From Oceanispirochaeta sp. (GTDB lineage: Bacteria; Spirochaetota; Spirochaetia; DSM-2461): a stretch of DNA of 47,211 nucleotides. How positions within the stretch are numbered: the first letter of the stretch is position 1; each line of letters starts with the position of its first letter. Shown here in pieces: positions 1 to 47,211 of this stretch. The stretch spans positions 1 through 47,211 of the forward strand of contig NZ_JAQIBL010000308.1 of NCBI RefSeq assembly GCF_027859075.1, read 5' to 3'. Position numbers and translations under genes: made by a program. The notes beneath the pieces were generated by a model that made no database searches, was not told the origin of the DNA, and saw nothing but the letters and a program-made list of their open reading frames with translations.

Positions 1-1053
1 GATGGTGACCTTTATGACGGCATTTGGCAGGACCTGACTTTGAGAGAAGCCCTGGAAATCGCCAACTCAAGGGATGAGATAAAAATCATCACTTATCCAT
101 CGGGAACCTATGCTATTGATATTATGAGTCCTCTTCCCATTTCATCTGAATTGTATCTTCTGGGACCCGATGGGGGACTGACCATCGAGGGTTTGTCGAA
201 TTCCCAGCACTTCATTGTGGATGACGGGAATCCGGCCGTGCCTCAGGATGTCTATCTCCAGAACCTCAATCTTGAAGGTGGCAGGAATGCTACAGCAGGG
301 GGTGGATCGATTTTCAGCAGGGAAAATCTATTCATCTATGATTGTATTTTCACCAGCAATACGGCAGCCAAAGGTGGCGCAATCTATCAGGAGGGTGGAC
401 AGCTGGTCATTCAAAGTTCGATTTTTGATACAAATACAGGCAATCCCGGATCCGGAGGGGGTATTTATATTACCGACAGTCTCTTTAATGGCTTTAATCT
501 GGTTTTTACATGGAACCAGTTCACATCTGCAGGAGCAGATGGAACATGCATTTTCCTCAATAATAGTGACAGCATCATCTCTTTTTCCACATTCGTTAAA
601 AACTTTGCCATAGATTCTGCCACCATTTACAGTCAGAATTCTAATAATACTCTTATTGTAAACTCTGTTTTTGAATCGAATGCCTCGGCGCCGTCTTTTA
701 TGGATGTGGAAGTCACTTCCGGAATACTGAATTTAACAGGCTCCTGTGTCCAGAGTGTCAGTCCCTATGACAATGCTCCATTTTCTTCAGGAGTCTCCCC
801 GGGATTCATCGATATTTTGACCGTGGATTTTCCTGAAGGTCCTGATGGTCTCTGGAAAACCTCGCTTGACACTCTTCATGCCGCCGATAATTCACGGCCC
901 ATGGTGGATATCGGGAATGAAAGTTATATACCCAAAGACTGGTTCGATGCCGATGGAGACGGGAACACAACAGAACCCTTTCCTTATGATATCAAAGGGA
1001 GTCCGCGGGTCCAGGGACTTGCCGTTGATGCGGGAGCCTACGAATCCTTTTAG
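1..1053 (+). CDS. Parallel beta-helix surface protein, 3' part (choice-of-anchor-Q-like)
   Basis: The frame is open from base 1, so the gene begins outside the window and only the last 350 residues are seen. Near the left edge there is a TLREALEIANS stretch, which resembles the SLREAI motif that opens many secreted beta-helix proteins. Further on come repeated short strands with GGAIY and GGGIY turns and Fxx(S/T)N motifs, as in polymorphic outer-membrane or adhesin-like beta helices. The C-terminus has the DAGAYE motif that typically ends choice-of-anchor-Q domains. Such proteins are exported and surface-exposed or secreted; ligand or substrate cannot be told. No catalytic residues of a polysaccharide lyase were recognised. 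The family call is fairly secure, the role is not. Confidence 0.75.
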   Translation, partial: DGDLYDGIWQDLTLREALEIANSRDEIKIITYPSGTYAIDIMSPLPISSELYLLGPDGGLTIEGLSNSQHFIVDDGNPAVPQDVYLQNLNLEGGRNATAGGGSIFSRENLFIYDCIFTSNTAAKGGAIYQEGGQLVIQSSIFDTNTGNPGSGGGIYITDSLFNGFNLVFTWNQFTSAGADGTCIFLNNSDSIISFSTFVKNFAIDSATIYSQNSNNTLIVNSVFESNASAPSFMDVEVTSGILNLTGSCVQSVSPYDNAPFSSGVSPGFIDILTVDFPEGPDGLWKTSLDTLHAADNSRPMVDIGNESYIPKDWFDADGDGNTTEPFPYDIKGSPRVQGLAVDAGAYESF

Positions 1054-1161
1054 TCCTTTTCGCATGGGTAACTTCTCTCTCACTTAAGGCTCATCCTCTT
1101 CCGGTTCTTGTTTATTAATGCTATTATAGCCCTCAAATTCCCCCTCTTCAGGAGAGATACA

Positions 1162-2532
1162 ATGAGCAAGCTCTGGGCCAAAGATTATGATCTGAATACA
1201 CTGATAGAAGAGTTCACCGTCGGCATCGACTACATCCTGGATCAGAAGCTCATCCCCTCGGACTGTGTTGCCAGTCTGGCCCATGCCACCATGCTCCAGT
1301 CCATCGGTATCCTCAGCCAGGACGAACTGAAATACCTCAAGAAGGGGCTCAATCAGATTCTGGATGAACATGCCAGAGGTGAATTCGAAATCAAGAGATC
1401 CGATGAAGACGGCCACACGGCCATCGAGAACCGCCTTGTTGAGCTTGCCGGTGATGCGGGAAAGAAGATACATACAGGACGGAGCCGGAACGATCAGGTG
1501 GTCACAGCCATCCGGGTCTATGCCCGTACAAGGGTTCTGGGCATCATCAAGGAAACGGGAGAGCTGGCCCGGGCCATTCTGGATCTGGCAGAACTCCATA
1601 AAGAGACTCCCATGCCGGGACGGACTCATATGCAGATTGCCATGCCCTCCTCGGTAGGGCTCTGGGCCGGCGGATTCGCGGAAGAGCTCATCGATTCGAT
1701 TCGTCTCCTCTCTGCCGCCTGGGAAATCCTGGATCAGAACCCCCTGGGGGCTGCTGCAGGATACGGTGTTCCCCTTCCTCTGAACAGGGAGATGACCACA
1801 GAACTCATGGGCTTTTCCAGGGTTCAGAATAATGTTGTCTATGTGAATAACAGCCGGGGCAAGATGGAGTTGATGGTTCTGGATATTCTGGATCAGATCA
1901 CTCTGACTCTGAGTAAAATGGCTCAGGACCTGATACTTTTTTCTCTCCCTGAATTCGGCTATTTCAGCCTGCCCGCCCAGTTGTGCACCGGTTCCAGCAT
2001 CATGCCTCAGAAAAAGAATCCCGATGGTTTGGAACTGATGAGAGCCAAGGCCGGGACAGTCAGTGCCTGCGGGACACAGATCAGGAATATCCTGCGCTCT
2101 CTTCCCTCGGGGTATAACCGGGACTTTCAGGAAACCAAGGAGCCCTTTCTCAAGGGCTGTGATATCAGCTCTGTCTCTTTGAAGATGATGACCCTGACGT
2201 TCCGGGAACTTGAAGTGAACATTGACGGCCTCAAGGCCGGGTTTTCCAAGGACATTTATGCCACCGATGCGGCCCTGGATCTTGTGGCCTCCGGAATGAG
2301 TTTCAGGGATGCTTACAAAGAGGTGGGCCTTCATCTGGACAAGCTGGGCGACCAGGACCCGGACGAATCCATCCATTCCAGAACCTATACCGGTACGAGC
2401 GGAAAGCTCTGCCTGGACGAGGCCCTTCAGCGTCTGGAGGCACTGATGAACAGCGCCACAGAGAGGGAAGTGAAAATTGCTACAGCTCTGGAATCCCTGA
2501 TGGGGCAGAGCCTGAATCTTCTGGTCAGATAA
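1162..2532 (+). CDS. argH: Argininosuccinate lyase, divergent subtype
   Basis: Probable ArgH, which splits argininosuccinate into arginine and fumarate, the last step of arginine synthesis; cytosolic homotetramer. The 456-residue length is normal. Visible motifs are HTGRSRND at residues 104-111 and the fumarase/aspartase-superfamily signature GSSIMPQKKNPD at about 277-288, which carries the catalytic serine loop. The ATG at 1162 is chosen over an upstream in-frame ATG at 1108 because AGGAGAG lies seven bases before it. The usual THLQRAQP segment is here THMQIAMPSS, and the usual SDRDF region is replaced by NNSRGK; from memory this resembles the Bacteroidetes-type ArgH. No argG or other arginine gene is adjacent, so transfer or a different superfamily activity remains possible. 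Confidence 0.85.
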   Translation: MSKLWAKDYDLNTLIEEFTVGIDYILDQKLIPSDCVASLAHATMLQSIGILSQDELKYLKKGLNQILDEHARGEFEIKRSDEDGHTAIENRLVELAGDAGKKIHTGRSRNDQVVTAIRVYARTRVLGIIKETGELARAILDLAELHKETPMPGRTHMQIAMPSSVGLWAGGFAEELIDSIRLLSAAWEILDQNPLGAAAGYGVPLPLNREMTTELMGFSRVQNNVVYVNNSRGKMELMVLDILDQITLTLSKMAQDLILFSLPEFGYFSLPAQLCTGSSIMPQKKNPDGLELMRAKAGTVSACGTQIRNILRSLPSGYNRDFQETKEPFLKGCDISSVSLKMMTLTFRELEVNIDGLKAGFSKDIYATDAALDLVASGMSFRDAYKEVGLHLDKLGDQDPDESIHSRTYTGTSGKLCLDEALQRLEALMNSATEREVKIATALESLMGQSLNLLVR

Positions 2533-2534
2533 CC

Positions 2535-2552
2535 CTCCCAGGTGTCTGGGAG
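2535..2552. terminator. Hairpin between convergent argH and FecR-domain gene
   Basis: A perfect 7-bp stem, CTCCCAG and CTGGGAG with a GTGT loop, begins two bases after the argH stop and lies just before the end of the opposing gene. It could stop transcription from both sides. The trailing sequence on the plus strand is A-rich with only a short T run, so it is not a textbook intrinsic terminator. Confidence 0.5.
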
Positions 2553-2561
2553 AGAAAATCT

Positions 2562-3845
2562 TTACTGATCTGAGAGTTCCTGAATCTGGGTCAGCAGGTC
2601 CCGGAGCTTCTGCTGTTCTGACAGACTGTTTTCCAGTTCCTTTTCCAGCTCTATTCTCATCTTTTCCTGTTCTGTTTTCTTCTTTTCCAGAGCGGAGTTT
2701 TTGTTACGCAGATTCACTATATCACTCTGCAGGCTCATGCTGAAGTTCGTTGAATCCTGCAGTAGTTTCTTATTCTCCTGAGTATTCTCTTCAATCTTCC
2801 TGGAAAAACCGGAATTCAGATCAGAAATTTCTTTTTCAAATTGGGATTTGATTTCATCAATCTTTTCCGGCCGGGAGCTGGTCTTTTCCGCTTCCAGGCT
2901 TTCATTCAATCCCAGTGGGTTCATCTTCAGGACCAGGAGTGAACTTTTCAGATCCTGCAGCTTCACATTCATACTGCTGTCGCTAAATCCGCGTTTTCGG
3001 GCCAGTATCGTGAGATTCCCTTCGGCGGGGAAGAGACCGCTTAAGCGGCTCTGCCCGGTGAGTTTTCCATCCACAAAGATCTGTCCTCCCGGGGGGGCTG
3101 TCCTGATTTCCAGATACATCATGGTGGCTGGATCACGGTAGGGGAGGCCAGGGCCTTCTTCTTCAAAAATCCTCTTGTCTTCCTGGTTCAGTTCTTTTGC
3201 CTCAGGCAGGGGCAGGTCTTTGTTCCAACCCTGTAAATCCAGGCTGAAACCCGATGGTACAGTTTTCAGCAGTTTCTCTTCCTGGTTTCCTGATTTCTGG
3301 AGGACCACCACGTTTCCTTCCTGAACAGCCACTCTGCTGCCGCCGGAATAGATTTCCACCATGAATTCTGTGCCCTCAACCCGATAGATTTTCTCTTGTG
3401 CTATGACTTCAAGATTATCTGTTGCATCCAGGCGGTCAACCTTGTAGATCATTGAACCTGTTAAAAGCTCGGTTCGTATATCTGAATCCATAGGGCTGGA
3501 TAGGAGTTTTTGAATTTTAACCAGAGTGTTGCTGCGGAGGCTCATGGTGGCCTTGCCGACAAAATGAACCTGACACCAGGATTCATCTACAACCTTGATG
3601 ACATCCCCTTCCCTGAGGGCATCTCCGACATGGGGAGTGAGGATCAGTTCTTCTCTGATGATGAAAACATCACCGGATATTCTGGATATTATGGCATCAC
3701 CCGGTTCTATAGGGATAAAACGCAGGGATTCTTCCAGACCTTCATTCCCGGCGGTCTTGAAGAATATGGAATAGCCGTAAAGGAGTCCTACCGCCAGCAG
3801 GAGGCCCGCCATGATCAGTAATAGGGATTTAACAAGGGATTTCAT
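2562..3845 (-). CDS. Membrane-anchored FecR-domain and PEGA-domain protein with C-terminal coiled coil
   Basis: Protein of 427 residues. One hydrophobic segment at about residues 7-29 should anchor it in the inner membrane with the rest outside the cytoplasm. Residues about 45-190 look like a FecR domain, including the pattern YRVEGTEFMVEI and a following strand-rich VAVQEGNVVVL. Residues about 241-300 form a PEGA-like repeat (TAPPGGQIFVDGKLTG), usually linked to envelope or surface binding. Residues about 327-427 are Glu/Lys/Gln-rich and predicted to be coiled coil. There is no FecI-type sigma factor or TonB receptor nearby, so the iron-signalling role of true FecR is unlikely. It lies 6 bases after the 108-residue gene and is probably co-transcribed with it. 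An envelope structural or sensing role is inference. Confidence 0.75.
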   Translation of the reverse strand: MKSLVKSLLLIMAGLLLAVGLLYGYSIFFKTAGNEGLEESLRFIPIEPGDAIISRISGDVFIIREELILTPHVGDALREGDVIKVVDESWCQVHFVGKATMSLRSNTLVKIQKLLSSPMDSDIRTELLTGSMIYKVDRLDATDNLEVIAQEKIYRVEGTEFMVEIYSGGSRVAVQEGNVVVLQKSGNQEEKLLKTVPSGFSLDLQGWNKDLPLPEAKELNQEDKRIFEEEGPGLPYRDPATMMYLEIRTAPPGGQIFVDGKLTGQSRLSGLFPAEGNLTILARKRGFSDSSMNVKLQDLKSSLLVLKMNPLGLNESLEAEKTSSRPEKIDEIKSQFEKEISDLNSGFSRKIEENTQENKKLLQDSTNFSMSLQSDIVNLRNKNSALEKKKTEQEKMRIELEKELENSLSEQQKLRDLLTQIQELSDQ

Positions 3846-3851
3846 TGTGTC

Positions 3852-4178
3852 CTAACCATCCTGTATTTCACCGGCCAGAACTGATCTGACCAGGGTTGAT
3901 AGATCTTCAGGTAGCTTGAGTGATATGGGATCAAATAAGCGGATAACCCGTTTTCGGCTGTACCGGCCATCGGCACTCATAATGGACTTTCTGTCAGATT
4001 CACTTCTTTGCCAGGTTAGACAGCGCTGAACAGATTTTTTATCATAACAGAGCTGGAAACCTGTAATCCTATCTCCCGAAGCATCATACCAGACGATCAG
4101 ATCCGTATTTTCATCTACAAACCATCGCCGGTAATCCTCTCCGGGAACCTGCCGGACCTTTTCAATTTCTACCAGCAT
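3852..4178 (-). CDS. Hypothetical protein, 108 residues
   Basis: Not recognised. It is a soluble-looking, charged protein with no signal peptide or membrane segment. The N-terminal half has several aromatic residues (YRRWFVDENTDLIVWYD) and reads like a small beta-rich domain; a YSRKRVIRLFD segment follows. The ATG is preceded by an AGGAGG ribosome-binding site at ideal distance, and the frame is tightly packed between the transporter gene (21 bases upstream) and the FecR/PEGA gene (6 bases downstream), which supports it being a real gene in one transcript. Function unknown. Confidence 0.75.
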   Translation of the reverse strand: MLVEIEKVRQVPGEDYRRWFVDENTDLIVWYDASGDRITGFQLCYDKKSVQRCLTWQRSESDRKSIMSADGRYSRKRVIRLFDPISLKLPEDLSTLVRSVLAGEIQDG

Positions 4179-4199
4179 GGTTCCTCCTGTTCAGGCTTT

Positions 4200-5849
4200 C
4201 TAGTTGTATATTCTCAGAGCCTGAGCAATATTTAGACAATAATCTCCAATCTGATCAATGTGCCGGACAATATCAAGATACAGCAATTCTCCTTTAATGT
4301 CCGCACCGCTCTTCAGGTTCTTCCGCACCTCTTTTTTCAGGCTCTTCTTGAAAGACTCCATTTTGCTTTCCATCTCATAGGCTTCTTTCAGGGTTTCCTT
4401 ACTCATATGCAAATTGACCCGGGACTTGATGAAGAAAAGGAACTTTTGAACCAGAGTTATGACGGGGATCAGCTCCTCAGCGGCTTTGTCATGCATGGGA
4501 ATGTCTTTCTTGAAACGCCGCTCTGCCAGGAGTATCAGGCTATAGCAGCTGTCTCCAATGCTCTCCAGCTCATTGACGATTCTCATCATGGAACTGACAT
4601 TGTTGCGCCCGTTCTGATTCAGGCTGTCTCCGAAACAGGCAATCAGAAATTTTGTAATTTCTTCCTGCATCTGATCGCTGTAATCTTCCAGTTCCTTGAC
4701 TTCCTTGACCCGGGCACCCATCTTCTTCTTTGGATTTTTGAAGACTTCCGTGTAGATATTAAACATGTCTTCAATCACTTTTGTCATATGAGAGACTTCT
4801 TTCTGTGCTTCAATAATATTGATCTCGGGAACATTCTGAATGGTTGAATCAATGTAGGTCAGTTTGTATTTTCCCAGCCCTGCTTCCACTTCTCCGGCGG
4901 GAATCATCCTTTCAACCATCCTGGCGATTTGAGGTACAAATCCAATGAAAATCAGGGTGTTCAGAATATTGAAGAGGGTGTGGAACATGGCAAGGTTCAT
5001 GGTGATCTCGTCTCCTGGAACGATCGATCTGACCATGACTATAAAGGGTTTGAACATCAGGGCGACCACAAGGACACCGGCACAGTTAAAAAGGATATGG
5101 ACCAGTGCTGCTCTTTTAGCATTCACATTGGTACCGATTGAGGCCAGAAAGGCATCGATGGTGGTTCCGACGTTGGAACCCATCACCATGGCGGCCGCGG
5201 CTTCCAGGGGTATGAGTCCATTGTAGGCCATGGTCAATGTGATGGCCATGGAGGCGCTGGAGGAGTGGACAATGATGGTGACCAGAGCACCGGCTATAAT
5301 AAAGATAATGAGCGAGAGGGCGCCTCGGCCTGTGTATTGAGACAGGAAGGAGACCATCTGATCATCCAGTTTGGGCATGTAATTCTTCAAAAAGGAGAGT
5401 CCCAGGAAGAGGATACCAAAACCAATCAGGAACTCTCCCCAGTCATTTCGTTTAGCTGACTTGGAAAAGTACAGGGGCAGGCCCAATCCGATAATGGGGA
5501 GGGCCATGGTGCTGATTTTGAATTTGAATCCCAGGAGGGAGACGATCCATCCCGTGACTGTTGTTCCTATGTTGGCTCCCATGATGACACCGATGGACTG
5601 GGTCAGGGTCAGGAGTCCTGCATTGACAAAACTGACGACCATAACAGTTGTCGCTGAAGAAGACTGGACAATCGCGGTGATCAGGAATCCTGTGAGAACC
5701 GCCGCAAAACGATTGGAAGTAATATGATTCAGAACACTCTGAAGCCCGTCTCCCGCAGCTTTCTGAATCCCTTCGCTCATCACTTTCATTCCGAAGAGAA
5801 AGACTCCCAGTGCACCAATAATCTGCATGATGTTCAAGACTAATGTCAT
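4200..5849 (-). CDS. Na/Pi-cotransporter family protein with PhoU-like C-terminal domain
   Basis: Protein of 549 residues of the NptA/YjbB-like family, which moves phosphate with sodium across the inner membrane; in bacteria several members export phosphate. The inverted repeat typical of the family is visible: QSSSATTV and GANIGTT in the first half and HSSSASM and GSNVGTT in the second, each with hydrophobic helices. From about residue 345 to the end there is a helical, charged PhoU-like domain with LESIGDSCY and HIDQIGDYCLN motifs. The start at 5849 is preceded by CAGGAG about ten bases away. It is the first gene of a likely three-gene minus-strand transcript. Direction of transport cannot be read from sequence. 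Confidence 0.88.
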   Translation of the reverse strand: MTLVLNIMQIIGALGVFLFGMKVMSEGIQKAAGDGLQSVLNHITSNRFAAVLTGFLITAIVQSSSATTVMVVSFVNAGLLTLTQSIGVIMGANIGTTVTGWIVSLLGFKFKISTMALPIIGLGLPLYFSKSAKRNDWGEFLIGFGILFLGLSFLKNYMPKLDDQMVSFLSQYTGRGALSLIIFIIAGALVTIIVHSSSASMAITLTMAYNGLIPLEAAAAMVMGSNVGTTIDAFLASIGTNVNAKRAALVHILFNCAGVLVVALMFKPFIVMVRSIVPGDEITMNLAMFHTLFNILNTLIFIGFVPQIARMVERMIPAGEVEAGLGKYKLTYIDSTIQNVPEINIIEAQKEVSHMTKVIEDMFNIYTEVFKNPKKKMGARVKEVKELEDYSDQMQEEITKFLIACFGDSLNQNGRNNVSSMMRIVNELESIGDSCYSLILLAERRFKKDIPMHDKAAEELIPVITLVQKFLFFIKSRVNLHMSKETLKEAYEMESKMESFKKSLKKEVRKNLKSGADIKGELLYLDIVRHIDQIGDYCLNIAQALRIYN

Positions 5850-5946
5850 ATTTTTAAAACTCCTGTATTTACTTTATGTAAAGATAGATGGTTCTTTTTT
5901 TGAATTGGGAAATAACTGAATCCCTCGGGGGTGAATCAGACGAGTC

Positions 5947-5976
5947 AGTTTAATCGGGGGAAGCAGACATTTGCAA
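5947..5976 (-). promoter_or_regulatory. Possible promoter of the Na/Pi-cotransporter operon
   Basis: On the minus strand, TTGCAA at 5976-5971 and TAAACT at 5952-5947 are separated by 18 bases, about 100 bases before the start codon. The match is modest. The 178-base gap 5850-6027 holds nothing else recognised. Confidence 0.35.
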
Positions 5977-6027
5977 TAGAATTTTCCGGCTTTTAAACTT
6001 ATATTTAACATTTCCCCGATGAAAGTC

Positions 6028-6864
6028 TTATTTTGAGATATTTTGTCTGTTTCTCCTTATGGAAAAGAACAGAAGACCAGCTAAGGTTAGAAAGTAGGGG
6101 AAGCTGAGAATCAGGCTGGGGGGCAGACCCAGAAATCCCTGGGCTCTGTTGGCCCCCCATTCGGCCAGAGCAAAAAAGAGACAGGCCAGGGCTATACCCG
6201 GAATTTTCCTGTATCCCAGGTAGATGGCAACAAGAGCAATCCAGCCTTTTCCGGCAGACATGCCGGGTACAAACACTCCCAGGCGGAGAGATAAAGCCGC
6301 TCCAGAAAGTCCGCAAAGAATCCCTGACAGGAGTAGCATGTTTTTTTTGACTCTCAAGGGGGATATTCCCCGGCTGATCAGGAGATCGGGATGATCACCG
6401 CAGGATCGGATGATCAAGCCCTGCCTTGTTCTGTAAAATAGGATCATCAGCACCAGAATGGTCGCCAGAGCCGCCCAGACAAACATATCGAGTCCTGCAG
6501 GCCGGGGAAGAGAGCCGATCTGCAGGGGTCTGATAATCCCCTGATTCCCATAGAGCTTCTGTGTTATCGATGCGATGAGGGCCGGGACCAGAATATTGAT
6601 GCCCAGGCCGCATATAAAGGGATTCCCCTTGAGAGTGAAACTGCTGAAATTGAATACTGCCGCCACCAGGATTCCCGCCAGAAGAGCCGCCAGAATTCCC
6701 AGGACAGGACTGCCGCTCAGGCCTCCCACCAGAAGGGCCGTGAAGGCGCCGCTCAGAATCATCCCCTCCAGAGCGATATTCAAAATACCCGCTCTTTCGG
6801 TTAACAATCCGCCCAGGGCGGCTAGAATCAGAGGGGAGGCACTGCTTAGAATATTCAGTATCAT
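6028..6864 (-). CDS. pnrE: Nucleoside ABC transporter, inner-membrane permease (PnrE-like)
   Basis: Protein of 278 residues, very hydrophobic, with about eight membrane helices and the BPD_transp_2 family pattern LTERAGILNIALEGMILSGA near the N-terminus. This matches permeases of the BMP-lipoprotein nucleoside importers (YufQ/NupQ in Bacillus, PnrE in Treponema pallidum). The start overlaps the stop of the preceding permease gene by the four bases ATGA, so the two are translationally coupled. It is the last gene of the four-gene minus-strand operon. The gene symbol follows the Treponema naming and rests on gene order and family, not on identity computed here. Confidence 0.85.
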   Translation of the reverse strand: MILNILSSASPLILAALGGLLTERAGILNIALEGMILSGAFTALLVGGLSGSPVLGILAALLAGILVAAVFNFSSFTLKGNPFICGLGINILVPALIASITQKLYGNQGIIRPLQIGSLPRPAGLDMFVWAALATILVLMILFYRTRQGLIIRSCGDHPDLLISRGISPLRVKKNMLLLSGILCGLSGAALSLRLGVFVPGMSAGKGWIALVAIYLGYRKIPGIALACLFFALAEWGANRAQGFLGLPPSLILSFPYFLTLAGLLFFSIRRNRQNISK

Positions 6865-7889
6865 CCCAGATCTCCCTTTCCTACAACCCTGCGGAGTCTC
6901 AGGACCTGTGAGGAGATCAGGAGAAAGAGTATGCCCTGAATGATGGCGCCCAGCTCAAGGGTCAAATCGGACTGAAGCACGGCAATTTTGGCTCCCTGGC
7001 TGATCCAGGCAAAGAAAAGAGCCGCCGGTACGATGGCAGGGATTTTATTCCCGGCGATCAAGGCTACGGCTATGCCATTCCATCCCAGTCCGGAGGTCAG
7101 TCCCTGTATTCCTGCATAATAGGTCCCTGTCAGAACCAGTGACCCTGCGAGTCCATGAAGGGCCCCGCTGATGGTCAACGGGATGGTTTCATAAATTCCC
7201 GTATTCAGACCGCCAAAGCGGGCGAAACTGCTGCTGCTCCCTGTCATCTGCAATTCATAACCTGCCCGGGTATGATTCACTATATAATAAGAAGTAGGGA
7301 GCAGGACAAGGGGGAGGAGAAAGCTCAGATTGAAGGGGCTGGGAGGCAGGATGGAATTCAGTCTGAATTTTTCAGCTAGAGCTGCCGTTGTCATAAGATA
7401 GCTGGACGGGTCGCTCAAGGGACCCGTGATCAGATAATCAATCACCTTGGTGACCCCTGCAGAGAGTAGAAATGTGCTGATAAGATCATCCACCTTCCAG
7501 ATGGCCTTCATCAGTCCCGAAATCAGCGCCATCATGGCCCCTCCGATCATGCCGCAGAGAGTGATGATCAGGATGCCGGGGATTCCCGGAAGGTCCGGGA
7601 AGTATCTGGCTGCCAGGACGGAGCATAAGGCCCCCATATAAAGCTGACCTTCTCCTCCGAGGTTGAAGGAACCGGCCCTGAAGGCCACAGTGATCCCCAG
7701 ACCTGTCAGGCTCAGAAGAACAAGCATATTCAGCATTTCTCCCAGATAGAGAGGGTTGCTGAGAACTGCCGGGATGAAGTAATAGAGGGTTTCCAGGGGG
7801 GATGCGCTGAAGATGAAAATAACCGTTCCTGCCGCTAGGAGGCAAAGGATCAAAACCATGGCGGTGGGTGGTATTCTGATTTTTTTCAT
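6861..7889 (-). CDS. pnrD: Nucleoside ABC transporter, inner-membrane permease (PnrD-like)
   Basis: Protein of 342 residues of the BPD_transp_2 permease family, with a short basic N-terminus (MKKIRIPP), a first helix at about residues 9-30 and the family pattern FRAGSFNLGGEGQLYMGAL. It would pair with the next permease to form the membrane channel of the importer. The ATG at 7889 is preferred over an upstream in-frame start at 7937 because it overlaps the ATPase stop as ATGA and begins the hydrophobic domain directly. The second permease gene follows with another ATGA overlap. Confidence 0.86.
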   Translation of the reverse strand: MKKIRIPPTAMVLILCLLAAGTVIFIFSASPLETLYYFIPAVLSNPLYLGEMLNMLVLLSLTGLGITVAFRAGSFNLGGEGQLYMGALCSVLAARYFPDLPGIPGILIITLCGMIGGAMMALISGLMKAIWKVDDLISTFLLSAGVTKVIDYLITGPLSDPSSYLMTTAALAEKFRLNSILPPSPFNLSFLLPLVLLPTSYYIVNHTRAGYELQMTGSSSSFARFGGLNTGIYETIPLTISGALHGLAGSLVLTGTYYAGIQGLTSGLGWNGIAVALIAGNKIPAIVPAALFFAWISQGAKIAVLQSDLTLELGAIIQGILFLLISSQVLRLRRVVGKGDLG

Positions 7890-9403
7890 ACTCTGTCGGC
7901 TCCGGTCATTCTTTCTCCTACAAAGGTTCTGTTCCATTCTTCTTCATTCCTTGATATCTCGCTGAGAACTCCCCCCGTCAAAACGCAGGCTCTGTCGCTC
8001 AAAAGAAGCATCTCATCCAGATCTGTTGTCAGCAGCAGGACCGCTGTTCCCTCATCCTTTGCCTGGAACAGCTGATCATGAAGGGCTTCCCTGCTTTTGA
8101 AATCAAGTCCCCAGCTGGGTTCGGAAACAATAAGAAGGCGAGGAGAGCCTCCCAATTCCCGGGCCACTATCATCTTCTGAATATTGCCTCCCGAGAGAGT
8201 TCTTACCTGTTGATCCGCCAGACCTTTTATTTTATGGATACGGATATATTCCTTCGCCCAAAGGAGGAGTTTTTTCCGGTAACTGCTTAACCCGCCGGAG
8301 ATTTCCCGTTTGAGGACCGATAGGTTCTCGGCCAGTGTTGAATTTGGATCGGCTCCCCTTTGGAGACGGTCTGCCGGGATATAGGAGATGCCCCAGCGCC
8401 TCAGCTTATAGGGGCTGAGAGGTATTCTGTTCCGGCCATTGATTAATATCAGTCCCGTTGAGGGCTGGACCATTCCGCTCAGGAGGTCTTCCAGATGGGT
8501 CAGACCGTTTTCCCGGATTCCACTGATTCCAAGAATTTCTCCTGCATCAAGATGAAGAGATATGTTTTTCAGCCGTTTGGTACCCAACTCGGTCACATCA
8601 ACATCCATGAGTTCCAAAACGGTTTTACCCCGGTCTTCTCTCCCCGGTGATTTTCGAAGAACAGTTTCCCCCGGTTTTGATTCGCCGATCATCAGGCGTG
8701 AGATTTCGGAGGCATTGAAGTCTTTCTTGTTCACCACCGCCATGAGCTGTCCCTTACTCAGGATGGCCAGTCTATCGGCCGTGATGATGGCTTCATGGAT
8801 TTTGTGGGTTATAAAGAGGATGGTTTTTCCTTCTTCTTTGAACTGTTTCATCAAGGCAAAGAGTTTATCTCTCTGTTTATCCGAAAGACTGGCTGTCGGT
8901 TCATCCAGAATGATGAGGGATTTCTGTTTCCATAAGGCACGGATCAGTTCGGCTCTCTGGATTTGAGGCGCCGTCAAGTCCATCCCCTTCATGTCCAGAT
9001 CCAGGGGAAGGTCATAGCGTTCCTGAATCTCAGAAATATCCCTTCTGAGGGACTTTGGATTAAAGATGGGATTTAAATGGCACCCGCCTTGTTCCAGGAT
9101 GATATTTTCAAAGACTGAAAGGTTCCCGGCCAGAAGAGGCTTCTGATGAATCATTCCGGTGAATTCTCTTCTGGCCCGGGGAGTTGACCCTGACGGAACG
9201 GTCATCCTTCCCTCGCTTGGAATCAGGAATCCCGAGAGCAGGAACATCAGGGTCGACTTCCCGGCTCCGTTCTCTCCCATAAGAGCCAGGATCTCCCCTT
9301 TGTATGCCTGAAGGCTGATGTCCCGGCAGGCAAGAATACCGTTTTCTGAAAACCGATGAGTAATTTTATCTATGGTAAGAACCGGTTCTTGGCTTTTTGA
9401 CAA
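7886..9403 (-). CDS. pnrC: Nucleoside ABC transporter, double ATP-binding subunit (PnrC-like)
   Basis: Protein of 505 residues with two fused ABC domains, energising the two permeases. Domain 1 has Walker A GENGAGKST at residues 43-51 and Walker B LIILDEPTASL near 165, but its signature is LTAPQ (about 142-146) instead of LSGGQ. Domain 2 has a degenerate Walker A, GIRENGLTH near 295, without the lysine, and an intact LSGGN signature near 403. Since composite sites pair Walker A of one domain with the signature of the other, one site looks competent and one dead, as in other RbsA/NupO-type ATPases. The start is TTG, with AAGGAG and a second AGGA just upstream. It follows the lipoprotein gene by 33 bases. 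Confidence 0.88.
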   Translation of the reverse strand: MSKSQEPVLTIDKITHRFSENGILACRDISLQAYKGEILALMGENGAGKSTLMFLLSGFLIPSEGRMTVPSGSTPRARREFTGMIHQKPLLAGNLSVFENIILEQGGCHLNPIFNPKSLRRDISEIQERYDLPLDLDMKGMDLTAPQIQRAELIRALWKQKSLIILDEPTASLSDKQRDKLFALMKQFKEEGKTILFITHKIHEAIITADRLAILSKGQLMAVVNKKDFNASEISRLMIGESKPGETVLRKSPGREDRGKTVLELMDVDVTELGTKRLKNISLHLDAGEILGISGIRENGLTHLEDLLSGMVQPSTGLILINGRNRIPLSPYKLRRWGISYIPADRLQRGADPNSTLAENLSVLKREISGGLSSYRKKLLLWAKEYIRIHKIKGLADQQVRTLSGGNIQKMIVARELGGSPRLLIVSEPSWGLDFKSREALHDQLFQAKDEGTAVLLLTTDLDEMLLLSDRACVLTGGVLSEISRNEEEWNRTFVGERMTGADRV

Positions 9404-9436
9404 GGGAATCCTTTCTCCTTTGCAGTCGTTGAGAGC

Positions 9437-10480
9437 TTATCGGAAGAGGAGGGTCCCTTTTCTGAGTTTAGTATGCTCTTGCGTCATAGTATCCCGCAGT
9501 ACCTGGGGGACATATTCAATATACAGTGGATCGTCGTCGATAAAGTCAATATAGCCTTCCATCACTCCTGCATATACAGAGGACCCCGGTTCCAGTTTTC
9601 CTTCAAGAGCCAGGAGGGTCTGTTCATAGGCTGCCCTGTCTTCCTTGATAATACCGCTTCCCAGTACCACTCCAGGTTCGATGCTGTATCCGTTGGTATC
9701 GTACCAGAGGACATAATGGCCTTTCTCTTTTGCCGCACTGACAACGCCCTGGTTGGCTCCGCCTGCAATGGTCAGGATAATATCGACCCCATCGTCATAC
9801 ATGCTGGTCGCCAGGTCGGATGCCTTGGCGGCATCATACCAGTTTCCAATCACACGGAAATCCAGTTCGGCGTCTCCCCCTGCGGCAGCCTTTAGACCCT
9901 GAGTAAAACCGGGTTTGATTTTCTGCATCATTTCAGGATACTCCTGTCCAGCAATAAGGCCCACTTTCAGTTCCCGGTTGGCTCCACTCAGCTCATCCGA
10001 TCTAGTTGCCAGTCCGGCAAAATATCCCAGAAGGTAGGACAGTTCCAGATGGCTGAAAAGAAATGTGGATACTGTATCATTCTCAATGCTGCTTCCTTCG
10101 AGGATCAAAAAATTCTGATGGGGGTATACTTTTTTTATCTCACGACAGATTTCAGGCATTGACGGGTTGGATGTGATAATCAGGTCATATTTTTTTTCAG
10201 AAGCCAGAGCCAGTACCTGGGATTTCCATTCGGCCTGATTGAATCCGCCTTCAATGGTTTTGACTGGAATATCTTTTGTTGCGGCTGCTTTTCGAACACC
10301 TGCATCCATCATTTCGTAGGTCGGGCTTCCAGAGAGCACTCCCGGGACAAACACGGCCAGAGACGAAACTGCAGGGGAGGAAGAGGACTGGACCTTCTTT
10401 TGGGGGGTACAGGAACTCATCAAAATCAGTATCAGGGCCATCATCATCACTATATTATGTTTTTTATTATGATAAATCAT
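9437..10480 (-). CDS. pnrA: BMP-family nucleoside-binding lipoprotein (PnrA/TmpC-like)
   Basis: Lipoprotein of 347 residues and the substrate-binding component of the importer. The N-terminus has Lys/His residues, a hydrophobic stretch and a lipobox LMSSC with the modified cysteine at residue 24; the loose lipobox is typical of spirochaetes. The mature part shows BMP-family patterns such as LAVFVPGVLSGSPTYEMMDAG and VGLIAGQEYPEMM. In Treponema pallidum the homologue PnrA (TmpC) binds purine nucleosides. The ATG at 10480 is chosen over an upstream frame start at 10591 because AAGGAG lies six bases before it and a signal peptide begins there. First gene of the operon. Confidence 0.87.
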   Translation of the reverse strand: MIYHNKKHNIVMMMALILILMSSCTPQKKVQSSSSPAVSSLAVFVPGVLSGSPTYEMMDAGVRKAAATKDIPVKTIEGGFNQAEWKSQVLALASEKKYDLIITSNPSMPEICREIKKVYPHQNFLILEGSSIENDTVSTFLFSHLELSYLLGYFAGLATRSDELSGANRELKVGLIAGQEYPEMMQKIKPGFTQGLKAAAGGDAELDFRVIGNWYDAAKASDLATSMYDDGVDIILTIAGGANQGVVSAAKEKGHYVLWYDTNGYSIEPGVVLGSGIIKEDRAAYEQTLLALEGKLEPGSSVYAGVMEGYIDFIDDDPLYIEYVPQVLRDTMTQEHTKLRKGTLLFR

Positions 10481-10549
10481 TTCATACTCCTTGGTCCGGG
10501 GAACTTTTAAATCGGATGTTGTTTCATACTTTAATGATCCTATACGTGT

Positions 10550-10579
10550 ATTATAGGGACCTTCACCCGGATTGAGCAA
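10550..10579 (-). promoter_or_regulatory. Likely promoter of the nucleoside importer operon
   Basis: On the minus strand a perfect TATAAT (10555-10550) lies 18 bases after TTGCTC (10579-10574), about 70 bases before the lipoprotein start. The -10 box is consensus and the -35 box partial. It faces away from the PRPP synthetase gene, so this gap is a divergent control region. Confidence 0.6.
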
Positions 10580-10654
10580 ATTATGGTGCAATCATCTGTG
10601 CTGGTAAACCCCATTTCGAGACTGAATCTCCTCTGAATCTAGGGAAAGCGAATA

Positions 10655-10683
10655 TTGACCCCTCATGATGGGACATGATATCT
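10655..10683 (+). promoter_or_regulatory. Possible promoter of prs
   Basis: TTGACC at 10655-10660 is followed after 17 bases by ATATCT at 10678-10683 (or GATATC one base earlier), 34 bases before the prs start codon. The -35 box is good and the -10 box weak. Confidence 0.4.
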
Positions 10684-10717
10684 TTTCAGCGAAGTTCACA
10701 ACAATTAAGGATAACAG

Positions 10718-11953
10718 ATGAGTTTTTCCAAACCAACGTCTCTTGGGGTGATCGCCTGCCCGGGAGGAGAGCAATTTGCAGATGAAATTACCTCCCATTT
10801 GAAGAAGATTTACAGGACAAGGTTCGAAAATAAAGTCAGCTATATTTCCCGTCTTTATAATATAGATAGAGTGGAGGTAAGCAAACAGTCCAACTTTGCG
10901 GATGATGTGATTTCTCATCGGGTTACCGCAGTGGGTGATGCAAGTAATTACAGGAGTCCTTCATTCAAAATACCATGCAAAGTGACAAAATTTGCCAATG
11001 GGGAAGTGAAGGCAGAGATTCTCCGTTCCATCAGGGGAGCGGATGTCTACATTGTTCAGGATATGGCCAACAATACGCCTATTCGCTTCGCCGGTTCTGA
11101 CGAAAAAAGTGTCTGCTCCATCAACGATCACCTGATGAGTCTGTACGTGACAATTGATGCCGCCATGCAGTCGGGGGCCAGGCGGGTCAGTCTTGTACTC
11201 CCGACCTATCCTTACAGCAGACAGCATAAATCAAAAGGCCGTGAAGGTCTGACGGCTTCTACCCTGGGGCGGATGTTTGAAAGTATGGGTGTAGAGAGAA
11301 TCATAACCCTGGATATTCATTCTAAGGAAATATCCCATTGTTTTCATAAACTTTCTCTCGAAAACCTCCATGCTTCCTATCAAATTCTGCGTCAGCTGAG
11401 CGGCAAGATCAACATGTTGGAAGAAGATCTGGTTGTCGTTTCCCCTGATACGGGTGCCATTGAACGCAATAAGTTCTATGCCAACTCACTGAAAAAGCCA
11501 CTGGCTCTCCTTTATAAAGAGAGAGACTATTCCAAGCTCACCAGGAGCGCTGCCGACTCCAATATTACCTCAGCCCGTCTTTTAGGGGATGTGGTAGGAA
11601 AGACAGTCTTTATGGCAGACGATATGCTGGGGACCGGAGGGACCCTGATCAAGGCCATGAAACTGATCAAAGAACTGGGTGCCAAGAAAATAATCTGTTC
11701 TGTGTCTCTTCCCATGTTTTCAGGTTCTGCAGTGGAGCATTTTGATGAAGCCTATAAAGCAGGCTATTTCGATTATATTGTGGGTACCAATGCGGTCACT
11801 TTACCGGAAGAGATCCTGTCCAAGGAGTGGTTTTTTTCAGCCAGCGTCTCCAATCTTTTTGCACGGTCCATTTCCAGGGTTCATCATAACCGTTCTGTTT
11901 CTCCTCTGCTGGATAACAGCAAGATGATTCAGAGGATGCTGAAGAAAAAGTAG
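10718..11953 (+). CDS. prs: Ribose-phosphate pyrophosphokinase (PRPP synthetase), long form
   Basis: Makes PRPP from ribose 5-phosphate and ATP, the precursor for nucleotides, histidine and tryptophan and the co-substrate of salvage phosphoribosyltransferases. At 411 residues it is about 90 longer than the usual 310-320, with an extra N-terminal segment of about 80 residues before the first PRTase fold. Visible features are FANGEVKAEI, the LPTYPYSRQ region, DIHSKEISHCF, the flexible-loop KER at 267-269 and the PRPP loop DDMLGTGGT at 301-309. In that loop a Gly replaces the usual Asp before the Thr. The start follows TAAGGAT at good spacing. It diverges from the nucleoside importer and is followed 22 bases later by the sugar kinase. 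Confidence 0.85.
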   Translation: MSFSKPTSLGVIACPGGEQFADEITSHLKKIYRTRFENKVSYISRLYNIDRVEVSKQSNFADDVISHRVTAVGDASNYRSPSFKIPCKVTKFANGEVKAEILRSIRGADVYIVQDMANNTPIRFAGSDEKSVCSINDHLMSLYVTIDAAMQSGARRVSLVLPTYPYSRQHKSKGREGLTASTLGRMFESMGVERIITLDIHSKEISHCFHKLSLENLHASYQILRQLSGKINMLEEDLVVVSPDTGAIERNKFYANSLKKPLALLYKERDYSKLTRSAADSNITSARLLGDVVGKTVFMADDMLGTGGTLIKAMKLIKELGAKKIICSVSLPMFSGSAVEHFDEAYKAGYFDYIVGTNAVTLPEEILSKEWFFSASVSNLFARSISRVHHNRSVSPLLDNSKMIQRMLKKK

Positions 11954-11975
11954 TTTTCCCATGTAGAGGTAATCA

Positions 11976-13358
11976 TTGATACTGGCAGTTGATATCGGAA
12001 CATCCTCGATGAAGGGTGGACTTATAACCGAGGAAGGTTTTCTTTTCTCTTTTCACCGGGTCGGCTTTTCTGCGGACTCCCTCAAGGGAAACTTCTCATT
12101 CCCCCCCGAACTATGGAGTCAGGGATTTCTGGAAATCCTGGAAACCCTGGGAGCTTCCCGGGTCAGTGCTGTCGCCATCAGTGGAAATGGTCCGACCCTG
12201 GTTCCCGCCGAATTGAATGGCAAACCCCTGTCTCCGGCCCTGATGTGGAACGATGACTACGGGACAAGTTCTCTGATCAGTGATTCCTACTATCTTCCTA
12301 AAATCCACTGGCTTCGTGAAAATGAGCCCGCATTGTATAAAAGAGCGGATCTGTTCCTGTCCTGCCCTGAAATTCTGTATACCCAATTGACGGGCAAGTC
12401 TGTCATGGTTTCGCCCCAAAAGGGCTATATCCCCTATATCTGGTCCGATTCAGAGCTGGATAAACATCAGTTCAGAAAATCGGCATTTCCCGATCTTGTA
12501 CCCATGGGGTCCGTTGTCGCTCCTGTTTCGGCGACAGCCCTCCTTAAAACCAGCCTGAAGGCCGGCACTCCTGTTATTGCCTGTGGTTCTGATTTTATTG
12601 TGTCCCTCATAGGTTCGGGAGCCATACAGCCGGGACGCATCTGTGACAGGGCCGGAACCTCGGAAGGCATCAACTACTGCGCCACTCATGCCTGCGGTGA
12701 CAGCCGGGTGCGGGAGTTGCCCCATGCCCTGGAGGGCCTCGTGAATGTTTCGGCCATCCTCTCCTCAACAGGCAGCCTGTTTGAATGGTACCGTCAGCTT
12801 ACTGGGCAGGAAAAGTATAATTATAAAGAAACTATGGATGGAGTGAATGCCATTCCCGCCAGTCAGGATCATCCTTTCTTCTTCCCCAGTATGAAAGGGG
12901 AGAATCTTTGGGAGTTTTCAAATGGCATGTTTGCGGGTCTGGATCCGGGGCAGGGCAAATTTGAATTGGGACGTTCTGTGATGGAAGCCATCGGTTTTGC
13001 AGTCAGACGGAGTCTTGAAATCTTTGAAGAGCTTGATCTTCCGGTGAAAGAACTACGGGTGGCCGGGGGGCAGGCCAAGAGTCCTGTCTGGAATCAGATG
13101 AAGGCGGATATTACTGGAAAAACCGTGTTGATTCCTGAAGTTGAAGATGCCGAATTATTAGGTTCCGCCTGTCTTGCCTCATGCGCCCTGGGGCGGTATA
13201 AAAACATAAGGGAAGCGTCGGAAGACCTGGTTAAGATAAAACGTGAAATCTACCCTAGAAAGGATTTTTCAGAAATCTACGACAGAAAATATACCCGCTA
13301 CAGAAGAGCCTGTGAAAGTGTTGTCTCTTTTTATCAGGAATATCCAGGAAAAGAATAA
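11976..13358 (+). CDS. FGGY-family carbohydrate kinase
   Basis: Protein of 460 residues with the two-domain actin-like fold of FGGY kinases, which phosphorylate pentuloses, hexuloses or glycerol using ATP. The N-terminal phosphate-binding DIGTSSMKG is at residues 6-14, followed by ISGNGPTLVPAE, and the C-terminal domain has RAGTSEGIN and the adenosine-motif-like AGGQAKSPVWNQMKAD. It most resembles xylulokinase-like members, but the sugar cannot be fixed from sequence. The start is TTG, after a GAGG about seven bases away. Position directly after prs suggests co-expression and a pentose link, which is inference. Confidence 0.8.
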   Translation: MILAVDIGTSSMKGGLITEEGFLFSFHRVGFSADSLKGNFSFPPELWSQGFLEILETLGASRVSAVAISGNGPTLVPAELNGKPLSPALMWNDDYGTSSLISDSYYLPKIHWLRENEPALYKRADLFLSCPEILYTQLTGKSVMVSPQKGYIPYIWSDSELDKHQFRKSAFPDLVPMGSVVAPVSATALLKTSLKAGTPVIACGSDFIVSLIGSGAIQPGRICDRAGTSEGINYCATHACGDSRVRELPHALEGLVNVSAILSSTGSLFEWYRQLTGQEKYNYKETMDGVNAIPASQDHPFFFPSMKGENLWEFSNGMFAGLDPGQGKFELGRSVMEAIGFAVRRSLEIFEELDLPVKELRVAGGQAKSPVWNQMKADITGKTVLIPEVEDAELLGSACLASCALGRYKNIREASEDLVKIKREIYPRKDFSEIYDRKYTRYRRACESVVSFYQEYPGKE

Positions 13359-13369
13359 AATTATTCAGT

Positions 13370-13412
13370 GTAGAGATATATTTGGAACTTATATTTATCT
13401 GCTATTTTTTCT
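13370..13412 (+). terminator. Possible terminator after the sugar kinase gene
   Basis: An AT-rich imperfect stem (arms about 13370-13380 and 13390-13402) is followed by TATTTTTTCTTT. It would separate the prs-kinase transcript from the tRNA and ribosomal block. Two mismatches weaken it. Confidence 0.4.
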
Positions 13413-13421
13413 TTAAAAGAG

Positions 13422-13450
13422 TTGACAAAGGAAAAGCATTTTGGTAGTTT
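13422..13450 (+). promoter_or_regulatory. Promoter of the tRNA-Thr/rpmG/secE-nusG block
   Basis: A consensus TTGACA at 13422-13427 is followed after 17 bases by TAGTTT at 13445-13450, 20 bases before the tRNA-Thr gene. The -10 box is imperfect, the -35 box and spacing are ideal. This is probably the head of the whole gene-expression cluster. Confidence 0.65.
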
Positions 13451-13470
13451 ACATGAGCAATTCGCAGCAT

Positions 13471-13543
13471 GCCTCTGTAGCTCAGTCGGTAGAGTACGAC
13501 CATGGTAAGGTTGGGGTCACCGGTTCAAATCCGGTCGGAGGCT
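13471..13543 (+). tRNA. tRNA-Thr (anticodon GGT)
   Basis: A full cloverleaf can be drawn: acceptor GCCTCTG with CGGAGGC, D stem GCTC/GAGT, anticodon stem CGACC/GGTTG with loop ATGGTAA giving anticodon GGT, variable GGGTC and T stem ACCGG/CCGGT with loop TTCAAAT. The discriminator base is T and no CCA is encoded. It reads ACC and ACT codons. A tRNA-Thr near tuf/secE/nusG genes is common in bacteria, which supports the identity. Confidence 0.95.
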
Positions 13544-13609
13544 TTATTCATTTCTACAAGAGACAGTATGTGAGCCTGTTGATTCAGTAATGCACGGGAG
13601 ATTTTAATA

Positions 13610-13786
13610 ATGGCAAAAGCAAAGAAAGGGGCAGTAGAACTGATTGCCCTTCAGTGTACGACTTGCAAGAGAAGAAATTATACCACTACAAAAAACAGAA
13701 GAAATATCCAGGGAAAGTTGGAACTGAAAAAATATTGTAAATGGTGTAAGGTGTCTACTGATCACAAAGAGACCAAAATTAAATAA
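13610..13786 (+). CDS. rpmG: 50S ribosomal protein L33
   Basis: Small basic protein of 58 residues of the large ribosomal subunit, lying between the two tRNA genes. It has two CxxC pairs, at residues 16/19 and 43/46, so it is the zinc-binding form of L33. GGGAG precedes the ATG by about ten bases. The gene order tRNA-Thr, rpmG, tRNA-Trp, secE, nusG is a conserved bacterial arrangement. Confidence 0.95.
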
Positions 13787-13797
13787 GTTTTTTATTC

Positions 13798-13871
13798 AGG
13801 CCAGTAGCTCCAATGGCTAGAGCGCCGGTCTCCAAAACCGGATGTTGTAGGTTCGAGTCCTACCTGGCCTG
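13798..13871 (+). tRNA. tRNA-Trp (anticodon CCA)
   Basis: Cloverleaf: acceptor AGGCCAG with CTGGCCT, D stem GCTC/GAGC, anticodon stem CCGGT/ACCGG with loop CTCCAAA giving anticodon CCA, T stem GTAGG/CCTAC with loop TTCGAGT, discriminator G. No CCA end is encoded. It lies 11 bases after rpmG, so it must be processed from the same transcript. Confidence 0.96.
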
Positions 13872-13901
13872 TTTTTTAATTTTTTTTCTGATTAGACTGA
13901 C

Positions 13902-13930
13902 CTCCGACCTAGTGTCGGAGTTTGTTTGTC
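13902..13930 (+). terminator. Hairpin with T-rich tail between tRNA-Trp and secE
   Basis: A 7-bp perfect stem, CTCCGAC and GTCGGAG with loop CTAGT, ends at 13920 and is followed by TTTGTTTGT. It may act as a partial terminator that sets tRNA output against secE-nusG expression. The interrupted T run suggests incomplete termination. Confidence 0.5.
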
Positions 13931-13978
13931 TAAAGAGGCAGAGTGAATTCATCTGTCTACAATCATCGGGAGCTTGTT

Positions 13979-14158
13979 ATGAATAAAGTTAAGGCTTTTG
14001 TTTTAGTAAGTTATGGAGAGCTTAAAAAGGTAGTTTGGCCAGGTAGGGAATCAGTCACCGCTTCAACAAAAGTTGTGCTTGTTTCTACTGCGTTGTTCGC
14101 CATCTTTTTTGGTCTGGTTGATTTTGTCCTTATGAAAGGGCTTTTCTTTATTTTCTAA
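13979..14158 (+). CDS. secE: Preprotein translocase subunit SecE
   Basis: Protein of 59 residues, the short bacterial form with one membrane helix (about residues 31-55). It clamps SecY in the inner-membrane translocon. The conserved cytoplasmic motif ELKKVVWPGRESVTAS precedes the helix. The ATG at 13979 is preferred over one 36 bases upstream because CGGGAG precedes it and SecE proteins begin here. It is followed 24 bases later by nusG, its usual neighbour. Confidence 0.93.
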   Translation: MNKVKAFVLVSYGELKKVVWPGRESVTASTKVVLVSTALFAIFFGLVDFVLMKGLFFIF

Positions 14159-14182
14159 TGCCCCCAGCGGCAAGGATGTATA

Positions 14183-14737
14183 ATGGCAAAGGGATGGTAC
14201 GTGCTTCATACCTACTCGGGGTATGAAAATAAAGTGGAAAAGTATATCCGCCTCTATATGGAAGACGGATCTCTTTCCGGTGCAGTGCTTGATGTAAAAG
14301 TACCTGCCGAAGATGTTGTGGAAGTACGCAACGGTAAGAAACGCACTGTGTCTAAAAAATTCCTGCCAGGTTACGTCCTCATTGAGATGGACCTTCCTGA
14401 TCGCGGGTGGAAAAATGTTTGTACTCAAATAAAGAAGATTCAAAGCGTTGTCGGTTTTGTCGGTTACGCTTCCGGTTCCAAGCCGCAGCCTATCAGTCAT
14501 GATGAGGCTAAATCTATATTGCAGAAAACAGGTGCTATTAAAGCAGAGCGCCGTTATCAGTCCAAGCAGGATTTTGCGATAGGTGAGGAAGTTCGGGTTG
14601 TAGAAGGACCCTTTGAATCTTTTTCCGGAAACATCGAAGAGGTGCATCAGGAAAAAGGTAAGCTGAGAGTTCTGGTCGGAATCTTCGGCAGGAGTACTCC
14701 TGTTGAGGTTGACTTCTCTCAGGTTGAAAAGATCTAA
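14183..14737 (+). CDS. nusG: Transcription termination/antitermination protein NusG
   Basis: Protein of 184 residues that binds the RNA polymerase clamp, modulates pausing and links polymerase to Rho or the ribosome. The N-terminal NGN domain starts with the typical KGWYVLHTYSGYENKV, and a C-terminal KOW domain covers about residues 130-184 (VRVVEGPFESFSGNIEEV). Length and order after secE are normal. AAGGA precedes the ATG. Confidence 0.96.
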   Translation: MAKGWYVLHTYSGYENKVEKYIRLYMEDGSLSGAVLDVKVPAEDVVEVRNGKKRTVSKKFLPGYVLIEMDLPDRGWKNVCTQIKKIQSVVGFVGYASGSKPQPISHDEAKSILQKTGAIKAERRYQSKQDFAIGEEVRVVEGPFESFSGNIEEVHQEKGKLRVLVGIFGRSTPVEVDFSQVEKI

Positions 14738-14767
14738 GAACGGCGGTTGGCGCTGTTTGTAAATAGA

Positions 14768-14802
14768 TGGGAGTCCTTTCTTTTGGAAGGATGTTAATAC
14801 CA
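14768..14802 (+). promoter_or_regulatory. Probable L1-binding translational operator in the rplK leader
   Basis: The leader folds as TGG / GAG / TCCTTTC-loop TTTT-GGAAGGA / TGTTAATA / CCA, that is two helices separated by an asymmetric internal loop. The loop strands GAG and TGTTAATA followed by CCA closely resemble the L1 site of 23S rRNA, where GGGAG faces UGAAAUACCA. The element ends two bases before the AAGGAG of rplK, so bound L1 could block ribosome entry. L1 feedback on the L11-L1 mRNA is established in Escherichia coli. The outer stem is only three pairs. Confidence 0.6.
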
Positions 14803-14815
14803 CAAGGAGATATAA

Positions 14816-15247
14816 ATGGCCAAGAAAAAGGTAACAGCTTATATTAAGCTCCAGGTGCCTGCGGGTAAAGCAACCCCGGCGCCTCCTGTAGGTCCGGCCC
14901 TCGGTCCTCATGGTGTTCCTGCTCCTCAGTTTGTTCAGCAGTTTAATGAACGGACTCAGAATTACGAGCCGGGACTCACAATTCCTGTAGTTATTACAGT
15001 ATTCGGTGACAGAACATTTACTTTTGTTATCAAGACCCCTCCAGCAGCGGTTCTTTTGAAAAAAGCTGCGAAATTGGATAAGGGATCTGCTGAACCTCAC
15101 AAGGTTAAGGTTGCTACTGTGACCCGTGCTCAGGTTCAGGAGATAGCTAAAACCAAGATGGAAGACTTGAGTGCTAATGACATGGATGCTGCGATTAGCA
15201 TCATTTCAGGAACCGCCCGTTCAATGGGCATAAAGGTGGAGGGCTAA
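14816..15247 (+). CDS. rplK: 50S ribosomal protein L11
   Basis: Protein of 143 residues that binds the GTPase-associated 23S rRNA region and supports factor binding. The proline-rich N-terminal linker with [11 protein letters not shown] and the C-terminal rRNA-binding domain are intact, and the length is normal. AAGGAG lies before the ATG, directly after the proposed L1 operator. The rplA start follows five bases after the stop. Confidence 0.97.
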
Positions 15248-15252
15248 GGCTG

Positions 15253-15927
15253 GTGAAAAAAGGTAAAAATTATATAGCCGCTGCAGCTAAAGTCGAAGAA
15301 GGCAGAATCTATGATTGCAACGAAGCGATTGAACTTGTAAGAGAAGTTGCTTATGCAAAATTTGATGAAACCGTCGAATGCTCTGTTAAGCTCAATATTA
15401 AAAAGAATCACTCTGTCCGTGATACCGTCAGTCTTCCTCATCAGTTTACAGCTGAAAAAAAGATTCTCGTGTTTGCCAAGGGTGATAAGGCGAAGGAAGC
15501 ATTGGATGCCGGTGCTACCTATGTTGGTGATGATGACCTTGTTGCCAAGATTAAAGACGGATGGCTTGACTTTGATGTCTGTGTCGCGACTCCCGATATG
15601 ATGAGGGAGGTCGGTAAGCTCGGTCCTGTTCTCGGTCGTCGAGGCTTGATGCCGAACCCCAAGACCCGGACTGTTACCATGGATATAAAAGGTGCTCTTG
15701 CCGAATTGAAGCAGGGACGTGTTGAATATCGTGCAGACAAAACTGGTGTTGTTCACCTTGCTGTTGGAAAAGTCTCTATGGGCGCTTCCAGTATCAGGGA
15801 AAATGTCGATGTTTTTCTGGGAGACCTTAGGAAGAAGAGACCTACTGATGTAAAAGGTGATTTTGTAAAATCCATTGCTCTGTCTTCTACCATGGGACCT
15901 GGTGTTAAAATAGCGGTCAAGGAGTAA
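15253..15927 (+). CDS. rplA: 50S ribosomal protein L1
   Basis: Protein of 224 residues that forms the mobile L1 stalk on 23S rRNA and, in well-studied bacteria, represses translation of its own operon. The conserved PNPKTRTVT and [14 protein letters not shown] segments are visible. The start codon is GTG at 15253 with GGAGGGCTAAGG overlapping the end of rplK, so translation is probably coupled to rplK. Confidence 0.97.
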
Positions 15928-15930
15928 GAG

Positions 15931-16461
15931 ATGGCAGATAAAAAAATACAGCAGAGTAAAATCGACGCCGTTAAAGCTCTGAAAGAGCAATTTGACGGCG
16001 TAAATAGCTTCTTCTTTACTGATTACAGGGGTTTGACTGTAGAACAGGTTACAATCCTGAGAGCTAAGCTGCGGGAGCAGGATGCTGAGTATCATGTAAT
16101 CAAGAACAATCTGGCCAAAATTGCCATGCAGGACCTTGGAAAAGATGGTCTTAATGATTTGCTGGTTGGACCTACTGCGGTAGCTCTGGCCCATGATGAG
16201 GCCGGGCCTGTTGCCAAGACAATACTTGATTTTGGTAAAAAAACGACAGTGACCATGAAAGGCGGTTTTCTGGATGGCGCTTTCTTCGATGAAGCTGCTG
16301 TTGTGGCTTTTTCAAAGCTGCCTACCCGTACAGAGCTTATTGCCAAGTTGATGGCAACAATGCAGGCTCCTGTTCAGAACGTGGCATTTGTCCTCAATGG
16401 TGTTACTACAAAGCTGGTTAGAACCCTGGCAGCCGTTGCAGAACAGAAAGGAACAGAATAA
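15931..16461 (+). CDS. rplJ: 50S ribosomal protein L10
   Basis: Protein of 176 residues, base of the ribosomal stalk that carries the L7/L12 dimers. The N-terminal FFTDYRGLTVEQVTILRAKLRE is typical, and the C-terminal helix that binds L12 is present. It starts only three bases after rplA, so there is no separate leader of the kind that carries the L10 autoregulatory structure in other bacteria. Confidence 0.96.
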   Translation: MADKKIQQSKIDAVKALKEQFDGVNSFFFTDYRGLTVEQVTILRAKLREQDAEYHVIKNNLAKIAMQDLGKDGLNDLLVGPTAVALAHDEAGPVAKTILDFGKKTTVTMKGGFLDGAFFDEAAVVAFSKLPTRTELIAKLMATMQAPVQNVAFVLNGVTTKLVRTLAAVAEQKGTE

Positions 16462-16563
16462 GTTATCCCCTTATAGGGATCTTATGATATTGCGGCGTTA
16501 GTCTTCTGGTAGTTGTTATTGCTATCGCTGCAGAAAAAAATTAAATTACAAGGAGAAGATAAT

Positions 16564-16935
16564 ATGACAACTGAAGAAATTCTGGACGCAATTGCAAGCA
16601 TGTCTGTTATGGAAGTTTCCGAGCTGGTTAAGGCTATGGAAGAGAAATTTGGAGTTACAGCCGCTGCACCCGTTGCCGCTGCTGCTGGACCCGCCGCTGC
16701 TGCTGAAGTAGTAGAAGAGCAGTCCGAATTTGACGTAATCCTTAAGGGATTTGCTGACGGTAAGAAAATTGGCGTTATCAAAGAAGTTAGAGCGATTACA
16801 GGTCTTGGTTTGAAAGAAGCTAAAGAACTGGTTGAGGGCGCTGATAGTGTCGTTAAAGAAGCCATTTCTAAAGAAGATGCTGCCAAGATTAAAGAACAGC
16901 TGGAAGGTGCCGGCGCAACTATTGAAATTAAATAA
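16564..16935 (+). CDS. rplL: 50S ribosomal protein L7/L12
   Basis: Protein of 123 residues present in several copies on the stalk, recruiting elongation factors. N-terminal dimerisation region, an Ala-rich flexible hinge (about residues 35-55) and the C-terminal domain with [12 protein letters not shown] are intact. The ATG at 16564 with CAAGGAG before it is chosen over an in-frame ATG 51 bases upstream. The 102-base gap from rplJ allows a separate mRNA processing or control point. Confidence 0.97.
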
Positions 16936-16974
16936 TTCCAATAGCTGTATATAGAGTTGATTCTTTCTCATTTG

Positions 16975-17002
16975 ACCACAAGAGTTTATTTTCTCTTGTG
17001 GT
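16975..17002 (+). promoter_or_regulatory. Perfect hairpin between rplL and rpoB, possible attenuator or RNase III site
   Basis: ACCACAAGAG at 16975-16984 pairs without mismatch with CTCTTGTGGT at 16993-17002 around an 8-base loop. No T run follows, so it is not a simple terminator. In Escherichia coli the same gap holds an attenuator and an RNase III site that set ribosomal protein output against polymerase output. Confidence 0.6.
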
Positions 17003-17026
17003 TAAGTGCATATCAGGGGGTTTTGA

Positions 17027-20000
17027 GTGTTTGAAAGGGAAAAGTTAGAAAGCCGGAGCTATATCGGTAACAGATATGAAGAAGTTATAGATCTGCCTGG
17101 ATTGATTGATATTCAGCTTTCCTCGTATGAAAAGTTTCTACAGACCAATGCCCTGCGGGGTGATAATACCATGGCCAGCCAGGGATTGGAAGAAGTTTTT
17201 CAGGCTACATTCCCCATTGAGAGCGCCAATGGAGAGTTGGTTCTCGATTATGACTATTATAAGCTGGATTATAATGGTGTAAAAATGACCGAAGCCGAGT
17301 GCAAGAAAAAAGGTCTGTCTTATGCTGTTCCTATTAAGGCTCGTATCAATCTGATTTTCCAGTCAACCGGAGAAATCAGACAAAAAGAAATTTACATGGG
17401 CGATATTCCTCTCATGACTGATAGAGGAACCTTTATTATTAATGGCGCCGAAAGGGTTGTCGTTTCACAGATTCACCGGTCTCCGGGTGTTATCTTCTCA
17501 GTTGAAAAGGGTCTTTATTCTTCGCGAATTATCCCCTATCGTGGATCATGGCTTGAGTTTGAAATTGATCCCAAAAAAGAGCTGGTTTTTACCAAAATAG
17601 ATAGAAAGAAAAGAATTCTCGGTTCTCTGTTCCTCAGAGCTTTGGGGCTGGATACTCGAGAAAAAATCATAGATCAATTTTACAAAATTAAAAAAGTAAA
17701 AGTAAATAACAAGAGAGACGGGGATAAGTCTCTTGTCGGTATGGTTTTTGGACGCGCCGTTTATACAGAAATTGAGGGTGTTAAGAAGAAAATCTACAGA
17801 GCCGGTGAAAAAATCCATCCTCATGATACTGACGAACTCGTTCATTCCAAGATCAAGACGGTTGAAGTGATTGACTTTAAACATCCTGAATCCCTGAATT
17901 CTTCCTTGATTCTCAATTGTTTTGAAAGAGAAGAAGCTAAATATAATCAGGACGATCCTGATCAGGATGAACCAACAAAAGAAGATGCTTTGTCTTCTAT
18001 ATACTCCGTGCTGATGCCCGGAGAGCCTATCACCGTTGACAGTGCCGAGAAAGATCTTATTTCCATGTTTTTCTCCAGCAGACGATATGATCTGGGGCGC
18101 GTCGGTCGCTACAAGCTGAATAAAAAATTCGATTATGAAAATCCCGAGGACGTTCATGTCCTGACACGTGAGGATGTCGTTAATACGATGGGTTTTCTGA
18201 TTAAGGTTTATGACGGAGATGCTTCGATCGACGATATCGATCACCTTGGGAACAGAAGAATCCGTTCCGTTGGTGAGCTTCTGTCCAATTCTCTCAAGAC
18301 AGCTTTTTCCAGAATGGAAAGGATTGCCAAGGAGAGGATGTCCCTCAAAGAAGTCGAATCTCTGAAACCTCAGGATCTTGTGTCCATCAAGCCCATCGTG
18401 GCGGCGGTTAAAGAGTTTTTTGGTTCGTCTCAGCTGTCTCAGTTTATGGATCAGGTCAACCCTCTTTCAGAGTTGACTCATAAAAGAAGGCTTAACGCAC
18501 TGGGGCCCGGAGGTCTTTCAAGAGATAGAGCCGGTTTTGAAGTTAGAGATGTACATTACACTCACTACGGACGGATGTGTCCTATAGAAACCCCTGAAGG
18601 TCCGAATATCGGTTTAATTGTATCTCTGGCAAACTTTACCAGAGTCAATGACTACGGATTTCTGGAGACTCCCTTTAGGAGAGTTGTTGACGGACGGGTT
18701 ACCAGGGATGTTGAATATCTGTCTGCCATGGATGAAGAGAAATACTTCATTGCTCAGGCCAGTGCTGCCCTGGATAAGGATGGCGGATTCGTTGAAGAGA
18801 TGATTGCCGTTAGAAAATCAGGTGATTATACAATCAAAAATCATAGTGACATCAAATATATGGATGTTTCTCCCCGGCAGATTATTTCTACCGCAGCTTC
18901 ATTGATCCCCTTCCTGGAACATGATGATGCGAACCGTGCTCTTATGGGTTGTAACATGCAGCGTCAGGCTGTACCTCTACTTTTTCCTGAGGCTCCACTT
19001 GTTGGAACCGGGATGGAGAAAAAGGCAGCCTATGACTCAGGCGTGTGCATTAAAGCTAAAAAAAACGGTGAAGTTATTAAAGTAACCTCCCAGGAAGTCA
19101 TTATTAAACCGGATGATGCGGAGAGCGAAGTCAACGATCTCTATCCCATGGTTAAGTATCAGAGGACCAACCAGGATACCTGTTTTAATCAAAAACCCAT
19201 TGTCAAACTGGGTGAAAAGGTTAAGGCCGGAGATGTCCTGGCAGACGGACCCTCCACGAAAAATGGAGAGCTCTCTCTGGGTAGAAACCTGCTGGTTGGA
19301 TTTGTTCCCTGGAACGGTTACAACTATGAGGATGCTGTACTTATCTCTGAGAAAGTTGTCAAAGATGATTATTACACCTCTATCCATATCAAAGAGTTTG
19401 TGACTGAAGTTCGGGAAACCAAACTTGGTCCGGAAAAACTGACAAGGGATATTCCAAATACTTCAGAAAAAGCTCTTGAACAGCTTGATGAAGAAGGTAT
19501 CATCCGTGTGGGTGCCAAGGTTAAGTCCAGCTATATCCTGGTTGGAAAGGTGACTCCCAAGTCGGAAACAGAAACAACACCAGAATTCAAATTGCTTAAC
19601 TCCATTTTTGGAGAAAAGGCAAAAGAAGTTAGAGATACTTCCCTGAAGCTTCCTCATGGTGTGGAAGGAACTGTTATTGACATTCAGCGCCTCAAGCGCT
19701 CCGAGGGTGATGATCTTTCTCCCGGTGTTGATGAAGTCGTCAAGGTTCTTATCGCCACCAAGCGAAAACTTAAGGAAGGGGATAAGATGGCAGGTCGTCA
19801 TGGTAACAAGGGTGTAATCGCCCGTGTTCTTCCAGAAGAAGATATGCCCTATATGGAAGATGGAACTCCTTTGGAAGTCTGTCTGAATCCCCTTGGTGTG
19901 CCTTCCCGTATGAATATTGGTCAGATCATGGAAACTATGCTTGGTATGGCGGGAGCCAGATTGGGGAAAATGTATGAAACAGCCGTATTTAATTCCGCTT

Positions 20001-20524
20001 CTACTGAAGAGATCTCAGCAGAACTGGTAAAATCGGGTGTTACAGCGTCAGCCAAGATTAAGCTGTATGACGGATATACCGGAGAGCCCTTTGAGAATGA
20101 TGTATTTGTCGGATACATGTATTATCTGAAACTGCATCACCTTGTCGATGACAAGATGCATGCCCGTTCTACCGGTCCTTACTCGCTGGTAACACAGCAG
20201 CCTCTGGGTGGTAAGGCTCAGTTTGGTGGACAGAGACTGGGAGAAATGGAAGTTTGGGCTCTTGAAGCCTATGGAGCTGCCAATACTCTTCAGGAACTCA
20301 TGACCATCAAGTCAGATGATATGAATGGAAGGGCGAAGATTTATGAAAGCATTGTTAAGGGTGATGCGAGTACTGCAGCCGGTATTCCCGAATCCTTTAA
20401 CGTTCTCGTACAGGAATTGCGTGGACTGGCCCTGGATGTCAGAATCTATGACACCAAGGGCAAACAGATCCCTTTCACAGAACGTGATGAGGAACTGATA
20501 AACAGACAGGGAAGCCGGTTCTAG
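17027..20524 (+). CDS. rpoB: DNA-directed RNA polymerase subunit beta
   Basis: Protein of 1165 residues, half of the catalytic cleft of RNA polymerase. Conserved segments include [21 protein letters not shown] in the rifampicin pocket, [14 protein letters not shown] and [13 protein letters not shown]. The pocket reads [12 protein letters not shown], with Asn at residue 490 (bases 18494-18496), the position of Ser531 in Escherichia coli. This substitution is the known basis of natural rifampicin resistance in other spirochaetes. The start is GTG with CAGGGGG about six bases before it. rpoC follows 17 bases after the stop. Confidence 0.98.
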
Positions 20525-20541
20525 GCAGAAGGGGACTTTAA

Positions 20542-23500
20542 GTGAAAGAAATACAAGATTTTGACAGTCTGATGATAAAGTTGGCATCTCCGGAACAGAT
20601 CAGAGCCTGGTCTTATGGAGAGGTCAAAAAGCCCGAAACTATCAATTACAGAACCCTTCGTCCAGAAAAAGACGGTCTGTTTTGTGAACGTATTTTCGGT
20701 ACTACGAAAGAGTGGGAATGTTATTGCGGTAAATTCAAATCCATCCGTTACAAGGGTGTTATTTGTGACCGCTGTGGTGTTGAAGTTACTCATTTCAAGG
20801 TCCGGCGTGAACGCATGGGTCATATTGAACTGGCTTCTCCCGTTTCGCATATCTGGTACTACCGATCAGTTCCTTCTCGAATGGGCCTGCTTCTGGATTT
20901 GTCCATAGCAGCACTCCGTTCCATCCTCTACTATGAAAAATATGTGGTGGTTGAAGCGGGCGATACAGACCTCAAGAAGATGCAGCTCCTTTCTGAAGAG
21001 GAGTTTATGGAGGCTCAAGACCGTTACGGTATGTCCTTTACTGCCGGAATCGGTGCCGAAGCCGTCCGAAGTCTTCTTGAAGGAATGGATCTGGATGCCC
21101 TCTCTGTAGAGCTCCGTGCAAAAATGGTCGAAAAAGGACCAAAGGCCGATAAGAGACTCCTGAAAAGGATTGAAATTGTTGAGAACTTCCGGGATTCGGG
21201 AAACAGATCTGAATGGATGATTCTGGATGTCATACCGGTAATACCCCCCGAACTGAGACCCATGGTTCAGTTGGACGGAGGCCGTTTTGCTACTTCTGAC
21301 CTGAATGATCTCTACAGAAGAGTCATCAATAGAAATAACCGTCTTAAAAGACTGATGGCATTGAACGCACCTGATATCATCATCCGGAATGAAAAACGGA
21401 TGCTCCAGGAAGCTGTAGATGCCCTTTTTGACAACTCCAAAAAGAAGAAAGTAGTCAAGGGTGCCTCTAACAGGCCCCTCAAGTCTCTCTCTGATCTTCT
21501 CAAAGGAAAGCAGGGACGTTTCAGACAGAACCTCCTCGGAAAACGTGTCGACTATTCAGGTCGTTCCGTTATTGTTGTAGGACCTAATCTGAAACTGCAC
21601 CAGTGTGGTCTTCCTTCTAAGATGGCTCTAGAGCTTTATAAGCCTTTCATCATGAAGAAATTGGTAGACAAGGATATCGTCTATAACATCAAGAAAGCCA
21701 AAACTCTTGTTGAGCAGGAAACTCCTGAAGTCTGGGCCGTTCTGGATGAAGTTGTTAAAGAACATCCTGTCCTTTTGAACCGTGCTCCTACGCTTCACAG
21801 ATTAGGAATACAGGCTTTTGAACCGGTTCTGGTAGAAGGAAAAGCCATTCGACTGCATCCTCTTGTCTGTCATGCTTTTAATGCGGACTTTGACGGTGAC
21901 CAGATGGCTGTTCACGTTCCTCTGACCCATGCGGCTCAGATCGAGTGCTGGACCCTCATGCTTTCAGACACAAATCTTATGAACCCCGCCAACGGCCAGC
22001 CCGTTGTATTCCCCTCGCAGGACATGGTTCTGGGGCTGTATCACCTGACCAAGAACAGGCCCGGTGCCAAGGGTGAAGGACGATACTTCTCCTGTGCAGA
22101 AGAAGTCATTATGGCTCTTGACTCCCGGTCTGTGGCTTATCAGGCGATGATCAAAGTTCGTCTGGATGGTGAGTTTGTTGAAACAACACCGGGAAGGGTT
22201 ATCTTTAATGAACTTCTTCCAAAGAAGGTGCTCTTTGTCAATCAGACACTTGGTGATAAACAGATCAGAACACTGATCGAAAAAACCCATGAAATACATG
22301 GGGCTTTCACCACTGTTTTGATGCTGGATATCATTAAAGATACGGGCTACAAATATGCAACAAAATTCGGTGCTTCAATTGGAATGGATGATATTATTAT
22401 CCCCGAAAACAAGAAAGAGCTGATTGATGCAGCCAATGAGGAAGTCCTGAAAATCCAGAACCAGTACCTTTCCGGACATATTACTCAGGAAGAACGGTAT
22501 AACCGTGTTGTTGAGGTCTGGAGTAAGACCAATGAAGAATTAACCAACGTAATGATGGATAACCTGAAGAAAGATCAGGGTGGTTTTAATAACGTATTTA
22601 TGATGGCCGACTCGGGAGCGAGAGGTTCCAGAAATCAGATTAGACAGCTGGCCGGTATGCGTGGTTTGATGGCAAAACCTTCGGGAGACATCATCGAACT
22701 GCCTATCCGTTCAAACTTTAAAGAAGGCCTGTCGGTCATCGAGTTTTTTATCTCGACAAACGGTGCCCGGAAGGGACTGGCCGACACCGCTCTTAAGACG
22801 GCGGATGCAGGTTACCTGACCAGACGTCTCGTAGACATCGCTCAGGACATGGTTGTCAATGAAGAAGACTGCGGTACCATCAACGGTATTGAAACCCATG
22901 CTCTTAAAGACGGTGAAGAAATCGTTGAATCTCTAGCTGACAGAATCCAGGGACGTTTTACTCTTGAACGAGTGAAGCACCCTATCACAGGTGAAGTCAT
23001 CATTGATGTTAATGAAGAGATTACTGATGAAATTGCCCGTGCCGTTGAAGAAGTCGGAGTTGAAAACGTAAAGGTCAGAACCGTTTTGACCTGTGAGGCT
23101 AAACATGGTGTCTGTCGTAAGTGCTATGGCCGGGACCTTTCTACAAAGAAAACTGTGAATATAGGTGAGGCTGTCGGTATCATTGCGGCACAGTCTATCG
23201 GACAACCCGGTACGCAGCTGACAATGAGAACCTTCCATGTTGGTGGTACTGCAAGTACCATTGCCGAGGATAACAGAGTCTCCCTGCGCTACCCTGTTCT
23301 TGTTCGAGAGATCAACGGTACACATGTCGATATGGATAACGGTACCAAACTCTTTACCAGAAGAGGTTCCCTCTTTGTTGCCAAGGTTCTTGACTCGTTT
23401 GACTTGAAAAAAGATGTTGAAGTTCTTGTTGAGGATGGACAGAAGGTTATTAAGGGCGAAGTGATTCTCAAGGTGAAGGGCGAAGAAGTTTTCGCGAATG

Positions 23501-24780
23501 AAATTGCATTTATCGCCATAGTCGGAAAGCATCTGCTCTTGGTGGCTCAGGATCAGAAGTTGGTCATCAGAAATGGTTCTACAGTGCAGGTCGTTGTTGG
23601 ACAGGTTGTTCCGGCAGAAGATGCATTAGCCTACTTCGACCCCTTTAGTGATCCGATTATTGCCGAGCAGGATGGAAAAATCCGTTTTGAAGATATCATT
23701 ATCGGTACCACTCTAAGAGAAGAAGTAAACGAAGATACTGGAAACATTGAAAAGAAAATTACAGATTTTTCTCTCGAGTCCCTCCAGCCCCGTATTCTTA
23801 TGATCGGTCCCGATGGAGAGGAAGTTGGAAGTTATTATATCCCGGGAAATGCCTATCTGAACGTCGAAGACGGCCTGGAAGTCAAGGCTGGACGCACCCT
23901 GGCTAAGATGCTGAAAGAATCTACAAAAACTCAGGATATTACCGGGGGACTTCCCAGGGTTGGTGAACTTTTCGAAGCCAGAAAACCCAAAGAAGCCACG
24001 GTTATGTCCGGAATTAACGGTAAAGTTCGATTTGACGGAATAGTCAAGGGTAAACGTGTCCTCACAGTGGTTGATCCTTATGACAACGAGTATAAACATC
24101 TGGTCCCTATGGGTAAGCACCTTCTCGTTAGAGACGGTGACCTGGTAGAAGCAGGAGAGTCTCTGTGTGAAGGGGCAAAAGACCCGCATGATATACTGGA
24201 TCTTTTGGGGGAAAATGCACTGCAGCAGTTCCTTGTAGATGAAGTCCAGGAAGTTTACAGAATGCAGGGTGTTAATATTAATGATAAACATATTGGTGTT
24301 ATCATTCGTCAGATGATGAGAAAAATTGAGATTATCGATGTTGGTGATACTCATTTTATCTATGGACAGCAGATTGATAAGTACAACTTCCGCAGGGAGA
24401 ATGAACGAGTCAAAAGAGAAGGGGGGGAATCTTCAGTTGCCAAACCCCTGCTCCTTGGTATCACCAGAGCCTCTCTGAATATTGACTCCTGGATATCTGC
24501 TGCGTCATTTCAGGAAACGACAAGAGTGCTGACCAATGCAGCCATTGCCGGACAGGTTGACCATTTAAGAGGCCTGAAAGAGAATGTTGTTATAGGACAT
24601 ATCATTCCTGCCGGTACTGGAATGAAGAAGTACAGAAATATGAAGTTGTTTAATAAGGATAGTCAGGACCTGGATTCCCATGTTCAGATGATTCTTGAAA
24701 ACAGGAAGAAAGAGCAGGAGCTCGCCAGTTTGAATCGTGAGCCTTTTGATGAATCTTACGATGAGAAAGCCGAATCTTAA
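20542..24780 (+). CDS. rpoC: DNA-directed RNA polymerase subunit beta'
   Basis: Protein of 1412 residues carrying the active-site metal. The absolutely conserved NADFDGDQ is at residues 447-454, giving D449, D451 and D453 for Mg binding. The N-terminal zinc site is C60, C62, C75 and C78; a second zinc site is C777, C851, C858 and C861. No large insertion is obvious and the length is normal. The start codon is GTG with AAGGGG before it. The following 310-base gap separates it from rpsL. Confidence 0.98.
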
Positions 24781-24806
24781 ATAGTCTTTGGCCCGGTGTT
24801 GTCGTT

Positions 24807-24860
24807 ACTGAGCAGCTCACTTGCAATTTGCAAGCTTCGCTGCTCAGTGCCTAAACACTG
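24807..24860 (+). promoter_or_regulatory. Nested hairpin with a mutually exclusive alternative fold
   Basis: ACTGAGCAGC (24807-24816) pairs perfectly with GCTGCTCAGT (24839-24848), enclosing a second stem CTTGCA/TGCAAG (24820-24834). The 3' arm also belongs to CAGTG-CCTAAA-CACTG (24845-24860), which cannot form at the same time. No T run follows. It may be a processing site, attenuator or protein-binding RNA. Confidence 0.5.
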
Positions 24861-25016
24861 AACCAAATCCTTATTTAAGTTGATTCTTATGAGAAATATG
24901 GTAGAAATACCACAGTTTTTACCGGAGAGATTATGCTGGTCTTTCCGATATAATTTTTTTGAAAATGCGAAGTGTATCGCTTTTTTGGGAAAATTCCATA
25001 TATATCTAAATTATGC

Positions 25017-25045
25017 TTGACTCTAAGTTTTAGAATTGTTAGAGT
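25017..25045 (+). promoter_or_regulatory. Likely promoter of rpsL-rpsG
   Basis: TTGACT at 25017-25022 and TAGAGT at 25040-25045 are spaced by 17 bases, 45 bases before the rpsL start, in an AT-rich region. Both boxes match at four or five positions. Confidence 0.6.
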
Positions 25046-25090
25046 CCCTATGCATTTAATTCAATTTGTTAACGGGAGAATGTAGTATAA

Positions 25091-25465
25091 ATGCCTACAA
25101 TAAATCAATTAGTCAGAAATGGACGGAAGTCTTTAATTAAAAAGACCAAAGCCCCCGCCCTTCAGGCTTGTCCTCAGAAAAGAGGAGTTTGTACAAGGGT
25201 TATGACCATAACACCTAAGAAACCTAACTCAGCGCTTCGAAAAGTTGCCAGGGTTCGTTTGACCAATGGTATTGAAGTGACTGCTTATATTCCTGGTATT
25301 GGTCACAATCTCCAGGAACACTCTGTGGTTGTTCTACGTGGTGGAAAGGTGAAAGACCTTCCCGGTGTACGGTATAGAATTATTCGTGGTACTAAAGATA
25401 CTCTTGGTGTGGATGGTAGAAGAAAGTCCAGATCTAAGTATGGTACCAAGCGACCAAAGGCGTGA
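25091..25465 (+). CDS. rpsL: 30S ribosomal protein S12
   Basis: Protein of 124 residues at the decoding centre of the small subunit. Its [11 protein letters not shown] and [20 protein letters not shown] segments keep the lysines that are mutated in streptomycin-resistant strains, so it looks wild type. AACGGGAG precedes the ATG by about ten bases. First gene of a short str-type operon; rpsG follows after 11 bases. Confidence 0.97.
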
Positions 25466-25476
25466 GGTAGGAAATT

Positions 25477-25947
25477 ATGGCAAGAAGACGTGAGGCGCCG
25501 GTTAGACCGGTAATGCCCGATTCAAAATATAACAATACAACCTTAGAAAAATTTATCAAGAGAATGATGGTTGATGGTAAAAAATCTACCAGTGCTGCCT
25601 GTATTTATGGAGCTTTGGGTATTGTTAAAGAAAAGGGTAGTGAAGATGAGCTGCAGGCATTTTTGAAAGCGCTCGAAAATATTAGACCTGCTGTCGAAGT
25701 AAAATCAAGACGTGTTGGTGGATCTACTTATCAGGTTCCTGTTGAAATCAGGGACTCCAGAAGAGATGCACTTGCTATGAGATGGTTGATCGCTGCAGCA
25801 AGAAAAAGAAGTGGTAGAAGCATGAGTGAAAAACTCAGTGCTGAAATCATGGATGCATCTAATTCTACCGGTACTGCCTTTAAGAAGAAGGAAGATACTC
25901 ATAGAATGGCTGAGGCAAATAAGGCATTCTCCCACTATAAGTGGTGA
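25477..25947 (+). CDS. rpsG: 30S ribosomal protein S7
   Basis: Protein of 156 residues that nucleates assembly of the 30S head and contacts the E-site tRNA. The N-terminal [15 protein letters not shown] and the basic [15 protein letters not shown] segment are typical, and length is normal. In most bacteria fusA follows; here it does not, and a 360-base non-coding stretch leads to tuf. Confidence 0.97.
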
Positions 25948-25960
25948 GTTTGTGATACTA

Positions 25961-26012
25961 GGTTTACTGCTGTTGGCAGTAAGCCCCTCGACGGAATGCC
26001 TTCCGTTTGTTT
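25961..26012 (+). terminator. Tandem hairpins after rpsG
   Basis: GGTTTACTGC (25961-25970) pairs with GCAGTAAGCC (25976-25985) around TGTTG, and ACGGAA (25991-25996) pairs with TTCCGT (26001-26006) around TGCC, followed by TTGTTT. The second hairpin with its T-rich tail looks like an intrinsic terminator closing rpsL-rpsG. Confidence 0.6.
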
Positions 26013-26060
26013 AAATTGAAGGCCGCTACTGTGACAGAGGTTTTGTGCGATAATCAGCGT

Positions 26061-26089
26061 TTGAGCTGCTTGTCTTCCTGTGATCTAAA
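26061..26089 (+). promoter_or_regulatory. Possible tuf promoter
   Basis: TTGAGC at 26061-26066 and TCTAAA at 26084-26089 are spaced by 17 bases. Each box matches the consensus at four positions. It would give a leader of roughly 210 bases before tuf. Confidence 0.3.
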
Positions 26090-26307
26090 CCGTTTATAAA
26101 ATAAATAGGTGGATGGAAGAGTTGTTGTACCGACATATAAGGTTATCTCTCCTTAGTTCTGTTCTTTAGTGAAAAAAATCTGTCATGTTTTGGATCTTTT
26201 CTTTTGTTTGGATGTTGTCGTGTGGTAGCTGTTTTTGCTAGTATCACGCTGATACCCGATTAGAGGTGTCCGAAAAAGCGTTTTTTAAAAGAGCCTAGGA
26301 GGTAGAA

Positions 26308-27495
26308 ATGGCTAAAGAAAAATTTAAACGAACCAAACCGCATATCAATGTTGGTACTATTGGTCATGTTGACCACGGTAAAACCACTCTTACAGCAGCA
26401 ATTTCAAATTATTGTGCTTCTAAAAGTGGAAGTAAGGTCATGAGCTATGATGATATTGACAACGCGCCCGAAGAAAAAGAGCGTGGTATCACTATCAATA
26501 CAAGGCACGTAGAGTACGAAACAGATGCACGACATTATGCTCACGTTGACTGTCCAGGCCATGCTGACTACATCAAAAACATGATTACCGGTGCTGCTCA
26601 GATGGACGGTGCTGTTCTTCTTGTAGCTGCTGACTCTGGGCCTGAGCCCCAGACCAGAGAGCATATCCTTTTGGCAAAGCAGGTTGGAGTTCCAAAACTT
26701 ATTGTTTTTATGAACAAATTAGACCTTGCTGATCCCGAATTGGTCGATCTGGTAGAAATGGAAATCCGCGAACTTCTTGATGAGTATGGTTTTCCCGGAG
26801 ATGATACTCCCATCATTAAGGGATCTGCTTTTGATGCCATGTCAAACATCGAAGACGGTGAGAAGACTGCCTGTGTTCAGGAACTCCTGGATGCTATGGA
26901 CTCTTATTTTCCTCTTCCTGAGCGAGCTATTGATCAGCCCTTCCTGATGCCCATTGAAGACGTTTTTTCAATTTCAGGCCGTGGTACTGTTGTAACTGGC
27001 CGTATTGAAAAGGGTGTTCTGAAGATTGGTGATCAAATTGAGATCGTTGGAATTAGAGATAATCAGACAACAACTTGTACAGGCGTTGAAATGTTCAATA
27101 AACTTCTTGAAGAAGGTCAGGCTGGTGATAACATCGGTACTCTTCTTCGTGGTATTGATAAAAACAATGTTCAGAGAGGACAGGTTCTTTGTAAACCCGG
27201 TTCAATTAAACCTCATACAAAGTTCAAAGCTACTCTGTACTGTCTGACAAAAGAAGAAGGTGGCCGTCATAATCCATTCTTCTCCGGTTACAGGCCACAG
27301 TTCTATTTCAGAACTACCGACATTACAGGAACAGTAACTCTTCCCGAAGAGAAACAGATGGTAATGCCTGGTGACAATACAGAAATCAATGCTGAATTGA
27401 TCCACCCCATCGCAATGGATAGTGGACTGAGATTTTCTATCCGTGAGGGTGGAAGAACCGTGGCTTCAGGTCAGATTATTGAGATCTTAACATAA
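26308..27495 (+). CDS. tuf: Elongation factor Tu
   Basis: GTPase of 395 residues that delivers aminoacyl-tRNA to the ribosome. The P-loop GHVDHGKT is at residues 19-26; switch and base-recognition motifs RGITI, DCPGH and NKLD are intact, followed by the two beta-barrel domains. Its G5 region reads GSAFDA instead of the common GSALKA. AGGAGG lies a few bases before the ATG. It heads the S10 cluster, with rpsJ 56 bases downstream. Confidence 0.98.
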
Positions 27496-27509
27496 GAGTA
27501 ATTGAAAGT

Positions 27510-27541
27510 ATCGCCCTGTTTTTTACCGCAGGGCGATTTTC
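27510..27541 (+). terminator. Terminator-like hairpin between tuf and rpsJ
   Basis: ATCGCCCTG (27510-27518) pairs perfectly with CAGGGCGAT (27529-27537) around a T-rich loop and is followed by TTTC. The T run is short, and the GGAGG of rpsJ begins at 27543, so the element probably terminates only part of transcription, leaving tuf mRNA in excess over the S10 operon. Confidence 0.6.
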
Positions 27542-27551
27542 TGGAGGATTA

Positions 27552-27860
27552 ATGGGTAAGGAACGAATACGCGTTAGATTAAGAGGATTTGACGTTGAGT
27601 TGATTGACCAGAGTGCAAAGGCCATAGTGCAGGCCGTTCAGAAACAGGGAAGCAAAGTTTCTGGGCCGATCCCTCTGCCTACACGAATTAATAAATTTAC
27701 TGTATTGAAGTCAACTTTTGTAAATAAGAAGTCTAGAGAGCAGTTTGAAATGAGAACGCATAAAAGACTTATAGATATTTTAGAGCCAACCTCTGCTGTT
27801 ATGGACGCTCTCATGAAGCTCGAGCTACCTGCTGGAGTGGATGTAGAGATCAAGCAGTAA
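27552..27860 (+). CDS. rpsJ: 30S ribosomal protein S10
   Basis: Protein of 102 residues of the 30S head, also the NusE partner of NusB in antitermination. [17 protein letters not shown] at the start and the THKRLIDI segment are typical. TGGAGG precedes the ATG by a few bases. First gene of the S10 operon, read after the hairpin that follows tuf. Confidence 0.97.
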
Positions 27861-27881
27861 GTAAGAATGTTGAGGTATTAG

Positions 27882-28502
27882 ATGATTGGTTTAATTGGCA
27901 AGAAAGCTGGAATGACACAGGTGTTTGATTCCGAAGGGAAGCTCACTCCTGTTACCGTTATTAAAGTAGAGCCTAATGTTGTCGTAGCCAATAGAACTGT
28001 TGAAAGTGACGGCTATAGCGCGGTAGTTCTTGGGGCGGTAGAGATGAAATCCAGCCATGTTAGCAAACCTTATGCGGGACAGTTTAAAGACGATACTACC
28101 CCTAAGAAACATGTAATGGAACTACGGGACTTTGAGAGAGAATGTAATGTTGGCGATTCTTTCGGTGTTGAACTGTTAGAAGAGTTTTCCTTCGTTGACG
28201 TTATCGGAACATCTAAGGGGAAAGGTTTCCAGGGTGTAATGAAACGGCATAATTTTAGTGGAGGACGTGCAACGCACGGTTCAAAATTCCACAGAGTCGG
28301 TGGTTCTACTGGTATGGCAGCATACCCTTCGAAAGTAATTAAGGGTACGAAAATGGCCGGACGAATGGGTGGTGAACGTAAAACTATTCAGAATCTGGAA
28401 GTAGTAAAAGTAGATGCTGAAAAGAAAGTAGTATTGGTCAAGGGTGCTGTGCCCGGTACGAAAGATAGTGTTGTCTTAGTACGTAAAGCCAAGAAGAAAT
28501 AG
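27882..28502 (+). CDS. rplC: 50S ribosomal protein L3
   Basis: Protein of 206 residues near the peptidyl-transferase centre. It opens with MIGLIGKKAGMTQVF and carries the conserved GKGFQGVMKRHNF and RMGGER loop segments. The Gln in the GKGFQG loop, a methylation site in some bacteria, is present. 21 bases after rpsJ and 9 before rplD. Confidence 0.97.
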   Translation: MIGLIGKKAGMTQVFDSEGKLTPVTVIKVEPNVVVANRTVESDGYSAVVLGAVEMKSSHVSKPYAGQFKDDTTPKKHVMELRDFERECNVGDSFGVELLEEFSFVDVIGTSKGKGFQGVMKRHNFSGGRATHGSKFHRVGGSTGMAAYPSKVIKGTKMAGRMGGERKTIQNLEVVKVDAEKKVVLVKGAVPGTKDSVVLVRKAKKK

Positions 28503-28511
28503 AGGATTATT

Positions 28512-29138
28512 ATGGACAGAAAAGTCTTTTCAATTGATGGAAAAGAGCTGCGGACAATAACTCTTGAAGATTCAGTATTCGCTCGTGAAATTAGTGATGG
28601 CTCTATTTACAATGCTATCAAAAATGAGCTTGCTAACAAAAGAGTTGGAACAGCCAGTACTCTCACTCGTAGTGAAGTGAGAGGAACAACAGCGAAACCT
28701 TGGAGGCAGAAGGGAACTGGACGGGCGAGAGCCGGTCGAAGAAGATCTCCTGTTTGGGTTGGTGGTAGTGTCGTATTCGGTCCTAAGCCGAGAGACTACA
28801 GCTATTCTCTTCCCAAGAAAGTAAAGCAGTTAGCTATGAAATCCATACTCACTCTGAAAGCTCAGGATGAGAATACATTTAGAATTGTAGAAGATTTCAC
28901 GGTTGATACCGGAAAAACCAAAGATTTTAAAGCCATTTTGAAAGCTTTGGTAAATGATGATAAAACAGTTGTTGTTCTTAAGGATGATGACAAATTGATC
29001 AGACAGGCAGGTCGTAATCTTCCAAATGTTAGATTCCTTTCTTACAACAGGCTGAGTGCACACACTCTGTTTTATGGTAAGAATGTATTGATGTTGGAAG
29101 GCGCCGTTTCAAAGCTGAACGAATTTTATGGTGTATGA
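28512..29138 (+). CDS. rplD: 50S ribosomal protein L4
   Basis: Protein of 208 residues lining the exit tunnel. The tunnel loop WRQKGTGRARAGRRRSPVWVGG is intact. In enterobacteria L4 also represses the S10 operon through a leader hairpin; a comparable role here is unproven. Its stop overlaps an in-frame ATG of the next gene, whose better start is 12 bases further on. Confidence 0.96.
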   Translation: MDRKVFSIDGKELRTITLEDSVFAREISDGSIYNAIKNELANKRVGTASTLTRSEVRGTTAKPWRQKGTGRARAGRRRSPVWVGGSVVFGPKPRDYSYSLPKKVKQLAMKSILTLKAQDENTFRIVEDFTVDTGKTKDFKAILKALVNDDKTVVVLKDDDKLIRQAGRNLPNVRFLSYNRLSAHTLFYGKNVLMLEGAVSKLNEFYGV

Positions 29139-29146
29139 GGTTGAGT

Positions 29147-29461
29147 ATGGATGCCTATAAAGTAATTATAGAACCTGTATTGACAGAAAAATCTAACTTT
29201 CTCCGTGATGGTGAAACAAAGAAATATGTCTTTAAGGTTGATAAGAAAGTAAATAAGATCCAGGTAATTGAAGCAGTAAAAGATATCTTTTCTGTGAATC
29301 CTGTTAGCTGTAATATAGTGAATGTTCGTGGAAAGAAGAAAGCGAATGTTCCTATTTCCGCTGCCAGCTTCATAAGAGGTTATGGTAAGACTTCGTCCTG
29401 GAAAAAAGCAATTGTGACACTTGCCGCAGGTGAGAAAATCGATGCTTTTGAAGGCGTGTAA
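29147..29461 (+). CDS. rplW: 50S ribosomal protein L23
   Basis: Protein of 104 residues at the tunnel exit, docking site for trigger factor and the signal recognition particle. The start MDAYKVIIEPVLTEKSN is typical. The ATG at 29147 is chosen because GAGG lies six bases before it; an earlier ATG at 29135 overlapping the rplD stop has no good ribosome-binding site. Confidence 0.95.
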   Translation: MDAYKVIIEPVLTEKSNFLRDGETKKYVFKVDKKVNKIQVIEAVKDIFSVNPVSCNIVNVRGKKKANVPISAASFIRGYGKTSSWKKAIVTLAAGEKIDAFEGV

Positions 29462-29476
29462 GGTAGGAGTAATTCT

Positions 29477-30301
29477 GTGGGTATAAAAAAGTATAATCCT
29501 AGAACACCGTCCCAGAGATTTAGACAGAGTTTGACTTTTGAGGGTCTCACCCGAAGTCAGCCTGAGAAATCACTCTCTTCTGGTAAATCTTCAAAAGCCG
29601 GTCGTGGAGCTGGAGGATGGATTAGTGTTCGCCGCCGTGGTGGTGGCCACAAAAGAAAGTACAGAGAGATAGATTTCAGACGAAATAAGTTTGATATTCC
29701 TGGTAAGGTTGCTCAGATCGAATACGATCCGAACAGATCAGCCAATATCGCTCTGCTGCATTATGCTGATGGTGAAAAACGTTATATTGTTGCTCCCAAG
29801 GGTGTTGAAGTTGGAACTGTGCTTTTAAGCGGTCCTAATTCACCCATTGAAGTGGGAAATTGTCTTCCTCTGGAAAATATTCCGGTAGGTCGTGTTGTTC
29901 ACTGTATTGAATTGCAACTTGGTCGTGGTGCTCAGATGGTAAGAACAGCCGGTAGTGGTGCTCTTATCGCAGCTAAGGAAGGTGATTATGTAACCATTAA
30001 GATGCCTTCCGGTGAAATGCGCCTCGTTTTCAGCAAGTGTATTGCAACTATTGGAGAAATCGGCAACGAAGATCACATGAATGTGAAAATCGGAAAAGCC
30101 GGTCGTTCTAGATGGATGGGTAAAAGACCCAAAGTTCGTGGTGTTGTTATGAACCCCGTTGATCACCCCCATGGTGGTGGTGAAGGTAAGACTTCCGGTG
30201 GACGTCATCCTGTTTCCCCCTGGGGAAAACCGACCAAAGGTTTCAAGACAAGAAAGAAACATAAAAACTCTGACAATTTTATTGTTAAGAGACGGAAATA
30301 G
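29477..30301 (+). CDS. rplB: 50S ribosomal protein L2
   Basis: Protein of 274 residues needed for subunit joining and peptidyl transfer. The C-terminal [19 protein letters not shown] segment, including the conserved histidine, is intact. The start codon is GTG at 29477 after TAGGAG, giving [14 protein letters not shown]. Confidence 0.97.
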
Positions 30302-30310
30302 GAGTAAAAC

Positions 30311-30592
30311 GTGTCTAGATCAATTAAAAAGGGACCGTTTATTGCCAAAAGCTTGTTTAAAAAGGTTATTGAACAGAATAAGTCCGGTTCCAAGAAGGCT
30401 ATGATAAAAACTTTCAGCAGAACCTCCACAATTATTCCAGAAATGGTCGGTTTGACAGTTTCGGTTTACAATGGCAAAACATGGATTCCTGTATATGTAA
30501 CAGAAAACCTTGTTGGTCATAAACTTGGTGAGTTTTCTCCAACCAGAATGTTCCGTGGACATGCTGGTTCCGATAAGAAATCGAAAAGGTAG
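30311..30592 (+). CDS. rpsS: 30S ribosomal protein S19
   Basis: Protein of 93 residues of the 30S head that contacts the A-site tRNA and intersubunit bridges. SRSIKKGPF at the N-terminus and [14 protein letters not shown] near the C-terminus are diagnostic. The start codon is GTG after AGGAG, nine bases past rplB. Confidence 0.97.
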
Positions 30593-30599
30593 GTGAGTG

Positions 30600-30962
30600 A
30601 TGGAAGCAAAGAAAGGTTACAAAGCGATAGCTAAGAATTTGCCAATGTCTCCCACTAAAATCAGACCTATTGCTGATAATATTAGAAGGAAACCTTATTC
30701 TGAAGCAGTTGCGATTCTTGAGAATCTGCCGAATAAAGGAGCTAAACTTTTAAAGAAAGTTGTCATGTCTGCAGCTGCTAATGCATTGCACCAGAACAAC
30801 ATGCTTGATGAAGATGCCCTTTATATCAAAGAACTGTTAATTGACGGTGGTCCCATTCAGAAGAGAATGTGGCCTCGTTCAAGAGGAAAAGCAGATAGAC
30901 TGCTTAAAAGATCTTCACATATTTCTGTAGTAGTAGATGAATTAGGAAGTACGGGGGAATAA
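30600..30962 (+). CDS. rplV: 50S ribosomal protein L22
   Basis: Protein of 120 residues reaching into the exit tunnel. The conserved SPTKIRPIADNIRRK and the hairpin-loop GGPIQKRMWPRSRG are visible. A GTG directly before the ATG could also serve as start; the ATG fits the AGGTGAG site better. Its stop is directly followed by the rpsC start. Confidence 0.95.
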   Translation: MEAKKGYKAIAKNLPMSPTKIRPIADNIRRKPYSEAVAILENLPNKGAKLLKKVVMSAAANALHQNNMLDEDALYIKELLIDGGPIQKRMWPRSRGKADRLLKRSSHISVVVDELGSTGE

Positions 30963-31664
30963 ATGGGACAGAAAGTAAATCCTTACGGTCTCAGACTGGG
31001 AATAAATAAAACTTGGAAGTCAAAATGGTATGTTGACCCCAGAGATTATGCTGATTCACTGCATGAAGATCTGGCCCTCAGGAAAGCCCTTATGGACAGT
31101 CCTGAAGCTCGCGGTGCTGAGATTGGTGATGTTGAAATTATCAGACAGCCTCAGAGAATTACCATGATGATCTATACTGCAAGACCTGGTGTGATTATTG
31201 GTACCAAGGGTGCCAACATTGAAAAGATCGGCCAGCGACTGCAAAAGATGACTGATAAGAAAATACAGGTAAAAATCAAAGAAGTGAAGAAGCCTGAGGC
31301 TAACGCACAGATTGTTGCTTTGAATATTGCCCGTCAGCTGAAAGGCCGTGTCGCTTTCAGAAGAGTTCTTAAGATGACTGCATCTAACTCTATGAAAGCT
31401 GGAGTTAAAGGAGTCAAAATCAAGGTTTCTGGAAGACTCGGCGGTGCTGAGATGGCCAGAACTCAAGAAGTAAAAGAGGGACGTATTCCTCTGCACACCT
31501 TGAGAGCTGATATTGATTATGGTTTTGCAGAAGCAAATACAACCTTTGGTGTTATCGGTATCAAAGTCTGGATTTTTAAAGGCGAAGTTTACGGTCATGA
31601 ACAGAAAGATGATGCCGGACTTCTGGTGAGTAGAAACCAGAGAGACAAGGCTTCAAGGAGCTAA
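30963..31664 (+). CDS. rpsC: 30S ribosomal protein S3
   Basis: Protein of 233 residues at the mRNA entry site with helicase activity. It starts with MGQKVNPYGLRLGI, has the KH-domain GxxG as GTKG in PGVIIGTKGANIEKIG, and the C-terminal domain with GRLGGAEMARTQ. The ATG abuts the rplV stop, with GGGGG just upstream, suggesting coupled translation. Confidence 0.97.
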   Translation: MGQKVNPYGLRLGINKTWKSKWYVDPRDYADSLHEDLALRKALMDSPEARGAEIGDVEIIRQPQRITMMIYTARPGVIIGTKGANIEKIGQRLQKMTDKKIQVKIKEVKKPEANAQIVALNIARQLKGRVAFRRVLKMTASNSMKAGVKGVKIKVSGRLGGAEMARTQEVKEGRIPLHTLRADIDYGFAEANTTFGVIGIKVWIFKGEVYGHEQKDDAGLLVSRNQRDKASRS

Positions 31665-31667
31665 GAG

Positions 31668-32081
31668 ATGCTGAGTCCAAAGAAAACGAAATATAGAAAA
31701 CGAATGAGAGGCGGACCTCTTAAAGGGAATGCCACTAGAGGGAACACTATTGCCTTCGGTGAATGTGGACTGGTTGCTATGGATAACAAGTGGATTAGTG
31801 CTAGACAGATTGAAGCAGCTCGTGTGGCGATGACACGTCACATCAAGAGAGGTGGGAAAGTCTGGATACGAATCTTCCCGGATATCCCTTATACCAAGAA
31901 ACCTGCTGAAACCCGAATGGGAAAAGGTAAGGGTAACCCTGAAAAATGGGTTGCTGAAGTTAAACCTGGAACTGTAATGTTTGAAATCGGCGGAGTTGAG
32001 AAAGATCTGGCTCATAAGGCTATGATCCTTGCAGGAAGCAAGCTGCCTATTAAAACTAAGTTCGTCTATAAGGAGGCGTAA
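31668..32081 (+). CDS. rplP: 50S ribosomal protein L16
   Basis: Protein of 137 residues near the A site and central protuberance. [15 protein letters not shown] at the N-terminus and the [19 protein letters not shown] segment are diagnostic. It begins three bases after rpsC with GGAG overlapping the rpsC end. Confidence 0.97.
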
Positions 32082-32086
32082 TAGTC

Positions 32087-32287
32087 ATGAAAGAGCGTTT
32101 CAATGACCTGTCGGTTGAAGAGCTGATCGCCAAAAAGGACGATCTAAGCAAAAAGCTGCAGAAAATGAGATTTGATATGGTTCTGGGACATGTAGAAAAT
32201 CGGATGGATAAAAGAAATCTGAGAAGAAGCATTGCTCGTTTGAACACAATGATTAACGAGTTTGATCTCGGAATCAGAAAGGTGTAA
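32087..32287 (+). CDS. rpmC: 50S ribosomal protein L29
   Basis: Small helical protein of 66 residues at the tunnel exit next to L23. The pattern of two long helices with LSVEELIAKKDDLSKKLQKMRFD and the RRSIARLNT end is typical. AAGGAGG precedes the ATG by about ten bases, within the end of rplP. Confidence 0.95.
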   Translation: MKERFNDLSVEELIAKKDDLSKKLQKMRFDMVLGHVENRMDKRNLRRSIARLNTMINEFDLGIRKV

Positions 32288-32295
32288 GGTAAGTC

Positions 32296-32565
32296 ATGGA
32301 AAAAGAGACATCCAAGAAGACAGGAAAGAAAGTCTTCACCGGCGTGGTCGTCAGTGACAAGATGGATAAAACAGTCGTTGTGCAGATTACAACTAAGAAA
32401 CTCCATCCTTTGTACAAAAAGTACGTTACCAGTTCGGTAAAATATAAAGCACATGATGAAAAGAATGATGCTCATATTGGTGACAAAGTCCGCATTCAAG
32501 AATGCAGGCCTGTCAGTAAAGATAAATGCTGGTCTCTTCAGGAAATCCTTGAGAGAGCAGTGTAG
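32296..32565 (+). CDS. rpsQ: 30S ribosomal protein S17
   Basis: OB-fold protein of 89 residues that binds 16S rRNA helices in the 30S body. [16 protein letters not shown] and [16 protein letters not shown] are the family landmarks. AAGGTAAG precedes the ATG. 15 bases separate it from rplN. Confidence 0.96.
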
Positions 32566-32580
32566 CGCTGGAGGGTATAA

Positions 32581-32949
32581 ATGATTCAGGATAATACATA
32601 TTTGAATGTTGCTGACAACTCTGGTGCTAAAAAAGTTATGTGTATCAAGGTTCTCGGCGGAAGTCATAGAAGATATGCCACTGTTGGCGATATCATTGTA
32701 GTTGCAGTAAAAGATGCGATTCCTCATGCTCCCATAAAGAAGGGAGATGTCAGGAAAGCTGTTATCGTAAGAACACACAAAGAGTACAGAAGATCAGATG
32801 GTACTTACATCAGATTCGATGACAACGCCTGTGTTATTATAGATGATAAAAGCGCTCCCGTTGGAAAGCGTATTTTCGGGCCCGTTGCAAGAGAACTCAG
32901 AGATGCTGATTTTATGAAAATTGTATCCCTGGCACCTGAAGTTCTTTAG
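32581..32949 (+). CDS. rplN: 50S ribosomal protein L14
   Basis: Protein of 122 residues at the subunit interface, a common binding site of the silencing factor Rsf[19 protein letters not shown] and the C-terminal [24 protein letters not shown] are diagnostic. TGGAGGG precedes the ATG. In other bacteria this gene opens the spc operon; no separate promoter is visible here. Confidence 0.97.
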
Positions 32950-32962
32950 GGGAGTATGAAAG

Positions 32963-33280
32963 ATGGCTGAAGTGAAATATAAGATTAAAAAGGGCGATCA
33001 GGTAAAGATTATTGCTGGCAAAGACAGTGGTAAGACCGGACGCGTACTTAAGATCCAGAGAGGTACCGGCCGAGCAATAATTGAAGGTTTGAACATGGTC
33101 AAAAAGACTGTAAAACCTAAGGCTCAGGGCGACAAAGGCAATATCATTGAAATTGAGGCTGCCATAGATCTCTCAAATGTACAGGTTCTCTGTAAGAAAT
33201 GCGGTCCAACCAGGATCAGCATTAAAGTTGACGGAGATAGTAAAGTAAGAATTTGCAAGAAATGCGGGGAAGCTTTATAA
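32963..33280 (+). CDS. rplX: 50S ribosomal protein L24
   Basis: Protein of 105 residues that starts 50S assembly. A KOW motif is at [22 protein letters not shown], and the C-terminal CKKCG pairs form a short zinc-ribbon-like end, as in many L24 proteins. The last base of its stop is the first base of the rplE start, so the two are coupled. Confidence 0.96.
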
Positions 33281-33831
33281 TGGCGGCAAATAAACCTAGA
33301 TTAAAAACTGTTTATTCAGAAAAAATCGCTCAGGAATTATTTACTGAGTTTGGCTATAAGTCCAAAATGCAGATTCCCAAAGTTGAAAAGATTGTTGTAA
33401 GCATGGGTGTTGGTGAAGCAATTACCAACAAAAAGCTTCTTGAATCTGCAGTGGAAGAATTGACACTGATTACCGGTCAGAAAGTCATGAAAACCAAGGC
33501 AAGGAGATCTATTGCGAACTTTAAGGTTCGTGAAGGTCAGGAAATTGGTGCTAAAGTAACTCTAAGAGTGATTAAGATGTACGAGTTTCTCGACCGTCTG
33601 ATCAATATTTCTCTCCCCCGTGTAAAAGACTTTAGAGGAGTTAATCCCAAGGCTTTTGACGGTAGAGGTAATTATTCTCTGGGAATTACAGAGCAGATCA
33701 TTTTTCCGGAAATTGACTACGATAAGATTGAGCAGATTAACGGTCTGAACGTAGCCATTGTAACTACGGCTAAAACTGATGACGAAGCAAGAACACTTCT
33801 TGCCAAATTCGGTATGCCTTTCAGGAAATAG
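33280..33831 (+). CDS. rplE: 50S ribosomal protein L5
   Basis: Protein of 183 residues that binds 5S rRNA and the P-site t[34 protein letters not shown] and [21 protein letters not shown] are diagnostic. The ATG at 33280 overlaps the rplX stop by one base and has GGGGAAG upstream; an earlier frame start at 33253 would lie inside rplX. Confidence 0.97.
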
Positions 33832-33833
33832 GC

Positions 33834-33847
33834 CCTTAGGCCTAAGG
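33834..33847. repeat. 14-base perfect palindrome between rplE and rpsN
   Basis: CCTTAGGCCTAAGG lies 2 bases after the rplE stop and 14 bases before the rpsN start. As RNA it can form only a short stem; it may be a processing signal or chance. Confidence 0.6.
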
Positions 33848-33861
33848 ATAGGAGTTTATAG

Positions 33862-34047
33862 ATGGCAAAAAAATCTATGATCGTTAAGTGTAATAGAAAG
33901 CAGAAATTCAGTACTCGTGAATACAACAGATGTCGTATTTGTGGGAGACCTCGTGGATATATGAGGAAGTTTGAGATGTGTAGAATCTGTTTTCGAAAAC
34001 TTGCTAACGAAGGTATGATTCCCGGCGTTACGAAATCGAGCTGGTAG
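33862..34047 (+). CDS. rpsN: 30S ribosomal protein S14, zinc-binding type Z
   Basis: Short form of S14, 61 residues, in the 30S head. Two CxxC motifs, CRIC and CRIC in [10 protein letters not shown] and MCRICFRKL, bind zinc. The presence of the short form implies the classical zinc-dependent S14. TAGGAG precedes the ATG by about ten bases. Confidence 0.97.
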
Positions 34048-34056
34048 GAGAGTATT

Positions 34057-34455
34057 ATGAGTGTTTCAGATCCTGTAGCGGATATGCTCACAAAGATTAG
34101 AAATGCCAGCAGGGCTAAATTTGAGAAGGTCGATATTGTTCCTTCCAAGCTCAAGCTGGAAATTATTAAAATTCTGAAGAATGAAGGTTTCGTCAAGAAT
34201 TTCAAAAAAGTGACTCAGGATGACGAGAGTGTTATTCGTGTCTTTTTGAAATATGATGATCAGGAAAATCCAATTATTCATGGAATCCAATCTGTATCTA
34301 CTCCCGGTAGACGGGTTTATACAGGTTACAAGGATATTCCCCGTGTATTAAATGGATTCGGTACAGTGATTGTTTCTACTTCAACTGGAGTGACAACTGG
34401 CAAGAAAGCCACTGTCGGGAAAGTCGGTGGTGAGATCATCTGTAAGGTCTGGTAA
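34057..34455 (+). CDS. rpsH: 30S ribosomal protein S8
   Basis: Protein of 132 residues that binds the central domain of 16S rRNA and, in Escherichia coli, represses the spc operon. [13 protein letters not shown] at the start and [19 protein letters not shown] towards the end are diagnostic. TAGGAG precedes the ATG; nine bases after rpsN. Confidence 0.97.
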
Positions 34456-34467
34456 GGGGGAGAATTA

Positions 34468-35004
34468 ATGTCTCGTATAGGTTTAAAACCAGTATCAGTC
34501 CCTAAGGGTGTCACTGTTGCTGTAAAAGACAATATACTGACCGTTAAAGGAGCCAAGGGTGAATTGACCCAGGCTTACGAGCCTGAAGTCAGCTTTGAAC
34601 TCAAGGGTGATTCGGCTATAGTCAGCAGAAGAGATGATACCAAAAGAGCCAAGTCAATGCATGGCCTTTACCGAAAACTGTTGGAAAACATGGTAGAAGG
34701 TGTTTCCACTGGATTTTCAAAATCTCTTGTTATCAATGGAGTTGGTTACAGGGCAGAAAGCAGAGGTAAAAGTCTTTTTCTGAACCTGGGATTTTCAACC
34801 CAGATCGAATATGTTCTTCCCGAAGGGGTGAGCGTTACTTCAGAGGGTAATAAGGTTACTGTTTCTGGTATATCCAAGGAACTAGTAGGACTTGTTGCCA
34901 GTGAAATCCGTGGACTTAGACCTCCCGAACCTTATAAAGGTAAGGGGATTAAATACGAAACAGAACATGTCAGACGTAAAGTCGGTAAGTCTGGTGTTAA
35001 ATAG
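34468..35004 (+). CDS. rplF: 50S ribosomal protein L6
   Basis: Protein of 178 residues near the sarcin-ricin loop. It starts MSRIGLKPVSVPKGV and ends with the signature PPEPYKGKGIKYETEHVRRKVGK. Both repeats of the L6 fold are present. GGGGGAG precedes the ATG. Confidence 0.97.
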   Translation: MSRIGLKPVSVPKGVTVAVKDNILTVKGAKGELTQAYEPEVSFELKGDSAIVSRRDDTKRAKSMHGLYRKLLENMVEGVSTGFSKSLVINGVGYRAESRGKSLFLNLGFSTQIEYVLPEGVSVTSEGNKVTVSGISKELVGLVASEIRGLRPPEPYKGKGIKYETEHVRRKVGKSGVK

Positions 35005-35014
35005 GTTGTAAATT

Positions 35015-35374
35015 ATGGATAGAATTAAAGAAAAGCAAGCTAAACGGTTGCAGAGAAAAAAACATGTTCGGAAAAAAATATCCGGAACTGCTGATAGGCC
35101 CAGACTGACTGTTTTTAAAAGCAACAAAAATCTTAATCTCCAGGTAATTGATGACGTTAAGGGTCACACCATCGTCAGTGCCTCTACACTGGAAAAAGAT
35201 CTTACTGCAATTAAAGTTAACGTCGAAGGTGGAGCTCAGCTTGGTAAGGTCATCGGCGAAAGAATGAAAGCAGTAGGAATCAATGCAATAGTATTTGACC
35301 GTAACGGTTTTATGTACCATGGTATTGTTAAAGCAATTGCTGAAGCAGCCAGAGCCGAAGGCATTCAGTTTTAA
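35015..35374 (+). CDS. rplR: 50S ribosomal protein L18
   Basis: Protein of 119 residues that binds 5S rRNA. Basic N-terminus followed by RPRLTVFKSNKNLNLQVIDD and the C-terminal FDRNGFMYHGIVKAIAEAARAEG are diagnostic. The preceding spacing from rplF is ten bases and the ribosome-binding site is weak (GGTTGT), which hints at translational coupling to rplF. Confidence 0.96.
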   Translation: MDRIKEKQAKRLQRKKHVRKKISGTADRPRLTVFKSNKNLNLQVIDDVKGHTIVSASTLEKDLTAIKVNVEGGAQLGKVIGERMKAVGINAIVFDRNGFMYHGIVKAIAEAARAEGIQF

Positions 35375-35384
35375 GAGGTAAACT

Positions 35385-35891
35385 ATGGCGTATGAAAAAA
35401 GAAACAGAGAAGAAAAAGAATTTACCGAAAAGTTAATCAAGCTGAATCGTGTTTCAAAAGCTGTAAAAGGTGGACGAAAAATGTCTTTCTCCGCACTGAT
35501 GGTTGTCGGTGATGGTAAAGGCCGCGTTGGTTTTGGATTCGGTAAAGCTAATGATGTAGCTGAAGCAATCAGAAAGAGTGTTGAAAAGGCTAAGGGTAAC
35601 CTCAGAACCATTCCTCTCAAGAAGAATACAATTCCCCATGAGATTCTGGGTGAGTTCAAAAGTGCTTCTGTATTACTGAAACCTGCTGCACCCGGTACTG
35701 GTATTATTGCTGGTGGTCCTGTTCGTGCGGTAATGGAAGCTGCAGGCATTCATGATATTCTGTCCAAGTCTCTTGGCTCCAAGAATACCATGAATATCGT
35801 TAAGAGCGTTTTCAACGGTCTGGATAATCTGTTCGATGCTAAAGCCGTTGCAAGCGGTCGTGGTAAGAACATAAGTGAACTGTGGGGTTAA
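35385..35891 (+). CDS. rpsE: 30S ribosomal protein S5
   Basis: Protein of 168 residues at the mRNA entry site, involved in decoding fidelity. The double-stranded RNA-binding-like N-terminal region with [27 protein letters not shown] and the [19 protein letters not shown] segment are diagnostic. AGAGGT precedes the ATG. Confidence 0.97.
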
Positions 35892-35892
35892 T

Positions 35893-36078
35893 ATGGCTAA
35901 GAAAATTCGTGTTAAACTTGTACGCAGTACAATAGGCCGCAAGCCCCAACAGAGGAAAACAGTCAAGGCCCTTGGTCTTGGTAAGCTCAATTCTGTTGTT
36001 GAGAAAGAGGTTAACCCTTCTGTTCTCGGTATGGTTCAGTCCATTTCACACCTCGTTGAAGTAGAGGAGATGGAATAG
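35893..36078 (+). CDS. rpmD: 50S ribosomal protein L30
   Basis: Small protein of 61 residues. [25 protein letters not shown] is the family signature; the C-terminus is acidic (VEVEEME). The start at 35893 comes one base after the rpsE stop, with GTGGGG upstream. rplO starts directly after the stop. Confidence 0.96.
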
Positions 36079-36540
36079 ATGAATAACATTTTTGTACTTA
36101 AAGCCCCTCAGGGTGCTAACAGAAAGAAAAAAGTTCTCGGAAGAGGGCATGGTGCCGGTACTGGTAAAACATCCGGTCGAGGTCACAAAGGTCAGAACTC
36201 CCGATCCGGTGGCAATGTTCGCCCTGGATTTGAGGGTGGGCAGATGCCTCTGTATAGAAGAGTGGCAGCAAGAGGTTTCTCGAACTATATGTTCAAGAAG
36301 ACTGCTGTTCCTGTGAATCTGTTCCTATTGGAAAAGAATTACAGTGACGGCGAAATTGTTTCAATGAAAACGCTGCTGGAAAAAGGCCTGATCAAAAAAT
36401 CCGAGAAGAGTATAAAAATACTTGGAAATGGTGAGCTGAGTAAAAAGCTTGACGTCCAAATTGAAAAAGTTTCCGCTGGTGCAGTTGAAAAGATTGAGAA
36501 AGCCGGTGGAAAAGTAGTTAAAAATCCAAATCAGGAATAG
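36079..36540 (+). CDS. rplO: 50S ribosomal protein L15
   Basis: Protein of 153 residues, a late-assembly 50S protein. The glycine-rich N-terminal RGHGAGTGKTSGRGHKGQNSR and PLYRRVAARGFSN are diagnostic. The ATG directly abuts the rpmD stop with GAGGAG upstream, inside rpmD. Confidence 0.97.
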   Translation: MNNIFVLKAPQGANRKKKVLGRGHGAGTGKTSGRGHKGQNSRSGGNVRPGFEGGQMPLYRRVAARGFSNYMFKKTAVPVNLFLLEKNYSDGEIVSMKTLLEKGLIKKSEKSIKILGNGELSKKLDVQIEKVSAGAVEKIEKAGGKVVKNPNQE

Positions 36541-36550
36541 TTGGTAATTT

Positions 36551-37882
36551 ATGGCTGGTAATCCACTCTACGACATGTTTAAAGTAAAAGAGCTCAGGAT
36601 GAAGATCTTTTTTACTCTGGGAATGCTGATAGTATTCAGATTAGGCGCAATCCTGCCCATACCGGGCATTGATGCTTCTGCACTCAGGCTCTATTTTCAG
36701 AATCAGGCATCAAGCGGTTCGGCAATGGGAATTACAGAATATCTTGACTTTTTTGCTGGAGGAGCCTTTAAAAACTTCTCTATCTTTATGCTTGGTATAA
36801 TGCCCTATATTTCCATGTCCATTATCATGCAGCTTCTGCTGCTTGTGTTTCCTCGTTTAAAGAAAATTGCCGAGGAAGATGGCGGTAAAAAGAAAGTTCA
36901 GAAACTGATTCGTTACGGAACTGTAGTTGTATGTATCATTCAGTCTTATGCTGTAACCGTATATGCCAGCAGAATCCCTGATGCTATCATCCCGTCCATG
37001 TTTGGGTGGAAGTATACCGTTGTTGCCATGTTAACTGTAACAACCGGTACCATGTTCCTGATGTGGATTGGTGAGCAGATCAATGCCAAAGGAATTGGTA
37101 ATGGTATTTCATTACTGATTTTTGCCGGTATTGTAGCTAGAATGCCTGGTGCATTCAGCATTTTGGGTAAAGAAATCCGTAGTGGAAATCTAAACCCTGT
37201 ATTTGTAATTTTCGCTCTATTGATGTTTGTGGGTATCATTATGCTGGTGATTTACGAACAACAAGGGCAGAGAAAAATCCCTGTGAATTATGCGAAGAGA
37301 GTAGTTGGTCGGAGGATTTATGGTGCACAGAACACCTATATACCCATCAAGATCAACCCCAGCGGTGTAATCCCCGTTATCTTTGCTTCCTCTATTCTGA
37401 CATTCCCCCTTCAGATAGCTGGTACACTCGGAAGCACTAGTAAAGCTTGGTCACAGGTTGCCAGTTGGCTCAGGCCTAATGGTGGACCTTATCTGGTTTT
37501 ATATGCACTGTTAATTATCTTTTTTGCTTACTTTTATACCCAGGTTTCTATGAATCCTATTGAAATTGCTAGGCAAATAAGAGAGAATGGCGGTTCAATC
37601 CCGGGAATCCGGTCGGAAAACATGGAAGGGTATCTGACAAAGATACTCAACCGTATTGTACTTCCCGGATCAATGTTCCTGGCATTGATAGCTTTGATTC
37701 CTTCCTTTATCATTAACCTGTTTGGATTCCCACAGCAGGTTGCCTACTTGATGGGAGGTACTTCGTTGTTGATTATGGTCGGTGTTGACCTTGACACAAT
37801 GAGTCAGATTGAGGGCCATCTTAAGATGCATCACCATGATGGACTCGTGAAACGAGGGAAACTTAAAACAAGGAATCTTTGA
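36551..37882 (+). CDS. secY: Preprotein translocase subunit SecY
   Basis: Channel protein of 443 residues with ten expected membrane helices, the pore of the Sec translocon with SecE (at 13979). Typical features are the [13 protein letters not shown] start, the plug-region [20 protein letters not shown], the VPVNYAKR-like [12 protein letters not shown] loop and the C-terminal loop. In most bacteria adk, map and infA follow; here rpmJ comes next after ten bases. Confidence 0.97.
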
Positions 37883-37892
37883 GAGGTATATT

Positions 37893-38006
37893 ATGAAGGT
37901 TAGAGCAAGTGTTAAACCTATTTGTGATAAATGTAAGGTTATCAGAAGACGTGGTGTCCTGAGAATCATATGTGAAAACCCTAAGCACAAACAGAGACAG
38001 AAGTAG
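37893..38006 (+). CDS. rpmJ: 50S ribosomal protein L36
   Basis: Tiny protein of 37 residues. It reads [20 protein letters not shown] and then continues to [11 protein letters not shown]. The zinc ligands C11, C14, C27 and H32 are all present, so it is the zinc form. GAGAGG precedes the ATG. It is the usual marker between secY and rpsM. Confidence 0.97.
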
Positions 38007-38017
38007 GAGGTCCATAA

Positions 38018-38383
38018 GTGGCTCGTATTGCAGGTATTGATCTGCCCAACAAGCATGCAGATATTGCATTGACATATATCTTCGGTATAGGTAGAACCTC
38101 TGCTAAAGAAATCTGTGCAAAGACAGGTGTAGATCCAGAAAAACGAATCAATGAACTCTCAGGTGAAGAAGTCAATGAGCTGAGAAAATTGATCGAAAGT
38201 GAATATAAGGTTGAGGGTCGTCTGAGATCTGAGGTTGCTTTGAATATCAAACGACTAATGGATATCGGATGTTACCGGGGTCTTCGCCATAGAAGAAGTC
38301 TGCCCGTTAACGGACAGAGAACCAAAACTAATGCCCGAACCCGTAAGGGGAAGGTCAAAACCGTTGCTAAGAAAAAGAAATAG
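38018..38383 (+). CDS. rpsM: 30S ribosomal protein S13
   Basis: Protein of 121 residues of the 30S head contacting the P-site tRNA and 50[21 protein letters not shown] and the [22 protein letters not shown] segment are diagnostic. The start codon is GTG at 38018, with TAGGAGG about ten bases upstream. Confidence 0.97.
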
Positions 38384-38403
38384 AACGGTTGGAGGTTTAA
38401 AAA

Positions 38404-38784
38404 TTGGCTAAGACAAAGAAAAAGAAAGAAAAGAAAAATATATTTGAGGGTAATGTTTATATTCAGGCTACCTTCAATAATACTATCGTAACCATTACTG
38501 ACTTGAAGGGAAATGCAGTTGCATGGAGTAGTGCTGGATCCCTGGGTTTTAAGGGTGCTAAAAAATCTACTCCCTATGCCGCTCAGACTACAGCCGAAAC
38601 AGCAGCCAACAGAGCCCTTGATTTTGGGCTTCAGGAAGTTAACGTTTTTGTTAAAGGTCCTGGTGTCGGTCGGGAATCTGCGATCAGATCCTTGGGTGGA
38701 CTTGGTCTTCGGGTGAAATCTATCAGGGATATTACTCCAATTCCTCATAATGGATGCCGTCCTAAAAAGAGCAGAAGAGTATAA
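38404..38784 (+). CDS. rpsK: 30S ribosomal protein S11
   Basis: Protein of 126 residues of the 30S platform near the E-site codon. [24 protein letters not shown] and the C-terminal [16 protein letters not shown] are diagnostic. The start codon is TTG at 38404 after TTGGAGG. In many bacteria rpsD follows; here a hairpin and rpoA follow. Confidence 0.96.
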
Positions 38785-38800
38785 TACCTAAAAGCAGGTG

Positions 38801-38837
38801 GAACAAATACCGGTTTGATACTTCAAACCGGTTGTTC
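38801..38837 (+). promoter_or_regulatory. Strong bipartite hairpin before rpoA
   Basis: ACCGGTTTG (38809-38817) pairs with CAAACCGGT (38824-38832); the outer bases GAACA and TGTTC extend the stem past a three-base bulge. No good T run follows, and the rpoA site AAGGAG is about 15 bases downstream. It may be an attenuator, a processing site, or a protein-binding element controlling rpoA and rplQ. Confidence 0.55.
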
Positions 38838-38861
38838 GCTTATTTGTAGTAAGGAGCATAA

Positions 38862-39902
38862 ATGGCACGTAAAAACCTATTGAAGGGATTTAAACGACCA
38901 AAAGGAATCACCTTTGAACATGGTGAGCAAGAATCTGGTTATGGTAAATTTATGGCTTACCCTTTTGAAAGAGGATATGGAGCAACAATCGGTAATTCAT
39001 TACGTCGGATTTTGCTTTCTTCTATTCAGGGATACGCCATAACAGCAGTGAGAATTACAAGCTACAATAAAGATGGTAATGCTCATGTTATAACCAGTGA
39101 ATTTGAATCCATTCCTGAAGTCGTTGAAGATACACCCGAATTGATAAGCAATTTAAAATCTCTGCAATTAAGCCTTCCTGAAGACATTGAAGAGAAGACA
39201 ATCCTTGTTGAGTGGAAAGGGATTGGCGTCATGACTGGTGCAGATCTTGAAAAAGATGGTATCACAGTGACCAACAAAGACCTCAAGATTTGTACCTTGA
39301 TGGAAAATGCTGATCTCGAATTCGAAATTCAGATAGACCTTGGAAGAGGCTATGTTCCTTCTGAACTGAATGATAAATATATTGAAGTTGTAGGGACAAT
39401 CCCTATTGATTCAATCTTTTCCCCCATCAGGAAAGTAAGGTATGAAGTTGAGAATACTCGTGTCGGTCAGAGGTCTGACTATGACAAATTGATCCTTGAA
39501 ATCTGGACCGATGGTACAATTTCACCTGAGGACGCTCTTGCAGAGTCAGCCAAAATTGCTAAAGACCATTTCACTATTTTTATCAATTTTGATGAAGACG
39601 ATGTGGTTGGAGATGATGAAGTTGATGAGGAAGAAGAGAGAGTTAAAGCTCTTTTAGACACTCCTGTTGAAGAACTCGAATTGTCAGTACGCTCAAGTAA
39701 TTGTCTAAAAAATGCAAACATCAAAACAATTGGTGATTTAACCAGAAGAACTGAAGAGGATATTGCTAAAACCAGAAATTTTGGTAAAAAATCTTTGATG
39801 GAAATTAAAGAAAAGCTGAAAGAATGGAATCTCTCTTTAGGTATGGTTGATTATAGTGTTTTGAAAAAAACAATTAAACTTGAGAATAATAAGGAAGAAT
39901 AG
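38862..39902 (+). CDS. rpoA: DNA-directed RNA polymerase subunit alpha
   Basis: Protein of 346 residues. The N-terminal domain dimerises and holds beta and beta'; its signature [24 protein letters not shown] is intact. An acidic linker (about residues 245-262) leads to the C-terminal domain (about 265-340), with [22 protein letters not shown], that contacts UP elements and activators. AAGGAG precedes the ATG. rplQ starts two bases after the stop. Confidence 0.98.
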
Positions 39903-39904
39903 TC

Positions 39905-40270
39905 ATGCATAACCGAATTGGTTTTAATAGGCTCGGCCGTAAAGCCAGTCATAGAAGAGCTCTTCGTAGAAACATGGTCACTTCTCTCTTTAAACACGAG
40001 AGAATCCAGACCACTAAAGCGAAAGCACTTGAAATCAGAAAAACAGCCGAAAAGATGATTACCAGAGCAAAAGAAGACTCTGTGCATAATCGTCGGATCA
40101 TAGCCAAGAATATTGCTAATAAAGATATTCTGAACAAATTGTTTACTGAAATTGCACCCCGTTTTACAGAAAGGCCCGGTGGATATACAAGAATTCTTAA
40201 AATGGGATTCAGAAAAGGCGATGCTGCTGAAATGGTTCTCCTGGAACTTGTTGAAAAAGCAGATAAGTAA
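39905..40270 (+). CDS. rplQ: 50S ribosomal protein L17
   Basis: Protein of 121 residues at the tunnel-exit side of the 50S subunit. [21 protein letters not shown] and the [22 protein letters not shown] segment are diagnostic. It is the last gene of the alpha operon and of the whole block, and ends about 100 bases before a strong terminator. Confidence 0.97.
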
Positions 40271-40374
40271 AGAAAAACAAAAGAATCCTGACTGAGGATT
40301 TGATATATGAAAGAGACGTTAAAATTACTTTTAATGAATCCCTAATGTAAAGTTTAATTCGTTTCGATATTAGT

Positions 40375-40420
40375 AAGGAAGGTTTCTCTCCTCAAGGAGC
40401 GATATCTTCCTTATTTTTTT
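40375..40420 (+). terminator. Strong intrinsic terminator closing the ribosomal block
   Basis: AAGGAAG (40375-40381) pairs with CTTCCTT (40406-40412), with an inner CTCC-TCAA-GGAG stem, followed by ATTTTTTT. It should end the alpha-operon transcript. It lies only 16 bases before the start codon of the next gene, so that gene's own promoter must lie inside or before it, or depend on read-through. Confidence 0.8.
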
Positions 40421-40436
40421 GGGTAAACAAAATTAA

Positions 40437-43400
40437 ATGCGAATAATCTATAAGATTCTAACAGCTTTATTTATCTCTTTAATCCTGATAAGCACGCTAG
40501 CATATTTTGCTTTCACAGGAGCCTTCACACAGATTGAAACTCAATATTTCAGTCAGCGCGTGATCGAAGGGCAGAGGGATAGGCTGGCGCAGAACAATGA
40601 ACTTGTTCTTCAGTATCATGCTGCCAATATAGAACGCATTAATAGTATTCTGGAATTAAGCTATTTAAAAAATGTTTATGATCCCAGTCAGGAACGTTCC
40701 GACATAGTCGATCGTTCAAATTTATTTGGCAGACTGTCAGATGAGCTTGCAGGGTTTCAGTATATAAGAATCATTGACCAGAACAAATTGAATATTCTTT
40801 ATAGCACTAATGATGCTGACATTAAACAAAAAGACAGTAATCGAATACTCTATAAACAATGGAAAGAAAGCCCTGATTATACTGCTCCCATCCAATATGA
40901 GGATTCTAAAGATTCCATTCCTCAGACAATTTATGATCCATCAAGCAGCCGGATTCTATATTCCTTTCCCGCCGTGGATCAGTACGGTTTGTTTAAGGGT
41001 ACTGTTGTTCTGGAGTTTTCCATATCGGGCCTCCAGAACTATCTTTACAGACAGGGTGGAATTTCAGATGTCAATAGAGTCCAGATTCAGGATCTGGACA
41101 TCCTGATCTATAATATTACAGCAGACCAATTTGACCTGTTAAGAGACAATATAAACCGCTTTAGATCTCTCGCAGGAGAATCGAATTTTATTCAGAAAGC
41201 TGCAGATAGTGAGGGCTCCGATTATTATCTGATCCAGGCTGTGGATAATCATGGATCATTATCTATGGCAGTCATCCCCGGTCAGGACCTTGTTCTAAAC
41301 AATGAATTCCGAATACTACTTCTACTTTCACTTTTTATTACTCTGTTTTTGATGCTGTTTCTGATATTTAATGTTAAACAAAATCAGGAACTTATACTTA
41401 AAAAGAAAATCAAGAAGTTTCAATTGACCTTTCTCAAAGATCTTCTAGATGCAGAAGATGAGCTGAATTGGGACAAATATGAAATAGAACTCAGATCACG
41501 GAAAGATGAAGTCCGTAAAGAACTTCTCAAAGACCTTTCCGGTAAATTTAAAAAAAATAAACTGGCTGAAATTGATCAGTTATTGGATAAGAGCTGGGAT
41601 GAGATCATAAGAGTTTTGATCAGCAAGAAAGATGAGCAGAAGGAAGAGCCCAGTTTTACTGTAAGTGATCTAGAAAAAATGATTAAATCTGCTCTCAGTA
41701 ATGCCCATTTTACTGTTCAGAATGCTGAAGTTCAGAATGTAAGTCAAATTTCTTCTCAGGGATCGGCTCCAAAAACTGGAATAAGACAAATGCAACCTGT
41801 CGATGTTGTTGATGTTGATGATGAAGAACTCGATGAACTCGATGAACTCGATGAGGTTCATGATGCAGGAAATCTGGGAGAGCCCATTGCTGTTGAAGAA
41901 CTGGATGAGTTGGATGATGCCGAGGAGATGGATGAGCTCGAAGAACTTGACGAAGAGTCTTCTTCTGAAAGCCCGGCACAACCGGTAGATGTTGAAGTAC
42001 TTGATCAGCTGGATGATGTTGAGGAACTGGATGATCTGGAAGAATTGGATGAAGTACCAGAGGCTGCTGTTGATAATAATGATGGAATAGAATCTCTCAA
42101 AGAACCTGATGATGAGTTCATAGAAGTAGATAAAGAGTCTGACCTTGTATTGGAACCTTATATCAATCCATTAGACCTTGATTCATCGGAAGAATCTGAA
42201 TCCACCGACGATGCTGAGATCCTCGAAGAACTTATAGACCTCGGAGAATCAATTAAACCCGAGCCTACCGGATTATTGGAAGATCTGGATTCGAGGGCAG
42301 AGAAAGGAGAATCAGATCTTCAGGATTCCATGATGATTGATCTTGATGAGGTCAATAGTGGTTTCAGCATCCGAGGATTAGTTGAATCCATGGATGTGGA
42401 TCAAATCTCTCGAAACCTCGAAATACGGTATAACCAGTTTCTGAATGAGGATGAGGCCAACCAAGAGGGTAAAGCCGTTCTTGATGAACTTAATGTTGTT
42501 GAGGAAGTTCAGGAATTGCCAGTTGAGAATGTCGATATGGAAGATCTGGATAAACTCCCGGTTGCCTATGATGATGATCAGCAGGAAGAGGATCTTATAG
42601 AATTGGATTTTCATGACGATCTTTCTCTTTTCGGTTTAGATCTAACAGGTGGATATCCGATCAATCAGGAAAAAATCAGGGAAAAGCATATTCAGATGGA
42701 GAGCATAAATAATGTTGAATCAGTAGGCATTGAAGTAGCTTTGATTGAAGAGCCTCAAGAAACCGAGTTTCTTGATGATAAAGGGCTGATAGAGTTAGAT
42801 ACTATCAGTTCCAAAGACTATTACGGTGAAACTGATTCCTCAATGGATTATAATTCAAATGGATCAGCAATAGTTTCTGATCTGGAACATGATCAGAGAG
42901 GGGATGATGGCATGAAAAGTAAAGATAGCTTAGATATTTCCCCATCGGATGAGATAGAGCCGAGAGACAATCTTGAAAACCTTGATGAGTTGGAAGAGCT
43001 GATAGAATTGGAAGACGTCGATGAGTTGGATGATCTCGAGGATATCGAAGACATCGAGGAATTGGATGATCTCGAGGAAGGTGATGATCTTGAAGAGTTG
43101 GAAGATCAGGATAAGATTGAAGATCCGGCTGATGTCGTAAAAATAGATTTTGCCGCATATTTACAGAAGGCTGGAATTGAATTTGAAAAAGAAGTTCTCC
43201 CCGAAAGTGAATCCGAAGAAGAGATTCTGGATGGCAAGATTACTTCTGAATCTTTTATGCAGGGAATGGATAGCCTGGTTCAAAACCTTGCCGAAGATCT
43301 CCTACCTCAAATCAGTGATGATGACTTGGATATCGATGAATATTCAATCAGAGATGAGGTTTTCAGTCTTAAAATGACCGAAGAAGGTTTGGATTTTGAC

Positions 43401-43793
43401 AAATTTCGGAGTCATTACCGGTCTGGATCTCTTGGTTTGCTGAAATCCCTTCGTGACTTGACCCGTGAATACAAGGCTCTTAGTGGTATCCTCATGAAAA
43501 AAGTCAATAATAGATTGGTCACAGTACATTCAATCGGTATCAATGAAGATGGTGTTGATAGTCTGTCTTCTGCAAATATACCTGTAGTCCTGAATCAACT
43601 GACCAGTGAGAGGGGTATTGTTTTCATTAAAAACAAAGACCACTCTTCCCTGGAACATTGTTTTGCACATCCCGATTTCAGACTTTTTAAATGCTGGGTT
43701 TTCATGCCTTTGGTCAGTAATGAAGGATTTGAATATATCTTCCTTGGCTATAAGGATTCATCTCAATCTCTCCTGGGAGAATTGTTTGGATAA
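40437..43793 (+). CDS. Large two-TM membrane protein with acidic ELD repeats, function unknown
   Basis: Protein of 1118 residues, not recognised as a named family. Residues about 7-28 and 291-312 are membrane helices, so the 260 residues between them face outside and look like a sensor domain of the dCache/PDC type (strand- and Tyr/Asp-rich, with YDPSSSRILYSFPAVDQYG). After the second helix comes a basic, coiled segment (about 315-410). Residues about 456-540 and 846-891 are almost only Asp, Glu and Leu, with ELDELDELDE-like units. Residues about 965-1118 form a final folded domain, perhaps GAF-like. There is no kinase, HAMP, GGDEF or methyl-accepting signature. No good ribosome-binding site precedes the ATG. 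It lies between rplQ and rny, and a sensor or scaffold role is inference. Confidence 0.65.
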   Translation: MRIIYKILTALFISLILISTLAYFAFTGAFTQIETQYFSQRVIEGQRDRLAQNNELVLQYHAANIERINSILELSYLKNVYDPSQERSDIVDRSNLFGRLSDELAGFQYIRIIDQNKLNILYSTNDADIKQKDSNRILYKQWKESPDYTAPIQYEDSKDSIPQTIYDPSSSRILYSFPAVDQYGLFKGTVVLEFSISGLQNYLYRQGGISDVNRVQIQDLDILIYNITADQFDLLRDNINRFRSLAGESNFIQKAADSEGSDYYLIQAVDNHGSLSMAVIPGQDLVLNNEFRILLLLSLFITLFLMLFLIFNVKQNQELILKKKIKKFQLTFLKDLLDAEDELNWDKYEIELRSRKDEVRKELLKDLSGKFKKNKLAEIDQLLDKSWDEIIRVLISKKDEQKEEPSFTVSDLEKMIKSALSNAHFTVQNAEVQNVSQISSQGSAPKTGIRQMQPVDVVDVDDEELDELDELDEVHDAGNLGEPIAVEELDELDDAEEMDELEELDEESSSESPAQPVDVEVLDQLDDVEELDDLEELDEVPEAAVDNNDGIESLKEPDDEFIEVDKESDLVLEPYINPLDLDSSEESESTDDAEILEELIDLGESIKPEPTGLLEDLDSRAEKGESDLQDSMMIDLDEVNSGFSIRGLVESMDVDQISRNLEIRYNQFLNEDEANQEGKAVLDELNVVEEVQELPVENVDMEDLDKLPVAYDDDQQEEDLIELDFHDDLSLFGLDLTGGYPINQEKIREKHIQMESINNVESVGIEVALIEEPQETEFLDDKGLIELDTISSKDYYGETDSSMDYNSNGSAIVSDLEHDQRGDDGMKSKDSLDISPSDEIEPRDNLENLDELEELIELEDVDELDDLEDIEDIEELDDLEEGDDLEELEDQDKIEDPADVVKIDFAAYLQKAGIEFEKEVLPESESEEEILDGKITSESFMQGMDSLVQNLAEDLLPQISDDDLDIDEYSIRDEVFSLKMTEEGLDFDKFRSHYRSGSLGLLKSLRDLTREYKALSGILMKKVNNRLVTVHSIGINEDGVDSLSSANIPVVLNQLTSERGIVFIKNKDHSSLEHCFAHPDFRLFKCWVFMPLVSNEGFEYIFLGYKDSSQSLLGELFG
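41826..41852 (+). repeat. Three perfect 9-base tandem repeats coding Glu-Leu-Asp
   Basis: GAACTCGAT occurs three times in a row and starts the first acidic block of the large membrane protein. Short perfect in-frame repeats can change copy number by slippage, altering the protein length by multiples of three residues without breaking the frame. Confidence 0.8.
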
Positions 43794-43853
43794 TGGATAG
43801 TTCCCTTCTGTAATTCCCTGCTGATTTATAGATTTTGACTCAAATACTTAGAC

Positions 43854-43881
43854 TTGACAAATAGGTCTTTACTTATATAAT
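43854..43881 (+). promoter_or_regulatory. Near-consensus promoter of rny-ymdB-tlyA
   Basis: TTGACA at 43854-43859 and TATAAT at 43876-43881 are both perfect, with a 16-base spacer, 29 bases before the rny start and after an AT-rich stretch. This should be a strong housekeeping promoter. Confidence 0.75.
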
Positions 43882-43910
43882 CATAATATCTTGTAAAATT
43901 AGGGGGAAAT

Positions 43911-45440
43911 ATGGATCTTGTATATAAGATAGCTCTTCCCCTCGTTGGAATAGTAATCGGTTGGACAATACGATGGCTTTATGCCAGATATCAACTTTCT
44001 TCTTCAGAACAAAAATCGTTAAGAGTTAAACAGGACGCAGTTAAAGAAGCAGAACAGGAAAAGAAATCAATCTTACTGGATGCACAGAATCAGATAATGA
44101 AAGAACGCCGTCAACTGGAAAAAGAAAACCGGGACAGACGGAACGATATTCAGAAATATGAAAGACGAGTGCAACAGAAAGAGGATAATCTTGATAACAA
44201 AACTGCCACGCTTGAACGCAGTCAGGCTTCCCTAAACGAACAGGAAGCGGTTCTTGTAAAAAGAGAAGAAAATGTCGCAGAGGAAGAAGTCCGCTGGCAG
44301 GCAGAATTAGAACGAATTTCAGGTTTAACCAAAGACGAGGCGAAGAAATTAATCATACAGAGTCTGGAAAATGAAGCAAAGCATGATGCCCAGGTATTGA
44401 TTAATAAAATTGAACAAGAAGCAAATCTTACTGCTGATAAGAAGGCCCGTGATATTGTTGTCACGACAATTCAGAGGTTGGCCACTGATGTGAGTACGGA
44501 AATTACCGTTACCTCCGTCAGTCTGCCCAATGATGAAATGAAAGGGCGGATTATTGGCCGTGAAGGTCGGAACATCAGAACACTTGAGACTCTTACCGGT
44601 GTGGATATCATCATTGATGATACTCCTGAAGCGGTGGTGATCTCCTGTTTTGATCCGATCAGGAAAGTAATTGCAAAAATTGCATTGGAGCGTTTGATCG
44701 CTGACGGCAGAATCCATCCCGCAAGGATAGAAGAAGTCGTTCAGAAGGTGACGAAAGAGATCAGTCAAACCATTTATGAAGAGGGTGAAAAAGTCCTCTT
44801 TGATCTGGGGATTCACAATGTCAGGCCTGAGGGCATCAGGGCATTGGGGAGACTGCATTTCAGGACGAGCTATGGTCAGAATGTTTTGTCTCACTCGAAG
44901 GAAGTTGCCGTTATTGCAGGCATGATTGCTTCCGAAGTGGGAGCCGATGCCGAAATTGCCAAGAGAGGCGCTCTTCTCCATGATATTGGTAAGGGTCTGG
45001 AAACTGATGGCGATGTGAATCATGCGGAACTGGGTGCTGAACTCTGTAAACGTATGAATGAAGATCCCCGGATCATCAACGCAGTTGCGGCCCATCATAA
45101 TGATGTGGAAATTAATTCTGTAGAAGGAATCCTTGTTCAGGTGGCAGATGCCATTTCGGCAGCCAGACCTGGTGCAAGGCGTGAAACTTTGGACAACTAC
45201 ATCAAGCGATTGGAAAATCTTGAAAAGATTGCCATGAGTTTTGAGGGTGTTGAAAAAGTATTCGCCATTCAGGCAGGACGTGAACTGAGAATTATGGTCA
45301 ACAATGATAAAATTGATGACTCAAAGGCTCAGATCCTGGCTAAGGATATTGCGAAACAGATTGAAAATGAACTTAAATATCCCGGACGCATCCGGGTCAC
45401 CATTATTCGCGAAACGCGGGCTGTTGAATACGCCCGATAG
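43911..45440 (+). CDS. rny: Ribonuclease Y
   Basis: Membrane-bound endoribonuclease of 509 residues that starts mRNA decay in bacteria lacking RNase E. Order of domains: N-terminal membrane helix (residues 4-27), long charged coiled coil (about 30-190), KH RNA-binding domain with [16 protein letters not shown] (about 205-265), HD domain with [11 protein letters not shown] and the metal-binding LLHDIGKG (H357-D358). Length and layout match the family. AGGGGGAA precedes the ATG. A strong promoter lies just upstream. Confidence 0.97.
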
Positions 45441-45450
45441 GAAGTGAACT

Positions 45451-46242
45451 TTGGCGAGTGAAATACGCGCCCTTATTCTGGGAGATGTTGTTGGATCTCC
45501 CGGGAGCAGGGCGCTCTTCTTTGGACTTAAAACTCTCATAAAAGAAACAAGAGCCGATCTGATTATCGTCAATGGGGAAAATGCCGCATCTGGATTCGGA
45601 ATGATGCCTGATGATGTACATAGGTTGTTGACCTCCGGTGCCGATGTCATTACCAGCGGGAATCACATCTGGCAGAAGAAGGAGATCCTTCCAGTCCTTG
45701 ATAGTGAAGAACGTCTTCTCAGGCCTGCTAATTATCCACCAGGCGTTCCAGGGCATGGATTCTGTATCCTTGAGAAGAAAAGGCAGAGAGTCGCAGTCAT
45801 GAACCTCCTTGGTAGGTCACGGATGGGATTTAATGGCTTGTGCCCGTTTCAAACAGGGAAAAAGATTCTTCAGCAGCTTCAAGGAAAGGCGGATGTTTTT
45901 ATCCTGGATTTTCATGCCGAAGATCCAATGGAAAAGGAAGCCCTTGCCTGCTATCTGGACGGCCAGTTGAGCCTCATTTTTGGAACACACACTCACATAC
46001 AAACCGCAGACGAAAGAATCCTCCCCGGTGGTACAGGTTACATTACCGATATTGGAATGGTTGGTCCTATGGACAGTGTCATTGGATCAGATCCTCAACA
46101 GAGCATTCGACGGAGTCTCTCCCAGCTGCCTCTGAAAATGGAAGTCATTGATAATGAAGCTCTTATCTGCGGACTTTCTGTTGTGATTCAAGACGGTAAG
46201 ACAGTCCAGATCGATCGGATCAGGCAATTTCCAGAATCATGA
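45451..46242 (+). CDS. ymdB: YmdB-family metallophosphodiesterase
   Basis: Protein of 263 residues of the TIGR00282/YmdB family, cyclic-nucleotide phosphodiesterases with a two-metal site. Expected ligands are seen: D12 in LILGDVVGSPG, E43-N44 in NGENAASG, N71-H72 in TSGNHIWQ, and the later histidines in DFHAE and GTHTHIQTADE. In Bacillus subtilis the ymdB gene also sits beside rny and affects biofilm and motility decisions. The start is TTG with AGGAAG before it, ten bases after rny. The tlyA start overlaps its stop. Confidence 0.92.
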   Translation: MASEIRALILGDVVGSPGSRALFFGLKTLIKETRADLIIVNGENAASGFGMMPDDVHRLLTSGADVITSGNHIWQKKEILPVLDSEERLLRPANYPPGVPGHGFCILEKKRQRVAVMNLLGRSRMGFNGLCPFQTGKKILQQLQGKADVFILDFHAEDPMEKEALACYLDGQLSLIFGTHTHIQTADERILPGGTGYITDIGMVGPMDSVIGSDPQQSIRRSLSQLPLKMEVIDNEALICGLSVVIQDGKTVQIDRIRQFPES

Positions 46243-47024
46243 AAAAGATTCGTCTTCTTGTTAAACTTCGTCAGGTCTTTCCCGAATATACTGAAAAAGA
46301 GTTGTTTGCATCCATCCTCTGCGGTGAGGCCCTGGTCAACGGTGCCGTCATCCGTGATTCAAAGGCTCTGATTCCCCTGGATGCCGCTCTTGATCTTCGA
46401 AAAAAGAAATATGTCTCCCGGGGCGGATTTAAGCTTGAAAAGGTTTTGAAACTATGGGATCTGCCTGTGAGGGAAAAGATCATTATTGATGCGGGTTCAT
46501 CTACGGGAGGATTTACTGATTGTCTTCTTCAAAACGGGGCATCCACCGTGTATGCTGTGGATGTGGGGTATAATCAACTGGATTATTCTCTGAGGACAAA
46601 TACGGCTGTCATCGTCATGGAAAAAACCAATATTATGAGTGTAGAGTCGCTGGACCCAAAACCCGATTGGGCAGTGGCAGATCTTTCTTTCAGATCTCTC
46701 AGGTCGGCAGCCTCGCATATCCTCGGGCTGACTGTTGATTCAAGGCTTATTGCTCTGATGAAACCTCAGTTTGAACTGGATGATCCTGATGAAGATTTTG
46801 ATGGCATTGTCCGGGATCACCGGCAAATTATGGAAATATGTAAAAAAGTAATACTGGAAATGGCCCAGGAGGGAGCTTTTGTACAAAAGGTGGCCTTGTC
46901 TCCCGTCACTGGCCGCAAAGGAAATCAGGAACTGCTGTTCGATGTAACAGGACAAAGGGTTCAATCCTTTGATCCGGAAAAAATCCTATCTAATCTGGAA
47001 CTGGATTTTTTGAATCGGACCTGA
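46239..47024 (+). CDS. tlyA: TlyA-family rRNA cytidine 2'-O-methyltransferase
   Basis: Protein of 261 residues. An S4-like RNA-binding domain covers about residues 3-62, followed by the linker VSRGGFKLEKVL and a Rossmann methyltransferase domain with the SAM motif DAGSSTGGFTD at 84-94, VGYNQLDYSLR, EKTN, VADLSFRSL and MKPQFEL. TlyA enzymes methylate 23S C1920, and some also 16S C1409; the type cannot be assigned here. The old name hemolysin A is misleading. The ATG overlaps the ymdB stop as ATGA, so the genes are coupled. Confidence 0.93.
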   Translation: MKKIRLLVKLRQVFPEYTEKELFASILCGEALVNGAVIRDSKALIPLDAALDLRKKKYVSRGGFKLEKVLKLWDLPVREKIIIDAGSSTGGFTDCLLQNGASTVYAVDVGYNQLDYSLRTNTAVIVMEKTNIMSVESLDPKPDWAVADLSFRSLRSAASHILGLTVDSRLIALMKPQFELDDPDEDFDGIVRDHRQIMEICKKVILEMAQEGAFVQKVALSPVTGRKGNQELLFDVTGQRVQSFDPEKILSNLELDFLNRT

Positions 47025-47040
47025 TTTTATTTCATGAATG

Positions 47041-47211
47041 TCAGGGAGTGTTCTGAAAAGATTCCCGGCTCAGCGCTTCACCTATAAAAAAACCTTCACC
47101 CCCCAGATACTCCCTCACCACCCCTTCGATCAGGATCTGAACATCTTTGATGTTGGGAAATTCAGTAGAGGTATACCCACTCTGCTTCAATTGAGGCACG
47201 TAACCCTCTCT
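47041..47211 (-). CDS. Unrecognised protein, C-terminal 56 residues only
   Basis: On the minus strand a frame is open from the right edge to a TGA at 47043-47041. It contains GYTSTEFPNIKDVQILIEGV and ends with SRESFQNTP. No known domain is recognised. The codon use looks natural and the position, convergent with tlyA and 16 bases away, fits a real gene whose start lies outside the window. Confidence 0.5.
   Translation of the reverse strand, partial: REGYVPQLKQSGYTSTEFPNIKDVQILIEGVVREYLGGEGFFIGEALSRESFQNTP

Follow-up and report, generated by a model that had tools for sequence, protein, structure and literature searches.

What does a membrane protein of 1118 residues do when it carries a sensor-like outer domain and a very long acidic tract but no known output module, and is its location between a block of ribosomal protein genes and rny a clue to the answer? 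The gene that raises this question lies in the window, i.e. the whole stretch of 47,211 nucleotides of Oceanispirochaeta sp. DNA analyzed here (contig NZ_JAQIBL010000308.1). From its N-terminus, the protein comprises a first transmembrane helix (TM1), a periplasmic domain, a second transmembrane helix (TM2), basic juxtamembrane helices, an Asp/Glu/Leu tract and a compact C-terminal domain, and nearly all of the 55 family members examined show the same layout with the same relative positions. An initial sequence-only reading had described most of this, and its description is borne out, by hydropathy for the two-helix membrane sensor (TM helices at about residues 3–29 and 287–313), by Lys/Arg-rich helices after TM2 for the coiled basic segment, by composition and charge scans for the roughly 500 residues of Asp/Glu/Leu in two dense blocks, by a GAF-like AlphaFold2 model for the C-terminal domain and by Pfam/NCBIfam negatives for the missing output module. 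The features of the locus, including those of its leader and of the neighboring rny promoter, are listed in Table 1.

Table 1. Features of the locus, in window coordinates (aa, residues of the encoded protein)
Feature	Position	Strand	Description
Predicted sigma28 (FliA)-type promoter	40342..40370	+	CTAATG (40342-40347)-N15-TTCGATAT (40363-40370); conserved two-box leader element
Terminator-like hairpin and T-run	40373..40420	+	ends 16 nt before ATG; genus-conserved, about -20 to -22 kcal/mol
Whole CDS	40437..43793	+	ATG start, 1118 aa, stop included in coordinates, frame uninterrupted
TM1	40443..40517	+	aa 3-27, by hydropathy; helix 2-72 in the AlphaFold2 model
Periplasmic double-Cache (dCache) domain	40518..41294	+	aa 28-286; AlphaFold2, Foldseek, Pfam in homologues
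TM2	41295..41375	+	aa ~287-313, hydropathy up to 3.1
Juxtamembrane helical module	41376..41642	+	aa 314-402; signature FQ..FL..W...E...R...V....D.LID.SWDEI
Short conserved helix LExxI	41661..41699	+	aa 409-421, helical in model; E413 nearly invariant
Asp/Glu/Leu tract	41802..43211	+	about aa 456-925; dense blocks near aa 456-600 and 838-910
GAF-like C-terminal domain	43344..43790	+	aa 970-1118; AlphaFold2, Foldseek, weak profile matches
Perfect 12/12 sigma70-type promoter of rny	43854-43881		TTGACA-N16-TATAAT, directly upstream of rny

Searches for output modules were negative. Neither Pfam nor NCBIfam gave a HATPase, HisKA, other kinase, GGDEF, cyclase, MCP signaling or HAMP match in the window protein, and Pfam gave no kinase, cyclase, MCP signaling or HAMP match in the N-modules of homologues. 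Neither library matched the window protein to any family, the Pfam matches to YdgH_BhsA, DUF2270 and TAN being taken as chance, and no paper on the protein family was found in the literature. To this extent the claim of an undescribed family holds, but its end domains are recognizable: the architecture is new, the folds are not, since both ends belong to known sensor superfamilies (dCache and GAF), and by the standard that the sequence-only reading set, clear homology of both ends to a described family, its claim is half refuted. The architecture as a whole (dCache domain, juxtamembrane module, acidic tract and GAF-like end) can be proposed with high confidence.

In the AlphaFold2 model of the N-module (25 rows; mean pLDDT 77.6, mostly 80–94 over the periplasmic domain), a long N-terminal helix is followed by alpha/beta Cache lobes, giving a double PAS-like Cache fold between the two TM helices, and Foldseek matched this outer domain to the dCache sensors Tlp3, PscC, Mlp24 and HK1S-Z. 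Pfam recognized dCache_1 in 5 of 25 homologues, with a best value of 4.6e-9, but not in the window protein. Conservation reaches 2.18 bits/site in the distal Cache lobe and 1.69 in the proximal one. The amino-acid motif of dCache_1 is R-x-W-Y, and the ligand motif of dCache_1AA is Y..R.WY...D. In the window protein the place corresponding to R-x-W-Y reads R136-x-L-Y139 in an alignment by eye, and a similar comparison (by eye, without a model) finds the R and the Y of the dCache_1AA motif in part of the family and the W absent. The predicted topology, TM1, helix, tandem Cache and TM2 with the sensor outside the cytoplasm, is that of dCache receptors such as MCPs, histidine kinases and diguanylate cyclases (dCache_1/PF02743); however, these receptors carry MCP, kinase, cyclase or HAMP modules and the window protein carries none. 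Cache families are reported to occur with known output domains, SMP_2 excepted (PMC4822843), and a Cache receptor devoid of any output module departs from what is usual for this sensor class.

Together with the TM helices, the juxtamembrane module shows the highest conservation in the family (2.63 bits/site). It is basic (28% Lys/Arg over residues 326–400), returned noise matches and nothing significant against Pfam and the PDB, and occurs as a single copy in its own genome, where the GAF-like module likewise has no paralogue. It is a concrete target in the search for a new output mechanism.

In the acidic tract, residues 456–988 consist of 36% D+E, 5% K+R and 31% LIVMA, the net charge over residues 460–960 is -156, and the D+E fraction peaks at 0.42–0.48 over residues 451–575 and at 0.60 over residues 851–900, with 9/18-bp tandem repeats in the DNA under the acidic blocks. 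In nearly all of the 55 members the acidic segment starts at about residue 430–500 and has a median length of 255 and a maximum of 659 residues, and this presence at the same position in nearly all of them means that the acidic layout is not due to chance. By the same measure, a single relative (L095) lacks the tract, and in a T. pallidum-group member it is reduced to about 46 residues with the Cache and juxtamembrane modules remaining. Between the window protein and three congeners the N-module is 66–72% identical with no gaps, as against 47–50% identity and 58–138 gap positions in the tract. Composition is thus conserved while length and sequence drift, as would be expected for a putative flexible segment selected for composition rather than sequence.

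At the other end of the protein, the AlphaFold2 model of the C-terminal region (14 rows) has a mean pLDDT of 71.6, with low values for the first 51 residues and values mostly of 70–92 over residues 976–1105. The top Foldseek matches are nearly all GAF domains (E 2.6e-4 to 1e-3), and the profile matches point weakly in the same direction (PtsP GAF 3ci6, E=0.011; GAF_2 in 5 of 27 homologues, best 0.0084, and none in the window protein). The likeness to PtsP GAF 3ci6, DosS GAF and Geobacter GAF/HD 3eea thus lies in predicted fold and weak profile similarity, but the window domain is divergent, goes undetected by Pfam and is missing from the Treponema-type members checked and from some relatives. 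In its place, DGLFTI...NRDFKALVDSVL or a motif like it closes the Treponema-type protein, and several other lineages have a similar motif ahead of their GAF-like domain.

The family is widespread and probably old. A protein search of 61 genomes from relatives of the window found the gene in 43, and an N-module profile found it in 161 of 297 Spirochaetia genomes; a scan for related loci with a single protein returned none, and an alignment-based scan returned 24 named MAG loci. Distant homologues exist outside the class Spirochaetia, and those in other classes of the phylum keep the N-module, an EEIEE-type acidic tract and the GAF-like end. Two of them (L160:1861-4842 and L161:2002-4920) have the full layout in different neighborhoods, the first with an MscS-like channel and a GGDEF gene alongside. 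A genome of 1,139,633 bp, the size of that of T. pallidum, keeps a member as a 677-codon frame, the true start of which is probably downstream. From the gene order (adk = TP0595), we take this member to be TP0593, a name under which no relevant paper was found. Interrupted members occur at loci L046 and L064: the G055 gene has an in-frame TAA, and L064 holds a 538-aa ORF followed by 1.7 kb before rny, in each case through sequencing error or decay. Altogether, this is a deeply conserved spirochaete family for which no name was found, present in about half of the sampled Spirochaetia genomes.

Two informative features were overlooked by the sequence-only reading, namely a sigma28-type promoter and a phyletic tie to FliA and flagella. 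Of the 67 leaders of the family, 36 have CCGATA no more than 150 nt from the start (shuffled mean 1.6, maximum 7), while upstream of neighboring genes it is rare or absent (secY 0/36, rpsM 1/44, rpsK 0/44, rplQ 0/48, rny 1/31, ymdB 1/28, tlyA 1/26). It also precedes rpoA in 7 of 44 loci, there without a -35 box. Leaders were aligned on CGATA alone, so that the upstream box was left unselected, and 76% of them then have T at -20 (binomial p ~1e-13) and 48% have C at -21 (p ~1e-6), positions -19 to -17 being A-rich; these p-values are too small because related leaders are not independent. The resulting two-box site is found in 38 of 67 leaders (shuffled mean 1.1) and is specific to the family gene among nine genes tested; 13 of the 67 leaders have no CGATA-type site. 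With a sigma28 position weight matrix and a fixed -35, 11 of 55 leaders reach p<=0.05 (2.75 expected), which is weakly significant per leader; the CCGATA count and the CGATA-based alignment gave stronger signals. A pattern of the form TAAA-N15/16-GCCGATAA is conserved and found in excess throughout the family, and the window has a degenerate version of it (CTAATG, with TTCGATAT instead of GCCGATAA at -10). In the window's own genome, a relaxed pattern has three matches, i.e. the gene leader, a flagellin promoter and one likely spurious site, compared with seven for a reversed control; it is not in genome-wide excess and its count alone proves nothing.

These boxes resemble those of flagellar genes. 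The sigma28 promoter of T. denticola flaB2 has been mapped, with CCGATAA at -10 and TTAA at -35 (PMC9481697), and several flagellin genes of the genomes studied here read CTAAAG-N14-(A/T/G)CCGA(A/T)A. The TAA(A) and CCGATAA boxes of such FliA-class genes and their spacing match the family leaders, but the products differ, the window protein being unlike flagellar structural or classical chemotaxis proteins. A FliA (sigma28)-type promoter is thus a likely reading of the leaders of the family. The hairpin listed in Table 1 begins where a sigma28 transcript would start; it may terminate the rplQ operon as well as shaping the mRNA at its 5′ end.

The distribution of the gene points in the same direction. 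Of the 297 genomes, 151 have both the gene and FliA, 10 the gene only, 45 FliA only and 91 neither (Fisher p ~3e-30, ancestry ignored). The ten genomes with the gene and no FliA are mostly incomplete, apart from G064 (94% complete, 7% contamination, no strong FliA match) and G231 of family f9, where the match to the gene itself is weak; FliG is missing from 3 of the 161 genomes with the gene. The gene is absent from f20, a flagellate but FliA-less family whose small multi-replicon genomes look to us like Borrelia. The genus Borrelia is reported to be without sigma28 (PMC11607428). The gene is also absent, save for the weak match in G231, from the mostly non-flagellate families f3, f4, f9 and f18. 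In the RNase Y tree these families group as a single clade. Shared ancestry therefore confounds the co-occurrence, about two losses may account for much of the statistic, and co-occurrence with flagella was rejected as independent statistical proof. On the same tree the presence/absence pattern needs about eight changes, as would fit an ancient gene with several losses. As 45 FliA-positive genomes, near-complete ones among them, lack the gene, it is neither essential to motility nor required for flagella themselves; four Treponema-family genomes (G138, G184, G189 and G266), each 99% complete with flagella and FliA, have no detectable copy. The tie to FliA and flagella by distribution is therefore suggestive and depends on few independent events.

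Considered together, promoter and distribution lead to a tentative answer, in which the protein would be a FliA-controlled, periplasm-facing receptor or scaffold linked to spirochaete motility; we hold this at a little less than even confidence. The gene would be expressed within the FliA (sigma28) motility regulon and its product would be a spirochaete-specific inner-membrane receptor or scaffold. Its dCache domain would face the periplasm that holds the flagella and may bind a small ligand, the state of which could pass via TM2 into the juxtamembrane helical module, a likely surface for dimerization and partner-binding output. The acidic tract would act as a negatively charged, repeat-expanded and presumably flexible tether. 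In most lineages it carries the GAF-like domain, which may add a cytosolic ligand or protein contact, whereas the Treponema version and those of some relatives end with the short motif ...DxxFKxLVDSVL. Partners could dock at the juxtamembrane module or at the C-terminal domain or motif. As neither an enzymatic nor an MCP module turned up, the simplest assumption is signaling through protein–protein contact, with the flagellar or chemotaxis machinery as the most plausible recipient. A stronger version, of which we are doubtful, makes the protein a sigma28-controlled Cache sensor dedicated to periplasmic-flagellar motility, with output by a novel juxtamembrane module and no need of MCPs or kinases, present in the ancestor of Spirochaetia and still kept in a minimal genome of the T. 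pallidum type. Through the sigma28-type promoter and the distribution tied to FliA, a nameless reading frame becomes a candidate, open to experiment, for the sensing or regulation of periplasmic flagella.

Other explanations fit part of these data. The protein could be a general envelope or stress receptor or scaffold with no tie to motility, the FliA pattern reflecting vertical inheritance and CGATA some other regulatory site. Vertical inheritance with few losses fits the RNase Y tree, the losses include small-genome FliA-positive lineages (f7, f12-g17, f15 and f21), and the neighborhoods outside the rplQ context vary and are not flagellar. This explanation is nevertheless rather unlikely, as it leaves aside a two-box element with the spacing and sequence of sigma28 sites that is specific to this gene among the nine tested. 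Sensing might instead be secondary, the protein being a passive charged tether or organizer whose tract holds or buffers basic proteins or cations or forms a membrane condensate. PopZ/ZipA-like proteins likewise join a membrane- or pole-associated helical part, a long acidic or charged linker and a small C-terminal domain, although the window protein adds a periplasmic Cache sensor and the likeness is one of layout, with no sequence relation expected. Acidic composition does persist phylum-wide even when sequence is lost; yet because the tract shrinks or vanishes while the Cache and juxtamembrane modules stay, as in the T. pallidum-group member and in L095, it appears dispensable before the sensor, and a passive role is improbable.

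The location of the gene raises a further alternative, a membrane-anchored acidic scaffold that localizes or regulates RNA decay as a partner of RNase Y, itself a membrane protein, with an acidic tract that could mimic RNA. The sequence-only reading had called the location of the gene, with the ribosomal block on one side and rny on the other, intriguing and had proposed checking whether the place beside rny is conserved. Both flanks could be read at 56 loci: rplQ precedes and rny follows the gene at 22, rplQ alone is present at 12, rny alone at 4 and neither at 18; most copies follow rplQ, and rny is directly downstream in 26, so that conservation beside rny is partial. Where a genome lacks the gene, rplQ often directly abuts rny-ymdB-tlyA, leaving a clean empty site, and in Treponema the gene is far from rny. 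Co-occurrence is not obligate either, RNase Y being present in 293 of the 297 genomes as against 161 for the gene. The perfect sigma70-type promoter directly upstream of rny suggests that rny is transcribed separately. On the grounds of position, promoter and co-occurrence, a partnership with RNase Y was rejected as the main hypothesis and is given a very low probability. With rny having its own promoter, a hairpin after rplQ and variable flanks, the rplQ/rny neighborhood is probably inherited gene order and not evidence of shared function: the position is real and ancestral, but probably no functional clue. No conserved partner gene was seen outside the rplQ context, nor in the Treponema-type loci read by eye, where the neighbors vary (rimO, hflX, gatC-like, ABC transporters). 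Within the ribosomal block of the window genome, rpsD is absent from the rpsK–rpoA interval, a gap of 77 bp (38784–38862) compared with about 650 bp, room for rpsD, in many relatives.
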